Assembly (NCBI GenBank): GCA_021775425.1
Contig: JAJFHX010000025.1
Coordinates: 1-64,000, forward strand
DNA: 64,000 nucleotides
Direction: 5' to 3'
Source: Hyphomicrobiales bacterium
Lineage (GTDB): Bacteria > Pseudomonadota > Alphaproteobacteria > Rhizobiales > HXMU1428-3
The position numbers and the translations under genes are program-made. Numbering within the stretch: position 1 is the first letter of the stretch; the number at the start of each line of letters is the position of its first letter. Below the pieces are notes generated by a model. The model was not told the DNA's origin. It was given only the letters and a program-made list of their open reading frames with translations, and did not search any database. Below, one piece after another: positions 1-64,000 of this stretch.

Positions 1-1079
1 TGTTTCATGATCAGGTGTTTTGTTTTACCCCGCAAGGCTCGCTGATTGCTTTGCCGCGCGGGGCTTGTGCGGTTGATTTTGCTTATGCGGTACATACGGA
101 TATTGGCAATAAGGCGGTTGGCTCTAAAATTAACGGGCGGAATATGCCGCTTCGCACAGAGCTGCGCAATGGTGATGAAGTGCTTATTCTCACCTCTGAA
201 GCGCAGACACCGCAGGCCTCATGGGAACGGTTTGTGATTACTGGTAAGGCGCGGTCTTCTATTCGGCGGGCAACAAAAGAAGCGCGGCGGAAACAATATT
301 TTGATATTGGCACGATGGTGCTTGAGCGGGCGTTTCACCGGCATGATAAAGAGTACGACCTTTCAAAAATTGAAGGGGCATTGCACCGCTTTACCCAGAC
401 CCATGCTGAAGATGTTGTGGTGGCGGTTGGACGGGGTGAGTTGCCTTCAAGTGATGTGATAAGTGCGGTCTTTCCTGATATTTCACAGGAAGTTGTGCAG
501 CGCCGGCATAAATCGGGTGCCGGGCGGCGGCTGACACAAGAAGAAGGCTGGTTTAATTTTGCCAAAGTGGTTGGACTGAAATTCCGTCTGCTTCCAAAGA
601 CTTCCAAGGAACAGGTTGAAAACCCATTTAAAAAACTCCCCGTTCGCGGGCACAAAGATGGGGTGGCCGTTGATTATACAGTTGGCGGGGCGCTTCCCGG
701 TGACAGGATTGTTGGCATTATCATGCCTGGTGAAGGGATCAATATTTACCCTATTCAATCATCTTTGCTGGAGCAGTTTGATGATGAGCTTGACCGGTGG
801 ATAGATGTGACCTGGGATATTGACGAAAATGACCAAACGCGATTTTCAGCGCGGATTATTGTTTCAGTTGTGAATGAACCGGGTTCACTTGCGCAAATTG
901 CTCAGTTGATTGGTGAAGCGAATGGGAACATTGATAATATCAAGATGACCGTGAAGGGGGTTGATTATACTGAGATGCTGATTGACCTTGAAGTCTGGGA
1001 TCTAAAACATCTGAATGAAATCATTGCGGGGTTGCGCGGGCTGTCAGTTGTCAGTAAATCCGATCGGGTGCTTGAGTAA
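1..1079 (+). CDS. RelA/SpoT family (p)ppGpp synthetase/hydrolase, C-terminal part (5' truncated by window)
   Basis: The reading frame is open from base 3 and starts mid-protein (FHDQVFCFTPQG...), so the catalytic HD and synthetase domains lie upstream of the window. What is visible is the regulatory half of a bifunctional stringent-response enzyme: a TGS domain (ALPRGACAVDFAYAVHTDIG) in the first 60 residues, a helical and intermediate zinc-finger-like region, and a C-terminal ACT domain (SARIIVSVVNEPGSLAQIAQLI) that ends the protein. Family knowledge: these domains bind the ribosome or ACP and control alarmone turnover. Alphaproteobacteria usually have one long Rel/SpoT-type enzyme (often called rsh or relA), so I leave the symbol open. 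A GTG at 15 is not a true start. Confidence 0.93.
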   Translation, partial: FHDQVFCFTPQGSLIALPRGACAVDFAYAVHTDIGNKAVGSKINGRNMPLRTELRNGDEVLILTSEAQTPQASWERFVITGKARSSIRRATKEARRKQYFDIGTMVLERAFHRHDKEYDLSKIEGALHRFTQTHAEDVVVAVGRGELPSSDVISAVFPDISQEVVQRRHKSGAGRRLTQEEGWFNFAKVVGLKFRLLPKTSKEQVENPFKKLPVRGHKDGVAVDYTVGGALPGDRIVGIIMPGEGINIYPIQSSLLEQFDDELDRWIDVTWDIDENDQTRFSARIIVSVVNEPGSLAQIAQLIGEANGNIDNIKMTVKGVDYTEMLIDLEVWDLKHLNEIIAGLRGLSVVSKSDRVLE

Positions 1080-1231
1080 CTTCTGAATTGTTGTTTCACT
1101 CATGTTCACGGTGAATTGATTTTTATTTTCACTGCCCGCTTTTTAGGGTAGCCGGGCCGGAGCTATTGTGATGACTTTTAATGAATTCGCAGGCTCTATT
1201 TAAAACTTAGTTTTCAGGATAACCGGAGTGA

Positions 1232-2035
1232 ATGATGGAGCATGAAGCCTTATATCGTCTTTCTGTATTTGCGGGTGTGTTTCTTAGCCTTGCACTGCTG
1301 GAACTGGTGATGCCACGGCGTGGGCTTTCAGCTTCTAAATTAAAGCGCTGGGTGACGAATATTTCTTTTAGCGGCTTAAACACGCTGCTTATTCGGTTGA
1401 TGGCTGTCAGCTCTGTGCCACTCGTTGCAATTGGTGTGGCAGAATACGGGGCGCAGGCTGAATTTGGATTGTTGCGCCAATTCACTCTGCCTTATTGGCT
1501 GGTTGTGGTGATATCGCTGCTGGTGCTTGATCTGGCGATTTATTTTCAGCATTTTGCGTCGCATAAGGTGCCATTGCTCTGGCGGGTGCACCGGGTGCAT
1601 CATTCTGATGTGGATTTTGATGTGACGACGGCTGTGCGGTTTCATCCGATAGAGATCGGGCTTTCGATGCTTTATAAATGCGTGCTGGTATTATTACTTG
1701 GAATTGACGGGCTTTCTGTGTTGCTGTTTGAGATTATTTTAAATGGTTGTGCGATGTTTAATCATTCCAATTTAAAACTGCCATTGTGGCTCGACAAAAT
1801 TGTGAGGCTGGTCATTGTGACACCAGATATGCACCGGGTGCATCATTCCGTTATCCGGCGGGAAACAGATAGTAATTATGGATTTAGTCTGGCGGTCTGG
1901 GACAGGATATTCAGGACTTATAATGAACAACCTGAAGCGGGGCATGAGGAGATGAGCCTCGGGCTGCCATCCACGATTGATAAGGCTGAACCGACGAGGT
2001 TTAACTGGAGTTTCCTGTTGCCGTTTTCAAAGTGA
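1232..2035 (+). CDS. Sterol desaturase / fatty acid hydroxylase superfamily membrane protein
   Basis: 267 residues with about four hydrophobic segments and the histidine clusters that bind the di-iron centre in this superfamily: HFASH near residue 107, HRVHH near 120 and a second HRVHH near 205. Members hydroxylate or desaturate lipid-like substrates in the membrane using O2; the substrate cannot be told from sequence. Two consecutive ATG codons (1232 and 1235) follow CCGGAG; either may be used. It stands alone between the SpoT-like gene and a convergent solute-binding protein gene, so context gives no pathway. Confidence 0.88.
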   Translation: MMEHEALYRLSVFAGVFLSLALLELVMPRRGLSASKLKRWVTNISFSGLNTLLIRLMAVSSVPLVAIGVAEYGAQAEFGLLRQFTLPYWLVVVISLLVLDLAIYFQHFASHKVPLLWRVHRVHHSDVDFDVTTAVRFHPIEIGLSMLYKCVLVLLLGIDGLSVLLFEIILNGCAMFNHSNLKLPLWLDKIVRLVIVTPDMHRVHHSVIRRETDSNYGFSLAVWDRIFRTYNEQPEAGHEEMSLGLPSTIDKAEPTRFNWSFLLPFSK

Positions 2036-2065
2036 GATGCTTGTCTCGAAGAGAACAGGTTGCGT

Positions 2066-2941
2066 TTAATAAATATTGATAGGGAAATAACGCAGCATTA
2101 ATTCTTCAAATGTGCCGGATGATCTGATCTGGTTGATAGCTTCGTTTAACTCAATTCGTAGTTTCATATCACCTTTGTTGATGGCTATGGCGAGACCTTC
2201 GCCAAAATATTTTGCATCCCAATAGGCATCTCCATGAAATTTGCAGCATTGTTTTGAAAGAGATCCGTTCAGCCAGAACATGATCTGGATGGCATCACCA
2301 AACAGATAATCGACTTCGCCGCTCTGGAGGGCACTGGTGGCCTGGGTCTGAGACTTGAAAGTGACGAGCTTTGCTTCACTGAAGAATTTTTTCAGGTATG
2401 CCTGATGGGCGCTTGCTTCTATTACGCCGACTTTTTTACCACTTAGTCGTTTTGGGTCAGGCTCTGGTTGGGGGCGTGATTTTAAAATTGCAAAACGGCC
2501 TGGCATGCGCATATAGCTGTTGGAGAAATCCATTGTCTGGAAATTTTCTTTACTGACAGCAATGCCGGCAATGATGGCATCAAAATCTCCGCCTTTAAAC
2601 GCGAGCGGGATTTCATTCCAGTTGCGGACGCGGATGTCACAGCGAACAACCATTTCACGGCAGATGGCATTTGCGAGATCAATATGAAACCCTGAGAGGT
2701 TGCCCTCTTCATCGTAATAATTAAAAGGTGGGAAATCATTTGAGGTGAGGAAGCGTAAAATTGTGCGCTCTGCTTTTGCAGGGTCTTCTGGCTCGGTTGG
2801 TTGTTGCTGTGCGTTGAGGGACGTTATTGATAAATTGACCGAAATGACAAGTGCCAGACACAACACAGCCAGTCTCAATGGATGAGAGAATTGGCGAACG
2901 TTGCACTTATTGTTGATAAAACCCTGTTTGATCCGTTTCAT
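2066..2941 (-). CDS. Periplasmic amino-acid-type solute-binding protein (SBP_bac_3 family)
   Basis: 291 residues. A positively charged start and hydrophobic stretch ending in SLNA-QQQ indicate Sec export. The mature part has the family features: an early substrate lobe (GNLSGFHIDLANAICREM), the central NWNEIPLAFKGGDFDAIIAGI and the hinge LSGKKVGVIEASAHQAYLKK. Such proteins bind amino acids or opines for an ABC importer, or act as free-standing sensors. No permease or ATPase gene is adjacent, so it is an orphan binding protein here. It starts 3 bases after the MoeB-like gene ends and is probably co-transcribed with it and the cysteine synthase gene. Confidence 0.87.
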   Translation of the reverse strand: MKRIKQGFINNKCNVRQFSHPLRLAVLCLALVISVNLSITSLNAQQQPTEPEDPAKAERTILRFLTSNDFPPFNYYDEEGNLSGFHIDLANAICREMVVRCDIRVRNWNEIPLAFKGGDFDAIIAGIAVSKENFQTMDFSNSYMRMPGRFAILKSRPQPEPDPKRLSGKKVGVIEASAHQAYLKKFFSEAKLVTFKSQTQATSALQSGEVDYLFGDAIQIMFWLNGSLSKQCCKFHGDAYWDAKYFGEGLAIAINKGDMKLRIELNEAINQIRSSGTFEELMLRYFPINIY

Positions 2942-2944
2942 GGT

Positions 2945-3763
2945 TCAGGCGTCCTCTTTGATGAGATGGGAGAGGTCATGGTAGATCGGCGTTTCGCCGC
3001 TTAAGGGGTTGTTTTTATCCCATTTGATGCTGACATTCTGAAACTGGCAGCCAAGCGCGTCATAAATAAGAAGGCGTCCGACAAGGCTTTCACCAATGCC
3101 GGTGATTTCTTTTAAGACTTCGGTTGCCTGAAGGGTGCCCATCACACCGGCGATGGCGCCAAGGACACCAACTTCTGAGCAAGGGGCGACGGTGCCGGGT
3201 GGAGGTGCTTTTGGGAAGATGCAGCGATAATTGGGGTTTTGTATTCCTTCGCTGTTTTTCTCACTGGCGCGGAAGGTGGTGATGTGGCCGTCATATGGGC
3301 CGATAGCGGCAAATACGAGCGGTTTTTTGGCAAAGAAACAGGCATCGTTGACAAGATAGCGGGTGGTGAAATTGTCAGAGCCATCTGCGACGATGTCATA
3401 CTGACTGATGATCTCGATAGCATTTTCGACCGTGAGCCTGCACTCATGCTGAATGACATTGACGTGAGGGTTTATTTCTTTGATGCGGTTGGCGGCGCTG
3501 ACCGTTTTTGGCTGGCTGATGTTTTTTGTGTCATGGGCGATCTGACGCTGGAGGTTTGACAGAGAGACGATGTCATCGTCAATGAGGCCAATTGTGCCAA
3601 CACCGGCGGCGGCTAAATAAAGCAATACGGGTGAGCCAAGGCCGCCAGCACCGATGATCAGCACTTTGGCCTGCTTAATTTTCTGCTGACCCTGGATGCC
3701 GAGTTCTTTCAGGATAATGTGGCGTTTGTAACGCTCTATTTCTTCGCCAGAAAGGGTTGCCAT
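2945..3763 (-). CDS. MoeB/ThiF/HesA-type E1-like adenylyltransferase
   Basis: 272 residues. The N-terminal Rossmann site is intact (IIGAGGLGSPVLLYLAAAGV), followed by DDDIVSLSNLQRQIAHD and VADGSDNFTTRYLVND, the ATP-binding and adenylation motifs of enzymes that activate the C-terminal glycine of small ubiquitin-like sulfur carriers (MoaD, ThiS, CysO). The segment APCSEVGVLGAIAGVMG is present. The two zinc CxxC pairs of E. coli MoeB are not: the first reads NYRC and the second region reads NNPLSG. It lies 17 bases after the cysteine synthase gene, and no sulfur-carrier gene is nearby. Sulfur activation for molybdopterin, thiamine or cysteine is possible; the partner is unknown. Confidence 0.88.
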   Translation of the reverse strand: MATLSGEEIERYKRHIILKELGIQGQQKIKQAKVLIIGAGGLGSPVLLYLAAAGVGTIGLIDDDIVSLSNLQRQIAHDTKNISQPKTVSAANRIKEINPHVNVIQHECRLTVENAIEIISQYDIVADGSDNFTTRYLVNDACFFAKKPLVFAAIGPYDGHITTFRASEKNSEGIQNPNYRCIFPKAPPPGTVAPCSEVGVLGAIAGVMGTLQATEVLKEITGIGESLVGRLLIYDALGCQFQNVSIKWDKNNPLSGETPIYHDLSHLIKEDA

Positions 3764-3780
3764 TGTTGTGGCCTTTTCAA

Positions 3781-4809
3781 TTAAATGGTGATTTCGCCAG
3801 AATCTGCACTTATGCCATTTTCATCATTGGATTCAAACAGCATTGTTGACATGTAGCGTTCTGCAAATGAAGGGGCGAAGGTGACAATTGTTTGTCCTTC
3901 AAGGTTGTTTTCCTTTATGTATTTGATGCAGGACATGACATTTGCCCCTGTTGAAATGCCGCCGGGGATGCCTTCGACTTTAGCGAGAAGGCGGGCGGTT
4001 TCAAAGCTTTCATCATTTGAGACGGTGATGACTTTGTCGATTAGGTTTTTTTCTACAATGACAGGGACGAAGCCGGCGCCGATGCCCTGAATTTTATGAG
4101 GGCCCGGGTCTCCACCTGAAAGCACAGGGCTGTCTTCCGGCTCGACAGCGATGATTTGTGTATCCGGTTTTCTTTCTTTCCAGACTTTGGCGCAGCCTGT
4201 AATGGTGCCGCCTGTGCCGATGCCAGCGACAATGGCGTCAACCTTGCCTTTGGTGTCATTCCAGATTTCTTCAGCGGTAGTGGCAATATGGACAGCTGGG
4301 TTGGCCGGGCTTGAAAATTGTGATGGCATGACGCTATCGGGGTGTTGGGTCATTAGTTCGGCTGATTTTTCGAGTGCGCCTTTCATGCCTTTTTCAGCGG
4401 GTGTCAAAACAAGCTCAGCACCGAGATGGGTGAGCATTTTGCGGCGTTCCATCGACATTGATTCTGGCATAACCAAAATGAGCCGCAACCCTCTTGAGGC
4501 GGCGACAAAGGCGAGGCCAATGCCGGTGTTGCCACTTGTTGGCTCAATCAACACGGTGTTTTTGCCGATGGTGCCTTCTTCCATTAAAGCGTTGATCATG
4601 GAAAGACCGATGCGGTCTTTCACGCTGGCGAGGGGGTTGAAAAATTCAAGCTTGAGGAGGATGTCTGACTTGAGGCTAAAGTGGGATTTGATTTTGTTTA
4701 GCCTGACAAGCGGTGTGTGACCTATGGTTTCTGTAATATCGTTATAAACGTTGCCGCGACCCATCTGGGAAACAGTCAGGGGGGGGATGAAACGATTTTT
4801 ATCGGTCAT
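3781..4809 (-). CDS. cysK: Cysteine synthase (O-acetylserine sulfhydrylase family)
   Basis: 342 residues of a PLP fold-type II enzyme making cysteine from O-acetylserine and sulfide. Visible are the PLP-lysine motif NPLASVKDRIGLSMI, the substrate loop EPTSGNTGIGLAFVAA, the phosphate-binding GIGTGGTITG and the late GGISTGANV. The N-terminus is about 20 residues longer than typical CysK. First gene of a likely operon with the MoeB-like E1 enzyme and a binding protein; the pairing with an E1 enzyme recalls carrier-protein-dependent cysteine synthesis (CysM/CysO), but no carrier gene is seen. CysK versus CysM specificity cannot be decided by eye. Confidence 0.92.
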   Translation of the reverse strand: MTDKNRFIPPLTVSQMGRGNVYNDITETIGHTPLVRLNKIKSHFSLKSDILLKLEFFNPLASVKDRIGLSMINALMEEGTIGKNTVLIEPTSGNTGIGLAFVAASRGLRLILVMPESMSMERRKMLTHLGAELVLTPAEKGMKGALEKSAELMTQHPDSVMPSQFSSPANPAVHIATTAEEIWNDTKGKVDAIVAGIGTGGTITGCAKVWKERKPDTQIIAVEPEDSPVLSGGDPGPHKIQGIGAGFVPVIVEKNLIDKVITVSNDESFETARLLAKVEGIPGGISTGANVMSCIKYIKENNLEGQTIVTFAPSFAERYMSTMLFESNDENGISADSGEITI

Positions 4810-4961
4810 TAAACTCTCTATTCTTTATGGTGAATGATTTTGCCAGCATCTTATTTTGAAAGCTTAAGAGAATAAAGGATTGTTTTTTCTGAAGGTTGGG
4901 AAATCTGTGTAATCAGCTGGAATGAGAAAAGAATTTTATCTGACAAGGTGAAGCTGGAACT

Positions 4962-5438
4962 TTAATTCCCTGTTGAACCGAAGCCTTTGGCACCGCGCCT
5001 TGTCAGGCTCAGACTTTCGACCTGATTGATGGTTGCTTTGGTCACCGGGGCGATGACCATCTGGGCGATGCGATCACCGCGGTTGATTTCAACAGGATGA
5101 TCAGAAAGGTTGATAAGGATGACTTTTATCTCGCCCCGGTAATCACTATCAATGGTGCCTGGCGTATTGAGAACGGTGATGCCCTGTTTCAGAGCGAGGC
5201 CGGAGCGAGGTCTGATCTGGGCTTCGTAATTTTCGGGCAGTTCTATGGCGATGCCTGTCGGGATCAGGCTGCGCATCAGCGGACCGAGAATGACAGGCGG
5301 CCCTTCTGGCAATGCGGCGCGCAGATCCATCCCCGCGGCGCCTTCCGTTTCATATGAGGGCAGTTCCAACCCGATGCCATGGGGGAGTTGCTCAAGCTGG
5401 ATGGTGATTGACGGGTTGGTTGGTGTTGGGCTTGTCAT
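4962..5438 (-). CDS. dut: dUTP diphosphatase
   Basis: 158 residues, normal for the trimeric dUTPase. All five motifs are visible: [11 protein letters not shown] (1), [12 protein letters not shown] (2), [14 protein letters not shown] (3), [13 protein letters not shown] (4) and [11 protein letters not shown] at the C-terminus (5). It hydrolyses dUTP to dUMP and PPi, keeping uracil out of DNA and feeding thymidylate synthesis. The gene follows coaBC by 45 bases on the same strand, the usual alphaproteobacterial order. Confidence 0.97.
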
Positions 5439-5483
5439 GAGGTGCGATATTCACTTTTTTGAGCCTGAGTTTTGCGAGAAATT

Positions 5484-6707
5484 TTAAGAACTGAAATGTT
5501 TCGCAGCACGGGTTAAAACGGCCATTGCGGCTTCAGTTTTAGACATTTTATTCAGGGTTTCAACATTTTCAGAAGAAATGATGTGGATGGTTGTTTCATC
5601 GTTGCCAAACACATTGCCTTTCGGGCTGACATCGTTGGCGATGATCCAGTCACATTTTTTTCGCTGTAGTTTTTGTTGTGCGTGTTTTATCACATTTTCA
5701 GTTTCAGCGGCAAAACCGATTAGCAGGGCTGGACGTTTGGGTGTTTTTTTGCCTGTTGCGGGTAATTTGCCGAGATTGGCGAGGATATCCGGATTTTCTG
5801 TGAACTCCAGAGTGGGCAGGCCGGCTTTGTTTTTCTTTAGCTTCTGGCCCGCTGATTTTTTCACCCGCCAGTCAGCGACAGCTGCCGCGCAGATGGCGAT
5901 ATCTGCCGGGAGATGAGCGAGGACTGCGTCACTCATTTCTCTTGCTGTTTCAACTTTGATGAATTTGACATTATTTGGAGCCGGCAGATTGGCTGGTCCG
6001 GAAACGAGAGTCACGTCTGCGCCAAGGTTTGACGCGGCGATGGCTAGCGCATAGCCCTGTTTGCCGCTGGAGCGGTTGGCGATATAGCGGACCGGGTCTA
6101 TTGGTTCATGGGTTGGCCCGGCGGTGATCAGCACGGATTTCCCACTAAGGGGGCCTTTTTCAGATGGGTGTAATTTTGCTTCAATGGCGGTTATGATTTC
6201 GCTGACTTCGGCCATGCGGCCTTCGCCCCATTCACCACATGCCATGCTACCCTCATTGGGGCCAATGAAACTGACACCATCTTCTTTCAAGGTTTTGATG
6301 TTGCGGGTGGTGGCCGGGTGTTGCCACATGCGGACATTCATCGCCGGAGCGATGAGGACGGGTTTGTCAGTTGCCAGAAGCAGCGTGCTGGCCAGGTCAT
6401 TGGCGAGGCCAGTTGCCATTTTGGCCATCAGGTCAGCAGTTGCCGGAGCGACGACGACTAGGTCGGCCTGTCTTGAAAGCTGGATGTGGCCGATTTCGGT
6501 TTCGTCTTTTAAATCAAATAAATCAGAATAAACCGGGTTGCCGGAAAGGCTGGCAACGGAAAGCGGGGTGACAAACTGGGCCCCTGCTTTGGTGAGAACC
6601 GGCGTGACTGAAATGCCGCGCTCATTGAGGCGGCGCATGAGATCAAGGCATTTATAGGCGGCGATGCCACCACCGATGATCAGAAGGATTGATTTTTCAG
6701 ATGCCAT
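5484..6707 (-). CDS. coaBC: Bifunctional phosphopantothenoylcysteine decarboxylase/phosphopantothenate-cysteine ligase
   Basis: 407 residues, the two-domain CoaBC (Dfp). The N-terminal flavin-dependent decarboxylase has IIGGGIAAYKCLDLMR, the catalytic histidine region EIGHIQLSRQADLVVVAPAT, the FMN motif APAMNVRMWQHPAT and the active-site cysteine loop GSMACGEWGEGRMAE. The C-terminal CTP-dependent ligase has ITAGPTHEPIDPVRYIANRS and CDWIIANDVS. Together they convert 4'-phosphopantothenate to 4'-phosphopantetheine for coenzyme A. Between ubiB and dut on the same strand. Confidence 0.97.
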   Translation of the reverse strand: MASEKSILLIIGGGIAAYKCLDLMRRLNERGISVTPVLTKAGAQFVTPLSVASLSGNPVYSDLFDLKDETEIGHIQLSRQADLVVVAPATADLMAKMATGLANDLASTLLLATDKPVLIAPAMNVRMWQHPATTRNIKTLKEDGVSFIGPNEGSMACGEWGEGRMAEVSEIITAIEAKLHPSEKGPLSGKSVLITAGPTHEPIDPVRYIANRSSGKQGYALAIAASNLGADVTLVSGPANLPAPNNVKFIKVETAREMSDAVLAHLPADIAICAAAVADWRVKKSAGQKLKKNKAGLPTLEFTENPDILANLGKLPATGKKTPKRPALLIGFAAETENVIKHAQQKLQRKKCDWIIANDVSPKGNVFGNDETTIHIISSENVETLNKMSKTEAAMAVLTRAAKHFSS

Positions 6708-6845
6708 TTTGTTCAGCCAGATTGAGTTTATCTAAAATAACAGGCAGTTAATGGATATATAAGCATTCTAGCTCGGAAATCCTATAGTTAATTGTTGTAT
6801 TGTTTTGTGTGGTTAATGGGCTGCAATCTGGATGTTACGACCGTT

Positions 6846-8444
6846 TTAAAACCATAAATCAATGGCGATGGCAGCGAGGCTTAAGGCGCCGATCCAGAGC
6901 GCGATTTTATTGGCGCGGGAGGATTGATTTTTGCCTTCAAGGAGGGCAGAGAGGGTTTTGTCGTCCATAGTGCTGATTTTGTCGGAAAGACGGTTCAGCG
7001 TTTCCATATTGTCATTCAATGATGAGATATGTTCGGGCAGGTTATCAAGCATCCGGTCAACGGCCTTCAGGCTGTTGAACATTTTGTTGAGTTTTTGTGC
7101 CGGGCCCAGCTCATATTGCAGCCATTCTTTCACGACCGGTTCAGCCGCGCGCCACATGTTCAGCTCTTTGTTGAGCATGCGGGCGACGCCCTCGGTGATG
7201 ACGAGGTTTTTTTGTAATAAAACCAGTTCCGGGCGGGCAGCCATATCATAAACGGCGGTATATTCAAGGAGCTGGCCGAGAAAGCGTGCCATTGATACCT
7301 GCTCTGCGGTTTTATCAGCTATCGGTTCGCCGATGGCACGTAGTCCCTGGGCAAATTCGGCAACGGAATGTGTATTGGGCACATACCCCGCGTCAAAGTG
7401 GGCTTTGGCTGCTTCGGTATAATCGCCGGTGACAAAGCCATGCAGGATGCGGGCAAGGAACATCTGTTCTTTGGCCTTAAGACGCCCCATGATGCCGCAA
7501 TCAATGGCGACGAGATTACCTGCCTTATCAACAAACAGATTCCCGGGGTGCATATCGGCGTGGAAGAAACCATCACGCATGGCCTGGCGAAGGAATGATT
7601 GCAACACATGGGTACCGAGAGCTTTTACATCATGCCCGTCTTTTTGTAATTGTTCGACATGGGCGATTGGTGTGGCGTCAATCCATTCTGTGGTGAGGAT
7701 GCGCTGCGTGGTCAGATCCCAATTGACATCCGGGGTTCTGAAGTTTTTATCGTCTCTGGTGTTTTCCTGTAATTCACTGATGGCGGCGGCCTCAAGGCGC
7801 AGGTCGAGCTCGATTGTCATAGACCGATCAAGCGTTTTGACGACTTCCAGCGGGCGCATGCGGCGGGCTGGTTTTGAGGCCCATTCAATAAGTCCGGCTG
7901 CAAAACGGAAACTGTCCTGATCGCGTTTGAAGCGTTTTTCTATATCAGGGCGGAGGATTTTGACGGCGACATCTTTAATTATGCCATCTTCTTTGATCTT
8001 AGCCTTATGTACCTGGGCGATGGAAGCGGCGGCGATCGGTTCGCTGAATTCTATGAAAATTTCCGATATGGGTTTGCCAAACTGGCGCTCAATTTCTCTG
8101 ATGGCTTCTTTTTGCGGGAAAGGAGGCAGGTTATCCTGCAGGGCGGAAAGATCTTTGGCGAGATCTTTGCCGATGATGTCGCTTCTGGTGGCGAGAAACT
8201 GGCCGAGTTTGATATATGTGGGGCCAAGGCTGGTTAAGGCTTTGACGAGGCGTTCTGAAGTTGATTGTTTGCTGAAGGGAGAGCGAAACAGCAAACCGAT
8301 CAGCCGGATGGGGCTCAGCAATAAGTTCAGCAGGCGCACAGGCCAGGGCGAGGGAATGTGCTTAGGGAACAAAGTGACGCCGTAGTAAGTCAGGGTCAGT
8401 CCGGCTTTGGCGAGCCTGTATGTGCTGGTGATCGGGTTTGACAT
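6846..8444 (-). CDS. ubiB: UbiB family protein kinase-like ATPase for ubiquinone synthesis
   Basis: 532 residues, standard length. The ADCK/UbiB signatures are present: the KxGQ region SLGPTYIKLGQFLATRSDI, the Ala-rich nucleotide loop AAASIAQVHKA, AVKILRPDI, and the kinase-like HADMHPGNLFVD and VAIDCGIMGRL. A hydrophobic C-terminal helix (ALWIGALSLAAIAIDLWF) anchors it in the membrane. UbiB supports ubiquinone biosynthesis, probably by an ATPase function acting on lipid intermediates. It follows ubiE by 53 bases. Confidence 0.96.
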   Translation of the reverse strand: MSNPITSTYRLAKAGLTLTYYGVTLFPKHIPSPWPVRLLNLLLSPIRLIGLLFRSPFSKQSTSERLVKALTSLGPTYIKLGQFLATRSDIIGKDLAKDLSALQDNLPPFPQKEAIREIERQFGKPISEIFIEFSEPIAAASIAQVHKAKIKEDGIIKDVAVKILRPDIEKRFKRDQDSFRFAAGLIEWASKPARRMRPLEVVKTLDRSMTIELDLRLEAAAISELQENTRDDKNFRTPDVNWDLTTQRILTTEWIDATPIAHVEQLQKDGHDVKALGTHVLQSFLRQAMRDGFFHADMHPGNLFVDKAGNLVAIDCGIMGRLKAKEQMFLARILHGFVTGDYTEAAKAHFDAGYVPNTHSVAEFAQGLRAIGEPIADKTAEQVSMARFLGQLLEYTAVYDMAARPELVLLQKNLVITEGVARMLNKELNMWRAAEPVVKEWLQYELGPAQKLNKMFNSLKAVDRMLDNLPEHISSLNDNMETLNRLSDKISTMDDKTLSALLEGKNQSSRANKIALWIGALSLAAIAIDLWF

Positions 8445-8497
8445 GTTATGTTTCGGTTGTTGTTTTCTCAGTGTAGCTGGCTATTGGTTAAAGCACT

Positions 8498-9250
8498 TTA
8501 AAGCCGCCAGCCGGAATGTATGGCGGCAATGCCGCCAGTGAAGTTCTGATAGCTGACGCGGCTGAACTCAGCTTCTTTGATCATTTGTTTGAAGGTTTCC
8601 TGATTGGGAAATTTGCGAATGCTTTCGACCAGATACTGATATGGCTCTCCGTCACCCATGACCATTTCTCCCATTTTCGGGATGACTTTGAACGAGAACT
8701 GATCGTAAAGTTTTTCTAAGGCGGGGACGGTGACTTCTGAAAATTCAAGACAGAGAAAACGCCCGCCGGGTTTGAGAACGCGGTAAGCTTCTTTTAGGGC
8801 AAGGTCAATGCGTGGTACATTTCTGATGCCAAATGCGATTGTGTAGCTATCAAAGGTTTTGTCTTCAAAGGGCAGGCTTTCAGCATTGCCTTCTATAAAT
8901 TCTATCTGATTATGCAGGTTTTTATCTATGGCGCGCTCGCGGCCAACTTCAAGCATTTCACGTGATATATCGAGGATGGTGGCTTTGGCAAAAGGGCTTG
9001 CCTGATCGAGAATGCGAAAGGTGATGTCTCCTGTGCCGCCGGCGACATCGAGATGGTTCATCTCACCGGATTTGCGCGGAGCCAGCATAGTGATGAGTTC
9101 ATTTTTCCATATCCGGTGCATGCCGCCGGACATCAGATCATTCATCAGGTCATAATCCTTGGCAACGCGGGAAAAGACATGATTGACCCTGCTCTGTTTT
9201 TCTTCTGGGGCGACCTTCTGGAAGCCATATGAATTTGTATTGTCTGTCAT
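8498..9250 (-). CDS. ubiE: Demethylmenaquinone/2-methoxy-6-polyprenyl-1,4-benzoquinol methyltransferase
   Basis: 250 residues. SAM-dependent class I methyltransferase with the UbiE signatures [33 protein letters not shown] (SAM motif I), [20 protein letters not shown] and [10 protein letters not shown]. It carries out the C-methylation step of ubiquinone (and menaquinone, if made). First gene of the minus-strand ubiE-ubiB-coaBC-dut run, divergent from mutM with about 200 bases between. Confidence 0.97.
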
Positions 9251-9447
9251 GATGATCTATCTGTTTTGTGGTGATTTGCGCACCATAGCTGAAGTGATCC
9301 TGATTTGCTATCAGGGCTTCATACTGATCTTTATATATAAGGATTGTGCTGAAAACTATGGCTTATCACAAGGAAAAGCGGGAATATGGTGAATGAACCG
9401 CCAGAATGGTATCTCCTGCTGGCTTAATTGCTTTATGAAGGGGTGAA

Positions 9448-10299
9448 ATGCCAGAATTACCTGAAGTTGAAACCGTGATGCGGGGGTTAGAGCCGCATAT
9501 GGTGGGGGCTCTTATTGTTAAAGCTGAGCAACGGCGGGAAAATCTGCGTTTCCCGTTTCCCGAAAAGTTTGTTTCCCGGTTGCAGAACCAGCAGGTGCAG
9601 CAAATGCGGCGGCGGGCGAAGTATATTGTTGTTTCGCTTTCTTCAGGTGAAGAGCTGATTATGCATCTAGGGATGAGTGGGCGTTTTACTGTTAATTCTG
9701 GTGAAGGGGCGCCTTTAAATGAGGCGCATGACCATGTTTTGTTTCATCTCTCTAACGGGGATGTGGTTCGCTATAATGACCCGCGCCGGTTTGGGTTTAT
9801 GGATCTGATTAAACAGGAGGAGTTGCCAGAGCATAAATTTTTCAGTCAGTTAGGGCCAGAGCCACTTGGCAATGAGTTTGATGAGATTTTACTGGCCGAG
9901 AAGGCTTTGGGGAAAAAAACACCATTAAAGAACTTTCTGCTTGATCAGCGGGTGGTGGCCGGGCTTGGGAATATTTATGTGCTTGAGGCGTTGCATATGG
10001 CAGGATTGTCGCCAATGAGGCCATCGCATTATCTGGCCACAAAAAAGGGTAAGCCGCTTGCGAGAACGGGCGAACTTGTGAAGGCAATCCGCCTTGTTTT
10101 GGGGCGTGCGATTGAAGCGGGGGGTTCTACCCTTAAAGATTATGCCAAGGCGGATGGGTCGCTTGGTTATTTTCAGCACTCATTTCAGGTTTATGGGCGG
10201 GCTGGTGAAGCGTGTCTTAAAAAGGGATGTGCTGGCACGATAGAGCGGGTTGTTCAGGGGGGGCGATCCAGCTTTTTTTGTCGGCGGTGCCAGAAATGA
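9448..10299 (+). CDS. mutM: Formamidopyrimidine-DNA glycosylase
   Basis: 283 residues. Begins MPELPEVETVMRGLEP, where the proline next to the initiator Met is the catalytic Schiff-base nucleophile. Also visible are the conserved RRRAKYIV, MHLGMSGRF, YNDPRRFGFMDL, the helix-two-turn-helix region (DQRVVAGLGNIYVLEALHMAG) and a C-terminal zinc finger with four cysteines, spaced C-x4-C and C-x2-C. It excises 8-oxoguanine and formamidopyrimidines and nicks the strand. Divergent from ubiE, as in many alphaproteobacteria. Confidence 0.97.
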   Translation: MPELPEVETVMRGLEPHMVGALIVKAEQRRENLRFPFPEKFVSRLQNQQVQQMRRRAKYIVVSLSSGEELIMHLGMSGRFTVNSGEGAPLNEAHDHVLFHLSNGDVVRYNDPRRFGFMDLIKQEELPEHKFFSQLGPEPLGNEFDEILLAEKALGKKTPLKNFLLDQRVVAGLGNIYVLEALHMAGLSPMRPSHYLATKKGKPLARTGELVKAIRLVLGRAIEAGGSTLKDYAKADGSLGYFQHSFQVYGRAGEACLKKGCAGTIERVVQGGRSSFFCRRCQK

Positions 10300-10320
10300 A
10301 ACCGGACAGTTATAAAAATA

Positions 10321-10351
10321 AAAAGGCGGATCGTTTGATCCGCCTTTTTTG
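10321..10351. terminator. Bidirectional intrinsic terminator between mutM and the Cys-rich protein gene
   Basis: An 11-bp perfect stem (AAAGGCGGATC / GATCCGCCTTT) around a GTTT loop, followed by T residues on the plus strand and preceded by A residues (AAAAATAAAAA), which form a T tract on the minus strand. It sits between two convergent genes and can end both transcripts. Confidence 0.9.
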
Positions 10352-10377
10352 TTGTTGGGATTGTCGCTTCTAACCGA

Positions 10378-13300
10378 TTAATTTTTCTTCTTTATAAAAG
10401 ATTTGCTCGGTTTAAAGGTCTTTGGCTTAATGTTTTTTGGTCTGATGACCTTTTTCGGCTTTGGTTTAAAGACCTTGACCTTAGGTTTAAAGACCGGCTT
10501 TTTAGGTTTGAAAACTTTGGCTTTTTTGATGCATCTAGCACCACCATTTTTCAGACCATTGCGTTTCCAGCCTTTCGGGCAGGCGCAATACCAGCCTTTG
10601 CCACGTTTTAGCAGGCGACCATTTGAGCAGACAGGTTTTGGACGGCTGACTGGCTTTCTGGCACAGATGGCACCGCCATTTTTCAGACCTTTTCTGGTTG
10701 TGCCTTTCGGGCAGCCACAGAACCAGCCTTTGCCGCGTTTGGTCAGTTTGCCACCTTTACATACAGGTTTCGGTGTGCTGACCGGCTTTCTGGTGCAGAT
10801 GGCCCCGCCATTTTTCAGGCCTTTTCTGGTTGTGCCTTTCGGGCAGCCACAGTACCAGCCTTTGCCACGTTTGGTCAGCTTGCCGCCTTTACAAACCGGC
10901 GTTGGTGTTGAGGCTGGTGGTTTTGTGCAAATCGCACCGCCTTTTTTGCCAATCGGTTTTCTGTTCCAGCCTTTCGGGCAGGCACAGTATAAACCTTTGC
11001 CGCGTTTAATCAGTTTACCACCACGACAAGCCGGGACTACTGTTGGTTGTTTTGAACAGAAGCCTTTGTTGTTGCGGGTGTAACCATTTTTACAGACACA
11101 CTGACCTTGCGAATTGCGGAATTCATTTGGCGCCAATTTACATTGGGTTGGAATTCTCACGCAGTTACCGCGTTTTGTGCGGCTGAAGCCAGGTTTGCAA
11201 ACACAGCGACCGTTCTGGTCTTTGATTTCATTGCGACCAGGTTTGCAGCCTCTTGGTGGCTTCACACAGATGCCACTGTTGTTACGATCAAAGCCAGGCT
11301 TACAGACACAGCGACCAGCGCGGTTTTTGTATTCGTTGGCTCGTGGTTTGCAGCCCTCTTTTGGCGGTACGCAGCGGTCTGGTCCGCGGCGGATAAAGCC
11401 GGGGATGCAGATACAGCGGTTGTCACTGGTGCGGATTTCGCCGCGGCCAGGGATGCAACGTGGATCGTCGCCTACTGGTGGGATGAAGGTTGGAGGGCCA
11501 TCATCACCAACGCAACGACGTCCGTTCCATTCTGTGCCGGCAGGGCAGACACAGACACCTTTATTGTTCATCACCAATGGTGGTTTACATTGGGGTTCTC
11601 TCTCATCATCGAGATTAAACTCATGACAACCAACAATCGCATTACCGCCATTTGCGCCATTATCAGCTTTTTCAAGTGATTTTGTTTTGCCTGGGAATAA
11701 GCCCGGGTCAACAATGGCTGCACAGTTTCTCAAGGCGTCTTCTTTCGTCAACTCTGAATTCTCAGGGAAGACGACGGTGACTTTGTGAGACTGGCTTTCA
11801 CCAGCTGCGAGGTTCAGGTTGCCTTCACAGTTGAATGGCAGAGAGGCTGGCTGAACCGCACAAGGTAATGGTGGGCTGATCGATGTGATCGGCACATTCA
11901 TACCAGCGGCAGCAAGGCCGAGTGCATCAACAAATTTAACGTTGCCGCTAAAGTCTGTTTCACCGTTGTTTTTAAAGGTGAGGTCAAATGTGCAGTCTTC
12001 ACCTTTTTGGCAGATGGCATCACCAGTTTTTTCAACTCTGATATCAACGCCGCCTTCAACACAGCTTTTGCCGATGATTGTGCGACCGTCTTCAGAATTG
12101 TTTGGTTCATGATGACCGGTTGCGCAGTTTCTAAAGCGCTCATTTGTGTTGCCGCTTAATCTGATTTTCGTATCAAAAAAGCGGGTAATGCCAGGTGTTA
12201 GATGCTGACCATCAATAGCGCAGACCAGATCTGGCGCCGGATCACCGGCACAAGACCATTCTGGTCCATCTGGGGTGACGTTTTCTGATGTCAGTGGGGC
12301 TTCTGTTCCAAGGACACGTGCCACGTCATAGATGCGGATGATGCCTCTTGGAGCTCTATCACCATTATTTCGAACGGTGATGCGGCATGAAATGAGGCTA
12401 CCAAGCACACCAGGTTGACAGGACTTATCAATTGAGAGGTCAGTTTTGTCACCAGGAACCGGACCATCGTCTTCAGGTTCGCCAGGGAGTTCACCTTTTG
12501 CACAATCCTGATCTTTACCTTCGGCTCCTTCTTCAAGTTTGACACAGTTTTCGACTGTTTTTTCGTCAACTTTCGATGGGTCAAGGTATTTTGCCTTGAC
12601 GGTCAGAATGGTCTGGCCATTGGCTGGCAGATTAATGCCCGGGTGGGTACAATCAAATTTTATACCGTCCACTGTGGCACAGTTCCACGGGGGCATCGGA
12701 TTGAAAGTTACCAGGTCTGGTTTTTCTGCGTTGAACTTATCTTCAACATGGAGAGGGCCATTATAGGCTGCATCACCTGTGTTATGGATGATGACTGAGA
12801 AGTTCACCCAGCATGTTGCTACGCCCTGGATTCCACCAATACATTGTGTGCCGGTTGAGAATTTTTTGATTTCAAGTTCAGGCTTTTTCTCAACTTCTTC
12901 ATCAGGGCAGTCATTGCTGCCTTTGATGCAGATTTCTGCGCAATCCTTATCATTGGTGAGGTCGCCAAAGGGGGCAACGCCCATTTTGTTATAATTTAGC
13001 TTAGCGCAGTTTTTGATTTTGTCTGAAGGCCAGGCATTACCGGGGGTAAAGCCGAGTTTCAGGTCTTTAAACTCACCCGGGTTCAAAGTTAATGCCGGAT
13101 GGGTGCAATCATAAAGGCCAAGGGCGTTGTTATACGTACAGTTCCAGTTAAGGTTCGGGCCATTGGTGATAGCGGCTCTGTGGGGGATCTGCCATTCACG
13201 AAGGGCGAGTTTGCCAGTGTATTTTTTATCACCAACATTTTTCACGCGGATGCGGAAGTTACAAGGGCCGGTTGCCTTGTCGCATTCTTCCATCAAAGCG

Positions 13301-14439
13301 CGTTTCTTAACCTCTAAATCGGGTTCTTTTTCTTCTTCATCACAGGGGATGTCTTCAGGAATTTCTATGATGATTTCTTCCGTGCAACATGTGGCGATGC
13401 CATCAAAATCTGCCGGGCCAACTTGTTTGACGTTGTTGGTCAGAAGATGGATTGTCATGCCTTTAGCGGCACCGATGAGATCCCATTCAAGGATGCCGCC
13501 ACCGGGTGGGACAACCTGAAATGCGGGGTTCACAACTACGCCCGGTGTCAGTGAGGTGAGTTCAATGGTCGTACCAGCGAGGGCTGGGCTAACCGGCATT
13601 TTGTATTTAAACGGTGCGATGGCGTCGCCTTTACATTGAACTTCGCCTTTTTCAAATTTGATGCAAGGTTCGCCGTGAGGGTCACCGCCACCATCTTCTG
13701 GTTTGTCACAATCTGTGAGGTCGACTTCGAATTTTGTTGGTGTGCCCTCAAACCAGTCTGCAGGGTCGGGCAGGGCCGGGTTATGGGATTTAGCGACAAG
13801 ATTACCAATAAATGTGTGTATGGTAAGTTTTGCCTGGTTACTTTTAACTTTAGGGTTGGGAAATTCAGCCGGATCAATCTTAGCTGTTAAAATTGTGATG
13901 ATTGACCGTGTGTTCGCACCGCCCTGACCGTCTTTATCTTCCTTGCTTAATTTAAAGCCAGTTACTTTTACGGTGTCATTTGGATGGTTAGTTGTTGAAT
14001 AAGACAATACGCCCAACTGGCCAACATCGCCTTGCATTGAGGCGTTGACCCAGGAAAGACCTTTTGGAAGTTTGTCAAATAGGTCAAGCTTTGATGCCAG
14101 TATGAATTTAGGCAAATCAGGATGTTCCCAAAATCCGTCCGTTGCTTCAACTGATAATTTGATGCGAAAACGCACAAATTTACAGCGTAATTGCTGGGCT
14201 GATTTTGTGTAGCTGTGTTTTATTACATGGGGTGGTTCCGGGTCAGGGCCATTGCCACCGACCTGAAAGTCACCAGCATTCTGGTTATTTTTCTGAGCCT
14301 GATTTGAAAGCCATGGATTGTTCTGAGCGTTATTTTGCTGTGCCATAGCTTGTGTTGCGCTACCCAGAGAGAGGCAGAAGCCAAAGGTGAGGGCAGCTAT
14401 CCACTTACTGGTGGATTTTATGTGTGTGAGCGTTTTCAT
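10378..14439 (-). CDS. Large exported multi-module protein: Ig-like (DUF11-like) domains, Cys-rich tandem repeats, Lys/Pro tail
   Basis: About 1353 residues from the ATG at 14439, preceded by GGAGA; in-frame starts up to 14505 exist but place the signal peptide too far inside. A Sec signal ends near AMA-QQNN. An Asn/Gln-rich linker leads to a N-terminal region, a module shared with the neighbouring 674-residue protein, then four repeats of about 140 residues beginning PDLEVKK, PELEIKK, TDLSIDK and VDIRVEK. These have the NxGD and paired-Cys pattern of DUF11-type Ig-like domains. Next come about five Cys-rich units of about 35 residues (CxCKPGF), then four near-identical 44-residue Cys-rich units (GGKLTKRGKGWYCGCPKG), and a very basic FKPK-rich end. 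No membrane anchor or sorting motif is visible. Second gene of a divergent operon; the function is unknown, with a surface, matrix or adhesin role inferred. Confidence 0.85.
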   Translation of the reverse strand: MKTLTHIKSTSKWIAALTFGFCLSLGSATQAMAQQNNAQNNPWLSNQAQKNNQNAGDFQVGGNGPDPEPPHVIKHSYTKSAQQLRCKFVRFRIKLSVEATDGFWEHPDLPKFILASKLDLFDKLPKGLSWVNASMQGDVGQLGVLSYSTTNHPNDTVKVTGFKLSKEDKDGQGGANTRSIITILTAKIDPAEFPNPKVKSNQAKLTIHTFIGNLVAKSHNPALPDPADWFEGTPTKFEVDLTDCDKPEDGGGDPHGEPCIKFEKGEVQCKGDAIAPFKYKMPVSPALAGTTIELTSLTPGVVVNPAFQVVPPGGGILEWDLIGAAKGMTIHLLTNNVKQVGPADFDGIATCCTEEIIIEIPEDIPCDEEEKEPDLEVKKRALMEECDKATGPCNFRIRVKNVGDKKYTGKLALREWQIPHRAAITNGPNLNWNCTYNNALGLYDCTHPALTLNPGEFKDLKLGFTPGNAWPSDKIKNCAKLNYNKMGVAPFGDLTNDKDCAEICIKGSNDCPDEEVEKKPELEIKKFSTGTQCIGGIQGVATCWVNFSVIIHNTGDAAYNGPLHVEDKFNAEKPDLVTFNPMPPWNCATVDGIKFDCTHPGINLPANGQTILTVKAKYLDPSKVDEKTVENCVKLEEGAEGKDQDCAKGELPGEPEDDGPVPGDKTDLSIDKSCQPGVLGSLISCRITVRNNGDRAPRGIIRIYDVARVLGTEAPLTSENVTPDGPEWSCAGDPAPDLVCAIDGQHLTPGITRFFDTKIRLSGNTNERFRNCATGHHEPNNSEDGRTIIGKSCVEGGVDIRVEKTGDAICQKGEDCTFDLTFKNNGETDFSGNVKFVDALGLAAAGMNVPITSISPPLPCAVQPASLPFNCEGNLNLAAGESQSHKVTVVFPENSELTKEDALRNCAAIVDPGLFPGKTKSLEKADNGANGGNAIVGCHEFNLDDEREPQCKPPLVMNNKGVCVCPAGTEWNGRRCVGDDGPPTFIPPVGDDPRCIPGRGEIRTSDNRCICIPGFIRRGPDRCVPPKEGCKPRANEYKNRAGRCVCKPGFDRNNSGICVKPPRGCKPGRNEIKDQNGRCVCKPGFSRTKRGNCVRIPTQCKLAPNEFRNSQGQCVCKNGYTRNNKGFCSKQPTVVPACRGGKLIKRGKGLYCACPKGWNRKPIGKKGGAICTKPPASTPTPVCKGGKLTKRGKGWYCGCPKGTTRKGLKNGGAICTRKPVSTPKPVCKGGKLTKRGKGWFCGCPKGTTRKGLKNGGAICARKPVSRPKPVCSNGRLLKRGKGWYCACPKGWKRNGLKNGGARCIKKAKVFKPKKPVFKPKVKVFKPKPKKVIRPKNIKPKTFKPSKSFIKKKN
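10530..11045 (-). repeat. Four tandem in-frame repeats of 132-135 bp (44-45 residue Cys-rich units)
   Basis: The phrase CCAGCCTTTG (plus strand) and its variant recur at 10591, 10723, 10855 and 10990, spacings of 132, 132 and 135 bases, each inside a unit encoding CKGGKLTKRGKGWYCGCPKG and about 24 more residues. The two central units are nearly identical in DNA, suggesting recent duplication or gene conversion. Unit number is likely to vary between strains. Confidence 0.9.
11050..11600 (-). repeat. Degenerate tandem repeats of about 105 bp (35-residue Cys-rich units)
   Basis: About five coding units of the pattern C-x3-NE-x5-G-x-C-x-CKPGF-x6-G-x-C, about 35 residues each, immediately N-terminal to the 44-residue units of the large exported protein. 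Spacing of the Cys-x-Cys pair is regular; DNA identity is lower than in the neighbouring 132-bp repeats. They resemble small EGF-like or trypsin-inhibitor-like Cys knots without matching a family that I can name. Confidence 0.75.
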
Positions 14440-14516
14440 GTCTTTCTCCATGACCTTTAAAGGGGGTTCTCTATATCTGTCGGCTGAGGGGGATAAAAAG
14501 TTCATTTCAGCCTCCC

Positions 14517-16541
14517 TTATGGTGCACAGGCAAATGGAGGGGCTTTCAGAGGTAACACTGCTTTACAGCAGGGGAACTCTCCGCCAGCGTCTGCATCTGC
14601 TTTGTTATAGAGACAAACTCCAAGGTCATAATTCTCGTTTGGCAGAATGCCCAACACATCAAGCGTGTATGGCGCAGCGCCAGGGACGGTCTGCATTTTT
14701 GGAGTGACGTGAATGCCGGGTGTGAAGGATTTTGCCTTCAGGCTATCTGCTCCAAGGCCAGCATTTTCCTTTAAGTAAAGGTCCATCTGGACTTCACCGG
14801 CAATACTGCATGAATAGTCAATGGCTTTGACTTCGACGCAGCGCTCTTTACCACCGGGCGGAATATCATCGCCGGGGTAATCTTCCGGGATTGGTAAATC
14901 CCAGGGATAGGGGTAATAATCATTATAGCCGCTCTGACCTTCGCAGGGGCGATAAACCTCTGTGTCACCAACATGACCTTTGACTTCAGGGTCATCAAAT
15001 GTACCATCATAATCAATGTAATAGCTGTTCCATGGCGGGATGTTGGCCGGGCGGGTCAGGCTTTTGTCTGTGAGCTGGATGCCATGGACGTTTAATGCAC
15101 CGCCGGGGCTTAATTGATCAATTAAATCCGGGTTGTATCTGAGGTTATCACCGGTTTTAACAAGGGTTACATCGCAAGCGCCAAAATTAATGGTGCCGTC
15201 CTGATTGTAGCCATATTGGAGATCAATGCCGCCAACGGCCAGTTTATGATCAGCTTCCATGCCAACGGCATAGCTGGCTGGGGTTTCAACCCAGCGACTG
15301 GGCGTTGCCGGGTCATCCGGGCTTTCCGGGTGGTAGCGCAGCACATTATTAACTGCGGTTTCTGCGAAACTTGCGTAATCATAAGGGTTTTTCAGTTTGC
15401 CGCGCTGGGAGAGGAACATGTGGCCTTTATTATCAAAGGCGATGTCTGTGACGGGGTGATTGTTTTCAGAGCTGACATCCAGCTCCCAGCTGGCTTCGCC
15501 AAAGCTGCCATCGTCATTAATGCCAACAGACATGATCATATGACCTTCGGCTGCGTAATAGTACAGCCGTTTACCTCTAACCTGCAGGCCATAGACAAGT
15601 CGCTCTAATTTTGCAAAGCCCCATGTTTCTGGTTTATCAGCGATAAAAGAGGGGTCTTTGATATTCATGCGGTTGCTGGCGTCATGGGCAACTTCGGCAA
15701 GGCCTTTTGAGGCGCGACCTGCTGTGCCATGGTCAAATGTGCCCTGGGCTTCACCTTGCATGTTGAAGCCGTGTATCATGCCTGTGTCAAGATCTGAGAC
15801 AAAAAGCTGGCGGGTTCTGTGGTCAAAGGTGATGTTGCCAAGACCTGGGCCGGAGTTTTCTTCTCCGTCAAGGCTGACATTGGCGAACAGAGTGACCTCG
15901 CCGGTGATGCCATCAATCTTCCAGATGGCGCCGGGGGTGCCGCCGTTTTTGGTGCCAAACTGGCCTTCCATAAATTCGGCGTCTTCCTGGCCTTTTTTCA
16001 ATCTTTCCATACGACCGTCATCATCTGTATCCGGGCCAACGATTTGCAGGCCATGAAGCACTGATGAGGTGACATATAAATTCGGGACTTTGGGTTCACC
16101 TTCGGGGCGGTCAGCGCCGTCATCATAGGTGAGGCCGAAAACCTGGCCGATCTGGTCAGCTTTGACTTCAAATGGAGCCGGGAGATTGACGAGCTGGCCT
16201 TGAGCCGGCCCGCCCATGCTGGTGGCTTTATAGATACGAAGGCTGGCACCATCTAGTTTTATGAAGGTTTCATCCAATGGGTCAACGCCTGGGGGGATGC
16301 CGGCTTCAGGAAATTTCAGGCCGGAAAAGCCGGTGATGGCGATGTCACCCTTTTCAATGATCTGAGCGGTTGCCTCTGCCGAAGCGCCGCTTGCGCCTAA
16401 AAACAGCGAAAGGGCCAGGATGAGTGAACTGGCCGTTTGTGTGAGTGAGGCTTTTAAGGAGAAACACAATCGTCTGAACGGGAGGTTTGCATATGGGGCG
16501 TCTTTATTGAATTTTGAAAGGGGGTAACCTTGCTCTGACAT
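14517..16541 (-). CDS. Exported propeller-like protein of unknown function
   Basis: 674 residues from the ATG at 16541, which has GGGAG six bases upstream and a signal sequence ending GASGASA-EAT. An in-frame ATG at 16742, also with a GGAG site, would add 67 residues of low protein character. The body carries blade-like repeats (GAIWKIDGITGEVTLFANV, GNITFDHRTRQLFVSDLDTG, DIAFDNKGHMFLSQRGKL) typical of NHL/SMP-30-like beta-propellers, with many Asp-Gly turns. The last 110 residues are a Cys-containing module (SFTPGIHVTPKMQTVP...PCC) also present in the adjacent large protein. First gene of the operon under the minus-strand TGAACC-N16-CGAC element. Role unknown; probably periplasmic or secreted. 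Confidence 0.82.
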   Translation of the reverse strand: MSEQGYPLSKFNKDAPYANLPFRRLCFSLKASLTQTASSLILALSLFLGASGASAEATAQIIEKGDIAITGFSGLKFPEAGIPPGVDPLDETFIKLDGASLRIYKATSMGGPAQGQLVNLPAPFEVKADQIGQVFGLTYDDGADRPEGEPKVPNLYVTSSVLHGLQIVGPDTDDDGRMERLKKGQEDAEFMEGQFGTKNGGTPGAIWKIDGITGEVTLFANVSLDGEENSGPGLGNITFDHRTRQLFVSDLDTGMIHGFNMQGEAQGTFDHGTAGRASKGLAEVAHDASNRMNIKDPSFIADKPETWGFAKLERLVYGLQVRGKRLYYYAAEGHMIMSVGINDDGSFGEASWELDVSSENNHPVTDIAFDNKGHMFLSQRGKLKNPYDYASFAETAVNNVLRYHPESPDDPATPSRWVETPASYAVGMEADHKLAVGGIDLQYGYNQDGTINFGACDVTLVKTGDNLRYNPDLIDQLSPGGALNVHGIQLTDKSLTRPANIPPWNSYYIDYDGTFDDPEVKGHVGDTEVYRPCEGQSGYNDYYPYPWDLPIPEDYPGDDIPPGGKERCVEVKAIDYSCSIAGEVQMDLYLKENAGLGADSLKAKSFTPGIHVTPKMQTVPGAAPYTLDVLGILPNENYDLGVCLYNKADADAGGEFPCCKAVLPLKAPPFACAP

Positions 16542-16787
16542 AGTATTCTCCCGATATAATGTCGTTATTTCTTGTTGTTTTTGCGCCGCTCTTATGTTGG
16601 TTGTACGTTTGTGGTTTGCAGGCAAAAGGATATCAGAGTTTGCTGATATTTTCTGGTTTTTCGGGCAATCTTCTGTTCTGCATGTGTATTTGTGGGCCAG
16701 AACTGGGTAGCAGACCGCTTCAGTATGCTTTCTTTTTGTCATTGGTTCGCTCCATAAAACAAAGAATTAAATTCATATGTCTCATTG

Positions 16788-16813
16788 GTCGCCCGATTGA
16801 CGCATTTGGTTCA
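16788..16813 (-). promoter_or_regulatory. Predicted ECF-sigma promoter for the secreted-protein operon
   Basis: On the minus strand TGAACC (16813-16808) is separated by exactly 16 bases from CGAC (16791-16788), the same element and spacing found upstream of the sigma factor gene on the other strand. AAC in the -35 and CG in the -10 are general features of ECF promoters. Transcription would start near 16780, giving a leader of about 240 bases to the preferred start at 16541. Inference; not tested. Confidence 0.6.
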
Positions 16814-16891
16814 TAATAGACTGAGATTTTTAAGATTTTATCTGTTTTGAGCGGGAAATTGGTTTAAATTCAGGTAAAAATGAACTCACAA

Positions 16892-16917
16892 TGAACCATT
16901 TGGCTCTCCGCGGCGAC
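16892..16917 (+). promoter_or_regulatory. Predicted autoregulatory ECF-sigma promoter
   Basis: TGAACC (16892-16897), a 16-base spacer and CGAC (16914-16917), followed by GTA. It lies 25 bases upstream of the sigma factor ATG at 16943, so the transcript leader would be short. The match in both hexamer and spacing to the divergent element at 16788-16813 is the main evidence. A second partial TGAACT lies at 16881. Confidence 0.6.
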
Positions 16918-16942
16918 GTATGGTCAGATAAAGTGGATTGAT

Positions 16943-17527
16943 ATGGCAGTGCAAAGCTCACATGACGGATCAGGTGATCGTGATATCGACCTCATGGACC
17001 GGCTAAAGAATGGCGATGAACGCGCCATGCAGGTTTTGTATGCCCGTCATTATCAAAGGCTTTATCGGTTTATCATACGGCAAATCAGGGATGAGACGAT
17101 GGCTGAAGATATTGTAAATGAGGTGTTTCTTGATTGCTGGCGCAGTGCCGGTAAATTTGAGGGACGCTCTAGCGTGACCACCTGGCTCACGGCAATCAGT
17201 TATAACAAGTCTGTCTCCTATTTACGTAAGAAACGCGAATCTCAACTGGGTGAAGGCCAGGCGGAAGCCATGGTCGATGAGAGCGACAGCCCTCAGACCG
17301 AGTTGATGAAGGGGGACAAAGGTGAACAGCTGCGATATGGGATTTCTCAATTATCAGAAGCCCATGCAGCGGTGATTGATCTGGCTTATTATCATGAGAT
17401 GTCTGTCAGTGAGATTGCTGAAGTTCTTGATGTTCCTGCTAACACTGTTAAGACCCGTCTGTTTCATGCGCGAAAGAATCTTCATGAGATTTTGTGTGAA
17501 GCCGGGGTGGATAGAGGATGGCCATGA
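16943..17527 (+). CDS. ECF-type RNA polymerase sigma factor
   Basis: 194 residues with the two domains of group IV sigma factors only: region 2 (HYQRLYRFIIRQIRDETMAE and DIVNEVFLDCWRSAGKF, with RSSVTTWLTAISYNKSVSYL) and region 4 helix-turn-helix (YYHEMSVSEIAEVLDVPANTVKTRL read in two parts around residues 148-172). It recognises the promoters of a specific regulon once released from its anti-sigma factor. Weak ribosome site (AAGTGG). Its stop overlaps the next gene's ATG as ATGA, implying translational coupling. Subgroup within the ECF classification not assigned. Confidence 0.95.
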   Translation: MAVQSSHDGSGDRDIDLMDRLKNGDERAMQVLYARHYQRLYRFIIRQIRDETMAEDIVNEVFLDCWRSAGKFEGRSSVTTWLTAISYNKSVSYLRKKRESQLGEGQAEAMVDESDSPQTELMKGDKGEQLRYGISQLSEAHAAVIDLAYYHEMSVSEIAEVLDVPANTVKTRLFHARKNLHEILCEAGVDRGWP

Positions 17528-18207
17528 GCAATATTGAAACACATACACATGAAGAGCTTATCGGATTATTGCCATTTTATCTTTCAGGTAAAATTGAGGA
17601 AGATGATAAGCGGGCCGTGATGGAATGGCTCGAACGGGACCCTGATGCGGCGTTCATTCTGGAAAAGGTTGAGGCTGAACGGCAAGCCAGCATTGAAGTG
17701 AATGAGGCAGTTAAGGCGCCGCATGACGGGTTGGCCCGGCTTATGAAAGATGTTGCAGCAACGCGCCAGAATGTGCCGCTTTCTGTGAAGGGTGGGTCTT
17801 TGCTGGCTTCGTTGAAAGACAGGATCCTGTCACCTTTACAGGCGGCTCCCTCTGAACTTGCCTGGGGGTTGTGCGGCTTGCTGATGCTGGTGACGATTGG
17901 TCAATCAACGCTTCTCTATAATGGGAATGCGGGTACCACGCCGCCCGGCTTTGAGCTGGCGTCTGGTGAGAAACACACGATTCTTGCAAGTGGTATTGTT
18001 AAATTTTCTGAAACGGTTCAGATGGAAGCGGTGACTGAACTGCTTGATGAGGCCGGGGTGATTATCATAGATGGGCCAACGGCCAGCGGGCAATATGTGA
18101 TTGGTTTTATTGAACGCGATGGACTGCCAGAATTATCAGAGCGCCAGAAGCATTTTAAGGCGCGCAGTGATGTGGTGACATTGTTTGTTGTTAAAGGGGG
18201 CAAGTGA
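17524..18207 (+). CDS. Membrane-anchored anti-sigma-like protein
   Basis: 227 residues from the ATG at 17524, which has GAGG upstream and overlaps the sigma stop; an ATG at 17518 is also possible. The N-terminal 60 residues (HEELIGLLPFYLSGKIEEDD, then a short helical region) look like the sigma-binding helical domain of anti-sigma factors but lack the zinc HxxxCxxC. One membrane segment follows (about residues 113-136, GLCGLLMLVTIGQSTLLY), leaving about 90 residues in the periplasm. Position directly after the sigma gene is the strongest reason for the call. The periplasmic domain is unrecognised. Confidence 0.82.
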   Translation: MSNIETHTHEELIGLLPFYLSGKIEEDDKRAVMEWLERDPDAAFILEKVEAERQASIEVNEAVKAPHDGLARLMKDVAATRQNVPLSVKGGSLLASLKDRILSPLQAAPSELAWGLCGLLMLVTIGQSTLLYNGNAGTTPPGFELASGEKHTILASGIVKFSETVQMEAVTELLDEAGVIIIDGPTASGQYVIGFIERDGLPELSERQKHFKARSDVVTLFVVKGGK

Positions 18208-18211
18208 TCTG

Positions 18212-19633
18212 ATGGCGGTATTACAGACGATTTTCAGATTTGCGGCTGCTCTGGTTTGTTTGTTTGCGTTATTGAATTTGTCTTCTGTTCAAAATGGTGT
18301 GCTTTCTGGAGCTTTGCTGATTAACTCTGCTCAAGCGGCAACATGCGGTGTTGTGGGGGATGTTGTTGACCAGCTTCCCGCTGAAATCGCAGAAGTGCTT
18401 GGTGATGGTGGACCTGATGCTTCATCAGATAAGGGGCAGTGTATCACGCCGCCAAAAGCAACTGATGTGTCTGATGAAAAACCAATAAACGCACCATTGG
18501 TAAAAACTTATCAATCAGCCAATGCGATTGTTGGTGCGCATGTGCCTGATGAGGTGCTGGTGACTGTCAGCGCGGATGAAGGGGTTGTTGAACGTCTGCG
18601 CACTACATACGGATTAACCGTTCGCTCGCAAAAAGTGATCACATTGCTGGGCAGTGTACTGGTTCGCTTTGGCATTCCTGACGGGCGGCCGGTGGCGGTT
18701 GTTCGGGCGCAATTGCTTGGGGCCCCCGGTGTGCTTCAGGCTGAGCCTAACCATATTTACCAGTTAAATGGCAAAGCAGACAATGGCAAAGCAGGCAGTG
18801 CGTTGAAACGCTATTCGATGGTGGCGGCTGAAATTAACAGTGCGCAAAAACAGGCGCTCGGGCGGGGAGTGAAAATAGCCATTATTGATACGGGGGTTGA
18901 TGAAAACCACCCTGCTTTAACCGGTGCGGTGCGGGGGCGGTTTAATGCGCTTGAAAATACACCTTTAAACATAACGGACCATGGCACGGCTGTTGCCCTG
19001 CTGGCTGGGGGCGGTGACAAAAGTTTCATGGGTGCGGCGCCTGAATCTGAGCTTTATGTGGCGCGTGCTTTTGATAAGACGAAAAATGGTGTTTCTGTGA
19101 ATGCGGCGGACGCGATCATTGCCAGCCTTGACTGGGCGTTTCAGCAGGATGTTGATATTGTGAATATGAGTTTTGCCGGGCCAGAGAACAAGCTGATCAC
19201 CAAGTCTATTCAGAATTTGCTGAAACTGAATGTGATATTAGTGGCGGCTGCCGGGAATAATGGATCGAAAGCCCCGTTTGCTTATCCGGCTGCGACGAAA
19301 GGTGTTTTTGCCGTCACAGCCACAGATGCGAAAAACAGGGTTTATTCCAAAGCCAATCAGGGGCCTTATGTTTATGTTTCAGCGCCGGGGGTGGATTTAA
19401 TCATCACGGATGGTGCTGAGAGCGTGCAACTTCGAAGCGGGACATCTTATGGTGCGGCGCTGTTTTCCGGTATTTGCGCCTTAGCGATGGAGGGGCGCAA
19501 AGGCATGCCGCTCAAAAATTTACGAAATATATTAGAGCGCAGCACAAGAGACCTTGGGCCACCGGGGAGAGACCCGACTTTCGGGATTGGACTTATTCGC
19601 GCTGCCGAGCTGTTACGCCAAGTGGCGAAATAA
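18212..19633 (+). CDS. Exported subtilisin-like serine protease (S8 family)
   Basis: 473 residues from the ATG at 18212, four bases after the anti-sigma stop; an upstream TTG at 18185 is less likely. A signal sequence ends near NSAQA-AT. Residues about 100-185 form an inhibitor-I9-like propeptide region (VPDEVLVTVSADEGVVERLR...GVLQAEPNHIYQLN). The catalytic domain has the triad: Asp in AIIDTGVDENHP, His in NITDHGTAVALLAGGG, Ser in RSGTSYGAALFSGICALA, and the oxyanion Asn in AAAGNNGSKAP. The usual GTSMAAP reads GTSYGAA. Third gene of the sigma operon; may cleave the anti-sigma periplasmic domain or process the divergent secreted proteins (inference). Confidence 0.93.
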   Translation: MAVLQTIFRFAAALVCLFALLNLSSVQNGVLSGALLINSAQAATCGVVGDVVDQLPAEIAEVLGDGGPDASSDKGQCITPPKATDVSDEKPINAPLVKTYQSANAIVGAHVPDEVLVTVSADEGVVERLRTTYGLTVRSQKVITLLGSVLVRFGIPDGRPVAVVRAQLLGAPGVLQAEPNHIYQLNGKADNGKAGSALKRYSMVAAEINSAQKQALGRGVKIAIIDTGVDENHPALTGAVRGRFNALENTPLNITDHGTAVALLAGGGDKSFMGAAPESELYVARAFDKTKNGVSVNAADAIIASLDWAFQQDVDIVNMSFAGPENKLITKSIQNLLKLNVILVAAAGNNGSKAPFAYPAATKGVFAVTATDAKNRVYSKANQGPYVYVSAPGVDLIITDGAESVQLRSGTSYGAALFSGICALAMEGRKGMPLKNLRNILERSTRDLGPPGRDPTFGIGLIRAAELLRQVAK

Positions 19634-19761
19634 TTATTTAAGGCTTGCCCAATTGCTGTTTTTACACCGCTGACGTTTGTGGTGATAGTTTTTCGCGTAT
19701 TATTTCCCTTAACGCTAATTTCATGTAGCCTTGCAGCAGTTAATGAGGGCTGAAGGCGGGC

Positions 19762-21360
19762 ATGAGCGAAGCTAATATTCATCCGACAGAAATGGCTGAA
19801 ACTTCTTTAAATGTTTCAGGTGAGGTTTATGATGTCATCATTATTGGTGGCGGAGTGAATGGCACTGGTGTGGCGCGTGATGCGGCATTGCGGGGGCTGC
19901 GGGTTTGTCTGCTTGAAAAGGGTGATCTTGGCGGGGCAACCTCATCTGCCAGCACAAAGCTTATTCATGGCGGGCTTCGTTATCTGGAGTTTGGTGCCTT
20001 TCGACTGGTGCGGGATGCTTTGTTTGAACGCCAGTTACTGATGAAGATGATGCCGGGTTTTATTCGTGAAATGCGGTTTGTTCTCCCTTTTAAAAAACGT
20101 TTAAAGACTGCACGCGGCAAAGGTGAGAAGGTTGTTACGCGGCCCTTTGTCCTGGTTCGGCTTGGGTTATGGCTATATGATCTGCTTGGACCGAGAGGGG
20201 TTCTGAAAAAATCCACCACCATTCCTCAGCTTGAAAACTCATATACTTCCCTTCTTAAAGACGGGATGGCGCGCGGGTTTGAGTATTCAGATTGTATTGT
20301 AGATGATGCGCGGCTGGTGATTTTTAACGCGCTTGAGGCAGCGGCTGCGGGAGCCGTTATTTCGAGTTACTCAACGGTGGTCTCAGCGGTGAGGGGCGAG
20401 AAATACTGGCAGGTGGAGCTTGAAGATGGGCGTCTGATTGAGGGGCGGTCACTGGTGAATGCCACGGGGCCTTATGTGAACCGGTTTATTGAAACCGAGA
20501 TGAAAAAATTTGCAGCGCTTCCTTTGCGGCTTGTCAGGGGCAGTCATATTGTTGTGCCGCGGTTATATGAACTTGAGCGGGCGTTTTTATTGCAGCAGGA
20601 TGACGGACGTGTTGTTTTCACCATCCCCTATGAACGGCACTTTACGCTTATTGGCACGACTGAAGAACCGCATGAGACCGGCCTTGAAACAGTTTCAGCA
20701 ACAGAGAGTGAAATTGCTTATCTGATGAAAGCGGTTGCTCAGTATTTTCGACGTGATCTGAAACGTTCTGATGTTGTCTGGTCATTTGCCGGGGTGCGCC
20801 CGCTATATGATGAGGGCAAAACACAGGCTTACAAAGCAAACAGGGATTATAAGCTTGATGTTGAAGTAGTTGAAGAACATGCGGATGGCCTGCCCGTTGT
20901 TCATATTTATGGTGGGAAAATCACCACATTTAGGAAGTTATCTGCTGATGTTGTTGATAAGCTGAAAGTGGCGTTTCCTGAACTTGGCCCGTGCCGGACG
21001 GATGTTGTCCCTTATACTGCGTTTGATGATGTGGGGTATAAGGCATGGCTGAAGGATTTTCATGAGCGATTTGTTTTGTTGCCACTTTCCATGAGGCAGC
21101 GCTGGCTGCATGCCTATGGAAGACGGGTGGAGTGGTTTTTAAAGGGCGTGCGCTCAAAGAAGGACTTAGGGCAGGATTTTGGCGCCGGATTTTTTGAGCG
21201 CGAACTCAGATATCTTATCACACATGAATGGGCACGCACGCCGGAAGATGTTTTGTGGCGGCGCACCAAGCTTGGTTTGCATCTTAGTGAGAGCCAGCGG
21301 GAGGCTGTGAGCAGCTGGATGAAAGAGCGCCAACAGTCACAGTTTGATGAGGCGGATTGA
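19762..21360 (+). CDS. glpD: Aerobic glycerol-3-phosphate dehydrogenase
   Basis: 532 residues, full length. FAD-binding Rossmann motif VIIIGGGVNGTGVARDAALRG near the start, then LLEKGDLGGATSSASTKLIH and GGLRYLEFGAFRLVRDAL, characteristic of GlpD. It oxidises glycerol-3-phosphate to dihydroxyacetone phosphate at the membrane and passes electrons to ubiquinone. Its TGA overlaps the glpK ATG by one base, so the two are translated together. No glpF or glpR is next to them. Confidence 0.96.
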   Translation: MSEANIHPTEMAETSLNVSGEVYDVIIIGGGVNGTGVARDAALRGLRVCLLEKGDLGGATSSASTKLIHGGLRYLEFGAFRLVRDALFERQLLMKMMPGFIREMRFVLPFKKRLKTARGKGEKVVTRPFVLVRLGLWLYDLLGPRGVLKKSTTIPQLENSYTSLLKDGMARGFEYSDCIVDDARLVIFNALEAAAAGAVISSYSTVVSAVRGEKYWQVELEDGRLIEGRSLVNATGPYVNRFIETEMKKFAALPLRLVRGSHIVVPRLYELERAFLLQQDDGRVVFTIPYERHFTLIGTTEEPHETGLETVSATESEIAYLMKAVAQYFRRDLKRSDVVWSFAGVRPLYDEGKTQAYKANRDYKLDVEVVEEHADGLPVVHIYGGKITTFRKLSADVVDKLKVAFPELGPCRTDVVPYTAFDDVGYKAWLKDFHERFVLLPLSMRQRWLHAYGRRVEWFLKGVRSKKDLGQDFGAGFFERELRYLITHEWARTPEDVLWRRTKLGLHLSESQREAVSSWMKERQQSQFDEAD

Positions 21361-22856
21361 TGGGGAAATATATACTTAGTTTTGATCAGGGTACGACATC
21401 AAGCCGGGCACTGTTGTTTGATGAAACATTTCAGGTGGTGGGTCTTGATCAGATTGAGTTGAGGCAGATTTACCCCAAAGCCGGATATGTTGAGCATGAC
21501 GCCATGGAAATCTGGCAGGCGAGTTTGCTGACAGCGCAAAATGCAATTAAAAAAGCGGGAATATCAGCCAGTGAAATTGTTTCGATTGGGATTACCAATC
21601 AGCGTGAGACAACCGTGCTGTGGGAGCGTGACAGCGGCACGCCGCTTTATCACGCGATTGTCTGGCAGGACAGGCGGACGAGTGAATATTGTGCGAGCCT
21701 GAAGCAAAGCGGTGTGAGTGATGTTATTTGCCGGAAAACCGGGTTGCTTGCTGATCCTTATTTTAGTGCGACGAAACTGAGATGGCTGCTGCAAAATATT
21801 GATGGCGCTTACGAACGGGCTCTGAAGGGGGAGCTTTGTTTTGGAACTGTTGACAGCTGGCTGTTGTGGAATCTTACTGGCGGGAAAAGCCATCTGACGG
21901 ATGCGACCAATGCCTCAAGAACCATGCTCTATAATATTCATGACGGGCGCTGGGATGAGGAGCTGCTTGAAAATTTTGACATTCCTGTGCAGCTGTTACC
22001 TGAAGTCCGGGATTGTACGTCGGATTTTGGCTTTAGCGATGAAGCTTTTTTTTGCACGAAGATTCCGATCAACGGCATGGCGGGTGATCAGCATGCGGCA
22101 CTCATAGGCCAGGGATGTTTTCAGGCAGGGGCGGTTAAATCTACCTATGGCACAGGATGTTTTATGCTGATGAATGTCGGGGAGGCGGCTGTTCCATCAA
22201 CCAATAACCTTTTATCAACTCTTGCTTATCAGATTGACGGCAAGCGGACCTATGCGCTGGAGGGGTCTATTTTTATTGCTGGTGCCGCTGTTCAATGGCT
22301 CAGGGATGAGGTCGGGATAATCGGGGCATCGGATGAGTGTGATGGACTGGCCGCAAGCTCTGATATGGATGACCCGGTTTGTCTTGTGCCTTCATTTACC
22401 GGGCTTGGCGCGCCTTACTGGCAGCCTGATGTGCAGGGGGCTTTGTTTTATCTATCGCGAGGTACGGGGCGGGCTGAAATTGTCAGGGCGACGCTTGAAT
22501 CGGTTGGTTTGCAGACAAAAGACCTGATCGAGGCGATGAAGTCTGATTGGGATGCTGCTTCGGATGTTCAGCAGATATTGAGGGTTGATGGCGGGCTTGC
22601 TCGCTCAGACTGGGCGATGCAGTTTCTGGCTGATATTCTGCAATGTCCGGTTGACCGGCCGCAACTAACAGAGACAACTGCACTTGGGGCAGCTTATCTT
22701 GCCGGCTTGCATCAGGGGATTTATCCGGATTTTGAAAATTTTGGGAAATTGTGGTCTCTGGAGCGGCAATTTACGCCGCTGCGGGCTAAAACTGAGATGG
22801 ATGAGAAATACAGGCTCTGGGGACGTGCTGTTGCGATGCTTTTGAATGATCAGTAG
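21360..22856 (+). CDS. glpK: Glycerol kinase
   Basis: 498 residues from the ATG at 21360 (TGATG overlap with glpD). FGGY-family kinase: KYILSFDQGTTSSRALLFD at the start, IGITNQRETTVLWERDSG, IVWQDRRTSEYC, and the C-terminal FGGY signature region PSFTGLGAPYWQPDVQGALF with LRVDGGLARSDWAMQFLAD. Phosphorylates glycerol to glycerol-3-phosphate for GlpD. Confidence 0.96.
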   Translation: MGKYILSFDQGTTSSRALLFDETFQVVGLDQIELRQIYPKAGYVEHDAMEIWQASLLTAQNAIKKAGISASEIVSIGITNQRETTVLWERDSGTPLYHAIVWQDRRTSEYCASLKQSGVSDVICRKTGLLADPYFSATKLRWLLQNIDGAYERALKGELCFGTVDSWLLWNLTGGKSHLTDATNASRTMLYNIHDGRWDEELLENFDIPVQLLPEVRDCTSDFGFSDEAFFCTKIPINGMAGDQHAALIGQGCFQAGAVKSTYGTGCFMLMNVGEAAVPSTNNLLSTLAYQIDGKRTYALEGSIFIAGAAVQWLRDEVGIIGASDECDGLAASSDMDDPVCLVPSFTGLGAPYWQPDVQGALFYLSRGTGRAEIVRATLESVGLQTKDLIEAMKSDWDAASDVQQILRVDGGLARSDWAMQFLADILQCPVDRPQLTETTALGAAYLAGLHQGIYPDFENFGKLWSLERQFTPLRAKTEMDEKYRLWGRAVAMLLNDQ

Positions 22857-23071
22857 CAGCTAAAGATGAAAGCTGGTTGAAAAGGTTAAGCTGGGCTTTA
22901 TGGGTAAGCTACTTTCTGTTAACCGAATCAGTTCATGATGAAAATCATTCTTAAGGGCGCATATTTTCCATATACTATTGATTTAACTGTATTCTTTAGT
23001 CTAATTGTTATGGAGAAAGACGTGTTTCTTTTCCCCTGATTGTAGAGCGTAGATCAAGTATTTGCGTTAGG
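22857..23071 (+). other. Intergenic region after glpK; possible small RNA
   Basis: About 215 bases between glpK and the terminator at 23072. It contains an AT-rich stretch (22978-23010) that could serve as a promoter, then a nine-codon frame ATGGAGAAAGAC...TGA at 23011-23040 and a short U/G-rich run before the hairpin. This could be a short independent transcript or simply the glp operon trailer. No known RNA family recognised. Confidence 0.3.
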
Positions 23072-23107
23072 GCCTCTCCTGAGTACGGAGAGGCTTTTTC
23101 TTTTTTA
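23072..23107 (+). terminator. Intrinsic terminator downstream of glpD-glpK
   Basis: Perfect 8-bp stem GCCTCTCC / GGAGAGGC with a seven-base loop (TGAGTAC), followed by TTTTTCTTTTTT on the plus strand. The minus-strand side has no T tract, so it serves plus-strand transcription only. Confidence 0.9.
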
Positions 23108-23151
23108 AGGGGTGTTCAGAGTTAGGCAGAACAAGCTGAAGATGTCAGCGA

Positions 23152-24060
23152 TTATACTGATTTGTCGATATTTTCTTCACTCTTATCATCTTTTTTGCTG
23201 TTGTCTTCTTTATCGGTTGAAGTTTCAGCATTCTTTGCGGCCTGATCATTTTGTTTTTGTTCTTTGGTGGGCTTTTCGCCGCCTTTTGCCACGCCGACCA
23301 TTGCCGGGCGAAGGACACGGCTGTCAATCATAAAGCCCGGGGCAACCACTTCCAGAATGGTGCCGGCAAGAACTTCAGGATTTGGGATTTCAAACAGCGC
23401 CTGATGGTTGTTGGGGTCAAAAATATCGCCCTTAGGGTCAATGCGGGAGATGCCGTGCCTGTCCAGAACATTGGTTAATTCACGGCCAGTCATCTCAACA
23501 CCTTCGACAAGTGCTTTTAAGGCCGGGTCTTCGTCTATTGCCCCTTCCGGAACAGCTGAGAGAGTGCGGGTCAGGTTGTCATCTAATGTGATGATGTCTT
23601 TGGCAAAATTGGAGATGGCGTATTTTGAGATGTCCTGCTTTTCGCGTTCTGTGCGGCGGCGCAGATTTTCCATATCTGCTGCCTGGCGAAGGAGTTTGTC
23701 TTTTAATTCAGCAACTTCAGCTTCAAGCCGCTCTACCGGGGTGAGTTGCGGAGTGCCGTTATCAGGTTCGATGTTGCCAGCTTCAATGTGATCTTCCATG
23801 GCAGAATCTCTGGCGGCTTCTCTGGCGGCTTTTTTAGCATCATCAAGTGAGGTCACTTTTTCTGAATTTGCCTCATCTGTTGATTTTTCATTTTCTGCAG
23901 AGGTTTTTTGATTTTCTGGTTTCACGGTTGATGGCCCTTGTGGGGTTGATTGTGGCTGGTCTGTTCCCTGTTTTTCCTGGGGGTTACCCTGTCCGGCCGG
24001 GAATTTATTATTGTTCTCTATGTTGTTGCCGGTTTGATTGTTTTGCTTTTCTTCACTCAT
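23152..24060 (-). CDS. grpE: Co-chaperone nucleotide exchange factor with long disordered ends
   Basis: 302 residues from the ATG at 24060 (an upstream ATG at 24075 is possible). The central part is GrpE: a coiled coil (VERLEAEVAELKDKLLRQAA), DMENLRRRTEREKQDISKYA, and the C-terminal beta domain with the family signature region (GEKPTKEQ preceded by SRVLRPAMVGVAKGG). It exchanges ADP on DnaK. The protein is about 100 residues longer than usual: about 110 N-terminal residues rich in Asn, Gln, Glu and Lys, and a 35-residue acidic/lysine tail. Downstream of hrcA on the same strand, as in other alphaproteobacteria. Confidence 0.95.
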   Translation of the reverse strand: MSEEKQNNQTGNNIENNNKFPAGQGNPQEKQGTDQPQSTPQGPSTVKPENQKTSAENEKSTDEANSEKVTSLDDAKKAAREAARDSAMEDHIEAGNIEPDNGTPQLTPVERLEAEVAELKDKLLRQAADMENLRRRTEREKQDISKYAISNFAKDIITLDDNLTRTLSAVPEGAIDEDPALKALVEGVEMTGRELTNVLDRHGISRIDPKGDIFDPNNHQALFEIPNPEVLAGTILEVVAPGFMIDSRVLRPAMVGVAKGGEKPTKEQKQNDQAAKNAETSTDKEDNSKKDDKSEENIDKSV

Positions 24061-24130
24061 GTTCTTGCCACACAATGTTTAACTGTAAAATTATATTCAA
24101 TGTCTGGTTTGTTCACTTTCAGAGAGATGG

Positions 24131-24159
24131 ATATTGGCTTAATCAATTAAAAAATCAAG
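24131..24159 (-). promoter_or_regulatory. Possible heat-shock-type promoter for grpE
   Basis: On the minus strand CTTGAT (24159-24154), a 17-base spacer and CAATAT (24136-24131), about 70 bases before the grpE start. CTTG in the -35 with this spacing resembles alphaproteobacterial RpoH promoters, but the -10 is a poor fit (CCCCAT-like expected) and an ordinary sigma-70 reading is also possible. Confidence 0.35.
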
Positions 24160-24251
24160 TGCTTTACCTCTGATAAATGGAATAATTGGGTAAAACAAGG
24201 CAGTTAATTATTATGAGAGCTGCCTTTGATTCCCGAGATGATTGAGTTTGC

Positions 24252-25316
24252 TCAGGTGATTAAGCGGCTCATCAGTTTTGCTGTGTAATCCACCATCGGG
24301 ATAATTCTGGCATAATTCAGGCGGGTCGGGCCGATGATACCCATGACGCCAACAATGTTACGGTCACTATCCTTAAACGGGGCGGCGACGATGGAAGAGC
24401 CTGAGAGGGAAAACAGTTTATTTTCCGAGCCGATAAAAATTCGCACGCCTCTTGCTTTTTCCGAGGCGCTGAGGAGATTTACGAGCTCACTTTTGGTTTC
24501 GAGATCATCAAACAGTTTTCGCACCCGCTCCAGCTCTTCGGCGGCGTTGATATCTTCTATCAGTTTTGAGCGGCCGCGCACGATGAGGCTTTTTTTGCCA
24601 TTGTTCTCTCCTGACCAGAGGGCCACACCGGACTGGATCAGTTTTGTTGTCAGGGCATCGAGTTCGTTTGACTGGGTTTTCAGCTCCTGTTCGATGTTGA
24701 CTTTGGCTTCGGTCAGTGTTGTGCCCTGAAGGCGGGAGCTGAGATAGTTTGAAGCTTCAACGAGAGCTGAAGGGGGGAGATCATTGGGGATGTCTATGAT
24801 GCGGTTTTCGACATTATTATCTTCACCAACCAGCACGGCGAGCGCCTTGCCAGGCTCAAGGCGGACAAATTCTATCTGTTTTAATCTGGTGATCTGCTTT
24901 TCAGTCAGGACGATGCCCGCACATTGAGAGAGGCCGGATAACAATTCACCGGCTTCTGTCAGCATGTCTTCAACGGGTTTGTTTTTAACGTCTTTTGAAA
25001 TCTGCTTTTCTATTCTGGCGCGTTCTTCGCGGCTCAGATCGCCGACCTGCAGCAGGCCGTCGACGAATAATCTCAGGCCCATTTCAGTTGGCATGCGGCC
25101 AGCTGAGGTATGGGGCTGGGTGATGAGGCCAGCTTCTTCAAGATCTGACATTACATTGCGCACTGAAGCTGGTGACAGCGTCATTGGCAGGTGGCGGCTG
25201 ATATTTCTTGAGCCAACGGGTTCACCTGTATCAAGGAAGCTTTCAACAATGGTTCTGAATATCTCTACCGATCTGTCGTTCAGATCGCTCAGGTTATGGG
25301 TGGGGTGGTTTGCCAT
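24252..25316 (-). CDS. hrcA: Heat-inducible transcription repressor HrcA
   Basis: 354 residues, standard. N-terminal winged helix (IFRTIVESFLDTGEPVGSRN, then LSPASVRNVMSDLEEAGL) and the PHTSAGRMPTEMGLRLFVD segment typical of HrcA, followed by the GAF-like domain ending FSLSGSSIVAAPFKDSDRNI and GVMGIIGPTRLNYARIIPMV. It represses class I heat-shock genes by binding CIRCE operators; no CIRCE was seen in this window, so its targets (groESL) lie elsewhere. Divergent from rph. Confidence 0.97.
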   Translation of the reverse strand: MANHPTHNLSDLNDRSVEIFRTIVESFLDTGEPVGSRNISRHLPMTLSPASVRNVMSDLEEAGLITQPHTSAGRMPTEMGLRLFVDGLLQVGDLSREERARIEKQISKDVKNKPVEDMLTEAGELLSGLSQCAGIVLTEKQITRLKQIEFVRLEPGKALAVLVGEDNNVENRIIDIPNDLPPSALVEASNYLSSRLQGTTLTEAKVNIEQELKTQSNELDALTTKLIQSGVALWSGENNGKKSLIVRGRSKLIEDINAAEELERVRKLFDDLETKSELVNLLSASEKARGVRIFIGSENKLFSLSGSSIVAAPFKDSDRNIVGVMGIIGPTRLNYARIIPMVDYTAKLMSRLIT

Positions 25317-25531
25317 TATGTTTCGTCAATTGTTCCATCTGGATGGCTGAATCTAGTCTTCGGTAATTGTTTCGTCAATATATGTCTGTATTCGTTTGAA
25401 AGGAAGGGTGCTGCGTGTATTCCCATGAAATAAATCAATGCGAAGCTTAGATATGAAGACTTGTACAATAAGGTTTGCTGCCATAAGTTGTTGGCTGATT
25501 TCACACTTTAGAAGAGGCTAAATTAAGATCA

Positions 25532-26245
25532 ATGCGTCCCAGTAAACGTCAAAATGATGAAATGCGCCGTGTTTCAGTTGAAAGAGCGGTATCGTTGCAT
25601 GCGGAAGGTTCCTGCCTGATTAAATTTGGCAATACCCATGTTTTATGTACAGCTTCGCTGGAAGAGCGGATTCCGCCCTGGTTAAAGGGTAAGGGGCAGG
25701 GCTGGGTTACGGCTGAATATGGTATGTTGCCGCGCTCAACATCAGACCGGATGCGCCGTGAAGCAACGGCTGGCAAGCAATCTGGCCGGACGCAGGAAAT
25801 TCAGCGGCTTATCGGGCGTTCGCTAAGGGCGGTTGTTGATATGAAAGCTTTGGGTGAGCGGCAGATCTCTGTTGATTGTGATGTCATTCAGGCGGATGGC
25901 GGCACCAGGACTGCATCAATTACCGGCGCATGGGTTGCACTTAACGACTGTATTGAATGGATGAGGGCGCGGGATATGGTTTCTGGTGATGTGTTAACCG
26001 GGCAGGTGGCCGCGATTTCTTGCGGCATTTATAAAGGGGTTGAGGTGCTTGATCTTGATTATCCGGAAGATTCTGACGCTGATGCGGATGCCAATTTTGT
26101 TATGACTGACAGTGGCGGGATTGTTGAAATTCAGGGCACTGCTGAGGCTGACCCTTTTTCCGAAGAGCAGTTTGGTGAGTTGATGAGACTTGCGAAAAAA
26201 GGCATTGGTGAACTTTGCAAATTGCAGAAAATTTCCGTTAGCTAA
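25532..26245 (+). CDS. rph: Ribonuclease PH
   Basis: 237 residues, full length. Opens [20 protein letters not shown] and keeps [39 protein letters not shown] and the phosphate-binding [19 protein letters not shown], then [18 protein letters not shown]. It trims tRNA 3' ends by phosphorolysis. First gene of the plus-strand set rph-rdgB-hemW. Confidence 0.97.
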
Positions 26246-26268
26246 TGGTAGATTGATAGCAAAATCGA

Positions 26269-26904
26269 ATGAGTGTGATGATGCAATTAAAACCGGGTCA
26301 AAAACTTGTTGTTGCCAGCCATAATGCCGGCAAGGTGCGTGAGATCAATGAGCTGATTAATCCTTTTGGGCTGGATGCTGTTTCAGCGGGTGAATTAAAC
26401 CTTGATGAGCCAGTTGAGGACGGGGACAGTTTTGCGGCCAATGCTCTTATTAAGGCACGAGCTGCAACAAAGGCTTCAGGGCTTGCGGCTTTGGCGGATG
26501 ATTCAGGGCTAGAAGTTGCTGGCCTTGATGGGGCACCGGGGATTTATTCCGCGCGCTGGGGTGGAGAGAGCGGTGATTTTCAGCTGGCGATGGAGCGGGT
26601 AAATAACGAGCTGGTTGAAAAGGGGTTGCTTGCTGACGAAGACCGGGGCGCGAATTTCACCTGCGCGCTGGCATTATGTCTTCCTTCAGGGGAAACTGAG
26701 GTTTTTCTGGGTCAGGTTTTTGGAACGGTTGTGTGGCCGCCCCGGGGAACGCTTGGATTTGGTTATGATCCGATGTTTGTGCCGCTTGGTGAGATGGTTA
26801 CCTTTGGTGAAATGGAGCCAGCGAGAAAACACCAGATGTCCCATCGGGCCAATGCATTTCAGTTATTTAAGGCGGCCTGTCTTGATCATCTGGTTCAGAG
26901 TTAG
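26269..26904 (+). CDS. rdgB: XTP/dITP diphosphatase (Ham1/RdgB)
   Basis: 211 residues. Conserved [17 protein letters not shown], the catalytic [20 protein letters not shown] followed by [16 protein letters not shown] and the late HQMSHRANA. Removes non-canonical purine nucleotides (dITP, XTP) from the pool. 23 bases after rph and 14 before hemW. Several in-frame ATGs at the start (26269, 26278, 26281); the first is used here. Confidence 0.96.
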
Positions 26905-26918
26905 GTTATTGGGGAGCG

Positions 26919-28196
26919 ATGGCTCAGCCTCATAAAACAGACGAAAAAGTAAATGCTCTTTCATTGGGCAAGCTGAAAGAAGGGCCGCGGGCCGGTGCTT
27001 TCGGTGCTTATATACACTGGCCTTTTTGTGCCGCCAAATGCCCTTATTGTGATTTTAATTCGCATGTGGCGCGTGAAACAGTTGATGAGGCGCGGTTTCT
27101 GGCAGCGTTTCAACGCGAAATGGCTTACTGGGCTGAGCAACAGCAGGTTCACGCTGAGAAAGCGGCTTTAAAAAATCCTCTCCCTAAACTTTCTTCTATT
27201 TTTTTTGGTGGGGGGACGCCGTCTTTGATGTCGCCACAACTGGTTGAGGGGGTTCTGGAGGCGCTTCAATCCCACTGGATGTTTGAAGAGAGCATTGAGA
27301 TTAATCTTGAAGCGAACCCGCAAAGTGTGGATGCCGGGCGGTTCAGGTCGCTTCGTCTTGCCGGGATTAACCGTTTGTCGATGGGGGTGCAGTCTTTTGA
27401 TGATGCGTCACTGAAGGCGCTTGGCCGGTTGCATGATGTAAAAGAGGCGAGGCGGGCGATTGATATTGCGCAATCAACATTTGAGCGCTTTTCGTTTGAT
27501 CTTATCTATGGGCGCCCGGGGCAGAGCCTTGCGCAATGGGAGGGGGAACTTCAGGAAGCGTTCAGGATCGGGACGAAGCATCTTTCGCTTTATCAACTGA
27601 CGATTGAGCCGAACACACCTTATAAGAAGCTATATGATGCGGGCAAACTTATCATGCCTGATGAAGATCTGGCGGTTGATTTTTTTCAGATGACGCAAGG
27701 GTTGTGTGCGTCTGCCGGATTGCCTTCTTATGAAGTATCAAATCATGCTGTGCCAGGAGAAGAGGCGCGGCATAACCTCTTATACTGGAGATATGGCGAC
27801 TTTCTCGGGCTTGGAGCCGGCGCTCATGGGCGGTTAACGCTAGGTGGGCAAAAATTTGCAACGATAGCTGCGGCATTGCCGACTGAATGGCTGACACGGG
27901 TTGAGGCTAATGACAATGGCGGTATTAGTTTTGAAGAGATTGACGCGGAAACTCAGGCGATTGAAATGGTTCTAATGGGCATTCGATTGAAAGAAGGGTT
28001 GCCGCTGGCTGAGCTTGAGCAAAGGACCGGCTATCTGATCAATGCTGAATGTATTGAGAGCCAGATTAAAGATGGGTTGTTGGCGAGGGGGCAGAGACAG
28101 GGCAACGCACAATTGTTGCGGCCAACGGCGAAAGGGGTTGAGGTGCTGAATTATCTGGCCGGGCAATTGGTTGAGGGGCTTCAGCCAGTTTCATAG
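26919..28196 (+). CDS. hemW: HemW, heme chaperone / radical SAM coproporphyrinogen oxidase-like protein
   Basis: 425 residues. Radical SAM cluster motif CAAKCPYC within YIHWPFCAAKCPYCDFNSH near residue 40, GGGTPSLMSP, INLEANPQSVDAGRF, NRLSMGVQSFDDASLKALGR and FDLIYGRPGQS. The CxxxCxxC and lack of the extra N-terminal tyrosine region of HemN point to HemW, a heme-binding chaperone rather than a coproporphyrinogen dehydrogenase; older annotation calls it HemN-like. Starts with ATG after GGGGAG. Confidence 0.93.
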   Translation: MAQPHKTDEKVNALSLGKLKEGPRAGAFGAYIHWPFCAAKCPYCDFNSHVARETVDEARFLAAFQREMAYWAEQQQVHAEKAALKNPLPKLSSIFFGGGTPSLMSPQLVEGVLEALQSHWMFEESIEINLEANPQSVDAGRFRSLRLAGINRLSMGVQSFDDASLKALGRLHDVKEARRAIDIAQSTFERFSFDLIYGRPGQSLAQWEGELQEAFRIGTKHLSLYQLTIEPNTPYKKLYDAGKLIMPDEDLAVDFFQMTQGLCASAGLPSYEVSNHAVPGEEARHNLLYWRYGDFLGLGAGAHGRLTLGGQKFATIAAALPTEWLTRVEANDNGGISFEEIDAETQAIEMVLMGIRLKEGLPLAELEQRTGYLINAECIESQIKDGLLARGQRQGNAQLLRPTAKGVEVLNYLAGQLVEGLQPVS

Positions 28197-28236
28197 AACC
28201 ACTCCCGTGGAAATCAAGGTAAGTCAGAGTTAAGAC

Positions 28237-29466
28237 TTAGAAATGAGCGGCGCCAAAACTTTGCGGTGAAGGCTGGATAATTTTATTACTGAATTTCTGC
28301 ACTTCAAGAATCGCGAAGCGGCGCTCTGACAGGCCGTTGCTTCTGAGGCGGAAGAGGCCATCAACCCCGGCAAACCCACCTGCCTGGGTGAGTGACTGAG
28401 AGCTGTAGCGACTGGATTTTGGCCGGCGGGCTAAAGAGACTGTCAGGCTGACAGCATCATAAGCCAGAGTTGTGATGCGGGTTGGGATGAGGCCGTAGGT
28501 TTGTGTGTAGCGTTGTTTAAACTGGTTCCAGCCCACCGGGTCAGCAGCGGGGAACCAGCCGCCTCTGATGGGTTCCTGTGCGCCAACGGACGCAAAATCC
28601 CACCTTGAAGACCCAAGGATCTGAATTTTTTTGGTGTCAATTTCATGATAGGGGATCAAGGTTGCCAGTTGGGGAAGATATTGCTGGCCGCCCGGCATAA
28701 AGAGGCTATCTGCCTGCTGAATTTTTAATTGCTCTGCGAACGGTTTGGCGGCGCGCACCAGACCATCTGAATTTTTAGGATATGTGGCCAGGGCGACGAC
28801 TTCGCCGCCATGAGAGGCAACGGCCTGCCTGAAAGCACGCTCAGCAATCTGTCCGTATTGATCTTGCGGGAGATAGGCGGCGAAACGTTTTTTGCCCTGT
28901 GTGACGGCATAGGAAACAATACTACTGACATCGTGGCCCGCTAAAAAGCTGAGAAGATAAATCCCATTGCCCGCGACAGATTCATCCGATGAAAAGGCTA
29001 TCATCGGGATGTTGGCCTGTTGCACAACCGGTGTTGCGGCGCGGACAGAGGTTGCAAATAATGGCCCGAGGATGATTTCAGCGCCTTCTGAAACGGCGGC
29101 TGTTGCCGCGGCTCTGGCGCCTTCCGGTGTGCCTTTGGTGTCCTTTGTGATCAGTACAATGTTCGGGTTATCTGCTTCAAACAGGGCGAGTTCGCCCGCC
29201 TGTTTTAATTGTTTCGCAATTTCGGCAGAGCGCCCTTCAGCCGAAACGGGGAGCAAAAGGGCGATGCGGATTTTTTCGTTGCTGTTGGCAGCGACATCGG
29301 GAGAGGAATTAAGGCCGTTATCAGTGAGGCCGCCACCTGATGAACATGCAGCTAGAAACAAAATCAGGCCAAGCGGTGCTAAAATCGTGGCGATCAGACT
29401 GGATTGAAAGCCTTGATTCAGGTCGTTTCCATATCGTTTAATGCTTGTAAGAAATGGAAGTTTCAC
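28237..29466 (-). CDS. Penicillin-binding protein activator-like lipoprotein (LpoA/periplasmic-binding fold)
   Basis: 409 residues from a GTG at 29466 preceded by GAGGAAA; a TTG five codons upstream is the alternative. A lipobox LFLAAC marks a lipoprotein (acylated Cys near residue 41). The mature part is a type I periplasmic-binding fold: IRIALLLPVSAEGRSAEIAK, EGAEIILGPLFATSVRAATP, IPMIAFSSDESVAGNG, FAAYLPQDQYGQIAERAFRQ. In alphaproteobacteria this protein is annotated as a PBP activator and sits divergent from rsmI, as here. Whether it activates PBPs in this lineage is inferred from family. Confidence 0.87.
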   Translation of the reverse strand: MKLPFLTSIKRYGNDLNQGFQSSLIATILAPLGLILFLAACSSGGGLTDNGLNSSPDVAANSNEKIRIALLLPVSAEGRSAEIAKQLKQAGELALFEADNPNIVLITKDTKGTPEGARAAATAAVSEGAEIILGPLFATSVRAATPVVQQANIPMIAFSSDESVAGNGIYLLSFLAGHDVSSIVSYAVTQGKKRFAAYLPQDQYGQIAERAFRQAVASHGGEVVALATYPKNSDGLVRAAKPFAEQLKIQQADSLFMPGGQQYLPQLATLIPYHEIDTKKIQILGSSRWDFASVGAQEPIRGGWFPAADPVGWNQFKQRYTQTYGLIPTRITTLAYDAVSLTVSLARRPKSSRYSSQSLTQAGGFAGVDGLFRLRSNGLSERRFAILEVQKFSNKIIQPSPQSFGAAHF

Positions 29467-29968
29467 TTTAAATTTCCTCAAAATTGAAAAGCTCTGAATG
29501 AATAATCGCTAAATATTCATTCTAAAACAAGATGGCCGATTAAAACAAGATTGCCTTTTCGCTAAAGGTTAAGATGGAGAGGCAGTCAACCGGTATAATT
29601 ACCGGCAAATTGAACCTTAATACCTAACCAGAAAAATGAAAATTCCTGTTATGGATTCGCTGATCCTTGCTCCATTCACTTTTACATCAGCATTTAATAC
29701 TGTAGCACTCTTGCAGAATTAATCTGTAGAATCAGAGTATGACCTTATCATGGTCTGTTATGATCTATCATGCGCTATCAGCAACAGATTCGTCAAAATC
29801 TGATAGCATTGAGTTGGGGAAAGACGCAAGGTTGCAAGCCTACAGTGTCAGATTTGATGCATTTTCAGTGAATTAATGAGGTTTTCAGTATTGGCTGGTT
29901 TTCCATATCAAGTTGTTTCTAAGCTGATAAGATGGCCAGAATGCCAATAAACCGGAGCGAATTTCAAG
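29467..29968. other. Long divergent intergenic region with inverted repeats
   Basis: About 500 bases between the LpoA-like gene and rsmI with no credible frame. Visible are a hairpin CCGGTA-TAAT-TACCGG (29590-29605), an 8-bp inverted repeat GCTATCAG / CTGATAGC (29774-29781 and 29800-29807), and a G-rich and GCAA-rich stretch (29815-29845). It must hold promoters for both genes. The length and structure suggest a leader or small RNA, but I recognise no family. Confidence 0.5.
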
Positions 29969-30943
29969 GTGAATGACACCGATAAAGATCCCAAACCATT
30001 AAGCGATGCCCCGCTATTGAGTGATGTGTCGCATAGTAGTGTGGCAAACGGAAAAAGCCGCCCTGTGGTGCGGGCGGGGGAAGTTCTTTCTGAATTGCTG
30101 GCGGCTCCTGTTTTACCGGGGTTATATCTCGTTGCGACGCCGATCGGTCATCTGGGGGATATCAGCCTTCGGGCTTTAGCATTGCTTGAAGGCGCGGATT
30201 TTGTCGCGGCTGAAGATACGCGCCACTCACGTAAATTATTGCAGCATTATGGCATTTCGACCGAGATGATCAGCTATCATGATCATAACGGGGATCAGAT
30301 GCGGCCGAAAATTATCAGGATGATTAAAGAGGGGCGCGCGATTGCCCTGATTTCAGATGCGGGGACGCCGCTTATTTCTGACCCGGGCTATAAACTGGCG
30401 CGAATGGTTCGGGAGGCGGGATTAAGAGTTGAAGTCGCGCCGGGGGCGAGCGCGGTGATGGCGGGGCTTAGCCTTTCTGGCCTGCCGACGGACCGATTTT
30501 TGTTTGAAGGCTTTCTCCCCCCCAAACAAGTTGCGCGCCAGAAACGACTGGAAGCCCTTTCATCAGTGCAGGCCAGCCTGATATTTTTTGAAACGGTGAA
30601 GCGCATCAGTGCTGTTGTTGATGATGCGCTTGCCAAATTAGGAAACAGGCAAGCGGCCATTTTGCGAGAACTGACTAAACTGCACGAGGAAGTCGTTTCC
30701 GGTACTCTTTCAGAATTGCAAACTGTTTTATCAACCCGAGATTTAAAAGGTGAGCTTGTTGTGATTATCGGGCCGCCTGTGGTTGCTGAGGTTTCTGACG
30801 AAGATATTGAAGCGGCGCTGCGCTCACATTTTATAGAAGGGGCGAGTGTTCGTGATAGCGTGAAAGAGGTGATGGAGGGGATGAACCTGCCGCGCAAGCG
30901 GGTTTATGAAATAGCCTTGCGGCTCAAGAAACAGCAGGAATGA
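29969..30943 (+). CDS. rsmI: 16S rRNA (cytidine1402-2'-O)-methyltransferase
   Basis: 324 residues starting at GTG (29969) after CGGAG. Tetrapyrrole-methylase fold with PGLYLVATPIGHLGDISLRA, FVAAEDTRHSRKLLQHYGI, ALISDAGTPLISDPGYKLAR, EVAPGASAVMAGLSLSGLPT, and IFFETVKRI in place of the usual YESPHR. It methylates C1402 of 16S rRNA. The N-terminus has about 45 extra residues before the domain. Followed by yraN after 32 bases. Confidence 0.96.
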   Translation: MNDTDKDPKPLSDAPLLSDVSHSSVANGKSRPVVRAGEVLSELLAAPVLPGLYLVATPIGHLGDISLRALALLEGADFVAAEDTRHSRKLLQHYGISTEMISYHDHNGDQMRPKIIRMIKEGRAIALISDAGTPLISDPGYKLARMVREAGLRVEVAPGASAVMAGLSLSGLPTDRFLFEGFLPPKQVARQKRLEALSSVQASLIFFETVKRISAVVDDALAKLGNRQAAILRELTKLHEEVVSGTLSELQTVLSTRDLKGELVVIIGPPVVAEVSDEDIEAALRSHFIEGASVRDSVKEVMEGMNLPRKRVYEIALRLKKQQE

Positions 30944-30975
30944 AATCGGTTTCTTTGTGTTAAGAAGAGGGATGA

Positions 30976-31347
30976 ATGAAGCACCGGGTGAAGCCGAAAC
31001 GGTTGGGGAGATATAAGGCCGGGCTTTGGGCTGAGGGAATTGCTGCGAATTATCTGCGCTTTAAAGGATATCAGATTATTGAGCGGCGCTATAAAACGCC
31101 AGGTGGGGAGATAGACCTGATTGCCCGGAGGCGCAAACATTTTGCCTTTGTTGAAGTTAAATACAGGCAAAGTCTTGATGAGGCAAAATTTTCTCTAACC
31201 GACCAGCAAAAAAGACGGATAAACAAGGCGGCGCTTTTTTGGCTGGCGCGAAATGAACACCGATATGAAAGCCTTTCATTTGATGTGATTGTGATGGCGC
31301 CATGGTGCTGGCCTTTACATATTAAATCTGCATTTGATGAGATGTGA
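30976..31347 (+). CDS. yraN: UPF0102 family endonuclease-like protein YraN
   Basis: 123 residues. GLWAEGIAANYLRFKGYQII, ERRYKTPGGEIDLIARR and FVEVKYRQSLDEA give the E...D...ExK arrangement of the restriction-endonuclease-like fold. Function is not established; it is almost always next to rsmI in proteobacteria, as here. AAGAGGG provides the ribosome site. Confidence 0.93.
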   Translation: MKHRVKPKRLGRYKAGLWAEGIAANYLRFKGYQIIERRYKTPGGEIDLIARRRKHFAFVEVKYRQSLDEAKFSLTDQQKRRINKAALFWLARNEHRYESLSFDVIVMAPWCWPLHIKSAFDEM

Positions 31348-31521
31348 GACTGTGCTGGGTTGGCGGGCTTTAAATGTTTGCTTTTGTTTTGGAGATTTTT
31401 TTTGTAGACAGAGCTACTCATTTGCGGGTGAGTGCTTATATCAACCTTTCAGCCTTTCAAAAAAACTGAGTTAACTGGCCCGGGTGCTGATCAACAATAA
31501 AACAAAATAAGAGAGACAGAG

Positions 31522-32463
31522 ATGCCTTTAAAAGTCGCTTTCCAGATGGATGAAATCAGTGGTCTTCACATTGAGGGAGATACTACATTCGCGATGATGC
31601 TTGAAGCGCAACGGCGCGGGCATGAACTGTTTTATTATACCCCTGACCGGCTCAGCCTGAAAGACGGAGTGGTGACGGCGGTTGGTCATTCAGTAGAAGT
31701 CAGGGATGTGCTCGGAGATCATTTTGAAATTGCTGACGAGATGGAAGTTGATCTCTCAGATTATGATGTGGTTCACCTGAGGCAAGACCCACCGTTTGAT
31801 ATGGGTTATATCACCACGACGCATATTTTAGAGGTGATCCACCCGAAAACTCTGGTGGTGAACAACCCGAAAGAAGTGCGCAATGCACCTGAAAAATTCT
31901 TTGTGCTTAATTTTCCTGAACTTACGGCTTCAACTTAGATTACCCGTGATGAGCGGGCTGTTGCTGAGTTTCGGGAAGAGAAAAAAAATATTATCGTCAA
32001 ACCCTTGTACGGTAATGGCGGGGCGGGGGTGTTTCTGATTAAAGAGGATGACACCAACCTTTCTTCATTGATTGAGATGCTGAAGGCGCAAAGCTCTGAG
32101 CCGTTTATTGTGCAGGAATATCTGCCGGCGGTGCGGGCGGGTGACAAACGCATTATTCTGGTGGATGGTGAACCTGTTGGGGCGATTAACCGGGTGCCTG
32201 CGCCAAATGAGACACGCTCGAACATGCATGTTGGCGGGCGGCCTGAGCAGATTGAGCTTAGCGCGCGGGATAAAGAGATTTGCGATGCGATCGGGCCGGA
32301 GTTGAAAAAGCGCGGGCTGATTTTTGTCGGCATTGATGTGATTGGCGATGTGCTGACTGAAATTAATGTGACATCACCAACGGGTGTGCGAGAAGTGTTG
32401 AAGTTTGGCGGCGCGGATATTACGGCTTTGCTATGGGATGCGATTGAGGCGGAGCGGGCTTAG
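31522..32463 (+). pseudogene. gshB: Glutathione synthetase gene interrupted by one in-frame amber codon
   Basis: Start ATG 31522 after AAGAGAGACAG; an intact gene would encode 313 residues. The frame is stopped by TAG at 31936-31938 (codon 139) and then continues in the same frame, without any indel, to a second TAG at 32461-32463. Before the stop: [20 protein letters not shown] and [19 protein letters not shown] (substrate domain). After it: [40 protein letters not shown] and [14 protein letters not shown] (ATP-grasp). Homologues have leucine at this site (E. coli TLVTR against T-stop-ITR here), so TTG to TAG is enough. Ligates glycine to gamma-glutamylcysteine when intact. Could be a recent mutation, a sequencing error or a suppressed codon. 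Confidence 0.92.
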
Positions 32464-32499
32464 GTTTGATGATGCTTAAATAAATGTATGTCTTTATAA

Positions 32500-32531
32500 C
32501 ATGCCAGACCGGCAATACCCGATCTGGCATG
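32500..32531. terminator. Stem-loop between gshB and the convergent DUF4399 gene
   Basis: Perfect 9-bp stem CATGCCAGA / TCTGGCATG with a 14-base loop, between two convergent genes. The following AATTTTC is a weak T tract on the plus strand; the minus side has TTATAAAG. Probably terminates both transcripts, though weakly by canonical rules. Confidence 0.6.
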
Positions 32532-32536
32532 AATTT

Positions 32537-32980
32537 TCATTCAACTGTGATAGTGATCACTTTAGACGTTACTGGTGGGTTGTGAGGGATGTGGTTATGG
32601 TCTCCCAAAACCATTTGCAGGGTGTGTTTGCCGGATTTTAGTTCCAGGGTTTTTTCTGTCTGGCCTTTGCCGAAGTGGATGTGATTTTCATCGGCTGGGA
32701 GATTGGCATTTAACTCATCTTTGCCATCTTCACCCTCGCCTAAAGGGGGACGGTCAACCAGCAAGTGATGGTGACCGGTGTTTTCTTTCTCGACACCAGC
32801 TGGCGCAATGCCCATACCCTTTAGACCAAAGATGATTGTGACCGGACTGGAAACCTTGTCGCCATCCTTTAAATTGACAAAATAAACAGCAGCGCCTTCA
32901 GGGGCTGGTGTTTCGCCGGCTATAGCCAGGCCGGTGAGGCTCAATAATGCAGCTATCGTTATGGCAATAAATTTTTTCAT
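32537..32980 (-). CDS. Exported DUF4399 domain protein
   Basis: 147 residues with a clear signal peptide (MKKFIAITIAALLSLTGLAIA-GET). The rest is the DUF4399 domain: VYFVNLKDGDKVSSPVTIIF, GLKGMGIAPAG, NTGHHHLLVDRP and LQMVLGDHNHIPHNPPVTSK. Several conserved histidines suggest metal binding, but no function is established for the family. Periplasmic. Stands alone. Confidence 0.9.
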   Translation of the reverse strand: MKKFIAITIAALLSLTGLAIAGETPAPEGAAVYFVNLKDGDKVSSPVTIIFGLKGMGIAPAGVEKENTGHHHLLVDRPPLGEGEDGKDELNANLPADENHIHFGKGQTEKTLELKSGKHTLQMVLGDHNHIPHNPPVTSKVITITVE

Positions 32981-33137
32981 GATTATTTTTTCCTTGATAT
33001 TGCAAACGGATTGTTAAAGGGCTGACTTATGGTGATTTATTTCAAATATTTAGGCTTTAAAGTCTCCCCATATTAATACCAAATTTTGCCTGAATGTTAT
33101 GGCAATTGTTAGACGTCTTTTATTGAGTGAGGATGGT

Positions 33138-33500
33138 ATGCGTTTCATCTGTTTCTTTTTAATTTATGTGATGCTAACCGTACATGCACTGGCCGGATCA
33201 GCGGATGTTGAGGGAGTGAAGGTAACGCGAGAAGCTGCGGGGACGTATAGATTTGATGTAACAATTCGACACCAGGATGATGGCTGGAAACATTACGCGA
33301 ATAAGTGGGAGGTGATACTGCCTTCCGGAGAGGTTATTGCAACGCGCATTTTACATCACCCACATGTTGATGAGCAACCCTTCACCCGTTCACTTAGCGG
33401 TGTGAAAATTCCTGAAGATATCAAAATGGTGAAAGTGCGGGGGCACGACAATGTGCATGGCGCGGGTCATTCAATTTTTGAGGTTGAGATCATTCGTTGA
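33138..33500 (+). CDS. Small exported protein of unknown function
   Basis: 120 residues from the ATG at 33138 (GAGG seven bases upstream); an in-frame ATG at 33099 lacks a ribosome site and would bury the signal. The signal sequence MRFICFFLIYVMLTVHALA precedes a small beta-rich domain with YRFDVTIRHQDDGWKHYANK, ILHHPHVDEQPFTRS and KVRGHDNVHGAGHSIFEVEI. The His-rich motifs HHPHVDE and GHDNVHG hint at a metal site. I know similar conserved periplasmic proteins in alphaproteobacteria but no function. Confidence 0.8.
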   Translation: MRFICFFLIYVMLTVHALAGSADVEGVKVTREAAGTYRFDVTIRHQDDGWKHYANKWEVILPSGEVIATRILHHPHVDEQPFTRSLSGVKIPEDIKMVKVRGHDNVHGAGHSIFEVEIIR

Positions 33501-33509
33501 CTTTAAGGG

Positions 33510-34475
33510 TTAAACAGTGATCGGTGAACCTGACGAAAAGTTAAGCCTTGCTGAGGCAGAACCATTCAGATTGAGGGTCAGCTTTTCATTAGAGTCTTTA
33601 AATGAGATGATGGTTCTTCCCTTTTCCTCGCTGATGCTGATGTCATCAGATGAAATCCCTTCTAAATTCAGGGTTATGGCGGAGCTGGTGTTGATGGTGT
33701 CGCTGCCATCGCCTTTTTTGTAATTATAAATCGCGCCTGTTCCGCTGATGGTGACAGTGTCATCACCCTGGCCGCCTGAGATTTGCGCAAAGCCATAGCT
33801 GGTGATCAGGTCGTTGCCAGCACCGGCTTCAATTTTTCCGCCGTTAAAGCTTGTGATGCTGTCATTACCCGCGCCGCCATTGATGGTTGAAAGCCCGTAG
33901 CTTCTGATGATGTCATTACCTTCACCGGCGTTGATATCTGAAAGGCTGCCATATGAGGTGAGGATGTCATTGCCCTTGCCGCCATTGATGTTGGCGCTCT
34001 GGTGGGATGTGACAATGTCATTGCCATCACCTGCATTTATGTCGCCACCATAATAGGATGTGATGAGATCATTGCCTTTGTTAGAATAGGGGCTGGTGAG
34101 GGCCTGCAACTGGTTGAGGCTGGTAAAGAAGTTTTGATTGCTGTCTCTCAGATAGCTTCCGTTAAGACTGTTGTTCTTTTTGCCGGGTAAACCGACTGAT
34201 AACAGGTCTTTAAATCCATCCAACACGCTGACGAGATGAGCCGTTTCAATATAGGCCTTGGCGGCGTTGACCAGCTTTTGTTCGCCTTTGTTCGTGGGGG
34301 TGAATTTGTCAGCTGAGGACGCGGCGCTGATTGTTTGTGTAGCTGCGTTTGTGCTTTTTGCAATTGCCGAATTGTTGTCGCTGGTTGTGGCACTTAGAGA
34401 TGAGCTTGCGGCACTCAAAGATGATCTCAGAGTGGTGCTTAGAAAGTTCACTGAGGTGACACTGAATGATGACAT
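33510..34475 (-). CDS. RTX-type calcium-binding repeat protein
   Basis: 321 residues. The N-terminal 90 residues are Ser/Thr/Ala-rich without a Sec signal. Residues about 130-250 carry seven or so glycine/aspartate nonapeptide-like units spaced about 20 residues (NAGDGNDIVTS, NGGKGNDILTS, NAGEGNDIIRS, NGGAGNDSITS, EAGAGNDLITS, SGGQGDDTV), the Ca2+-binding parallel beta-roll of RTX exoproteins. A C-terminal beta-rich region follows, consistent with a type I secretion signal. No ABC/HlyD genes are adjacent. The role is unknown. Convergent with the small exported protein gene, 9 bases apart. Confidence 0.85.
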   Translation of the reverse strand: MSSFSVTSVNFLSTTLRSSLSAASSSLSATTSDNNSAIAKSTNAATQTISAASSADKFTPTNKGEQKLVNAAKAYIETAHLVSVLDGFKDLLSVGLPGKKNNSLNGSYLRDSNQNFFTSLNQLQALTSPYSNKGNDLITSYYGGDINAGDGNDIVTSHQSANINGGKGNDILTSYGSLSDINAGEGNDIIRSYGLSTINGGAGNDSITSFNGGKIEAGAGNDLITSYGFAQISGGQGDDTVTISGTGAIYNYKKGDGSDTINTSSAITLNLEGISSDDISISEEKGRTIISFKDSNEKLTLNLNGSASARLNFSSGSPITV

Positions 34476-34730
34476 GACGACTTTACCTCTTTCTGGGCGC
34501 AGACATGTAAATTCTAAATTCCATTTGTGATCAAATGCTTTGATCAGTTGCAGTCATATATGGTGATTTAGAAGGTCTGATTATACTCTGGAAAGGATAT
34601 CGAAACTGTTAATGAAATGGGTTAACGTTTGTTAGTCGTGTTCAGGCTATTGGCAGGTTATAATGGCAGAAAACGCTTTAAAATAGCAGAACCGTACGAG
34701 ATGAGTTAGCTTTGAAGGAGGGTTGGTTTG

Positions 34731-35105
34731 ATGCAGAAGGTGCTGGGAATTGGCGGGTTTTTCTTTCGTAGCCAACATAAAGAGATGCTGGCCAAATGGT
34801 ATGCGGAGCATCTTGGTGTTGATCTTGTTCCTGCTGATTATGAGACGCCCTGCTGGCAGCAACTTGCCGGGCCGACCGTTTTTGCGCCATTTGACGCTGA
34901 GACGGATTATTTTGGCAAGCCGAGCCAGCAATGGATGATTAATTTCCGTGTGGGTGATCTTGATGCGATGGTGGCGCAGCTTGAAGCGGCTGGCATTAAG
35001 GTTGAGCTTGACCCGGAAACCTATCCGAACGGTCGGTTTGCGCGGCTTTCTGACCCGGAAGGCAATCCTGTTCAGCTCTGGCAGGAAAGCCAGGGAGCTG
35101 ATTAA
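34731..35105 (+). CDS. VOC superfamily (glyoxalase/bleomycin-resistance-like) protein
   Basis: 124 residues from the ATG at 34731, with AAGGAGG ten bases upstream. Single vicinal-oxygen-chelate unit pair: LGIGGFFFRSQHKEMLAKWY, HLGVDLV, NFRVGDLDAMVAQLEAAGIK and the closing LSDPEGNPVQLWQES. His and Glu ligands are plausible but the substrate is unknown. Stands alone. Confidence 0.9.
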   Translation: MQKVLGIGGFFFRSQHKEMLAKWYAEHLGVDLVPADYETPCWQQLAGPTVFAPFDAETDYFGKPSQQWMINFRVGDLDAMVAQLEAAGIKVELDPETYPNGRFARLSDPEGNPVQLWQESQGAD

Positions 35106-35143
35106 ACCACAAAATCGTTGGCTTATTTAAAAAAATAGCCGCC

Positions 35144-35797
35144 CTATAAAATAGATTGCCCGGTGGTTTTCCAGTCTTTCAAAAAGCCTTCAAGGCCTTT
35201 GTCGGTTAGTGGGTGTTTGGCGAGTTGTTTGATGACAGAGCCTGGCACTGTTGCGACATCAGCGCCGATGAGGGCGCAGGTTTTGACGTGGTTTATGTTG
35301 CGGATGGAGGCTGCGAGGATTTGAGTTTCAAAATCGTAATTATCATAAATGGTGCGGATTTCTTCGATCAGCTCCATGCCATCCAGGCCCATATCATCAA
35401 GGCGGCCAATAAAGGGTGAAATAAATGTGGCGCCGGCTTTTGCGGCGAGAAGCGCCTGATTGGCATTGAAACACAAGGTGACGTTGACCATTGAGCCATT
35501 GTCAGTCAGGGTTTTGCAGGCCTTTAATCCGTCCCATGTCAAAGGTACTTTGATGGTCACGTTTTTGGAAATGCCGAGCAGTTTTTCAGCTTCTTTCAGC
35601 ATGTCTCCGGCTTCTAATGCGGTGACTTCTGCGCTCACAGGTCCATCAATGATGGTGCAGATTTCTTTGATGACATCGATAAAGTCGCGACCAGATTTTG
35701 CTATGAGGGAGGGGTTTGTTGTGACGCCGTCTATCAGGCCGGTATCGGCCAGTTCACCAATTTCTTCAAGGTCTGCGCTATCAACAAAAAATTTCAT
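35144..35797 (-). CDS. Transaldolase / fructose-6-phosphate aldolase (FSA-type, TalC family)
   Basis: 217 residues, the short single-domain form. [37 protein letters not shown], and the Schiff-base lysine in [18 protein letters not shown]; also [15 protein letters not shown]. Acts in the pentose phosphate pathway as transaldolase or cleaves fructose-6-phosphate; the two activities are not separable by eye. Ribosome site GAGG. Divergent from priA, a common alphaproteobacterial arrangement. Confidence 0.94.
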
Positions 35798-35991
35798 GGG
35801 TATTCCTCAATCATTTATTCTGGCTTATCGTTTCATTCTGGCTTTGGTAAAACCCTGATCAAACAAAAGGGTGATGCAAATTAAATGGGGATAGCCCGAT
35901 TATTTGCAGGTCTCAGGTTTTACACTTGCTTACCCTTCTCAATATCGCCAATTTCGTGCTTCGTCTATCTAGAATTTATTTAAAGGAGTGA

Positions 35992-38271
35992 ATGCGCTTG
36001 GGAAAAACTGTTCCCATATTGCTGCCGGTGCTGCTTAACCAGACTTATGACTATCTGGTTGAGGGGGAAGCTGACCTTTTATCTGGCGTGAATGAGGCAG
36101 AAAAGCTTACTCTTGCGCCGGGGGATTTTGTGCGCGTGCCGTTTGGCCGGCAGGAGCGGATTGGCGTTGTCTGGTTTGAGGAGATTGAGCCGGTTGATGA
36201 GCATGGCGAGATTAAAAGCAAGGTTGTTGACCCTTCTAAGATGAAGGCGGTGATTGATAAATTAGATGTGCCGCCGTTGCCGCTAGTTTCCATGAAGTTT
36301 GCGATGTGGGTTGCGAATTATACCTTAAGCCCGGTGGGCATGGTTTTAAAGATGATGATGAGCGCGCGCCAGGCATTTGCCGTGCAAAAACCGCGGTTTG
36401 GGGTTTCTTTCACCGGGCAGGTTCCTTCCCGGATGACACCGGCGCGGCAAAAGGTGATGGATGTGCTGTTGCCAGATGGTGCTGATGCGCATGATGAGAT
36501 TGCTGGCAGTTCAGATTATGTCTGGTCAAAAAGCAATCTGGCATCTGAGGCTGAGGTCACGACGGGGGTGATAGACGGGCTGGTGAAAGCGGGTGCGCTG
36601 GTGCAGGCGGAGATGGCGGCGCTTTCTATGGCGCAACCAAGGCCGAACCACCAGCAACCAGATTTTAAAGAAGAGCAAATTAAAGCGGCGCACCGGATGC
36701 GGGGCATTGGGAATTCGCGTCAGTTTCAGGTCGGGCTTTTGGATGGTGTGACAGGCTCCGGCAAGACGGAAGTTTATTTTGAAGCGATTGCCGGGGCGCT
36801 GGACGCCGGGCGACAGGTGCTTGTGTTATTACCGGAAATTTCGCTGACCAACCAGTTTCTTGATCGATTTAAGGAGCGGTTCGGGGCGAAGCCTGCCAGC
36901 TGGCATTCAGCGATTGGTGAAGGGGAGCGGGCGCGCATATGGCGCGGGGTGGCGAGCGGTGAGGTCAAAGCGGTGATCGGCGCGCGCTCAGCTTTGTTTC
37001 TACCTTATCAGGATCTTGGGCTGATCATTGTTGATGAGGAACATGACGCGGGCTACAAGCAGGAAACCAATGTGATGTATCACGCGCGGGATATGGCGGT
37101 TGTGCGGGGGTCTATTGGGGGGTGCGGGGTCGTGCTGGCTTCAGCGACGCCATCGCTTGAAAGTCTGATTAATGCAGAGCAGGGCCGTTATGCGCATATT
37201 AAGCTGCGCACGCGTTATTATGGGGCCGAGCTGCCTGAGATGATGGCCATCGACATGAAAAAGCACCCACCGGACAAGGGAAGGTGGCTTAGCCCGCTGA
37301 TGGTGACGGCGGTGGCGAAGACGCTGGCGGAAAAGCAGCAGGCGTTGTTGTTTCTCAACAGGCGGGGCTATGCGCCGTTAACACTATGCCGGACGTGTGG
37401 TTACAGGATTGAGTGTCCGCAATGTTCATCCTGGCTGGTGGATCATAAACACAAGGGGGCGTTATCCTGTCATCATTGCGGGTTTAAGTTGCACCGGCCT
37501 GAAGCCTGCCCTAAATGCGACGCGAAAGACAGTCTTGTGCCGTGTGGCCCGGGGGTGGAGCGGATTTCAGAAGAAGTGCGTGAGCTTTTCCCGGAAGCGA
37601 GGCAGGCGATCCTCTCATCTGATCTGGTGCCGAATATTACGGCGTTGCGTGAGGTGCTGGAGACCATTCATTCAGGCGAGGCGAATATCATCATTGGCAC
37701 GCAGATTGTCGCGAAGGGGCATAACTTCCCATTGCTGGCGACTGTTGGCATTGTTGATGGGGATTTGGGTTTGCAGGGTTCTGGCGACCCGCGGGCGGCG
37801 GAGCGGACGTTTCAACTGCTGCATCAGGTTTCTGGCCGTGCGGGGCGGATGGGAACAGAAGGGCGCGGTTTTGTGCAGACCTATATGCCGGACCATCCTG
37901 TAATGGCGGCGATCCTTTCCGGTGACAGGGATGAGTTTGTGGCGCGCGAAGTGCAGGCGCGGCAAATGCTGACCTACCCGCCGTTTGGGCGGCTGGTGGC
38001 TCTGATTGTGACCGGGAAAGAGCGGCCCATCACTGAGCTATATGCAAGGGAAGTTGCCAAACGGGCACCCCGTAGTGACAAGGTGAAAGTGGTTGGCCCG
38101 GTGGAGGCGCCGCTGGCGGTTATTCGCGGGCGGCATCGGTTCAGGTTGCTAGCCAAAGCCCCGCGGGATATCGACATGCAACAATATCTGCGCCACTGGC
38201 AGGCCCGCTTGCCGAAACCGCAAGGGGAGTTAAGGCTGACGGTAGACATTGACCCTTATAATTTTTTGTGA
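35992..38271 (+). CDS. priA: Primosomal replication restart helicase PriA
   Basis: 759 residues, full length; ATG at 35992 after AAAGGAG. N-terminal 3'-DNA-binding domain, Walker A in LLDGVTGSGKTEVYFEAI, Walker B DEEH in LIIVDEEHDAGYKQE, LASATPSLESLI, and eight zinc-binding cysteines from CRTCGYRIECPQC through CHHCGF to CPKCDAK. Helicase motifs V-VI follow (IIGTQIVAKGHNFPLLATVG, HQVSGRAGRM). It reloads the replisome at stalled forks. The Trp before LAD loops and all motifs look intact. Confidence 0.97.
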   Translation: MRLGKTVPILLPVLLNQTYDYLVEGEADLLSGVNEAEKLTLAPGDFVRVPFGRQERIGVVWFEEIEPVDEHGEIKSKVVDPSKMKAVIDKLDVPPLPLVSMKFAMWVANYTLSPVGMVLKMMMSARQAFAVQKPRFGVSFTGQVPSRMTPARQKVMDVLLPDGADAHDEIAGSSDYVWSKSNLASEAEVTTGVIDGLVKAGALVQAEMAALSMAQPRPNHQQPDFKEEQIKAAHRMRGIGNSRQFQVGLLDGVTGSGKTEVYFEAIAGALDAGRQVLVLLPEISLTNQFLDRFKERFGAKPASWHSAIGEGERARIWRGVASGEVKAVIGARSALFLPYQDLGLIIVDEEHDAGYKQETNVMYHARDMAVVRGSIGGCGVVLASATPSLESLINAEQGRYAHIKLRTRYYGAELPEMMAIDMKKHPPDKGRWLSPLMVTAVAKTLAEKQQALLFLNRRGYAPLTLCRTCGYRIECPQCSSWLVDHKHKGALSCHHCGFKLHRPEACPKCDAKDSLVPCGPGVERISEEVRELFPEARQAILSSDLVPNITALREVLETIHSGEANIIIGTQIVAKGHNFPLLATVGIVDGDLGLQGSGDPRAAERTFQLLHQVSGRAGRMGTEGRGFVQTYMPDHPVMAAILSGDRDEFVAREVQARQMLTYPPFGRLVALIVTGKERPITELYAREVAKRAPRSDKVKVVGPVEAPLAVIRGRHRFRLLAKAPRDIDMQQYLRHWQARLPKPQGELRLTVDIDPYNFL

Positions 38272-38308
38272 GGCGTCTAGACGCTTTTGTAGGGTGATAA
38301 GTTATGAT

Positions 38309-38677
38309 TTAGGGATCTTTTATTTCAGATAAATTAGAAGCTATCCATTCATCCCATTCATGAGTGCTCCAATTGATCATTTCTTCATAAGATTCTTTGT
38401 TACCATTACGTACATCAAGAAATATCATGGAAACTTTATCAAATGATCTATCAGTGAGTTCAGTTCTGGTCTTTTTTTCTAAGGCCACGTAACGACCCAA
38501 TCTGTCGCCAAAAAACGTGAGAAGATCACTTTCTTCTTTAGTTAGAGGAAACCTCTGGCCAGATTCTTTATCGTGGATGAATTGTATCGGGGAATTAGTT
38601 TGATTTAAATAATCAATAATATAGATCATTAAGGATTTCCAAAACCCTGGAGCTTCAAATTCAAACCTGTGTCCCAT
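38309..38677 (-). CDS. Hypothetical protein
   Basis: 122 residues, no family recognised. Starts MGHRFEFEAPGFWKSLMIYI; rich in acidic and aromatic residues near the end (YEEMINWSTHEWDEWIASNL); no signal sequence or membrane span. The coding region is visibly more AT-rich than its neighbours, with many ATA, TTA and AAA-type codons, suggesting later acquisition. It resembles the small orphan immunity-like proteins of accessory islands, but nothing shows that directly. Confidence 0.6.
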   Translation of the reverse strand: MGHRFEFEAPGFWKSLMIYIIDYLNQTNSPIQFIHDKESGQRFPLTKEESDLLTFFGDRLGRYVALEKKTRTELTDRSFDKVSMIFLDVRNGNKESYEEMINWSTHEWDEWIASNLSEIKDP

Positions 38678-38771
38678 ACATTGTTTATATCATGGGGATT
38701 ATTCTTTGAATACTGGTGCTTCCACAAAATACTCGTTAAGATTGGTGCTTGGCTTAATTTGGGGGGTGGGA

Positions 38772-39158
38772 ATGGGCAGTAGAATTTTTTTAATTTTGGG
38801 GCTGTGTTTTTTTATTGTTGGTTGCGCGAGTTCTTCAGAAGAAATCGCGCCAAGTTATGTCTCGCCTCTTCAATATCAACATTTAAGTTGTGCGCAAATT
38901 TCAAGTGAAATGGAACGCGTATCGCAACATGCGGCAAAACTAGCCGGTGTGACAGATTCAAATGCCACCAAAGATAAAGTTACGACTGCTGTTGCTGTGG
39001 TAGTTTTTTGGCCCGCTGCATTTCTTGTAAAAGGCGATGGTCAGCAAGCGGCTGAATTAGCTAGACTAAAAGGTGAATTTCAGACTTTAGAAAAAGTCGC
39101 AATTCAAAAAAAATGTCAGATAGATGTTCAAAATAAACCGGATAAGAAAACTTCATAA
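38772..39158 (+). CDS. Small lipoprotein of unknown function
   Basis: 128 residues from the ATG at 38772 (purine-rich GGGGTGGGA upstream); an ATG at 38706 would extend the N-terminus by 22. A lipobox FIVGC (Cys near residue 18) gives an outer- or inner-membrane lipoprotein. The mature part has HLSCAQISSEMERVSQHAAK, a hydrophobic stretch VTTAVAVVVFWPAAFLVKGD and AAELARLKGEFQTLEKVAIQ, ending in KKCQ. Similar small lipoproteins are widespread in Gram-negative bacteria and are sometimes misnamed as ABC transporter components. Confidence 0.8.
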   Translation: MGSRIFLILGLCFFIVGCASSSEEIAPSYVSPLQYQHLSCAQISSEMERVSQHAAKLAGVTDSNATKDKVTTAVAVVVFWPAAFLVKGDGQQAAELARLKGEFQTLEKVAIQKKCQIDVQNKPDKKTS

Positions 39159-39176
39159 TAAATAGAAGCAATTTTA

Positions 39177-39932
39177 ATGGATCTCCTTCTTCCCTTCATT
39201 ATCGCCGTTCTGCTGCTCGTTGCTATTCCGGGGCCGAATGTGGGGTTGATTGTGGCGCAGTCGCTGGCTTCGGGCTGGCGGGCGGGGATTGTGACGGTGC
39301 TTGGCACCACGCTCGGGGTTGGCATTCAGCTGATTGTTCTGGCGCTGGGTATGGCTTCTTTGATTGAGCTGATTTCAGGCGCTCTGTTTTACATCAAATG
39401 GCTTGGGGTGCTGGTGCTTTTGTATTTTGCCTATCAGGCGTTTCCGTTTCTTGAGCGGGATGCCGTGACGAAGCAGGACAATGGTGCGGGTGTCGAGGGG
39501 GTATCAGGTGGAGTATTATCAGGCCATGGTGCGTTGGTCAGTTCCGAGGCTGGTCTTAACAAGAGTGCATCCCCAGTAGATCAGTCGAAAAATAAAAAAC
39601 GCAAAAACAACTGGCAGCACAATCAGGCTACTTCTCAATCATCCGCATTTTTTGCGGGTGTTGTGGTGGCGATTGTGAATCCGAAGACGTTTTTGTTCAA
39701 TTCGGCGTTTTTGCCGCAGTTTGTTTCCCCCGTTTCGGCTTATCCGGTTGAAGAGCAACTGTTTTTGCTCTCTGCCGTTTATCTCATCGTGCTGGCGCTG
39801 GGGGATAGTTGCTGGGTGCTGTTTGCGGGCGCGCTTCGGAAAATTCTTGATAAGTATCAGCGGGCTATGGGAATTTTTCGCAGTTTTTGCTTTGCCGCTT
39901 CGGCGCTTGTTCTGGCGTCTCTCAAACGGTGA
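39177..39932 (+). CDS. LysE/RhtB family exporter
   Basis: 251 residues. The N-terminal family signature LLVAIPGPNVGLIVAQSLAS with GWRAGIVTVLGTTLGVGIQL, and a later VAIVNPKTFLFNSAFLPQFV, are those of LysE-type amino acid or homoserine-lactone exporters. Five or six membrane segments. Between the third helix and the NPK motif there is an extra Ser/Gly then Lys/Asn-rich loop (about residues 100-150), making it some 45 residues longer than usual. Substrate unknown. Confidence 0.9.
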   Translation: MDLLLPFIIAVLLLVAIPGPNVGLIVAQSLASGWRAGIVTVLGTTLGVGIQLIVLALGMASLIELISGALFYIKWLGVLVLLYFAYQAFPFLERDAVTKQDNGAGVEGVSGGVLSGHGALVSSEAGLNKSASPVDQSKNKKRKNNWQHNQATSQSSAFFAGVVVAIVNPKTFLFNSAFLPQFVSPVSAYPVEEQLFLLSAVYLIVLALGDSCWVLFAGALRKILDKYQRAMGIFRSFCFAASALVLASLKR

Positions 39933-40259
39933 GGGGGCTGGGGGTCTGCAAGCGCCACGCAGGTCTATCATCTAATTTATGGCAGGTGTTATCTGTTTTG
40001 CTTATCGGCTGATGCGGAGTATCTGCATAAAAATGAACCATTAATGTAAGAAATTATGGCATAAATCGTGGTTACACAGTTGCGCGATTAAAATCCTTAT
40101 GCTAGAGCAAGCCGAACTTAGGGGACAAGTGGCCTTGAACGGCTTTGATGGCTGATTTTCAGATATCCTTGTTGCTCGGAAGTTTCAGATAATAATAACC
40201 GGCTGCACTGAAGGTTTTAACTTTCGTGTGTGCCCTTTTTTTGCGAGGCGAACATTTCC
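39933..40259 (+). other. Leader region of the F1 ATPase operon
   Basis: About 327 bases without a gene between the LysE-type gene and atpH. It should contain the main operon promoter and a long leader; an AT-rich stretch (40025-40110) is the likely place. I could not fix a convincing -35/-10 pair. A TGAACC at 40033 is not followed by CGAC at the spacing seen in the ECF locus. Confidence 0.4.
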
Positions 40260-40820
40260 GTGGCAGGTGAAACGTCTATTGTTGCAGGAATGGCAGGGCG
40301 CTATGCGACAGCGCTTTTTGAACTTGCGCGTGAGAAAAACCAGCTTGACCAGGTTGAAACTGACCTGAAAGCTTTTAAAGGGATGCTCTCTGAGAGCGCT
40401 GATCTGAAAAGATTGGTTGAAAGCCCGGTTTTTAGCGCAGATTCCCAAAAGAAAGCCATGAGCGCTCTGATGAGCAAGTCTGAATTCAATTCACTGACTG
40501 AAAATTTCTTCGGTATGGTGACTGGCAATCGCAGGCTGAATGCTATCTCAGCTATTATTAGAGATTTTGGAAAATTACTCGCAGATCACCGCGATGAGGT
40601 GACAGCTGTTGCGATCAGTGCTTCTAAACTAAGTGATGATCAGCAAACACAGCTTCGGGCCGCATTAAAAGAAATTGCTGGCCGTGATATCGAACTTATC
40701 ACTGAAGTGGACCCTTCTATTCTTGGGGGGTTGATTGTCAAAATCGGTTCTCGCCAGATTGATGATTCACTCAGAACTAAATTAAACAATATGAAAACGC
40801 GCATGAAAGAGGTCGGCTGA
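40260..40820 (+). CDS. atpH: ATP synthase F1 subunit delta
   Basis: 186 residues from the GTG at 40260, which gives the usual N-terminus ([20 protein letters not shown]); a GTG ten codons upstream at 40230 is possible but gives an atypical extension. Delta/OSCP features: [20 protein letters not shown] at the start and the C-terminal [20 protein letters not shown]. Connects F1 to the peripheral stalk. First gene of atpHAGDC; its TGA overlaps the atpA ATG by one base. Confidence 0.95.
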
Positions 40821-42364
40821 TGGAAATCAGAGCTGCTGAGATATCCTCCATTTTGAAGGATCAGATTGAGAATTTTGGTAAAGAAGCCGAAGTTTCAGAA
40901 ATTGGACAGGTTTTATCTGTTGGTGACGGTATCGCCCGTGTTTATGGTCTGGACAATGTGCAGGCTGGTGAGCTTGTCGAGTTTCCGGGTGGTATCCGGG
41001 GCATGGCGCTTAACCTAGAGGTTGATAATGTTGGTGTTGTTATTTTTGGTGACGACAGAGACATTAAAGAAGGCGACACAGTTAAACGTTCTGGTGCGAT
41101 TGTGGATGCGCCGGTTGGTAAAGGTCTTTTGGGCCGCGTTGTTGACGCGCTTGGTAACCCGATTGACGGCAAAGGCCCGATTGACGCAACAGCAAGAAGC
41201 CTTGTTGATGTGAAAGCGCCTGGCATTATCCCGCGTAAATCTGTGCATGAGCCAGTGCAAACCGGCCTTAAAGCGATTGACAGCCTTATCCCGATTGGCC
41301 GTGGCCAGCGTGAGCTGATCATTGGTGACCGCCAAACTGGTAAAACAGCTGTGGCGCTTGATGCGATCCTCAACCAGAAAGCAATTAACAAATCTGGTGA
41401 TGAGAGCGAAAAGCTTTATTGTATCTATGTGGCGATTGGTCAAAAACGTTCAACCGTTGCTCAGTTTGTGAAAACACTTGAAGAAAACGGCGCGCTTGAA
41501 TATTCAATCGTTGTGGCAGCGACCGCTTCTGACCCGGCGCCGATGCAGTTCCTTGCACCGTTTACCGCCTGTACAATGGGTGAGTATTTCCGTGACAATG
41601 GCATGCATGCACTGATCACTTATGATGATCTTTCAAAACAAGCTGTTGCTTATCGTCAGATGTCACTTCTGCTTCGTCGCCCTCCTGGACGTGAAGCTTA
41701 TCCTGGTGACGTTTTCTACCTTCTCTCACGGTTGTTGGAGCGTGCTGCGAAGATGAACGAAGATAAAGGTTCAGGTTCATTGACTGCTCTGCCTGTTATT
41801 GAAACTCAGGCGAACGACGTTTCTGCTTATATTCCAACCAACGTGATTTCGATTACGGATGGTCAGATCTTCCTTGAAACTGAATTGTTTTATCAAGGTA
41901 TTCGCCCGGCGGTGAACGTTGGTCTTTCGGTTTCTCGTGTGGGTTCATCAGCACAGATTAAAGCGATGAAACAGGTTGCGGGCCCGATTAAAGGTGAGCT
42001 TGCTCAATACCGTGAAATGGCTGCGTTTGCGCAGTTTGGTTCTGACCTTGATGCCGCGACACAGAAACTGCTGAACCGTGGTGCGCGTCTGACTGAGCTT
42101 CTAAAGCAACCTCAATATTCTCCTTTGCAGGTAGAAGAGCAGGTTGTCGTGATTTACGCTGGCACCAAAGGCTATCTTGATGGTCTTCCGGTTGGCGATG
42201 TAGGCCGTTATGAAGAAGGTCTGCTGCGTTATTTCCGCGATGAGAAGAAAGAAATTCTCGATACCATCCGTTCTGAAAAAGCACTTAGCGACGAAACAAC
42301 TGAAAAGTTGAAAGCCGCTGTTGAGAGCTATACGAACGGGTTTGCTGTCTCAGGTTCTGAGTAA
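40820..42364 (+). CDS. atpA: ATP synthase F1 subunit alpha
   Basis: 514 residues, normal. Walker A region [20 protein letters not shown], the signature [20 protein letters not shown] and the arginine-finger region in [15 protein letters not shown]-like [20 protein letters not shown]. Non-catalytic nucleotide-binding subunit. Codon choice here is less GC-biased and more regular (GGT, CGT) than in the neighbours, fitting high expression. Confidence 0.98.
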
Positions 42365-42384
42365 GCTAAGGAATTAAAGATTGT

Positions 42385-42409
42385 CCCCTCTTTCTCTTAA
42401 GGAGAGGGG
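42385..42409 (+). other. Stem-loop between atpA and atpG
   Basis: Inverted repeat CCCCTCT / AGAGGGG, 11-base loop, 27 bases before the atpG start and with no T tract after it. It may protect the 3' end of an upstream processed mRNA or tune the expression of atpG relative to atpA. Role inferred only from position. Confidence 0.55.
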
Positions 42410-42436
42410 GGAGAACAAGAGGAGTGTGACGGCCCA

Positions 42437-44766
<2,330 letters not shown>

Positions 44767-44771
44767 ATTTC

Positions 44772-44996
44772 ATGACCAGGGAAGCCTTGTTAATTGAGGA
44801 TTGCATAAACACTCATTGCCCATGGTCTGGTGATCCTGTATCGCCGGATTCTCTGATGGTATATCAGGGGAAGGTTGTTGGATTTTGTAATCCTGGATGC
44901 AGGGATAAATTTGAAAAAGCGGTTACTCATTTTGAGGCCGCGTTTTCCTTAAGAGATGATGCATCTCTTGAGTTAGGGATAGAAGAAAATGGCTGA
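44772..44996 (+). CDS. Small YHS/TRASH-like metal-finger protein inside the ATP synthase operon
   Basis: 74 residues. CPWSGDPVSPDSLMVYQGKV and VGFCNPGCRDKFEKAVTHFE give a C-x3-G-x2-V...V-G-F-C-x3-C-x3-F pattern, that of small YHS/TRASH-type treble-clef domains that bind metal. Databases contain stand-alone alphaproteobacterial proteins with the same CPWSG...GFCNPGCRDKF core, sometimes named after glutathione S-transferase; no function is established. The start is 5 bases after atpD and the stop overlaps the atpC start by 8 bases, so it is translated as part of the F1 operon. Confidence 0.85.
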   Translation: MTREALLIEDCINTHCPWSGDPVSPDSLMVYQGKVVGFCNPGCRDKFEKAVTHFEAAFSLRDDASLELGIEENG

Positions 44997-45375
44997 GACT
45001 TTTAAATTTGAACTGGTGTCTCCAGAACGGTTGCTTGTTTCAGAAGATGTAACAAGCGTTAAGGTGCCTGGTGATGACGGTGATTATGTTGTTTTGCCGG
45101 AGCATGCGCCGATAATGTCAACATTGCGCCCGGGTATTCTGGTGGTTGATGGTGCTAATGGCGAAAAGCAGTATTATGTGCAAGGTGGCTTTGCAGATGC
45201 CGGGCCTTCAAGCCTGACCGTTCTTGCTGAGCTTGCTTTGACTGTTGATGAGATGTCAGCGGATGAAAAAGCTGCACAAATTGCTGAAGCAAAAGCAACA
45301 CTTGAGAAAACCAAAGATGATTTTGTGATCAGACATTGTAATGAAACAGTTAGCTGCCTTGAAGCGCTTAACTAG
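44989..45375 (+). CDS. atpC: ATP synthase F1 subunit epsilon
   Basis: 128 residues. N-terminal beta-sandwich: KFELVSPERLLVSEDVTSVK, VPGDDGDYVVLPEHAPIMST, LRPGILVV, YYVQGGFADAGPSSLTVLAE. The C-terminal helical pair is short and unusual (DFVIRHCNETVSCLEALN). Regulates rotation and coupling. Last gene of the operon; its ATG lies inside the preceding small gene. Confidence 0.95.
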   Translation: MAETFKFELVSPERLLVSEDVTSVKVPGDDGDYVVLPEHAPIMSTLRPGILVVDGANGEKQYYVQGGFADAGPSSLTVLAELALTVDEMSADEKAAQIAEAKATLEKTKDDFVIRHCNETVSCLEALN

Positions 45376-45396
45376 TTTAACTGATTAATCTAAATT

Positions 45397-45429
45397 AAAA
45401 AACCCGCCTGGTTTCAGGCGGGTTTTTTG
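45397..45429. terminator. Bidirectional intrinsic terminator after atpC
   Basis: Perfect 10-bp stem AACCCGCCTG / CAGGCGGGTT around GTTT, followed by TTTTT on the plus strand and flanked by AAAAA on the other side, which is a T tract for minus-strand transcripts. It ends the F1 operon and the convergent HxlR gene. Confidence 0.93.
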
Positions 45430-45433
45430 TTTG

Positions 45434-45811
45434 TCAGTTTTTATCTCGATTGTCATATAACTTCCTAGATTTTACGATTTTGTCGTAATTATTGGATGCC
45501 CATATTACTACTGGTTTGATTTTTTCAACCAGAGAGAACCCTAGTTTTGTTAATTCATAGGATACTTCGATAGGTGGACCGGGCTTTACTGTTCGGGTCA
45601 GGTACCCATCCCTCTCCAGCATTCGTAAATTTTCTGTAAGCACCCGCTGTGTGATGTCTCCTACAGTGCGTTTGATAGCTGAGAAACGTAATGGACCATC
45701 TTCGAGACTTAGTAGAATGAGGGTTTGCCATTTGCCACTCACATTAGCCAGCACATTGCGAACCGGACATAGAGTTTTTTCTTTCTCATTCGTTGCGGTT
45801 ATCGGGAGCAT
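45434..45811 (-). CDS. HxlR-family winged-helix regulator
   Basis: 125 residues. The HxlR core is clear: CPVRNVLANVSGKWQTLILL, FSAIKRTVGDITQRVLTENL, RMLERDGYLTRTVKPGPPIE and VSYELTKLGFSLVEKIKPVV. The Cys at the head of the winged helix (residue 16) is the position used for electrophile or thiol sensing in some members (YodB, HypR). Divergent from a SnoaL-like gene, so it probably controls that gene and the following NAD(P)-binding gene. Confidence 0.93.
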   Translation of the reverse strand: MLPITATNEKEKTLCPVRNVLANVSGKWQTLILLSLEDGPLRFSAIKRTVGDITQRVLTENLRMLERDGYLTRTVKPGPPIEVSYELTKLGFSLVEKIKPVVIWASNNYDKIVKSRKLYDNRDKN

Positions 45812-45844
45812 ACCGGGTTCCTTTTTTGTCAGTAGGTTTGCTAT

Positions 45845-45863
45845 TAGTGCGTAATTGACACTA
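45845..45863. promoter_or_regulatory. Candidate operator in the HxlR/SnoaL divergent region
   Basis: Inverted repeat TAGTG-N9-CACTA centred between the divergent genes. Dimeric winged-helix regulators bind such sites. Five-base arms are short and could be chance; support is mainly positional. Confidence 0.35.
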
Positions 45864-45939
45864 AGTATGAAATCAATACCATGGTTCTATCGACTTAACA
45901 AGGGACCGGTTTTTACCAGTTCCTTATCACGGAGAAACT

Positions 45940-46710
45940 ATGATGATCAAAGAAATCGTTCTTTCAGCGCTTGCTGCAATATTTACAAATCAGGATACTG
46001 CAATCACGTATCAGTTACTTAGCGAAACATATATTCAGCATAATCCTTCCGTGCCTACCGGCCGAGCTCCGATTATTAACTTTCTGCCAGCTCTTAAAAA
46101 AGCAAATATCTCAGTCAAGACTTATCGGATTATTTCTGAGGGAGATTTTGTTGTAACGCATAATCTCTATGACAATGCTGAACTGATTGGTGGAGATAAA
46201 CTAATTGGTTTTGATGTCTTCAGAGTGGAAAACGGCAAAATTGTTGAACACTGGGATAATCTGAGTGTTGTGGCCCCACTTAATCCTTCAGGTAGATCAC
46301 AATTTGACGGACCAACTGATGTTATCGATCATAAAAAAACGGAAGAAAACAAAGCTCTGGTGGTTGAGTTTGTAAATACAATCCTGCTTGAAGGTAAGTT
46401 TGAAAGACTAGCTGAATTTTTTAATGGGGATGAGTATATTCAGCATAACACTCAGATAGGTGACGGTTTGAGCGGATTGGGCACTGCCCTCGAGGAACTT
46501 AAGAAAAAGGGAATCTCGATGACTTACAAAAAGGTTCATAAGGTTATTGCTGAGGGGAACTTCGTATTTACTATGTCGGAAGGAGAATTTGCTGGAAAGC
46601 CGACTGCGTACTTTGATCTGTTTCGAGTGGAAAATGGAAGGATTGCTGAGCACTGGGATGTTATCTCAGAAATTCCAGCTAAAATGGCTCATGAGAATGG
46701 AAAGTTTTAG
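45940..46710 (+). CDS. Tandem SnoaL-like (NTF2-fold) protein
   Basis: 256 residues built from two homologous halves. First: residues about 1-115 with ETYIQHNPSVPTGRAPIINF and FDVFRVENGKIVEHWDN. Second: about 130-250 with DEYIQHNTQIGDGLSGLGTA and FDLFRVENGRIAEHWDVI. Each is a small cone-shaped SnoaL-like domain, as in polyketide cyclases and many oxidoreductase-linked proteins. The substrate is unknown. ATG codons at 45940 and 45943 follow CGGAG. Probably controlled by the divergent HxlR protein. Confidence 0.9.
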   Translation: MMIKEIVLSALAAIFTNQDTAITYQLLSETYIQHNPSVPTGRAPIINFLPALKKANISVKTYRIISEGDFVVTHNLYDNAELIGGDKLIGFDVFRVENGKIVEHWDNLSVVAPLNPSGRSQFDGPTDVIDHKKTEENKALVVEFVNTILLEGKFERLAEFFNGDEYIQHNTQIGDGLSGLGTALEELKKKGISMTYKKVHKVIAEGNFVFTMSEGEFAGKPTAYFDLFRVENGRIAEHWDVISEIPAKMAHENGKF

Positions 46711-46845
46711 TACTGCTTTCATATATAATGGATAGTTTGAGTTAGATTTCTTCATGCTTTCCATGAGGTCCTGTTAATCAGGACTTCATGGGAAGGCCAA
46801 CTCAATTTATCTGTTTATCAAAACTAACAACGAAGAGAGCTCTGC

Positions 46846-47562
46846 ATGACAACCACATTAGTAGTAGGTGCGACAGGCATGACGGGCCGTCATGTTGTTA
46901 AGCAATTATTAGAGCGTGATCATAACGTTCTGGTTATTGTGCGCTCACCTGAGAAGCTCTCTGATGCGGTTGTTAACCACCCAAATATCGAAATTGTCAG
47001 GGCGGAATTGTTAGAGCTTAGCGATGATGAAATGGTGCGTCATGTGAAAGGCTGTGATGCTGTTGTTTCATGTCTTGGTCATACGTTGGATTTTAAAGGC
47101 ATGTTTGGCGAGCCAAAGCAATTGTGTTTGCAAGCTGTGAAACGATTGTGTGCGGCGATTGAAAGTGTTGGAGCAGGTATTCCCAAAAAATTTATATTGA
47201 TGAATACAGTTGGTGTTGCAAACCCTGAACTTGTCGAAAGCCGCGCGTGGTTTGAGAGATCATTACTTTTTCTGTTGCGTTATACTTTACCTCCACACAG
47301 AGACAATGAAATGGCGTCAGAATTTCTCTTTAGCGGTGTCGGGAAGAAGAATGCCTATATTGAATGGTGCAGTGTTCGCCCGGATTCTCTGATTAATGAC
47401 GAGGTATCGGTTTACGATATTGTTGCTTCACCGACGACTGGTATTTTTACCGGCCGGGCGAATGTTGCTCATTTTATGGTTGAGTTGATTTTAGATGATG
47501 ACTTATGGAACTGCTGGAAGTTCAGGATGCCTGTTATTATGGATGCTTTAAAGAGGTCTTAA
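46846..47562 (+). CDS. NAD(P)-binding NmrA/SDR-type protein
   Basis: 238 residues. Atypical short-chain dehydrogenase fold: TTLVVGATGMTGRHVVKQLL at the start, LVIVRSPEKL, VKGCDAVVSCLGHTLDF, FILMNTVGVANPEL and EWCSVRPDSLINDE. No classical YxxxK pair is visible, as in NmrA-like sensors or epimerases. It follows the tandem SnoaL-like gene by 135 bases; with the HxlR regulator the set looks like a small redox- or electrophile-response unit. Confidence 0.88.
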   Translation: MTTTLVVGATGMTGRHVVKQLLERDHNVLVIVRSPEKLSDAVVNHPNIEIVRAELLELSDDEMVRHVKGCDAVVSCLGHTLDFKGMFGEPKQLCLQAVKRLCAAIESVGAGIPKKFILMNTVGVANPELVESRAWFERSLLFLLRYTLPPHRDNEMASEFLFSGVGKKNAYIEWCSVRPDSLINDEVSVYDIVASPTTGIFTGRANVAHFMVELILDDDLWNCWKFRMPVIMDALKRS

Positions 47563-47576
47563 TGGTTACTTTCAGT

Positions 47577-48095
47577 TTAGCCTGATAGAAGGGGTGAAAA
47601 CTCTTTTATCACCTGTTGGTAGACCTTGCGTTTGAAGGGGATGATAAGTTCAGGTAATTTTGCTGATAGTTCCCATTTCCACTTGTCAAACTCGGCCTTC
47701 TGGTGGGCTGTGCCTTTGATGTTTACATCTTTTTCAGTGCCTTCAAATTTCATGGCGAACCATTTTTGTGTCTGGCCACGAAATTTACCTTTCAGGGCTT
47801 TGCCCATCAGGTGCCGGGGAAGTTCGTAGGTGTACCATTCGGATGATTGTCTGATGATGCTTGCTTTGGTCACGCCGGTTTCTTCTTCCAGCTCTCTTAT
47901 GGCGGCCTGCTCGGGAGTTTCTCCTTCATCTATGCCACCCTGTGGCATTTGCCAGATGAGAGCGTTCGGGTCATCATGTGGTTTTGATATTCGGCGACCA
48001 ATCCATATTTTATTATGATCGTTGATAAGCATTATCCCGACGCATGGTCTAAGAGGGAGCTGCGTTGATTGGGGATTGGACTTGGATTTGGTCAT
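47577..48095 (-). CDS. rppH: RNA pyrophosphohydrolase (Nudix)
   Basis: 172 residues. Nudix box GGIDEGETPEQAAIRELEEE-TG and the RppH-type surroundings VGIMLINDHNKIWIGRRI, WQMPQGGIDEG and GQTQKWFAMKF. It removes pyrophosphate from mRNA 5' ends to start decay (alphaproteobacterial homologues were first called IalA). Last gene of the minus-strand block running back to rplU. Confidence 0.95.
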   Translation of the reverse strand: MTKSKSNPQSTQLPLRPCVGIMLINDHNKIWIGRRISKPHDDPNALIWQMPQGGIDEGETPEQAAIRELEEETGVTKASIIRQSSEWYTYELPRHLMGKALKGKFRGQTQKWFAMKFEGTEKDVNIKGTAHQKAEFDKWKWELSAKLPELIIPFKRKVYQQVIKEFSPLLSG

Positions 48096-48215
48096 GATAA
48101 AACGGCTTTAAAATGTTTCAGTTCAACGATGCTAATACGCGTATCAAATAAGCGTTTATTTTGAAACAATAACTTATCACTGACCATAGAAGAATTGTAA
48201 ATATGAAATTCGCGG

Positions 48216-49403
48216 TTAACTTTGTCTTTTTGACAAAGTGGCCGAAATAGGCACCAGATTAATGCCACGTTTTTTAAGGGTTGCTGCCCATTCACTTATT
48301 CGCTGGATGCTTAATGGCAGGCCAGATGCGACACCGATTGCTTTGCCGTGCTGGTTAGCTAATTGCTCGAGTTTTTTTAATTCGATGTCGATGGCTTCTT
48401 TGGTCTGAACTTTATCAATGATCAATGATCCCTGGTGATATTCAAGTTTCAGTTCTTGCGATAACTGATAGGGAAGCTCTGGTGCTTCAGGTTGAACATC
48501 CATATATGAGAGGCCACGTATTTTTATTTCCTGCAAGATGGGATGAAGGGCATTTTCATCAGTGCTGAATTTGCTGCCGTTGATATTGACCATGCCGATA
48601 TAACCGTTCATGCGGCTCATAATCCATCTTAAGCGCTGAATGTTGATTTTATCAGTCTGTCCGGCCAACAGGGTGTGAGGGCCGGGGTCGTTATCCGGGT
48701 AGTCATAAGGCTCCATAGGTAACTGGAGCATGAGTTCGTGTCCTGATTGCCTGGCGCGGCGCACCCAGCTGTTAAGATTGGTGGCATAAGGGTTCATGCT
48801 TATGGTTATTTCAGGGGGGAGTTTTTCAAGAGCGTTATCAGTTATTGGTTGTGAGAGGCCGAGATTGGTGACCAGAATGGCAATCGATTTGATGGAATTA
48901 TCGTTTAGCTCAGAAATGAAGCTTGGTCTGGCATAGACCTCGAGTGCGCGTTTGCCATCATCAGAAATACGAGGCAAAACGCCGTATTCGGTTTTTTCGA
49001 TCAGAGCTACATCGGGTGCTGGTGGTAAACCGTTTTTATGAAGACCAACTAATTCGTTGTTGCCCAGTTTTTTAAAGCTACCGTTGATGCTGTCCAGTTC
49101 GGTGGAATGGCGATGTGATGTGCCTTCACCTTTGAGGATGACGATATTGTCTTGACCATCATTCTGTTTAAAATAACGTGGTTCTTTCTGGCTAACAGTT
49201 TTCTTAATCTGAGGTTTTTTATTTTTAGCGGCCGTTTGTTCGGCAATCTTATCGGCCAGCATTTTTTCGGCTATTTCACGATCTGCAAAACTTGTGACTG
49301 CGAAAGGCTGACCGCCCAAGGGGGCTCGTACTGTGCTCATAGCTGAAAGAAACAGCATGAACAGTACTGCGGTTGCCAGAGATGTGATGTAAATTGTTTT
49401 CAT
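48216..49403 (-). CDS. Divergent polysaccharide deacetylase family protein (YibQ-like)
   Basis: 395 residues from the ATG at 49403. One N-terminal membrane helix (YITSLATAVLFMLFLSAM), a charged linker, then the divergent deacetylase fold: IKSIAILVTNLGLSQPITDN, ARQSGHELMLQLPMEPYDYP and DNDPGPHTLLAGQ. The usual metal-binding Asp pair is replaced (VTNLG), as in many alphaproteobacterial relatives, so catalysis is doubtful. Almost always next to a ctpA-type protease and an EnvC-like protein, as here, suggesting a cell-envelope or division role. Confidence 0.88.
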   Translation of the reverse strand: MKTIYITSLATAVLFMLFLSAMSTVRAPLGGQPFAVTSFADREIAEKMLADKIAEQTAAKNKKPQIKKTVSQKEPRYFKQNDGQDNIVILKGEGTSHRHSTELDSINGSFKKLGNNELVGLHKNGLPPAPDVALIEKTEYGVLPRISDDGKRALEVYARPSFISELNDNSIKSIAILVTNLGLSQPITDNALEKLPPEITISMNPYATNLNSWVRRARQSGHELMLQLPMEPYDYPDNDPGPHTLLAGQTDKINIQRLRWIMSRMNGYIGMVNINGSKFSTDENALHPILQEIKIRGLSYMDVQPEAPELPYQLSQELKLEYHQGSLIIDKVQTKEAIDIELKKLEQLANQHGKAIGVASGLPLSIQRISEWAATLKKRGINLVPISATLSKRQS

Positions 49404-49558
49404 AAGGCCAGCCAATTAAATCCTCGGTTTGAGGGGGAACGCCTTACTTGCAGTTTGTTTGGTGCATTATCTGTCAAACAGGAGTTTGATTTGACCCTTG
49501 TTTTGGCGACAGACTAAACTCAATCACCTGATTAACTCTAATTTCTTAGCATATAACC

Positions 49559-49588
49559 GGGGGCTGCAAAATGGACGTTGCAGCCCCC
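49559..49588. other. Strong stem-loop between the YibQ-like gene and ctpA
   Basis: Perfect 11-bp stem GGGGGCTGCAA / TTGCAGCCCCC with an 8-base loop. There is no T tract on either side, so it is not a classic terminator. Both flanking genes are on the minus strand; it may slow or process the read-through transcript. Confidence 0.65.
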
Positions 49589-49671
49589 AGAATAAACGAT
49601 AACACTTACTTGTTTCCTAACTCAGGCTTGTTTCCTGTTTCAGGATTTTAAAAGTCAGTTAGGCCCCTGAA

Positions 49672-51075
49672 TTAATTAGTTTTTGTCTTTTCTTCCGGGT
49701 TAGCTGCCGGTTCTTCAGTCTTTTTCACAATGGTTTTATCCGGTGTGGTCAAACCTGAAGATTGCTTATCGTTTTCTGCTGGTGGCTCAATTTCACCATG
49801 AAGCAGCTTAATAGCATATTGAAGCTGGGTGTCTTTTTTGGCGTCCGTTGGCACATATGAGAGTGAGCCGTGCTGCTCATCTTTTTTCTCATTGACCTTG
49901 ATGTGACCTTTCAGGCTTGCTTCGCCCTTGGTGACAATCGGTTTGCCTTTAAACTCTTCCGGCAGTTCCTGATCAACAACAACATTAGGTACGATGCCTT
50001 TTGCCTGAATGGAAGTGACGGAAGGCGTGTAATAAAGGGCTGTTGTTAAGCGGATCGCGCCATTTTGACCAAGTGGAATGATGGTTTGCACTGAGCCTTT
50101 ACCGAATGAGCGGGAACCGACCAGAGTAGCGCGTTTATGATCCAGCAAAGCGCCGGCAACAATTTCTGAAGCTGAAGCGGAACCGCCATTGATCAGGACA
50201 ACGATCTTTTTACCGTTGGTGATGTCGCCTCGGCGGGCGTTGGCTCGTTGAGTTTCTTCAAGATTGCGGCCACGGGTGATGACAATGGCACCTTCATTCA
50301 GAAACGCGTCAGAGACTTTGATTGCCTGTTCTAACAGACCGCCAGGGTTGTTTCTGAGGTCGATGATGTAGCCTTTTACTTTGTCAGCAGCGACTTTCTT
50401 GTGAATTTCAGCGATGGCTTCTTCAAGACCTGATGCGGTGCGCTCGTGGAATGAAGGCAAGCGCACATAACCGATATCATCAGCTTCAATTCTGTGAGAA
50501 ACTTTATTGATCTGGATGATGGCGCGTTTGAGTTTGACTTCAAACGGATCTTTCACGTTTTGGCGGATGATGGTGATTGAAAGTTCTGAACCAACCGGGC
50601 CGCGCATGCGGTCTACGGCTTCTTTTAAGGTCAGACCTTCAACCTGTTCACCATCAAGGGCGCTGATGTAGTCACCTGGAAGGATGCCTGCTTCTGCTGC
50701 CGGTGTGCCATCAATCGGGCTGATGACTTTCACGAGGTTATTTTCCATTCTGACTTCAATGCCAAGGCCGCCAAATTCACCCCGTGTCTGGACCTGCATG
50801 TCATTCAGGCTTTCCGGGCTGAGATAGGCTGAGTGTGGGTCAAGTGAGGTCAGCATGCCATTGATGGCGCTTTCGATCAGTTTTTTATCATCTGGTCTTT
50901 CAACATAGTCATTGCGGACACGCTCTAAAACATCACCAAACAAATCAAGGTGACGGTAGATGCTTGAGCTACCGGTTTGGGCTGAAAGTTGTGGTTGCGA
51001 GCCGACAAGGGCTGCTCCGATAATTGCTCCGGCAGAAACCAATGCAAGACAGGATGTGAATGTTTTGAAGTTCAT
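49672..51075 (-). CDS. ctpA: C-terminal processing peptidase (S41 family)
   Basis: 467 residues. Signal or anchor at the N-terminus (LALVSAGAIIGAALVGS), then a PDZ domain (GLGIEVRMENNLVKVISPID, GILPGDYISALDGEQVEGLT) and the S41 core with the catalytic Ser in NGGSASASEIVAGALLDHKR and Lys in GSRSFGKGSVQTIIPL. The C-terminal 80 residues are low-complexity and Lys/Pro/Glu-rich. Periplasmic; trims protein C-termini and affects envelope remodelling. Confidence 0.95.
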   Translation of the reverse strand: MNFKTFTSCLALVSAGAIIGAALVGSQPQLSAQTGSSSIYRHLDLFGDVLERVRNDYVERPDDKKLIESAINGMLTSLDPHSAYLSPESLNDMQVQTRGEFGGLGIEVRMENNLVKVISPIDGTPAAEAGILPGDYISALDGEQVEGLTLKEAVDRMRGPVGSELSITIIRQNVKDPFEVKLKRAIIQINKVSHRIEADDIGYVRLPSFHERTASGLEEAIAEIHKKVAADKVKGYIIDLRNNPGGLLEQAIKVSDAFLNEGAIVITRGRNLEETQRANARRGDITNGKKIVVLINGGSASASEIVAGALLDHKRATLVGSRSFGKGSVQTIIPLGQNGAIRLTTALYYTPSVTSIQAKGIVPNVVVDQELPEEFKGKPIVTKGEASLKGHIKVNEKKDEQHGSLSYVPTDAKKDTQLQYAIKLLHGEIEPPAENDKQSSGLTTPDKTIVKKTEEPAANPEEKTKTN

Positions 51076-51275
51076 ATTTCAGGTTACCTTCGTTATTGCC
51101 GAATGCACGCGTTCGTTATGTTTATCGTTGCGGTTTGTGGTTAAGATATGGTGTCCGCGTTAAGTTGTGTCTTTTAAAATCTTATAATCAGATAAATTGT
51201 GTCGGTTTGACAGGTTTGCAAGTCATTTTTCTGTTACCTGGCCAATTTGACCATTTGTGTCTAATACCCGGATGT

Positions 51276-52712
51276 TTAATTGCTGGCACTTTGCCCACCA
51301 GACCACCAGGGACTTGGATCAATTGGTCTGCCGTCTTTTCTAAATTCAATATATAACACAGGTTGTTTGGTTTTCTTACCATCTTTTTTGTTCGTTTCGC
51401 CCGGATTTCCATCCTGTTGCATGATGCCAATTGGCTCTCCAGCGAGGACAAACTGGGATGTTTTTACATCAATTCTGTCTAACCCGGCTAATAATATATG
51501 GTATCCGCCGCCGGCATTGATGATAAGTAACTGACCATATGAGCGAAATTTGCCAGCGTAGGCTATCCAACCATCCGATGGTGACGTAATTTGGGCATTA
51601 TGGCGGGTTTCGATAGATATGCCTTTTGAGTTATTGCCATATTTTGTCTGATCTCCAAAACCGCGTAACTGGGTGCCGCGAACCGGTAAGGAGAGGGTGT
51701 GTTTCACTTTGGCAAAAGGAAGAGCTGGTTTGATGCGGCCCGGGTCAATAAAGGCGAGGTTTTTCTTATCATCCGGGGTGAGCTCAACCGCAGCTTTCTT
51801 GCCATATTTTTCAAGGGCAATTTTCTGATCTTTAACAAGCTGTTTTTCATAAGCTTTCAGCTCAGTTTTTTTCTTGATTTCTGCGTCGACCTTGGTGATC
51901 AGATCACCAAGAGAAGCGACTGACTTTGAGTGAGACTGGGCGCGTTGCTCAAATTCCTGTAATTCCCGGTTGTGGGTGAGAATGCGGGTGTTTTTCTCAT
52001 TTAGAAGTTCATTAACGCGGCGCTGATCAGATTCCATCTCTGCGTTCTGAATGCGAAGCCGTTCGGATTGTTTGGCAATGTTATTTTTCAGGGTGACCAG
52101 ATTGACGAGATCACTTTTCAGCGTTTCGGCCTGTTTAGTCAGTTTAGGCAGAAGTGTTGCCATTAGCATGCCACTTCGTACCATTTTGAGGGCATCATCG
52201 CGGTGCGTGGCCATGATTGGTGGTGGATTGCGCCCCATGCGTTGTAACAGACCCAGCATGTCAGCGATAGAATCGCGTCTTTGCAGCATGGACTTGCGGA
52301 TTATGTCTTCTTTTTTATGGAGATTTTCCAGTTTGGATTCGAGGTTGGTGAGGTTGGCCTCACTTTGCTGAATGCGTTTCGCGTAATCGATCAGTAATTT
52401 ATTAAGGCGGGCGCGTTCCCGGTCTAGCTCTTTTACCTGCTTGTTTACACCGAGTTTTTTATTTTCAATTGATTCTAGCTTGCGTTTTTCTTCGGCCAGA
52501 CGTTTGCGCATCTGCTCGGCAGATTCCGTCAGGGGGACGACATCGTCGTCATCTTCTTTTGCTGTGCCTTCTACTGTGCTTTGGGGGGTATTCTGGCTAT
52601 CCTGTGCCTGCAAGGGCGCCACCAGAAGAGGGTTACAGATAAGGGAAAGGGCTGTTATCAGGCAGATGAATAATGCCGATAGTCTCCATTTCCGTCCTGT
52701 AGATCTGATCAT
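51276..52712 (-). CDS. EnvC-like murein hydrolase activator
   Basis: 478 residues from the ATG at 52712; an upstream ATG at 52764-52766 has no ribosome site. Signal sequence, then two long coiled coils (KRLAEEKRKLESIENKKLGV; later KKKTELKAYEKQLVKDQKIA) and a C-terminal LytM (M23) domain: SPSDGWIAYAGKFRSYGQLL, GGGYHILLAGLDRIDVKTSQ, VLYIEFRKDGRPIDPSPW. The HxH and first zinc His of active M23 enzymes are lost (LAGL for YGHL, LYIEF for LHFEV), so it activates amidases rather than cutting. Upstream of ctpA. Confidence 0.92.
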   Translation of the reverse strand: MIRSTGRKWRLSALFICLITALSLICNPLLVAPLQAQDSQNTPQSTVEGTAKEDDDDVVPLTESAEQMRKRLAEEKRKLESIENKKLGVNKQVKELDRERARLNKLLIDYAKRIQQSEANLTNLESKLENLHKKEDIIRKSMLQRRDSIADMLGLLQRMGRNPPPIMATHRDDALKMVRSGMLMATLLPKLTKQAETLKSDLVNLVTLKNNIAKQSERLRIQNAEMESDQRRVNELLNEKNTRILTHNRELQEFEQRAQSHSKSVASLGDLITKVDAEIKKKTELKAYEKQLVKDQKIALEKYGKKAAVELTPDDKKNLAFIDPGRIKPALPFAKVKHTLSLPVRGTQLRGFGDQTKYGNNSKGISIETRHNAQITSPSDGWIAYAGKFRSYGQLLIINAGGGYHILLAGLDRIDVKTSQFVLAGEPIGIMQQDGNPGETNKKDGKKTKQPVLYIEFRKDGRPIDPSPWWSGGQSASN

Positions 52713-52821
52713 CTCTGGTTCTGTTTTCTGGAAGGTTAAATTGGGTGCGAAGCTGATTCCTAACATAGAATTAAGCTGAAATCACGGCATTATTGGTGAA
52801 TGCAATTCGTTGATTATGGGC

Positions 52822-53307
52822 TTAATCGCGGTGGTAAGGATGCCCGCTGAGGATGGTCGTGGCGCGGTAAATCTGTTCAATCAGACAGATGCGGGCAAGA
52901 CCATGAGGCAGGGTCATTTTGGAGAGGGAAATTCGTTTGTGGGCTTTTGATAACAGCTCTTTGCCGTGGCCATCCGGGCCGCCGAGGGCAAAGCTCATCA
53001 TTTGCTGGCCTTCTCTGGCGTTGGTTGAGAGAAAGTCTGCAAATTCCCGGCTGTTAAACTGTTTGCCGTTTTCATCAAGGGCGATGAGCAAAGTTGAAGC
53101 TGCTGCCCGGTTGAGCAGGCGGGTTGCTTCATCAGATTTGCGGGCCTCTGGCGTCTGGTGTCTGGCTTCTGTTAATTCTTCAACGGTGATGGACTTTATG
53201 CCAACAGCCATGGCAGATTTGTTGATGCGCTCAATATAGCGGGACTGGAGCTTTTGTTCTGCCTGCTGTTTTAACCGGCCGACAGATAAAATTTCCAATT
53301 GCATCAT
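52822..53307 (-). CDS. rlmH: 23S rRNA (pseudouridine1915-N3)-methyltransferase
   Basis: 161 residues. SPOUT-fold RlmH: STLLIALDENGKQFNSREFA, FALGGPDGHGKELLSKAHKR and the C-terminal RICLIEQIYRATTILSGHPY followed by HRD. Methylates pseudouridine 1915 in helix 69. Directly after rsfS on the same strand, a pairing conserved across bacteria. Confidence 0.97.
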   Translation of the reverse strand: MMQLEILSVGRLKQQAEQKLQSRYIERINKSAMAVGIKSITVEELTEARHQTPEARKSDEATRLLNRAAASTLLIALDENGKQFNSREFADFLSTNAREGQQMMSFALGGPDGHGKELLSKAHKRISLSKMTLPHGLARICLIEQIYRATTILSGHPYHRD

Positions 53308-53330
53308 GATCTTAACGCATCAACTGCTGT

Positions 53331-53714
53331 TTATTGTTCGGTGGTATCTTCCGGGCGGGCAGCGAGCCACATTTTTTCAATGTTGTAGAATTCGCGCACT
53401 TCAGGGCGGAAAATATGAACTATGACGCTGCCTGCATCTACGAGGACCCAGTCATTGGTTTCATTACCTTCAATGCGGGCGCGGCCAAAGCCAGCTTCAC
53501 GCAATTGCTTTGAGAGCTTGTCTGCTATAGAGGCAACATGACGGTGGGAGCGGCCTGAAGCTACGACCATATAATCACCAATTGAAGACTTGCCTTCAAG
53601 GTCAATTGTGATGATGTCTTCGGCTTTTCCGTCTTCCAGGCTTTCTAGGGTCATGGAAAGCTGTTTGGTCGCTTTTTCTTTTGAGGCGATGGCTGAAACT
53701 GCAGTTTGATTCAT
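53331..53714 (-). CDS. rsfS: Ribosome silencing factor RsfS
   Basis: 127 residues from the ATG at 53714, which has GAGGAG nine bases upstream; an ATG at 53756 (141 residues) is the alternative. Core ITIDLEGKSSIGDYMVVASG, RSHRHVASIADKLSKQLREA, NDWVLVDAGSVIVHIFRPEV and EFYNIEKMW. Binds ribosomal protein L14 and blocks subunit joining under starvation. Confidence 0.95.
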   Translation of the reverse strand: MNQTAVSAIASKEKATKQLSMTLESLEDGKAEDIITIDLEGKSSIGDYMVVASGRSHRHVASIADKLSKQLREAGFGRARIEGNETNDWVLVDAGSVIVHIFRPEVREFYNIEKMWLAARPEDTTEQ

Positions 53715-54197
53715 TACTGCATTCTCCTCAGTGGTGGGTAAATTGATGGTCTGCATGGTGTTTGAAAAATCCTTTTAGCCGCCGCATCTGGTTTGTTTTC
53801 AGACGGCGTGACAATTGAAAATATATGTGGAGATCTGGTTACGGAACTCTCTAAACGGGGTAAATTAAACAAGTTAAGCCGCAACATTCCTGTTCTGTTC
53901 ATCAGATGAATTATGCTGCTTTTCAGTTTCAGTCTGATATCCTGAAGGTTACTTTCTTCAAAATGACAATGAATGCTTTGCAATCCTGCTTCTTCCCCAT
54001 TTCAGAAACATTTTTCAATCGTCAGTTTCTTTAAGCTGTTATTTAAAAAGGTTTTTCAAGAAAGCTAACGCTGATATTGTTTCAGTCTGTTTTCCGGTGA
54101 TGGCCGGATTGTTTTATTGGACTGACCAGTAAAACAGGCGCCATATTACTTCAGAGATTGATTTGCATCAAGCTTTTCAATGATTGAAGAGCTATTT
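53715..54197 (-). other. Gene-free stretch upstream of rsfS
   Basis: About 480 AT-rich bases between nadD and rsfS. A frame of 89 codons (53714-53983) has no protein character. One hairpin is visible on the minus strand (53808-53780: CGCCG-TCTG stem, CAGA-CGGCG with a two-base bulge) just before rsfS, perhaps part of its leader. Otherwise nothing recognised. Confidence 0.5.
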
Positions 54198-54836
54198 TCA
54201 TGAAAAAGGTACCTTTTTGCGCAATTCTGTTGAAGAAAGATGCGACAAAGGCAGGGTTATAAATTGCCAGGCCGGGGGATACTGATGGGCAAGCCTGATG
54301 GCGTGACGGTTGGTTATCCGTCTTGATTTATAGGTTTGTGCGGCGGGACTAGAGAGCGCTTTGAAGCGAAATCCGGGCCGGTCAAAAACGGCGATGGGCA
54401 TGGTTTCAAATATTGTATGCCATTTTTGCCATTTGTGAAATGTCGCGAGATTATCTGCCCCCATGAGCCAGACAAAATCAACCGAAGGAAAACGGCGTTT
54501 TAAAAATGTAAGTGTGTCGGCTGTGTAATTGGTTGGCAGGCTGGCTTCAAATGCAGTCACATCTATGCGCGGGTGGTTGCTCAGCTCTGTGGCAGCGTCT
54601 ATTCTTTGCCTGAGATCCATCAGGTTTTGTTGTGATTTAATCGGATTGCCGGGTGTGACCAGCCACCAGATCCGGTCGAGCTCAAGTTTTTTTAGTGCCA
54701 TGGTGCTGATGTTGAGGTGGCCCTGATGTGGCGGGTTGAAAGACCCGCCCAGAATGCCGATGCGCTGGCCGCTGGCAATGAGGGGCGGGCGCACATTCAG
54801 ACTGCCAAAACTGGTTGCGGTTGTCGTGATTGTCAT
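54198..54836 (-). CDS. nadD: Nicotinate-nucleotide adenylyltransferase
   Basis: 212 residues. Nucleotidyltransferase motif GILGGSFNPPHQGHLNISTM, then RIWWLVTPGNPIK, DFVWLMGADNLATFHKWQKW and the C-terminal ISSTxLR-like LSSTELRKKV. Makes deamido-NAD from nicotinate mononucleotide. Follows proA by 10 bases. Confidence 0.96.
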   Translation of the reverse strand: MTITTTATSFGSLNVRPPLIASGQRIGILGGSFNPPHQGHLNISTMALKKLELDRIWWLVTPGNPIKSQQNLMDLRQRIDAATELSNHPRIDVTAFEASLPTNYTADTLTFLKRRFPSVDFVWLMGADNLATFHKWQKWHTIFETMPIAVFDRPGFRFKALSSPAAQTYKSRRITNRHAIRLAHQYPPAWQFITLPLSHLSSTELRKKVPFS

Positions 54837-54846
54837 GATCTTTCTA

Positions 54847-56133
54847 TCAGGATGGTCTTATCTGGCCGGTGCCGCGCACCAGATATTTAAAGCTGGTCAG
54901 CTGCTCAACGCCAACGGGGCCACGGGCGTGCATTTTACCGGTGGCGATGCCGATTTCTGCGCCCATGCCAAACTCGCCGCCATCTGCAAACTGGCTGGAG
55001 GCGTTGTGCATGACGATGGCACTGTCAACATTTTCAAAAAAGGCGGATACTGTTTCCGGGTCTTCTGAAATGATGATGTCTGTGTGGTTAGAGCTGTGGC
55101 TGGCGATATGGCTGATAGCCCCCTCGACACCGTCAACAAGTCTGGCTGAGATGATGCTTTCCAGATATTCCGTGTCCCAGTCTTCTGCAGTTGCTGGCTC
55201 GACCCTGTCGTCATAGGTCATGATGGTTTCATCCCCGCGGATGGCGCTGCCTGCATCGAGCAAAGCTTTTATCAGTTCGCGGTTATGATGTGGGTTTGCG
55301 GCCTGGTCGATCAGCAGAGTTTCAGCGGCACCGCAAACACCTGTGCGGCGAAGTTTTGCGTTAACAGAAATGATGCGGGCCATTTCAGGGTCAGCTGATT
55401 TGTCGACATAGATGTGGCAGATGCCTTCCAGGTGGCTAAACACGGGCACGCGGGCTTCGTCCTGAACCCGGGCGACAAGGCTTTTGCCACCCCTTGGGAC
55501 GATGACATCAACCGTGCCGTTCAGTCCTTTCAGCATTTCGCCAACGGCTTCTCTCTTTGTGGTGGGTACAAGCTGGATGGCGGTTTCTGGCAGATCTGCG
55601 GCGCGGAGCCCGGCTTTTAAGGCCTGATGGATTTTATGAGAGGAATGATAGCTATCCGAGCCGCCGCGCAATATAGCTGCGTTACCTGCTTTGATGCAAA
55701 GGCCGCCAGCATCAGCCGTTACATTTGGGCGGCTTTCATAGATGATGCCAATGACACCTAAGGGAACCTGAACTCTTGATATATGCAAGCCGTTTGGGCG
55801 CTCCCAGCTTGAGAGGACCTGCCCGATGGGGTCATCGAGACCTGCTATGGCGCGAAGGCCTGCTGAAATTGAGTGGATGCGGCTTTCATTTAGTTCGAGC
55901 CTGTCGATGAAGGCGGCGTCTTTGCCGGCTTTGTTTGCGGCTTCAATATCCTGCTGGTTGGCTTGCAGGATTTCATCTGTTGAGTTTTCAATTTCGTCTG
56001 CCATGGCCAGAAGGGCTTTATTTTTTTGCTCAGTTGGCGCGACGGCGAGCTGGCGTGCAGCTGCTCTGGCGTTTTTACCAAGCGCGTTCATGATGTCTTT
56101 TAATGAGGTTTCTGAATTCATTTCCTGGTTCAT
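54847..56133 (-). CDS. proA: Gamma-glutamyl phosphate reductase
   Basis: 428 residues. Aldehyde-dehydrogenase-like fold with [60 protein letters not shown] and the catalytic Cys in [15 protein letters not shown]. Second step of proline synthesis. 44 bases after proB. Confidence 0.97.
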
Positions 56134-56177
56134 CGTATTGCTTTCTCAAAACAGTTTTACCTGTCTCTCATAACTTT

Positions 56178-57371
56178 TTATTGGATGTTTGTTTTTTTGT
56201 TTAGCGCCATGTTGTCTCTGTGAACAAATTCTGTCCGGCCAGAATATCCCAAAATAGATTTAATTTCGCTGCTTTGTTTGCCAAGCACTTTTATGGCATC
56301 ACAAGAGGAATAGGATGTCAGCCCCTGGGCCAGGCGATCACCGTTTTTATTGACAATGAGGACAATATCCCCCCTGACAAATTTGCCATCTGCTCTGGTG
56401 ACGCCAGCTGGCAACAGGCTGTTGCCTTTATAGAGGGCGTTTTCTGCTCCCTGGTCTATGGTCAATGTGCCTTTGACATCGAGTGCGCCAGCGATCCAGC
56501 TTTTGCGGGATTGAACCGGATCTGCATCTGAGATGAACCAGGTGGCTTTGCCACCGTTCAGCATTTTTGTGATCGGGTTGATTTCTTTGCCCGAGGTTAT
56601 GATCATATGACAGGCGGCGCCGACGGCGATTTTTGCGGCCATGATTTTGGTGACCATGCCGCCGGATGAAAAACTACTGCCTGCGCCGCCAGCCATTGCT
56701 TCAATTTCAGGTGTGATTTTCTCAACCACTTCAATGTGTCTGGCTTCTGCATCCTGTTTGGGGGGGGCTGTATAGAGCCCGTCAATATCAGAAAGAATGA
56801 TGAGGATGTGAGCTTCAAGCATTGAAGCGACGCGGGCCGAGAGGCGATCATTATCGCCGTAACGGATTTCATTGGTGGCGACGGTGTCATTTTCATTGAC
56901 GACAGGGATTGCGCCAAATTCGATTAATGTGTTGATGGTTTCTCTTGCATTGAGATACTGGCGGCGGTTTTCTGTGTCTGACAGAGTGAGAAGAATTTGC
57001 GCAGCGGCTATGTCTTCTTTCTGGAGTTTTTCTTTAAACGCATGGGCCAGTGAAATCTGGCCGATGGCGGCGGCGGCTTGTGCCTGACTGAGGGTGAGGT
57101 TACCGGCTGCTATGCCCTGACTTTTGCGGCTCTGAACTTTCTCGTTATGATCTTTCGGGCCAGGATTTTTTCGGCAGAGATCTTTACGACCAAGAGCTTT
57201 CGCGCCAGAGACAACAAGGATGACTTCTTTGCCCTGTTTTTTCAGTGCGGCGACATCCTCTATTAATGAGGACATCCACGCATCACGAAGCTCGCCGGTT
57301 TGTTCATCTACCAGCAGGGCTGAGCCAATTTTTATGACGATGCGTTTTGCGTTTTGCCATTCTTTGCGCAT
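56178..57371 (-). CDS. proB: Glutamate 5-kinase with an unusual insertion
   Basis: 397 residues. Amino-acid kinase domain (RIVIKIGSALLVDEQTGELR; NENDTVATNEIRYGDNDRLS; SDIDGLYTAPP; GGAGSSFSSGGMVTKIMAAK) and a C-terminal PUA domain (GDIVLIVNKNGDRLAQGLTS). Feeds ProA. Two oddities: the usual VSSGA loop reads VSGAK, and about 20 extra Lys/Asn/Arg-rich residues follow ALGRKDL before the QAAAAIGQ helix, roughly residues 64-95. Confidence 0.95.
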   Translation of the reverse strand: MRKEWQNAKRIVIKIGSALLVDEQTGELRDAWMSSLIEDVAALKKQGKEVILVVSGAKALGRKDLCRKNPGPKDHNEKVQSRKSQGIAAGNLTLSQAQAAAAIGQISLAHAFKEKLQKEDIAAAQILLTLSDTENRRQYLNARETINTLIEFGAIPVVNENDTVATNEIRYGDNDRLSARVASMLEAHILIILSDIDGLYTAPPKQDAEARHIEVVEKITPEIEAMAGGAGSSFSSGGMVTKIMAAKIAVGAACHMIITSGKEINPITKMLNGGKATWFISDADPVQSRKSWIAGALDVKGTLTIDQGAENALYKGNSLLPAGVTRADGKFVRGDIVLIVNKNGDRLAQGLTSYSSCDAIKVLGKQSSEIKSILGYSGRTEFVHRDNMALNKKTNIQ

Positions 57372-57524
57372 GGTGTCTGTTTCAAAGTGCTAAAAAAGCA
57401 CTTAAATCCTAAGGGTGAATGTTTTTCCTGAAAGCACTTTCATATACGAAAAGTGCGGGCACTTTTCCAGATGCGCTTTGTTATATGAAACTATGCAATA
57501 AACCGTTGCTTTAGAAAACAAATT

Positions 57525-58568
<1,044 letters not shown>

Positions 58569-58770
58569 TTACTGATATCTGTTTGTTGCTGCTTTTGAAA
58601 GCAGGATTATTGTTTAAACCTGATGAATCAAATTGTGGTTAATCTCTTTTCGGATGAGATGGGCCCGCATTGGCGAAGCTTCAAGTCTTCGTTGTGATGT
58701 TTGGGATGTGTTATGTTCCGGTCTCTTATTGGCACCAAAACATATATTCATCATTAGTTGAGATGATTGT

Positions 58771-59304
58771 CTAGTTATTCGTCATTTGTTCGAATGACTG
58801 GCGCGACAGGATATAGCGCTGGGCTTCTGCCGGGCCACCTCTTGCCATTGACGGGCAGGTGATGATGTCATTTGGCTGGAAGCCTAAACGCAGCAAGACC
58901 TTTTTCGAGCGCTCATTATCTGTAAAATGGCAAGCGGTGAAAAATTTAAAGGGCTCTGTTGCAAAGCCATGGGCGAGGATTTGCCAGGATGCTCTAGTGG
59001 CGAGGCCGCGGCCCCAAAAGGCTTGGCCAAGCCAGTAGCCAAGTTCACCATGGGTGACTGATGAGCGATTATAACCAATGCAGCCCGCAAAATAGCCTTC
59101 AGATTCGATGGCCCAGACAACTTCGCGGCAATTGCGCTCAATTTCGTGGATCCAGTCTTCGGCGTGGCGGGGCTCATATGGAAATGGCAGGCGTGAAACC
59201 ATAGACGCCACTTCCCAGTCGTTGGCATGCTCAACGATCATAGGAACATCAAAGAGGCTGATCGGCCTTAGCCTCAGGCTGTCTTCTCTGGCTTGGTGCA
59301 TCAT
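58771..59304 (-). CDS. GNAT-family acetyltransferase (RimJ/RimL-like)
   Basis: 177 residues. [20 protein letters not shown] at the start and the acetyl-CoA loop [20 protein letters not shown], then [20 protein letters not shown]. Members acetylate protein N-termini or small amines; target unknown. The gene lies between rpmA and obgE, a placement common in alphaproteobacteria. Confidence 0.92.
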
Positions 59305-59331
59305 CTGCGTTTACTTTATAATTCGCCTTTT

Positions 59332-59361
59332 AAAAAAAAGGGAGACTAACCAGCCTCCCTT
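59332..59361 (-). terminator. Intrinsic terminator after rplU-rpmA
   Basis: On the minus strand a 6-7 bp stem (AAGGGAG / CTCCCTT) with a 10-base loop is followed by TTTTTTTT. Located 50 bases after the rpmA stop and 28 before the GNAT gene; it should reduce read-through from the ribosomal-protein pair. Confidence 0.85.
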
Positions 59362-59409
59362 ACTAACTCACTGCAAATTTAGTCATTATGCTGATTCGAA
59401 CAAAGTGAC

Positions 59410-59667
59410 TTATTTGCCTTCATCAACAGATACGAACACTTTTCCATTGTGGCGTGTGCGAAAAGATACATTTCCCTCACGGATTGCAAAGATTGTATGG
59501 TCTTTGCCCATGCCTACACCTTCACCCGGGTGCCATTTTGTGCCCCTCTGGCGGATGATGATGTTGCCGGTGATGACTTTTTCGCCACCAAATTTCTTAA
59601 CGCCAAGACGGCGACCCGCGGAATCGCGACCGTTTCTGGATGAACCGCCTGCTTTTTTATGTGCCAT
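59410..59667 (-). CDS. rpmA: 50S ribosomal protein L27
   Basis: 85 residues. [40 protein letters not shown] and [20 protein letters not shown] are the universally conserved sequence. N-terminus begins directly with the mature MAHKKAGGS form (no cleavable leader). Near the peptidyl-transferase centre. Co-transcribed with rplU. Confidence 0.99.
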
Positions 59668-59759
59668 GAGATTTTCCTCTCAAAATTACTGGTCAATTTC
59701 CGGATCTTCTGATCTGACCCGATCTCTATCTTTATTTAAGTGCTAAACCTTTATAAGGC

Positions 59760-60071
59760 TTAGCCTTTTATGTCTGTGATGCGCACAACGGTTTGATGTT
59801 GGCGGTGTCCTTTTTTGCGGCGGTAATTGTGCCGGCGCTTCTTTTTAAAGACGATGATTTTATTAGCACGGTTTTGTTCCAGCACTTCAGCGGTGACTTT
59901 TGCACCTTCAACAAGGGGGGAGCCAATTTGAGGCTCACCTTCGCCGCCAATCATCAGAACTTCTGAGAATTCGATTTTATCACCCGCATCACCAGCGAGT
60001 TTTTCAATTTTTAAGATATCATCCGGCTCAACGCGATATTGCTTGCCGCCAGTTTTTATTACAGCATACAT
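59760..60071 (-). CDS. rplU: 50S ribosomal protein L21
   Basis: 103 residues. MYAVIKTGGKQYRVEPDDIL, KIEKLAGDAGDKIEFSEVLM and the basic C-terminus KKRRHNYRRKKGHRQHQTVV. First gene of the minus-strand block, 92 bases before rpmA. Confidence 0.99.
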   Translation of the reverse strand: MYAVIKTGGKQYRVEPDDILKIEKLAGDAGDKIEFSEVLMIGGEGEPQIGSPLVEGAKVTAEVLEQNRANKIIVFKKKRRHNYRRKKGHRQHQTVVRITDIKG

Positions 60072-60504
60072 TTTGTGTTTTCCTAATGTTTACCGCGTTC
60101 TATGGCGTCGCTTTTGCGATCTTTCAAATATGCTTGGCCTAAACTGATAATATATGACTATTATTTAAAGCTAAATAACAGATAAAACGATATTTTATCA
60201 GGGCTTTTTAATTTTGCCTCGAACAGCGCTTTTGTCTGCGGCGCGAAATCGTGCCACGAAGGGGCTGAATATATGGATATTTGCTCTGGTGTCAACAGTT
60301 AGCTGACGATGACAGGCTATCAAAACGCGATTTTCTGCTTCTCTTTAAGCTTTTTGTCGCTTTCCTTCAGGATTTTTGCAATGGGGCCTTTGTATTTACA
60401 CCGAAGCTTTTGATGCGGCGTCGGTTTTTTCATGTATACATATTACCAGTTGATAGTCAGCTGAGACTTTACAGCGTTCATTACAGAGTTCATTGGAGAC
60501 ATTT
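60072..60504. other. Divergent intergenic region with a palindrome
   Basis: About 430 bases between rplU and the TauE/SafE gene, without a credible gene or tRNA. A palindrome GATAAAA-CGATA-TTTTATC lies at 60181-60199, about 110 bases before the rplU start, and could be an operator or leader hairpin. Promoters for both genes must lie here; I could not place them with confidence. Confidence 0.45.
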
Positions 60505-61317
60505 ATGAGTGGATTACTGCTTATGGCTGGTGTTCTGGCCATTGGGGGGCTGCTGGTTGGCTTTATTGCCGGTTTGCTTGGCATTGGCGGCGGGGCTATT
60601 CTGGTGACGATGCTTTATGAGGTTCTGGGAATTCTCGGCGTTGATGAAGCGGTACGCACACATATGGCAGTTGGCACTTCCATGGCAGTGATTTTGCCAA
60701 CGGGCATCCGGGCTGCAGTTGCGCATCATAAAAAGGGTAGTGTTGATATCGAGGTGATGAAGGTCATGGCGCCGTGCCTGGTGTTTGGTGTGGTTTTAGG
60801 AACTATAATTGCCAAGTTTGCTGATGGTTCACACCTCAGAGTGATTTATGCAATGTCGTCATTTATGGTCGGGTCGTATTTGTTGTGGTCTCGAAAAAAC
60901 CCTGAATTTCGGTTAGATTGGCCTGGCAATTATGTGACGCGGATTTATTCGGTGTTTAACGGCATGCTTTCTACATTGATGGGAATTGGTGGCGGGTCTT
61001 TGACAAGTGGCTTCATGACGTTTTTTGGCCGGGGCATTCATCAGGCTGTTGGCACGGCTTCTGCGCTTGGGCCGATTATTGCGCTGCCGGCGATTATTGG
61101 TTTTATCTGGGCGGGGTGGCAGCATCCTGCTCTGCCGGAATATTCTGTTGGCTATATTTCGCTGATTGGCGCGATCTGTATTCTGCCGACCAGTTTGCTG
61201 GCGGCTCCGTTTGGGGTGAAGGCGGCGCATGGGTTATCACGCTCTTCGCTTGAGTTATATTTTGCGCTGTTTTTATTGTTTGTTGGGTTCAGGTTTTTGT
61301 TGAGTGTGATTTTGTAG
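60505..61317 (+). CDS. TauE/SafE-family sulfite/organosulfonate exporter-like permease
   Basis: 270 residues from the ATG at 60505 (GGAG five bases upstream); a TTG at 60493 is less likely. Seven to eight membrane segments with the family loops GLLVGFIAGLLGIGGGAILV and GMLSTLMGIGGGSLTSGFM. Members move sulfite, sulfoacetate or similar anions out of the cell. Ten bases before a DsbA-family gene, so likely co-transcribed with it. Confidence 0.93.
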   Translation: MSGLLLMAGVLAIGGLLVGFIAGLLGIGGGAILVTMLYEVLGILGVDEAVRTHMAVGTSMAVILPTGIRAAVAHHKKGSVDIEVMKVMAPCLVFGVVLGTIIAKFADGSHLRVIYAMSSFMVGSYLLWSRKNPEFRLDWPGNYVTRIYSVFNGMLSTLMGIGGGSLTSGFMTFFGRGIHQAVGTASALGPIIALPAIIGFIWAGWQHPALPEYSVGYISLIGAICILPTSLLAAPFGVKAAHGLSRSSLELYFALFLLFVGFRFLLSVIL

Positions 61318-61327
61318 GAGGTTCGGT

Positions 61328-61927
61328 ATGAAACCGATCAGGTTTTACTATGAATTTGCCAGCCCTTATTCTTATATTTCGATGATGCGGATTGAAGAAC
61401 TGACGGCGCAGCATGGCATTGAGGTTATTTATCAGCCCTTTCTGATCGGCCCCCTCTTTAAGGATGTTGGCTGGGAGACATCACCCTTCCTGATCTATGA
61501 AGCGAAGGGGAAGAATTTCTTTCGTGATATTGTACGCGAAGCTGAACATTATGGCCTGCCACCATTGCAGATTTTAGATGAATTTCCCCAACGTGGATTG
61601 CGGGCGGCCCGGGTTGCGCTTTTGGGGATGGCTGAAGGCTGGGGTGTTGCATTTTCAAAAGCGGTATATCGCCGGCAGTTTCAGCAGGGCTTGCCGATAA
61701 TTGGAGAAAGTGATGTGAAGGCGGTGATGAGTGAGACCGGCATTGAGAATGTGAATGAGGTTTATGAACAGGCGCAGGGGGAAGAGAATAAGGGGCGTTT
61801 GTTTGAGATTGTGAATGAGGCGAAGGCGCTTGGTCTTTATGGCGCGCCGTCGTTTGTAGTGGGGGATGAATTGTTCTGGGGCAATGACCGGCTGACACGG
61901 GCGATATCTTATGCGCAGCGGGATTGA
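61328..61927 (+). CDS. DsbA-family 2-hydroxychromene-2-carboxylate isomerase-like protein
   Basis: 199 residues. Thioredoxin-like fold of the glutathione-dependent kappa class: RFYYEFASPYSYISMMRIEE at the start (Ser in place of the CxxC thiols), IGPLFKDVGWETSPFLIYEA, and the C-terminal LGLYGAPSFVVGDELFWGND. Enzymes of this type isomerise aromatic breakdown products, but the same fold serves as a general glutathione-linked protein; no catabolic genes are adjacent. Confidence 0.91.
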   Translation: MKPIRFYYEFASPYSYISMMRIEELTAQHGIEVIYQPFLIGPLFKDVGWETSPFLIYEAKGKNFFRDIVREAEHYGLPPLQILDEFPQRGLRAARVALLGMAEGWGVAFSKAVYRRQFQQGLPIIGESDVKAVMSETGIENVNEVYEQAQGEENKGRLFEIVNEAKALGLYGAPSFVVGDELFWGNDRLTRAISYAQRD

Positions 61928-61950
61928 ACTTTCAGGCTGGATTTATACCA

Positions 61951-63021
61951 TCAACTTTGGCTAATTTTATTGAGGGCGTGCTGCTTGGCTTTTTCAATGG
62001 CGATTAAGGACAGCAACATAGAAACGTAAGCAACAATCCCGTTTAGGGCGAGGCTTGGCAGCTGAAACAGCACCATAGAGTCATTGCCGCCCGGAATATG
62101 GGCCCAGGCGAAGCCAATGACGGTACCGCCGATAAGTGCCTGAATAGATGCAAGCAGGTGCGGCGGGCGAAAAACAACACGGCCTTTCATGAGGGCTGCT
62201 GCTATGCCGCCAGCGAAAACAGAGAGGCCACCGACCGCGCTATCGAGTGGGAAGCTGGAATGTAGGCCGGTGAAGTATAGCCCGAGCCTGACTGTTGCAG
62301 CCGGGTAGAACCAGGCGGTTTCTGTTGCAAACAGCAAAGTGCCGACAAGGCCGATGACTGCTGCGGCGAAAGCTGACCGCCAGCGTGATTGAAACAATAA
62401 ATTTCTGAGTGTGACACCGGCCCTCTGATGGGAGCGGAAAATTTTATAGGCGGATTTTGCCAGCCAGATCAGGGCGATCAGCCACAAGGCACCGATACAC
62501 AGGGCACTTATCGACTGGGCATTTATCGACAGTACACTCACAGATAAGTCACTCAGAGACAAACCACTACCTTGAAAAATCACATCTGCCGCGATAGTGG
62601 GCGTTCTTTCTGAGGCGACCGGGGCATAGCCGGATGACTGCCCCAAGATTGCGCCAAAGGCCATGGCGGGGATTGCAAATAGAAAAGAGATATGCCCAGC
62701 GGTTGTACGTGAGCAAATGCCGAAGATGCACGCGCCGGTGAGATAGCAACCAAAAGCGTATAGCATACCAGCAAGGATGGTAATCGGGCCGGGTATAAAT
62801 TGCTGACTTAACTGGAAGGGGCCGATATTGTACCAGGTGACGGGCAAGAGGATAATGAAGGCCCAGGTTGAAGCGAGAAGCAAACCTTTTAATCGCACCG
62901 CTTTTCCTGTTTGCGCGATCTCTCTTGCGGCGAGTACGGAGCAGACATTGCCTTTTTGCAAAGCGAAACCAACAGCAAACGCTAAGGGGGCGAGTACAGT
63001 GAAAATTGTTTGCGTTTCCAT
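61951..63021 (-). CDS. YeeE/YedE (TsuA-like) sulfur-transport membrane protein
   Basis: 356 residues from the ATG at 63021, with GGAGG eleven bases upstream. About nine to ten membrane segments. Conserved cysteine motifs of the family: FALQKGNVCSVLAAREIAQT near the start and GCYLTGACIFGICSRTTAGH, with a matched second half (ALIGGTVIGFAWAHIPGGND). TsuA homologues import thiosulfate. Convergent with the TauE/SafE-isomerase pair, so a sulfur-anion theme is plausible. Confidence 0.88.
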   Translation of the reverse strand: METQTIFTVLAPLAFAVGFALQKGNVCSVLAAREIAQTGKAVRLKGLLLASTWAFIILLPVTWYNIGPFQLSQQFIPGPITILAGMLYAFGCYLTGACIFGICSRTTAGHISFLFAIPAMAFGAILGQSSGYAPVASERTPTIAADVIFQGSGLSLSDLSVSVLSINAQSISALCIGALWLIALIWLAKSAYKIFRSHQRAGVTLRNLLFQSRWRSAFAAAVIGLVGTLLFATETAWFYPAATVRLGLYFTGLHSSFPLDSAVGGLSVFAGGIAAALMKGRVVFRPPHLLASIQALIGGTVIGFAWAHIPGGNDSMVLFQLPSLALNGIVAYVSMLLSLIAIEKAKQHALNKISQS

Positions 63022-63240
63022 TAATTTACGTGCCTCCACAGCGGGTCTTGTTGTTCTTTACAGGCAAGAGGGCTGACATACAATAGTTCATGTTTTCTGA
63101 GATGGTTATTTTGCTCAAATGAACATTGCACAAAATGAGCCACTTTATTTTCAGTGTTGGCGAATGCATTTCGGCATATGGGTGGCTGTCAAAATTTGCG
63201 ACTTAATTTTATGCTCAATTGAGTTTTATGGAGGTAAGTC

Positions 63241-63660
63241 ATGAACTGGTCAGGCGGCGCATTAAAAGCAACAATAGGGGCGGGGACACTTTGTTTTGTG
63301 GCGGTGATCGGCGAAAAGATCGAGGGCATGATCGGCCTTTATCCGATGATTGGTGTGGTGCTGGTGCCATTGATGTTGCTGGTATTTTTTAAGCCGGGTG
63401 AAGTTGCTGACAAATGGGTGAAGTTGGCACATGTTCTGGCTGTTATTTTATATGTGCTGATGTTTATCTGGACTTTTGTGACGATGTATCAGCGGGGCTT
63501 TGAGCAGACAGACGGATTGCTTGGCTTTTTTATGTTGCTTGGCCTGCTGCCGCTCTTTGTGATTTTGCGTAATTTTTCTAACGGGCATTACGATGGGGCT
63601 TATGAGCGGGCGCAGTCACATGATGGGTTTGATTTTGACGGTTTTGATGGTGGGGACTGA
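63241..63660 (+). CDS. Small membrane protein of unknown function
   Basis: 139 residues, ATG 63241 after GGAGG. Four hydrophobic segments (GAGTLCFVAVIG; GLYPMIGVVLVPLMLLVFF; LAHVLAVILYVLMFIWTFVT; GLLGFFMLLGLLPLFVILRN) and an acidic, aromatic C-terminal tail (DGFDFDGFDGGD). No family recognised. Confidence 0.75.
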   Translation: MNWSGGALKATIGAGTLCFVAVIGEKIEGMIGLYPMIGVVLVPLMLLVFFKPGEVADKWVKLAHVLAVILYVLMFIWTFVTMYQRGFEQTDGLLGFFMLLGLLPLFVILRNFSNGHYDGAYERAQSHDGFDFDGFDGGD

Positions 63661-63701
63661 AGAAGTTTTAAATCTGATAGTTCCGGCATTTAAAAACAGG
63701 A

Positions 63702-64000
63702 TTAAATTTTTTGGTTATACGCGCCGATTTCAGGATAGGTGGCGAGGTGGTCATCCAGCTCTTTAAAAATGGCGCGCATGTTGGCTTCTGTTGTCGGGCT
63801 TTCGACAACGACAACGAGTTCAGGCTTGTTGGATGAGGCGCGCACAAGACCCCAAGTGCCATCTTCCAGAACGATGCGGATGCCGTTTACGGTGATGAGC
63901 TCTCTGATGGATTGTCCGGCGAGTTGGCCGCCTTGTTCTGAGTGTTTTGTGAAGTGGTCGACGATGCGATCGACGACGTCGTATTTTTCTTCGTCATCAC
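63702..64000 (-). CDS. Phosphomannomutase/phosphoglucomutase, C-terminal part (cut by window end)
   Basis: The frame is open from the window end to the TAA at 63702-63704, giving 98 residues. WGLVRASSNKPELVVVVESP is the phosphate-binding C-terminal signature of alpha-D-phosphohexomutases, and YPEIGAYNQKI is a typical end. The rest of the gene, including the phosphoserine, lies beyond 64000. The enzyme interconverts mannose- or glucose-6-phosphate and the 1-phosphate for polysaccharide precursors. Confidence 0.9.
   Translation of the reverse strand, partial: DDEEKYDVVDRIVDHFTKHSEQGGQLAGQSIRELITVNGIRIVLEDGTWGLVRASSNKPELVVVVESPTTEANMRAIFKELDDHLATYPEIGAYNQKI

Follow-up and report, generated by a model that had tools for sequence, protein, structure and literature searches.

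The window analysed here is a 64-kb stretch of DNA that forms part of contig C18 of a 3.19 Mb genome, whose nearest named relatives are MAGs labelled Hyphomicrobiales, Hyphomicrobiaceae, Methyloligella or Rhodomicrobium. The first-pass annotation had described a sigma/anti-sigma/S8 protease operon, divergent from a pair of exported proteins and sharing a promoter-like element with it. All five open reading frames were confirmed at the coordinates that it gave, as was the element. A search against Rfam gave no match within the 64-kb window. The features are as follows.

10378..14505, minus strand: large exported Cys-rich protein with a DUF7929 domain, DUF11-like repeats, Cys-rich C-terminal repeats and a basic tail
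13714..14211, minus strand: DUF7929 domain with a Lys-Asp-Asn set (K101, D144, N223)
14517..16742, minus strand: exported propeller protein with a C-terminal Cys-containing beta domain
14934..16358, minus strand: beta-propeller with six blades, YWTD/NHL/SMP-30 type (Z about 25 to nidogen/LRP6 propellers, with about 256 residues aligned at rmsd 2.5)
16785..16813, minus strand: TGAACC-N16-CGACCAA, putative ECF promoter of the propeller/DUF7929 pair
16892..16920, plus strand: TGAACC-N16-CGACGTA, putative ECF promoter of the sigma operon (element conserved in front of orthologous sigma genes)
16943..17527, plus strand: ECF sigma factor with sigma70 regions 2 and 4 (PRK12515 subfamily over cut-off, NCBIfam)
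17518..18207, plus strand: single-pass membrane anti-sigma factor (alternative start at 17524, with an ATGA overlap with sigma)
17539..17703, plus strand: N-terminal domain of the anti-sigma factor, residues 8-62 (similar in fold to the MucA cytoplasmic domain and RsiW)
17854..17922, plus strand: predicted anti-sigma transmembrane helix, residues 113-135 (from the model, low confidence)
17965..18204, plus strand: anti-sigma periplasmic domain, residues 150-229, subtilase-prodomain-like, without a PN-x-x-Y tail
18212..19633, plus strand: exported S8 subtilase with signal peptide, prodomain and a catalytic domain with the D/H/S triad
18533..18751, plus strand: subtilase prodomain ending in EPNHIY (Fervidolysin_NPro-like, E=0.0023, under the curated cut-off)

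The propeller protein comprises 674 residues when started at 16541, and its frame is open up to the ATG at 16742, which gives 741 residues. The larger exported protein is 1353 (10378-14439) or 1375 residues (10378-14505) long. The S8 gene may begin at a TTG (18185) or at an ATG (18212), the latter leaving a 4-base gap after the anti-sigma gene.

The secreted pair

The model of the smaller protein (pLDDT 84) shows a propeller of six blades and, after it, a beta domain that contains Cys; the protein reached the cut-off of no curated family. Both members of the pair had been annotated as large and Cys-rich. This description holds for the larger protein, which has 70 Cys and is the only one that is Cys-rich overall; in the smaller protein most of the Cys are located in the C-terminal domain. 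The larger protein matched DUF7929 with 119.6 bits (cut-off 27) and DUF11 with 30.9 bits (cut-off 24.6). By sequence, the Lys-Asp-Asn triad is present in the DUF7929 domain and in three DUF11-like repeats. Both families have been reported to form intramolecular isopeptide bonds and to be typical of fibrillar adhesins (PMC12617251), and the spacing of 43 between K101 and D144 equals the Lys-Asp value in the table of that study. The best reading of the larger protein is a disulfide- and isopeptide-stabilised surface protein, for which we infer a role in adhesion. It is like the DUF11/DUF7929 fibrillar adhesins (PMC12617251) in being a large exported protein with Lys-Asp-Asn domains. Unlike them, it has a propeller partner and a predicted ECF promoter, is strongly Cys-rich, and showed no recognised surface-anchor domain in the family search.

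The sigma factor and its predicted regulon

The sigma factor is 194 residues long and consists of regions 2 and 4 only, both over the Pfam cut-off. In keeping with an ECF assignment, it is overlapped by an anti-sigma gene and preceded by a GAAC-type element, a predicted autoregulatory promoter. The two promoter elements of the window have the same spacing, and each points into its own operon. The element was seen upstream of sigma in the window and in most orthologues for which upstream sequence was available. In other genera it recurs, with diverged spacers, ahead of both sigma and the propeller gene, and this recurrence argues that the element is beyond chance. A wider form, TGAACC-N16-CG(A/T)C, stands in front of sigma genes as well as propeller genes, whether these are linked or unlinked.

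The presence of the motif at the propeller gene was tallied by hand, with genomes having too little upstream sequence left out. Of 18 sigma-positive genomes, 15 have it there; of 13 sigma-negative ones none does, or 1 of 14 when the incomplete genome G023 is included. The Fisher p value of this contrast ranges from 3e-6 to 4e-5, from counts that ignore relatedness and with motif-less homologues that are more distant on average. The sigma-positive genomes whose propeller genes have no motif are G089, G044 and G021. In a separate collection of named propeller loci, mostly from Mesorhizobium, the motif was present at 73 of 80 with variable spacers; the other seven comprise two loci without upstream sequence and five of Nitratireductor with a slightly diverged site. 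More distant propeller proteins exist in genomes without sigma, and these have no motif. It had been supposed at the outset that the sigma factor switches on its own operon and the secreted pair. Comparative genomics supports this: because the promoter element is kept even where the two are unlinked, it is very likely, as judged from sequence, that sigma drives both.

Genome-wide, 14 motif sites were counted in the home genome against 2 for the reversed-motif control, and four members of the genus had 12-16 sites each against 1-3 in controls. Across families, the median motif density was 2.7/Mb in sigma-positive and 0.67/Mb in sigma-negative genomes (p=4e-7). The reversed-motif control was equal in the two groups, and enrichment of the motif is limited to sigma-bearing genomes. 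Of the 69 ORFs that start 40-125 bp past a motif, 53 have a hydrophobic N-terminus, compared with 11 of 34 genes of the window; these counts are approximate, as ORF starts were picked by a simple score. All five members of the genus that were tested share, as predicted targets, a ScsC/DsbA-type oxidoreductase and a small MHILL membrane protein. Also among the shared targets are families of small secreted proteins that contain Cys and that recur in other families. Predicted targets seen in the home genome only include an L,D-transpeptidase, an SPFH protein and two more exported Cys-containing proteins with basic tails. The motif-bearing genes are predicted to form a sigma regulon of secreted and envelope proteins, and we hold it highly probable that sigma controls the pair together with such a wider regulon.

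Conservation of the module

Among 101 relatives, sigma was detected in 25 genomes (threshold E<=1e-25), the anti-sigma factor in 24, the protease, which belongs to a broad family, in 51, the propeller homologue in 37 and DUF7929 in 13. Divergent linkage of the pair with the operon is restricted to the home genus, G052, G059, Nitratireductor, L237 and L280. In G052 and G059 this arrangement carries a propeller fusion. Elsewhere the pair is unlinked, and in Mesorhizobium and others it is located away from the sigma operon. The proposal that the five genes constitute one system was rejected, because the pair lies apart from the operon in most genomes. The comparison indicates that sigma, anti-sigma and S8 are the conserved module and that the pair is one among many predicted targets. 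The occurrence of secreted homologues away from the operon had been named beforehand as a finding that would speak against a common system. Such separation is indeed found as far as adjacency is concerned; the regulatory link survives it, because the operon is present elsewhere in the same genome. Every one of the 27 genomes searched in which the pair is unlinked also has the anti-sigma factor, compared with 20 of 337 genomes in a sample of the class. G018 has an S8 gene that is broken into two ORFs, and the system may therefore sometimes do without an intact protease.

The subtilase and the anti-sigma factor

The S8 protein matched Peptidase_S8 with an E value of 1.8e-36, and its relatives in the PDB are subtilisins. 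The motifs IDTGVD, DHGTA, AAGNNG and GTSYGA supply the catalytic Asp, His and Ser and the oxyanion Asn. With its signal peptide, prodomain and catalytic motifs, it is by sequence a complete subtilisin-like enzyme. The prodomains of this S8 group mostly terminate in (E/Q)PN(H/Y/F)xY.

The N-terminal part of the modelled anti-sigma factor superposed on MucA over residues 8-62 (Z 7.1, rmsd 2.5, 55 aligned) and on RsiW over residues 10-81 (Z 6.6), which is consistent with a class I anti-sigma fold at a Z that is moderate only. Its orthologues gave weak zf-HC2 matches. The zinc-ligand motif H-x3-C-x2-C is absent from the anti-sigma sequence; this motif is not common to all class I members. No curated family matched the anti-sigma factor at cut-off.

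The ectodomain was modelled with AF2 as beta-alpha-beta-beta-alpha-beta (pLDDT 86-94). The first Foldseek match was the subtilisin BPN' prosegment (prob 1.00, E 0.015), and other subtilase prodomains and the inhibitor POIA1 were also among the top matches. With VIA-align, Z values of 6.0-6.7 were obtained against subtilase prodomains and POIA1, the highest (6.7) for POIA1 and the Tk-subtilisin propeptide. NapD and Lrp-type domains, which have this common ferredoxin-like fold too, gave 5.7-6.6 (NapD 6.6) and are thus tied with the prodomains, so that the fold by itself is not proof of prodomain homology. When a profile of 41 ectodomains was compared by hhalign with one of 42 adjacent-protease prodomains, a probability of 80.1 and an E value of 1.4e-5 were obtained, the latter being that of a single comparison without decoys from other ferredoxin-like families. 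The alignment is in register over 63 columns, and, of the controls, 100 column shuffles never exceeded 2.8 and reversal gave 0.5. An earlier comparison with 19-25 sequences had given 22.7, which was merely suggestive, and the value rose to 80 with 41-42 sequences. One anti-sigma orthologue matched the prodomain family PF22148 (E 0.0048, 17.7 bits against a cut-off of 21), which the S8 of the window also matches, again under the curated cut-off. The window anti-sigma factor itself did not match PF22148, and among PDB sequences its profile picked up no prodomain, RsiW being the sole, weak match (E 0.19). In a class-wide search, matches that covered the ectodomain had an S8 gene within 1.5 kb with the single exception of L330, while matches to the cytoplasmic domain only were mostly without an S8 nearby. 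The ectodomains do not carry the (E/Q)PN-x-x-Y tail, and their final residues vary in length and sequence. The ectodomain is probably homologous to the subtilase prodomain.

Discussion

RseA/DegS, MucA/AlgW, RsiW/PrsW and RsiP/signal peptidase are membrane anti-sigma systems released by regulated proteolysis. Like them, the present locus has an ECF sigma factor, a single-pass anti-sigma factor with a MucA/RsiW-like cytoplasmic domain, an extracytoplasmic sensor and a candidate extracytoplasmic protease. Unlike in the RseA/DegS-type systems, the candidate protease is the S8 subtilase of the same operon, and the sensor resembles its prodomain. The ectodomain shares its fold with the subtilisin BPN' prosegment, the Tk-subtilisin propeptide and POIA1, and its profile resembles that of the neighbouring S8 prodomain. 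It differs from subtilase prodomains and POIA1 in being fused to a transmembrane anti-sigma factor and in having no C-terminal tail.

We propose an autoregulated ECF regulon in which the anti-sigma sensor is a captured subtilase prodomain and sigma is released by the protease; for this chain as a whole, the case for and against is about evenly poised. The mature subtilase would dock on the prodomain-like domain as it would on its own prodomain. The docked protease would stay active, because the ectodomain is without the tail that occupies the active site in prodomains, and would cleave the anti-sigma factor as a site-1 protease. The freed sigma factor would turn on its own operon together with disulfide- and isopeptide-stabilised secreted surface proteins. 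The first-pass annotation had left the protease either to degrade the anti-sigma sensor or to process the secreted pair, and action on the sensor is favoured here, because the sensor resembles the prodomain of the protease itself. That the protease acts directly on the anti-sigma factor has an even chance in our judgement, as the absence of the tail could equally mean weak or no binding. More tentatively, and somewhat short of even, the locus may represent a distinct class of anti-sigma factor which senses the protease of its own operon via a captured prodomain, and which would read unoccupied mature subtilase in the periplasm.

The main alternative to cleavage is a trans-prodomain brake, in which the ectodomain would not be a substrate of the mature subtilase but would bind it and serve as its tethered inhibitor or chaperone. 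Free protease, set by its occupancy with secreted substrates, would then alter the state of the anti-sigma factor, and the feedback would be negative and not positive. Such a brake rests on the same fold and profile resemblance as the cleavage model. POIA1, a stand-alone subtilisin inhibitor of the same fold, tied for the best ectodomain Z, and S8 expression driven by sigma would complete the feedback loop. However, the tail-less ectodomains with variable ends run contrary to product-like inhibition. We regard the brake as unlikely, and cleavage is our first choice.

A somewhat unlikely reading is that the subtilase is just a processing enzyme under sigma control, that the anti-sigma factor reads an unrelated envelope or redox signal, and that the prodomain likeness reflects a common ferredoxin-like fold. 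The placement of S8 and its probable substrates in one regulon, the tie of NapD and Lrp domains with prodomains in Z, and the redox theme hinted at by the DsbA/ScsC-like regulon protein would all fit. Against it, the ectodomain and an adjacent S8 co-occur nearly without exception, and the profile match to its own S8 prodomain is far over the shuffled and reversed controls. A neighbourhood by chance, with no functional tie between the divergent genes and a coincidental shared element, is already disfavoured. It agrees with the unlinked position of the pair in many genomes, but the element is kept upstream of both in such genomes and in 73 of the 80 named loci, and the pair and the anti-sigma factor strongly co-occur; we consider it extremely improbable.

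In Streptomyces, the sigma factor BldN and the anti-sigma factor RsbN control chaplins and rodlins. The present locus is similar in having an ECF sigma factor and a membrane anti-sigma factor dedicated to secreted surface proteins, and it differs in its target proteins; we know of no subtilase or prodomain-like sensor in BldN/RsbN. A literature search found no account of this operon or of this combination of sensor and regulon. The standard ECF classification was outside that search; the sigma group may already be numbered there, perhaps with S8 neighbours noted. The component parts are of known kinds, and it is the combination of a prodomain-like anti-sigma sensor with a regulon of stabilised secreted proteins that was not found described.

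For most ECF groups, the signal sensed by extracytoplasmic anti-sigma factors is unknown. At this locus the genes of the sensor and of its likely partner are neighbours and the two look related in sequence, so that the signal would come down to a concrete, testable protein-protein contact. The predicted regulon, with its disulfide- and isopeptide-stabilised secreted surface proteins and an oxidoreductase, provides a context that can guide the assignment of function for many uncharacterised genes of Mesorhizobium, Nitratireductor, Aminobacter and marine Hyphomicrobiales. If the anti-sigma factor does read unoccupied subtilase, the load of secreted protein and the remodelling of the surface would be coupled directly to transcription. 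The locus suggests that marine and soil relatives of rhizobia may read their own secreted protease to time the remodelling of their surface.

The open frame of the gene for the exported propeller protein extends well 5' of its signal peptide in the window (16541-16742, minus strand). The stretch before the propeller signal peptide can be translated into a similar protein sequence across species at the Mesorhizobium loci L246, L267, L274, L292, and L296. Because the upstream frame is open and the similarity between Mesorhizobium species is protein-like, these sequences suggest that a long N-terminal extension, about 70-100 residues, precedes the export signal. Long C-terminal extensions are fused to distant propeller homologues in many relatives (loci L044-L071), giving about 800-1600 residues in total, and these extended homologues are present in genomes both with and without the sigma factor. 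In one relative (G065, L010/L039), the propeller gene contains a single internal TAG and falls into two ORFs.

The S8 subtilase gene adjoining sigma/anti-sigma in another relative, G018, is found as two overlapping ORFs (L081:1540-2915), possibly due to a frameshift or an assembly error.

At L198 and L199, from two genus members (G001 and G005), a separate copy of the predicted ECF promoter element, TGAACC-N16-CGAC, serves the gene for the large Cys-rich protein and is located between that gene and the propeller gene. In Mesorhizobium camelthorni (L243:2863-4411), the sigma/anti-sigma/S8 module lies ~2.5 kb away from the propeller and Cys-rich pair. This layout is an intermediate between the linked and unlinked arrangements of module and pair.
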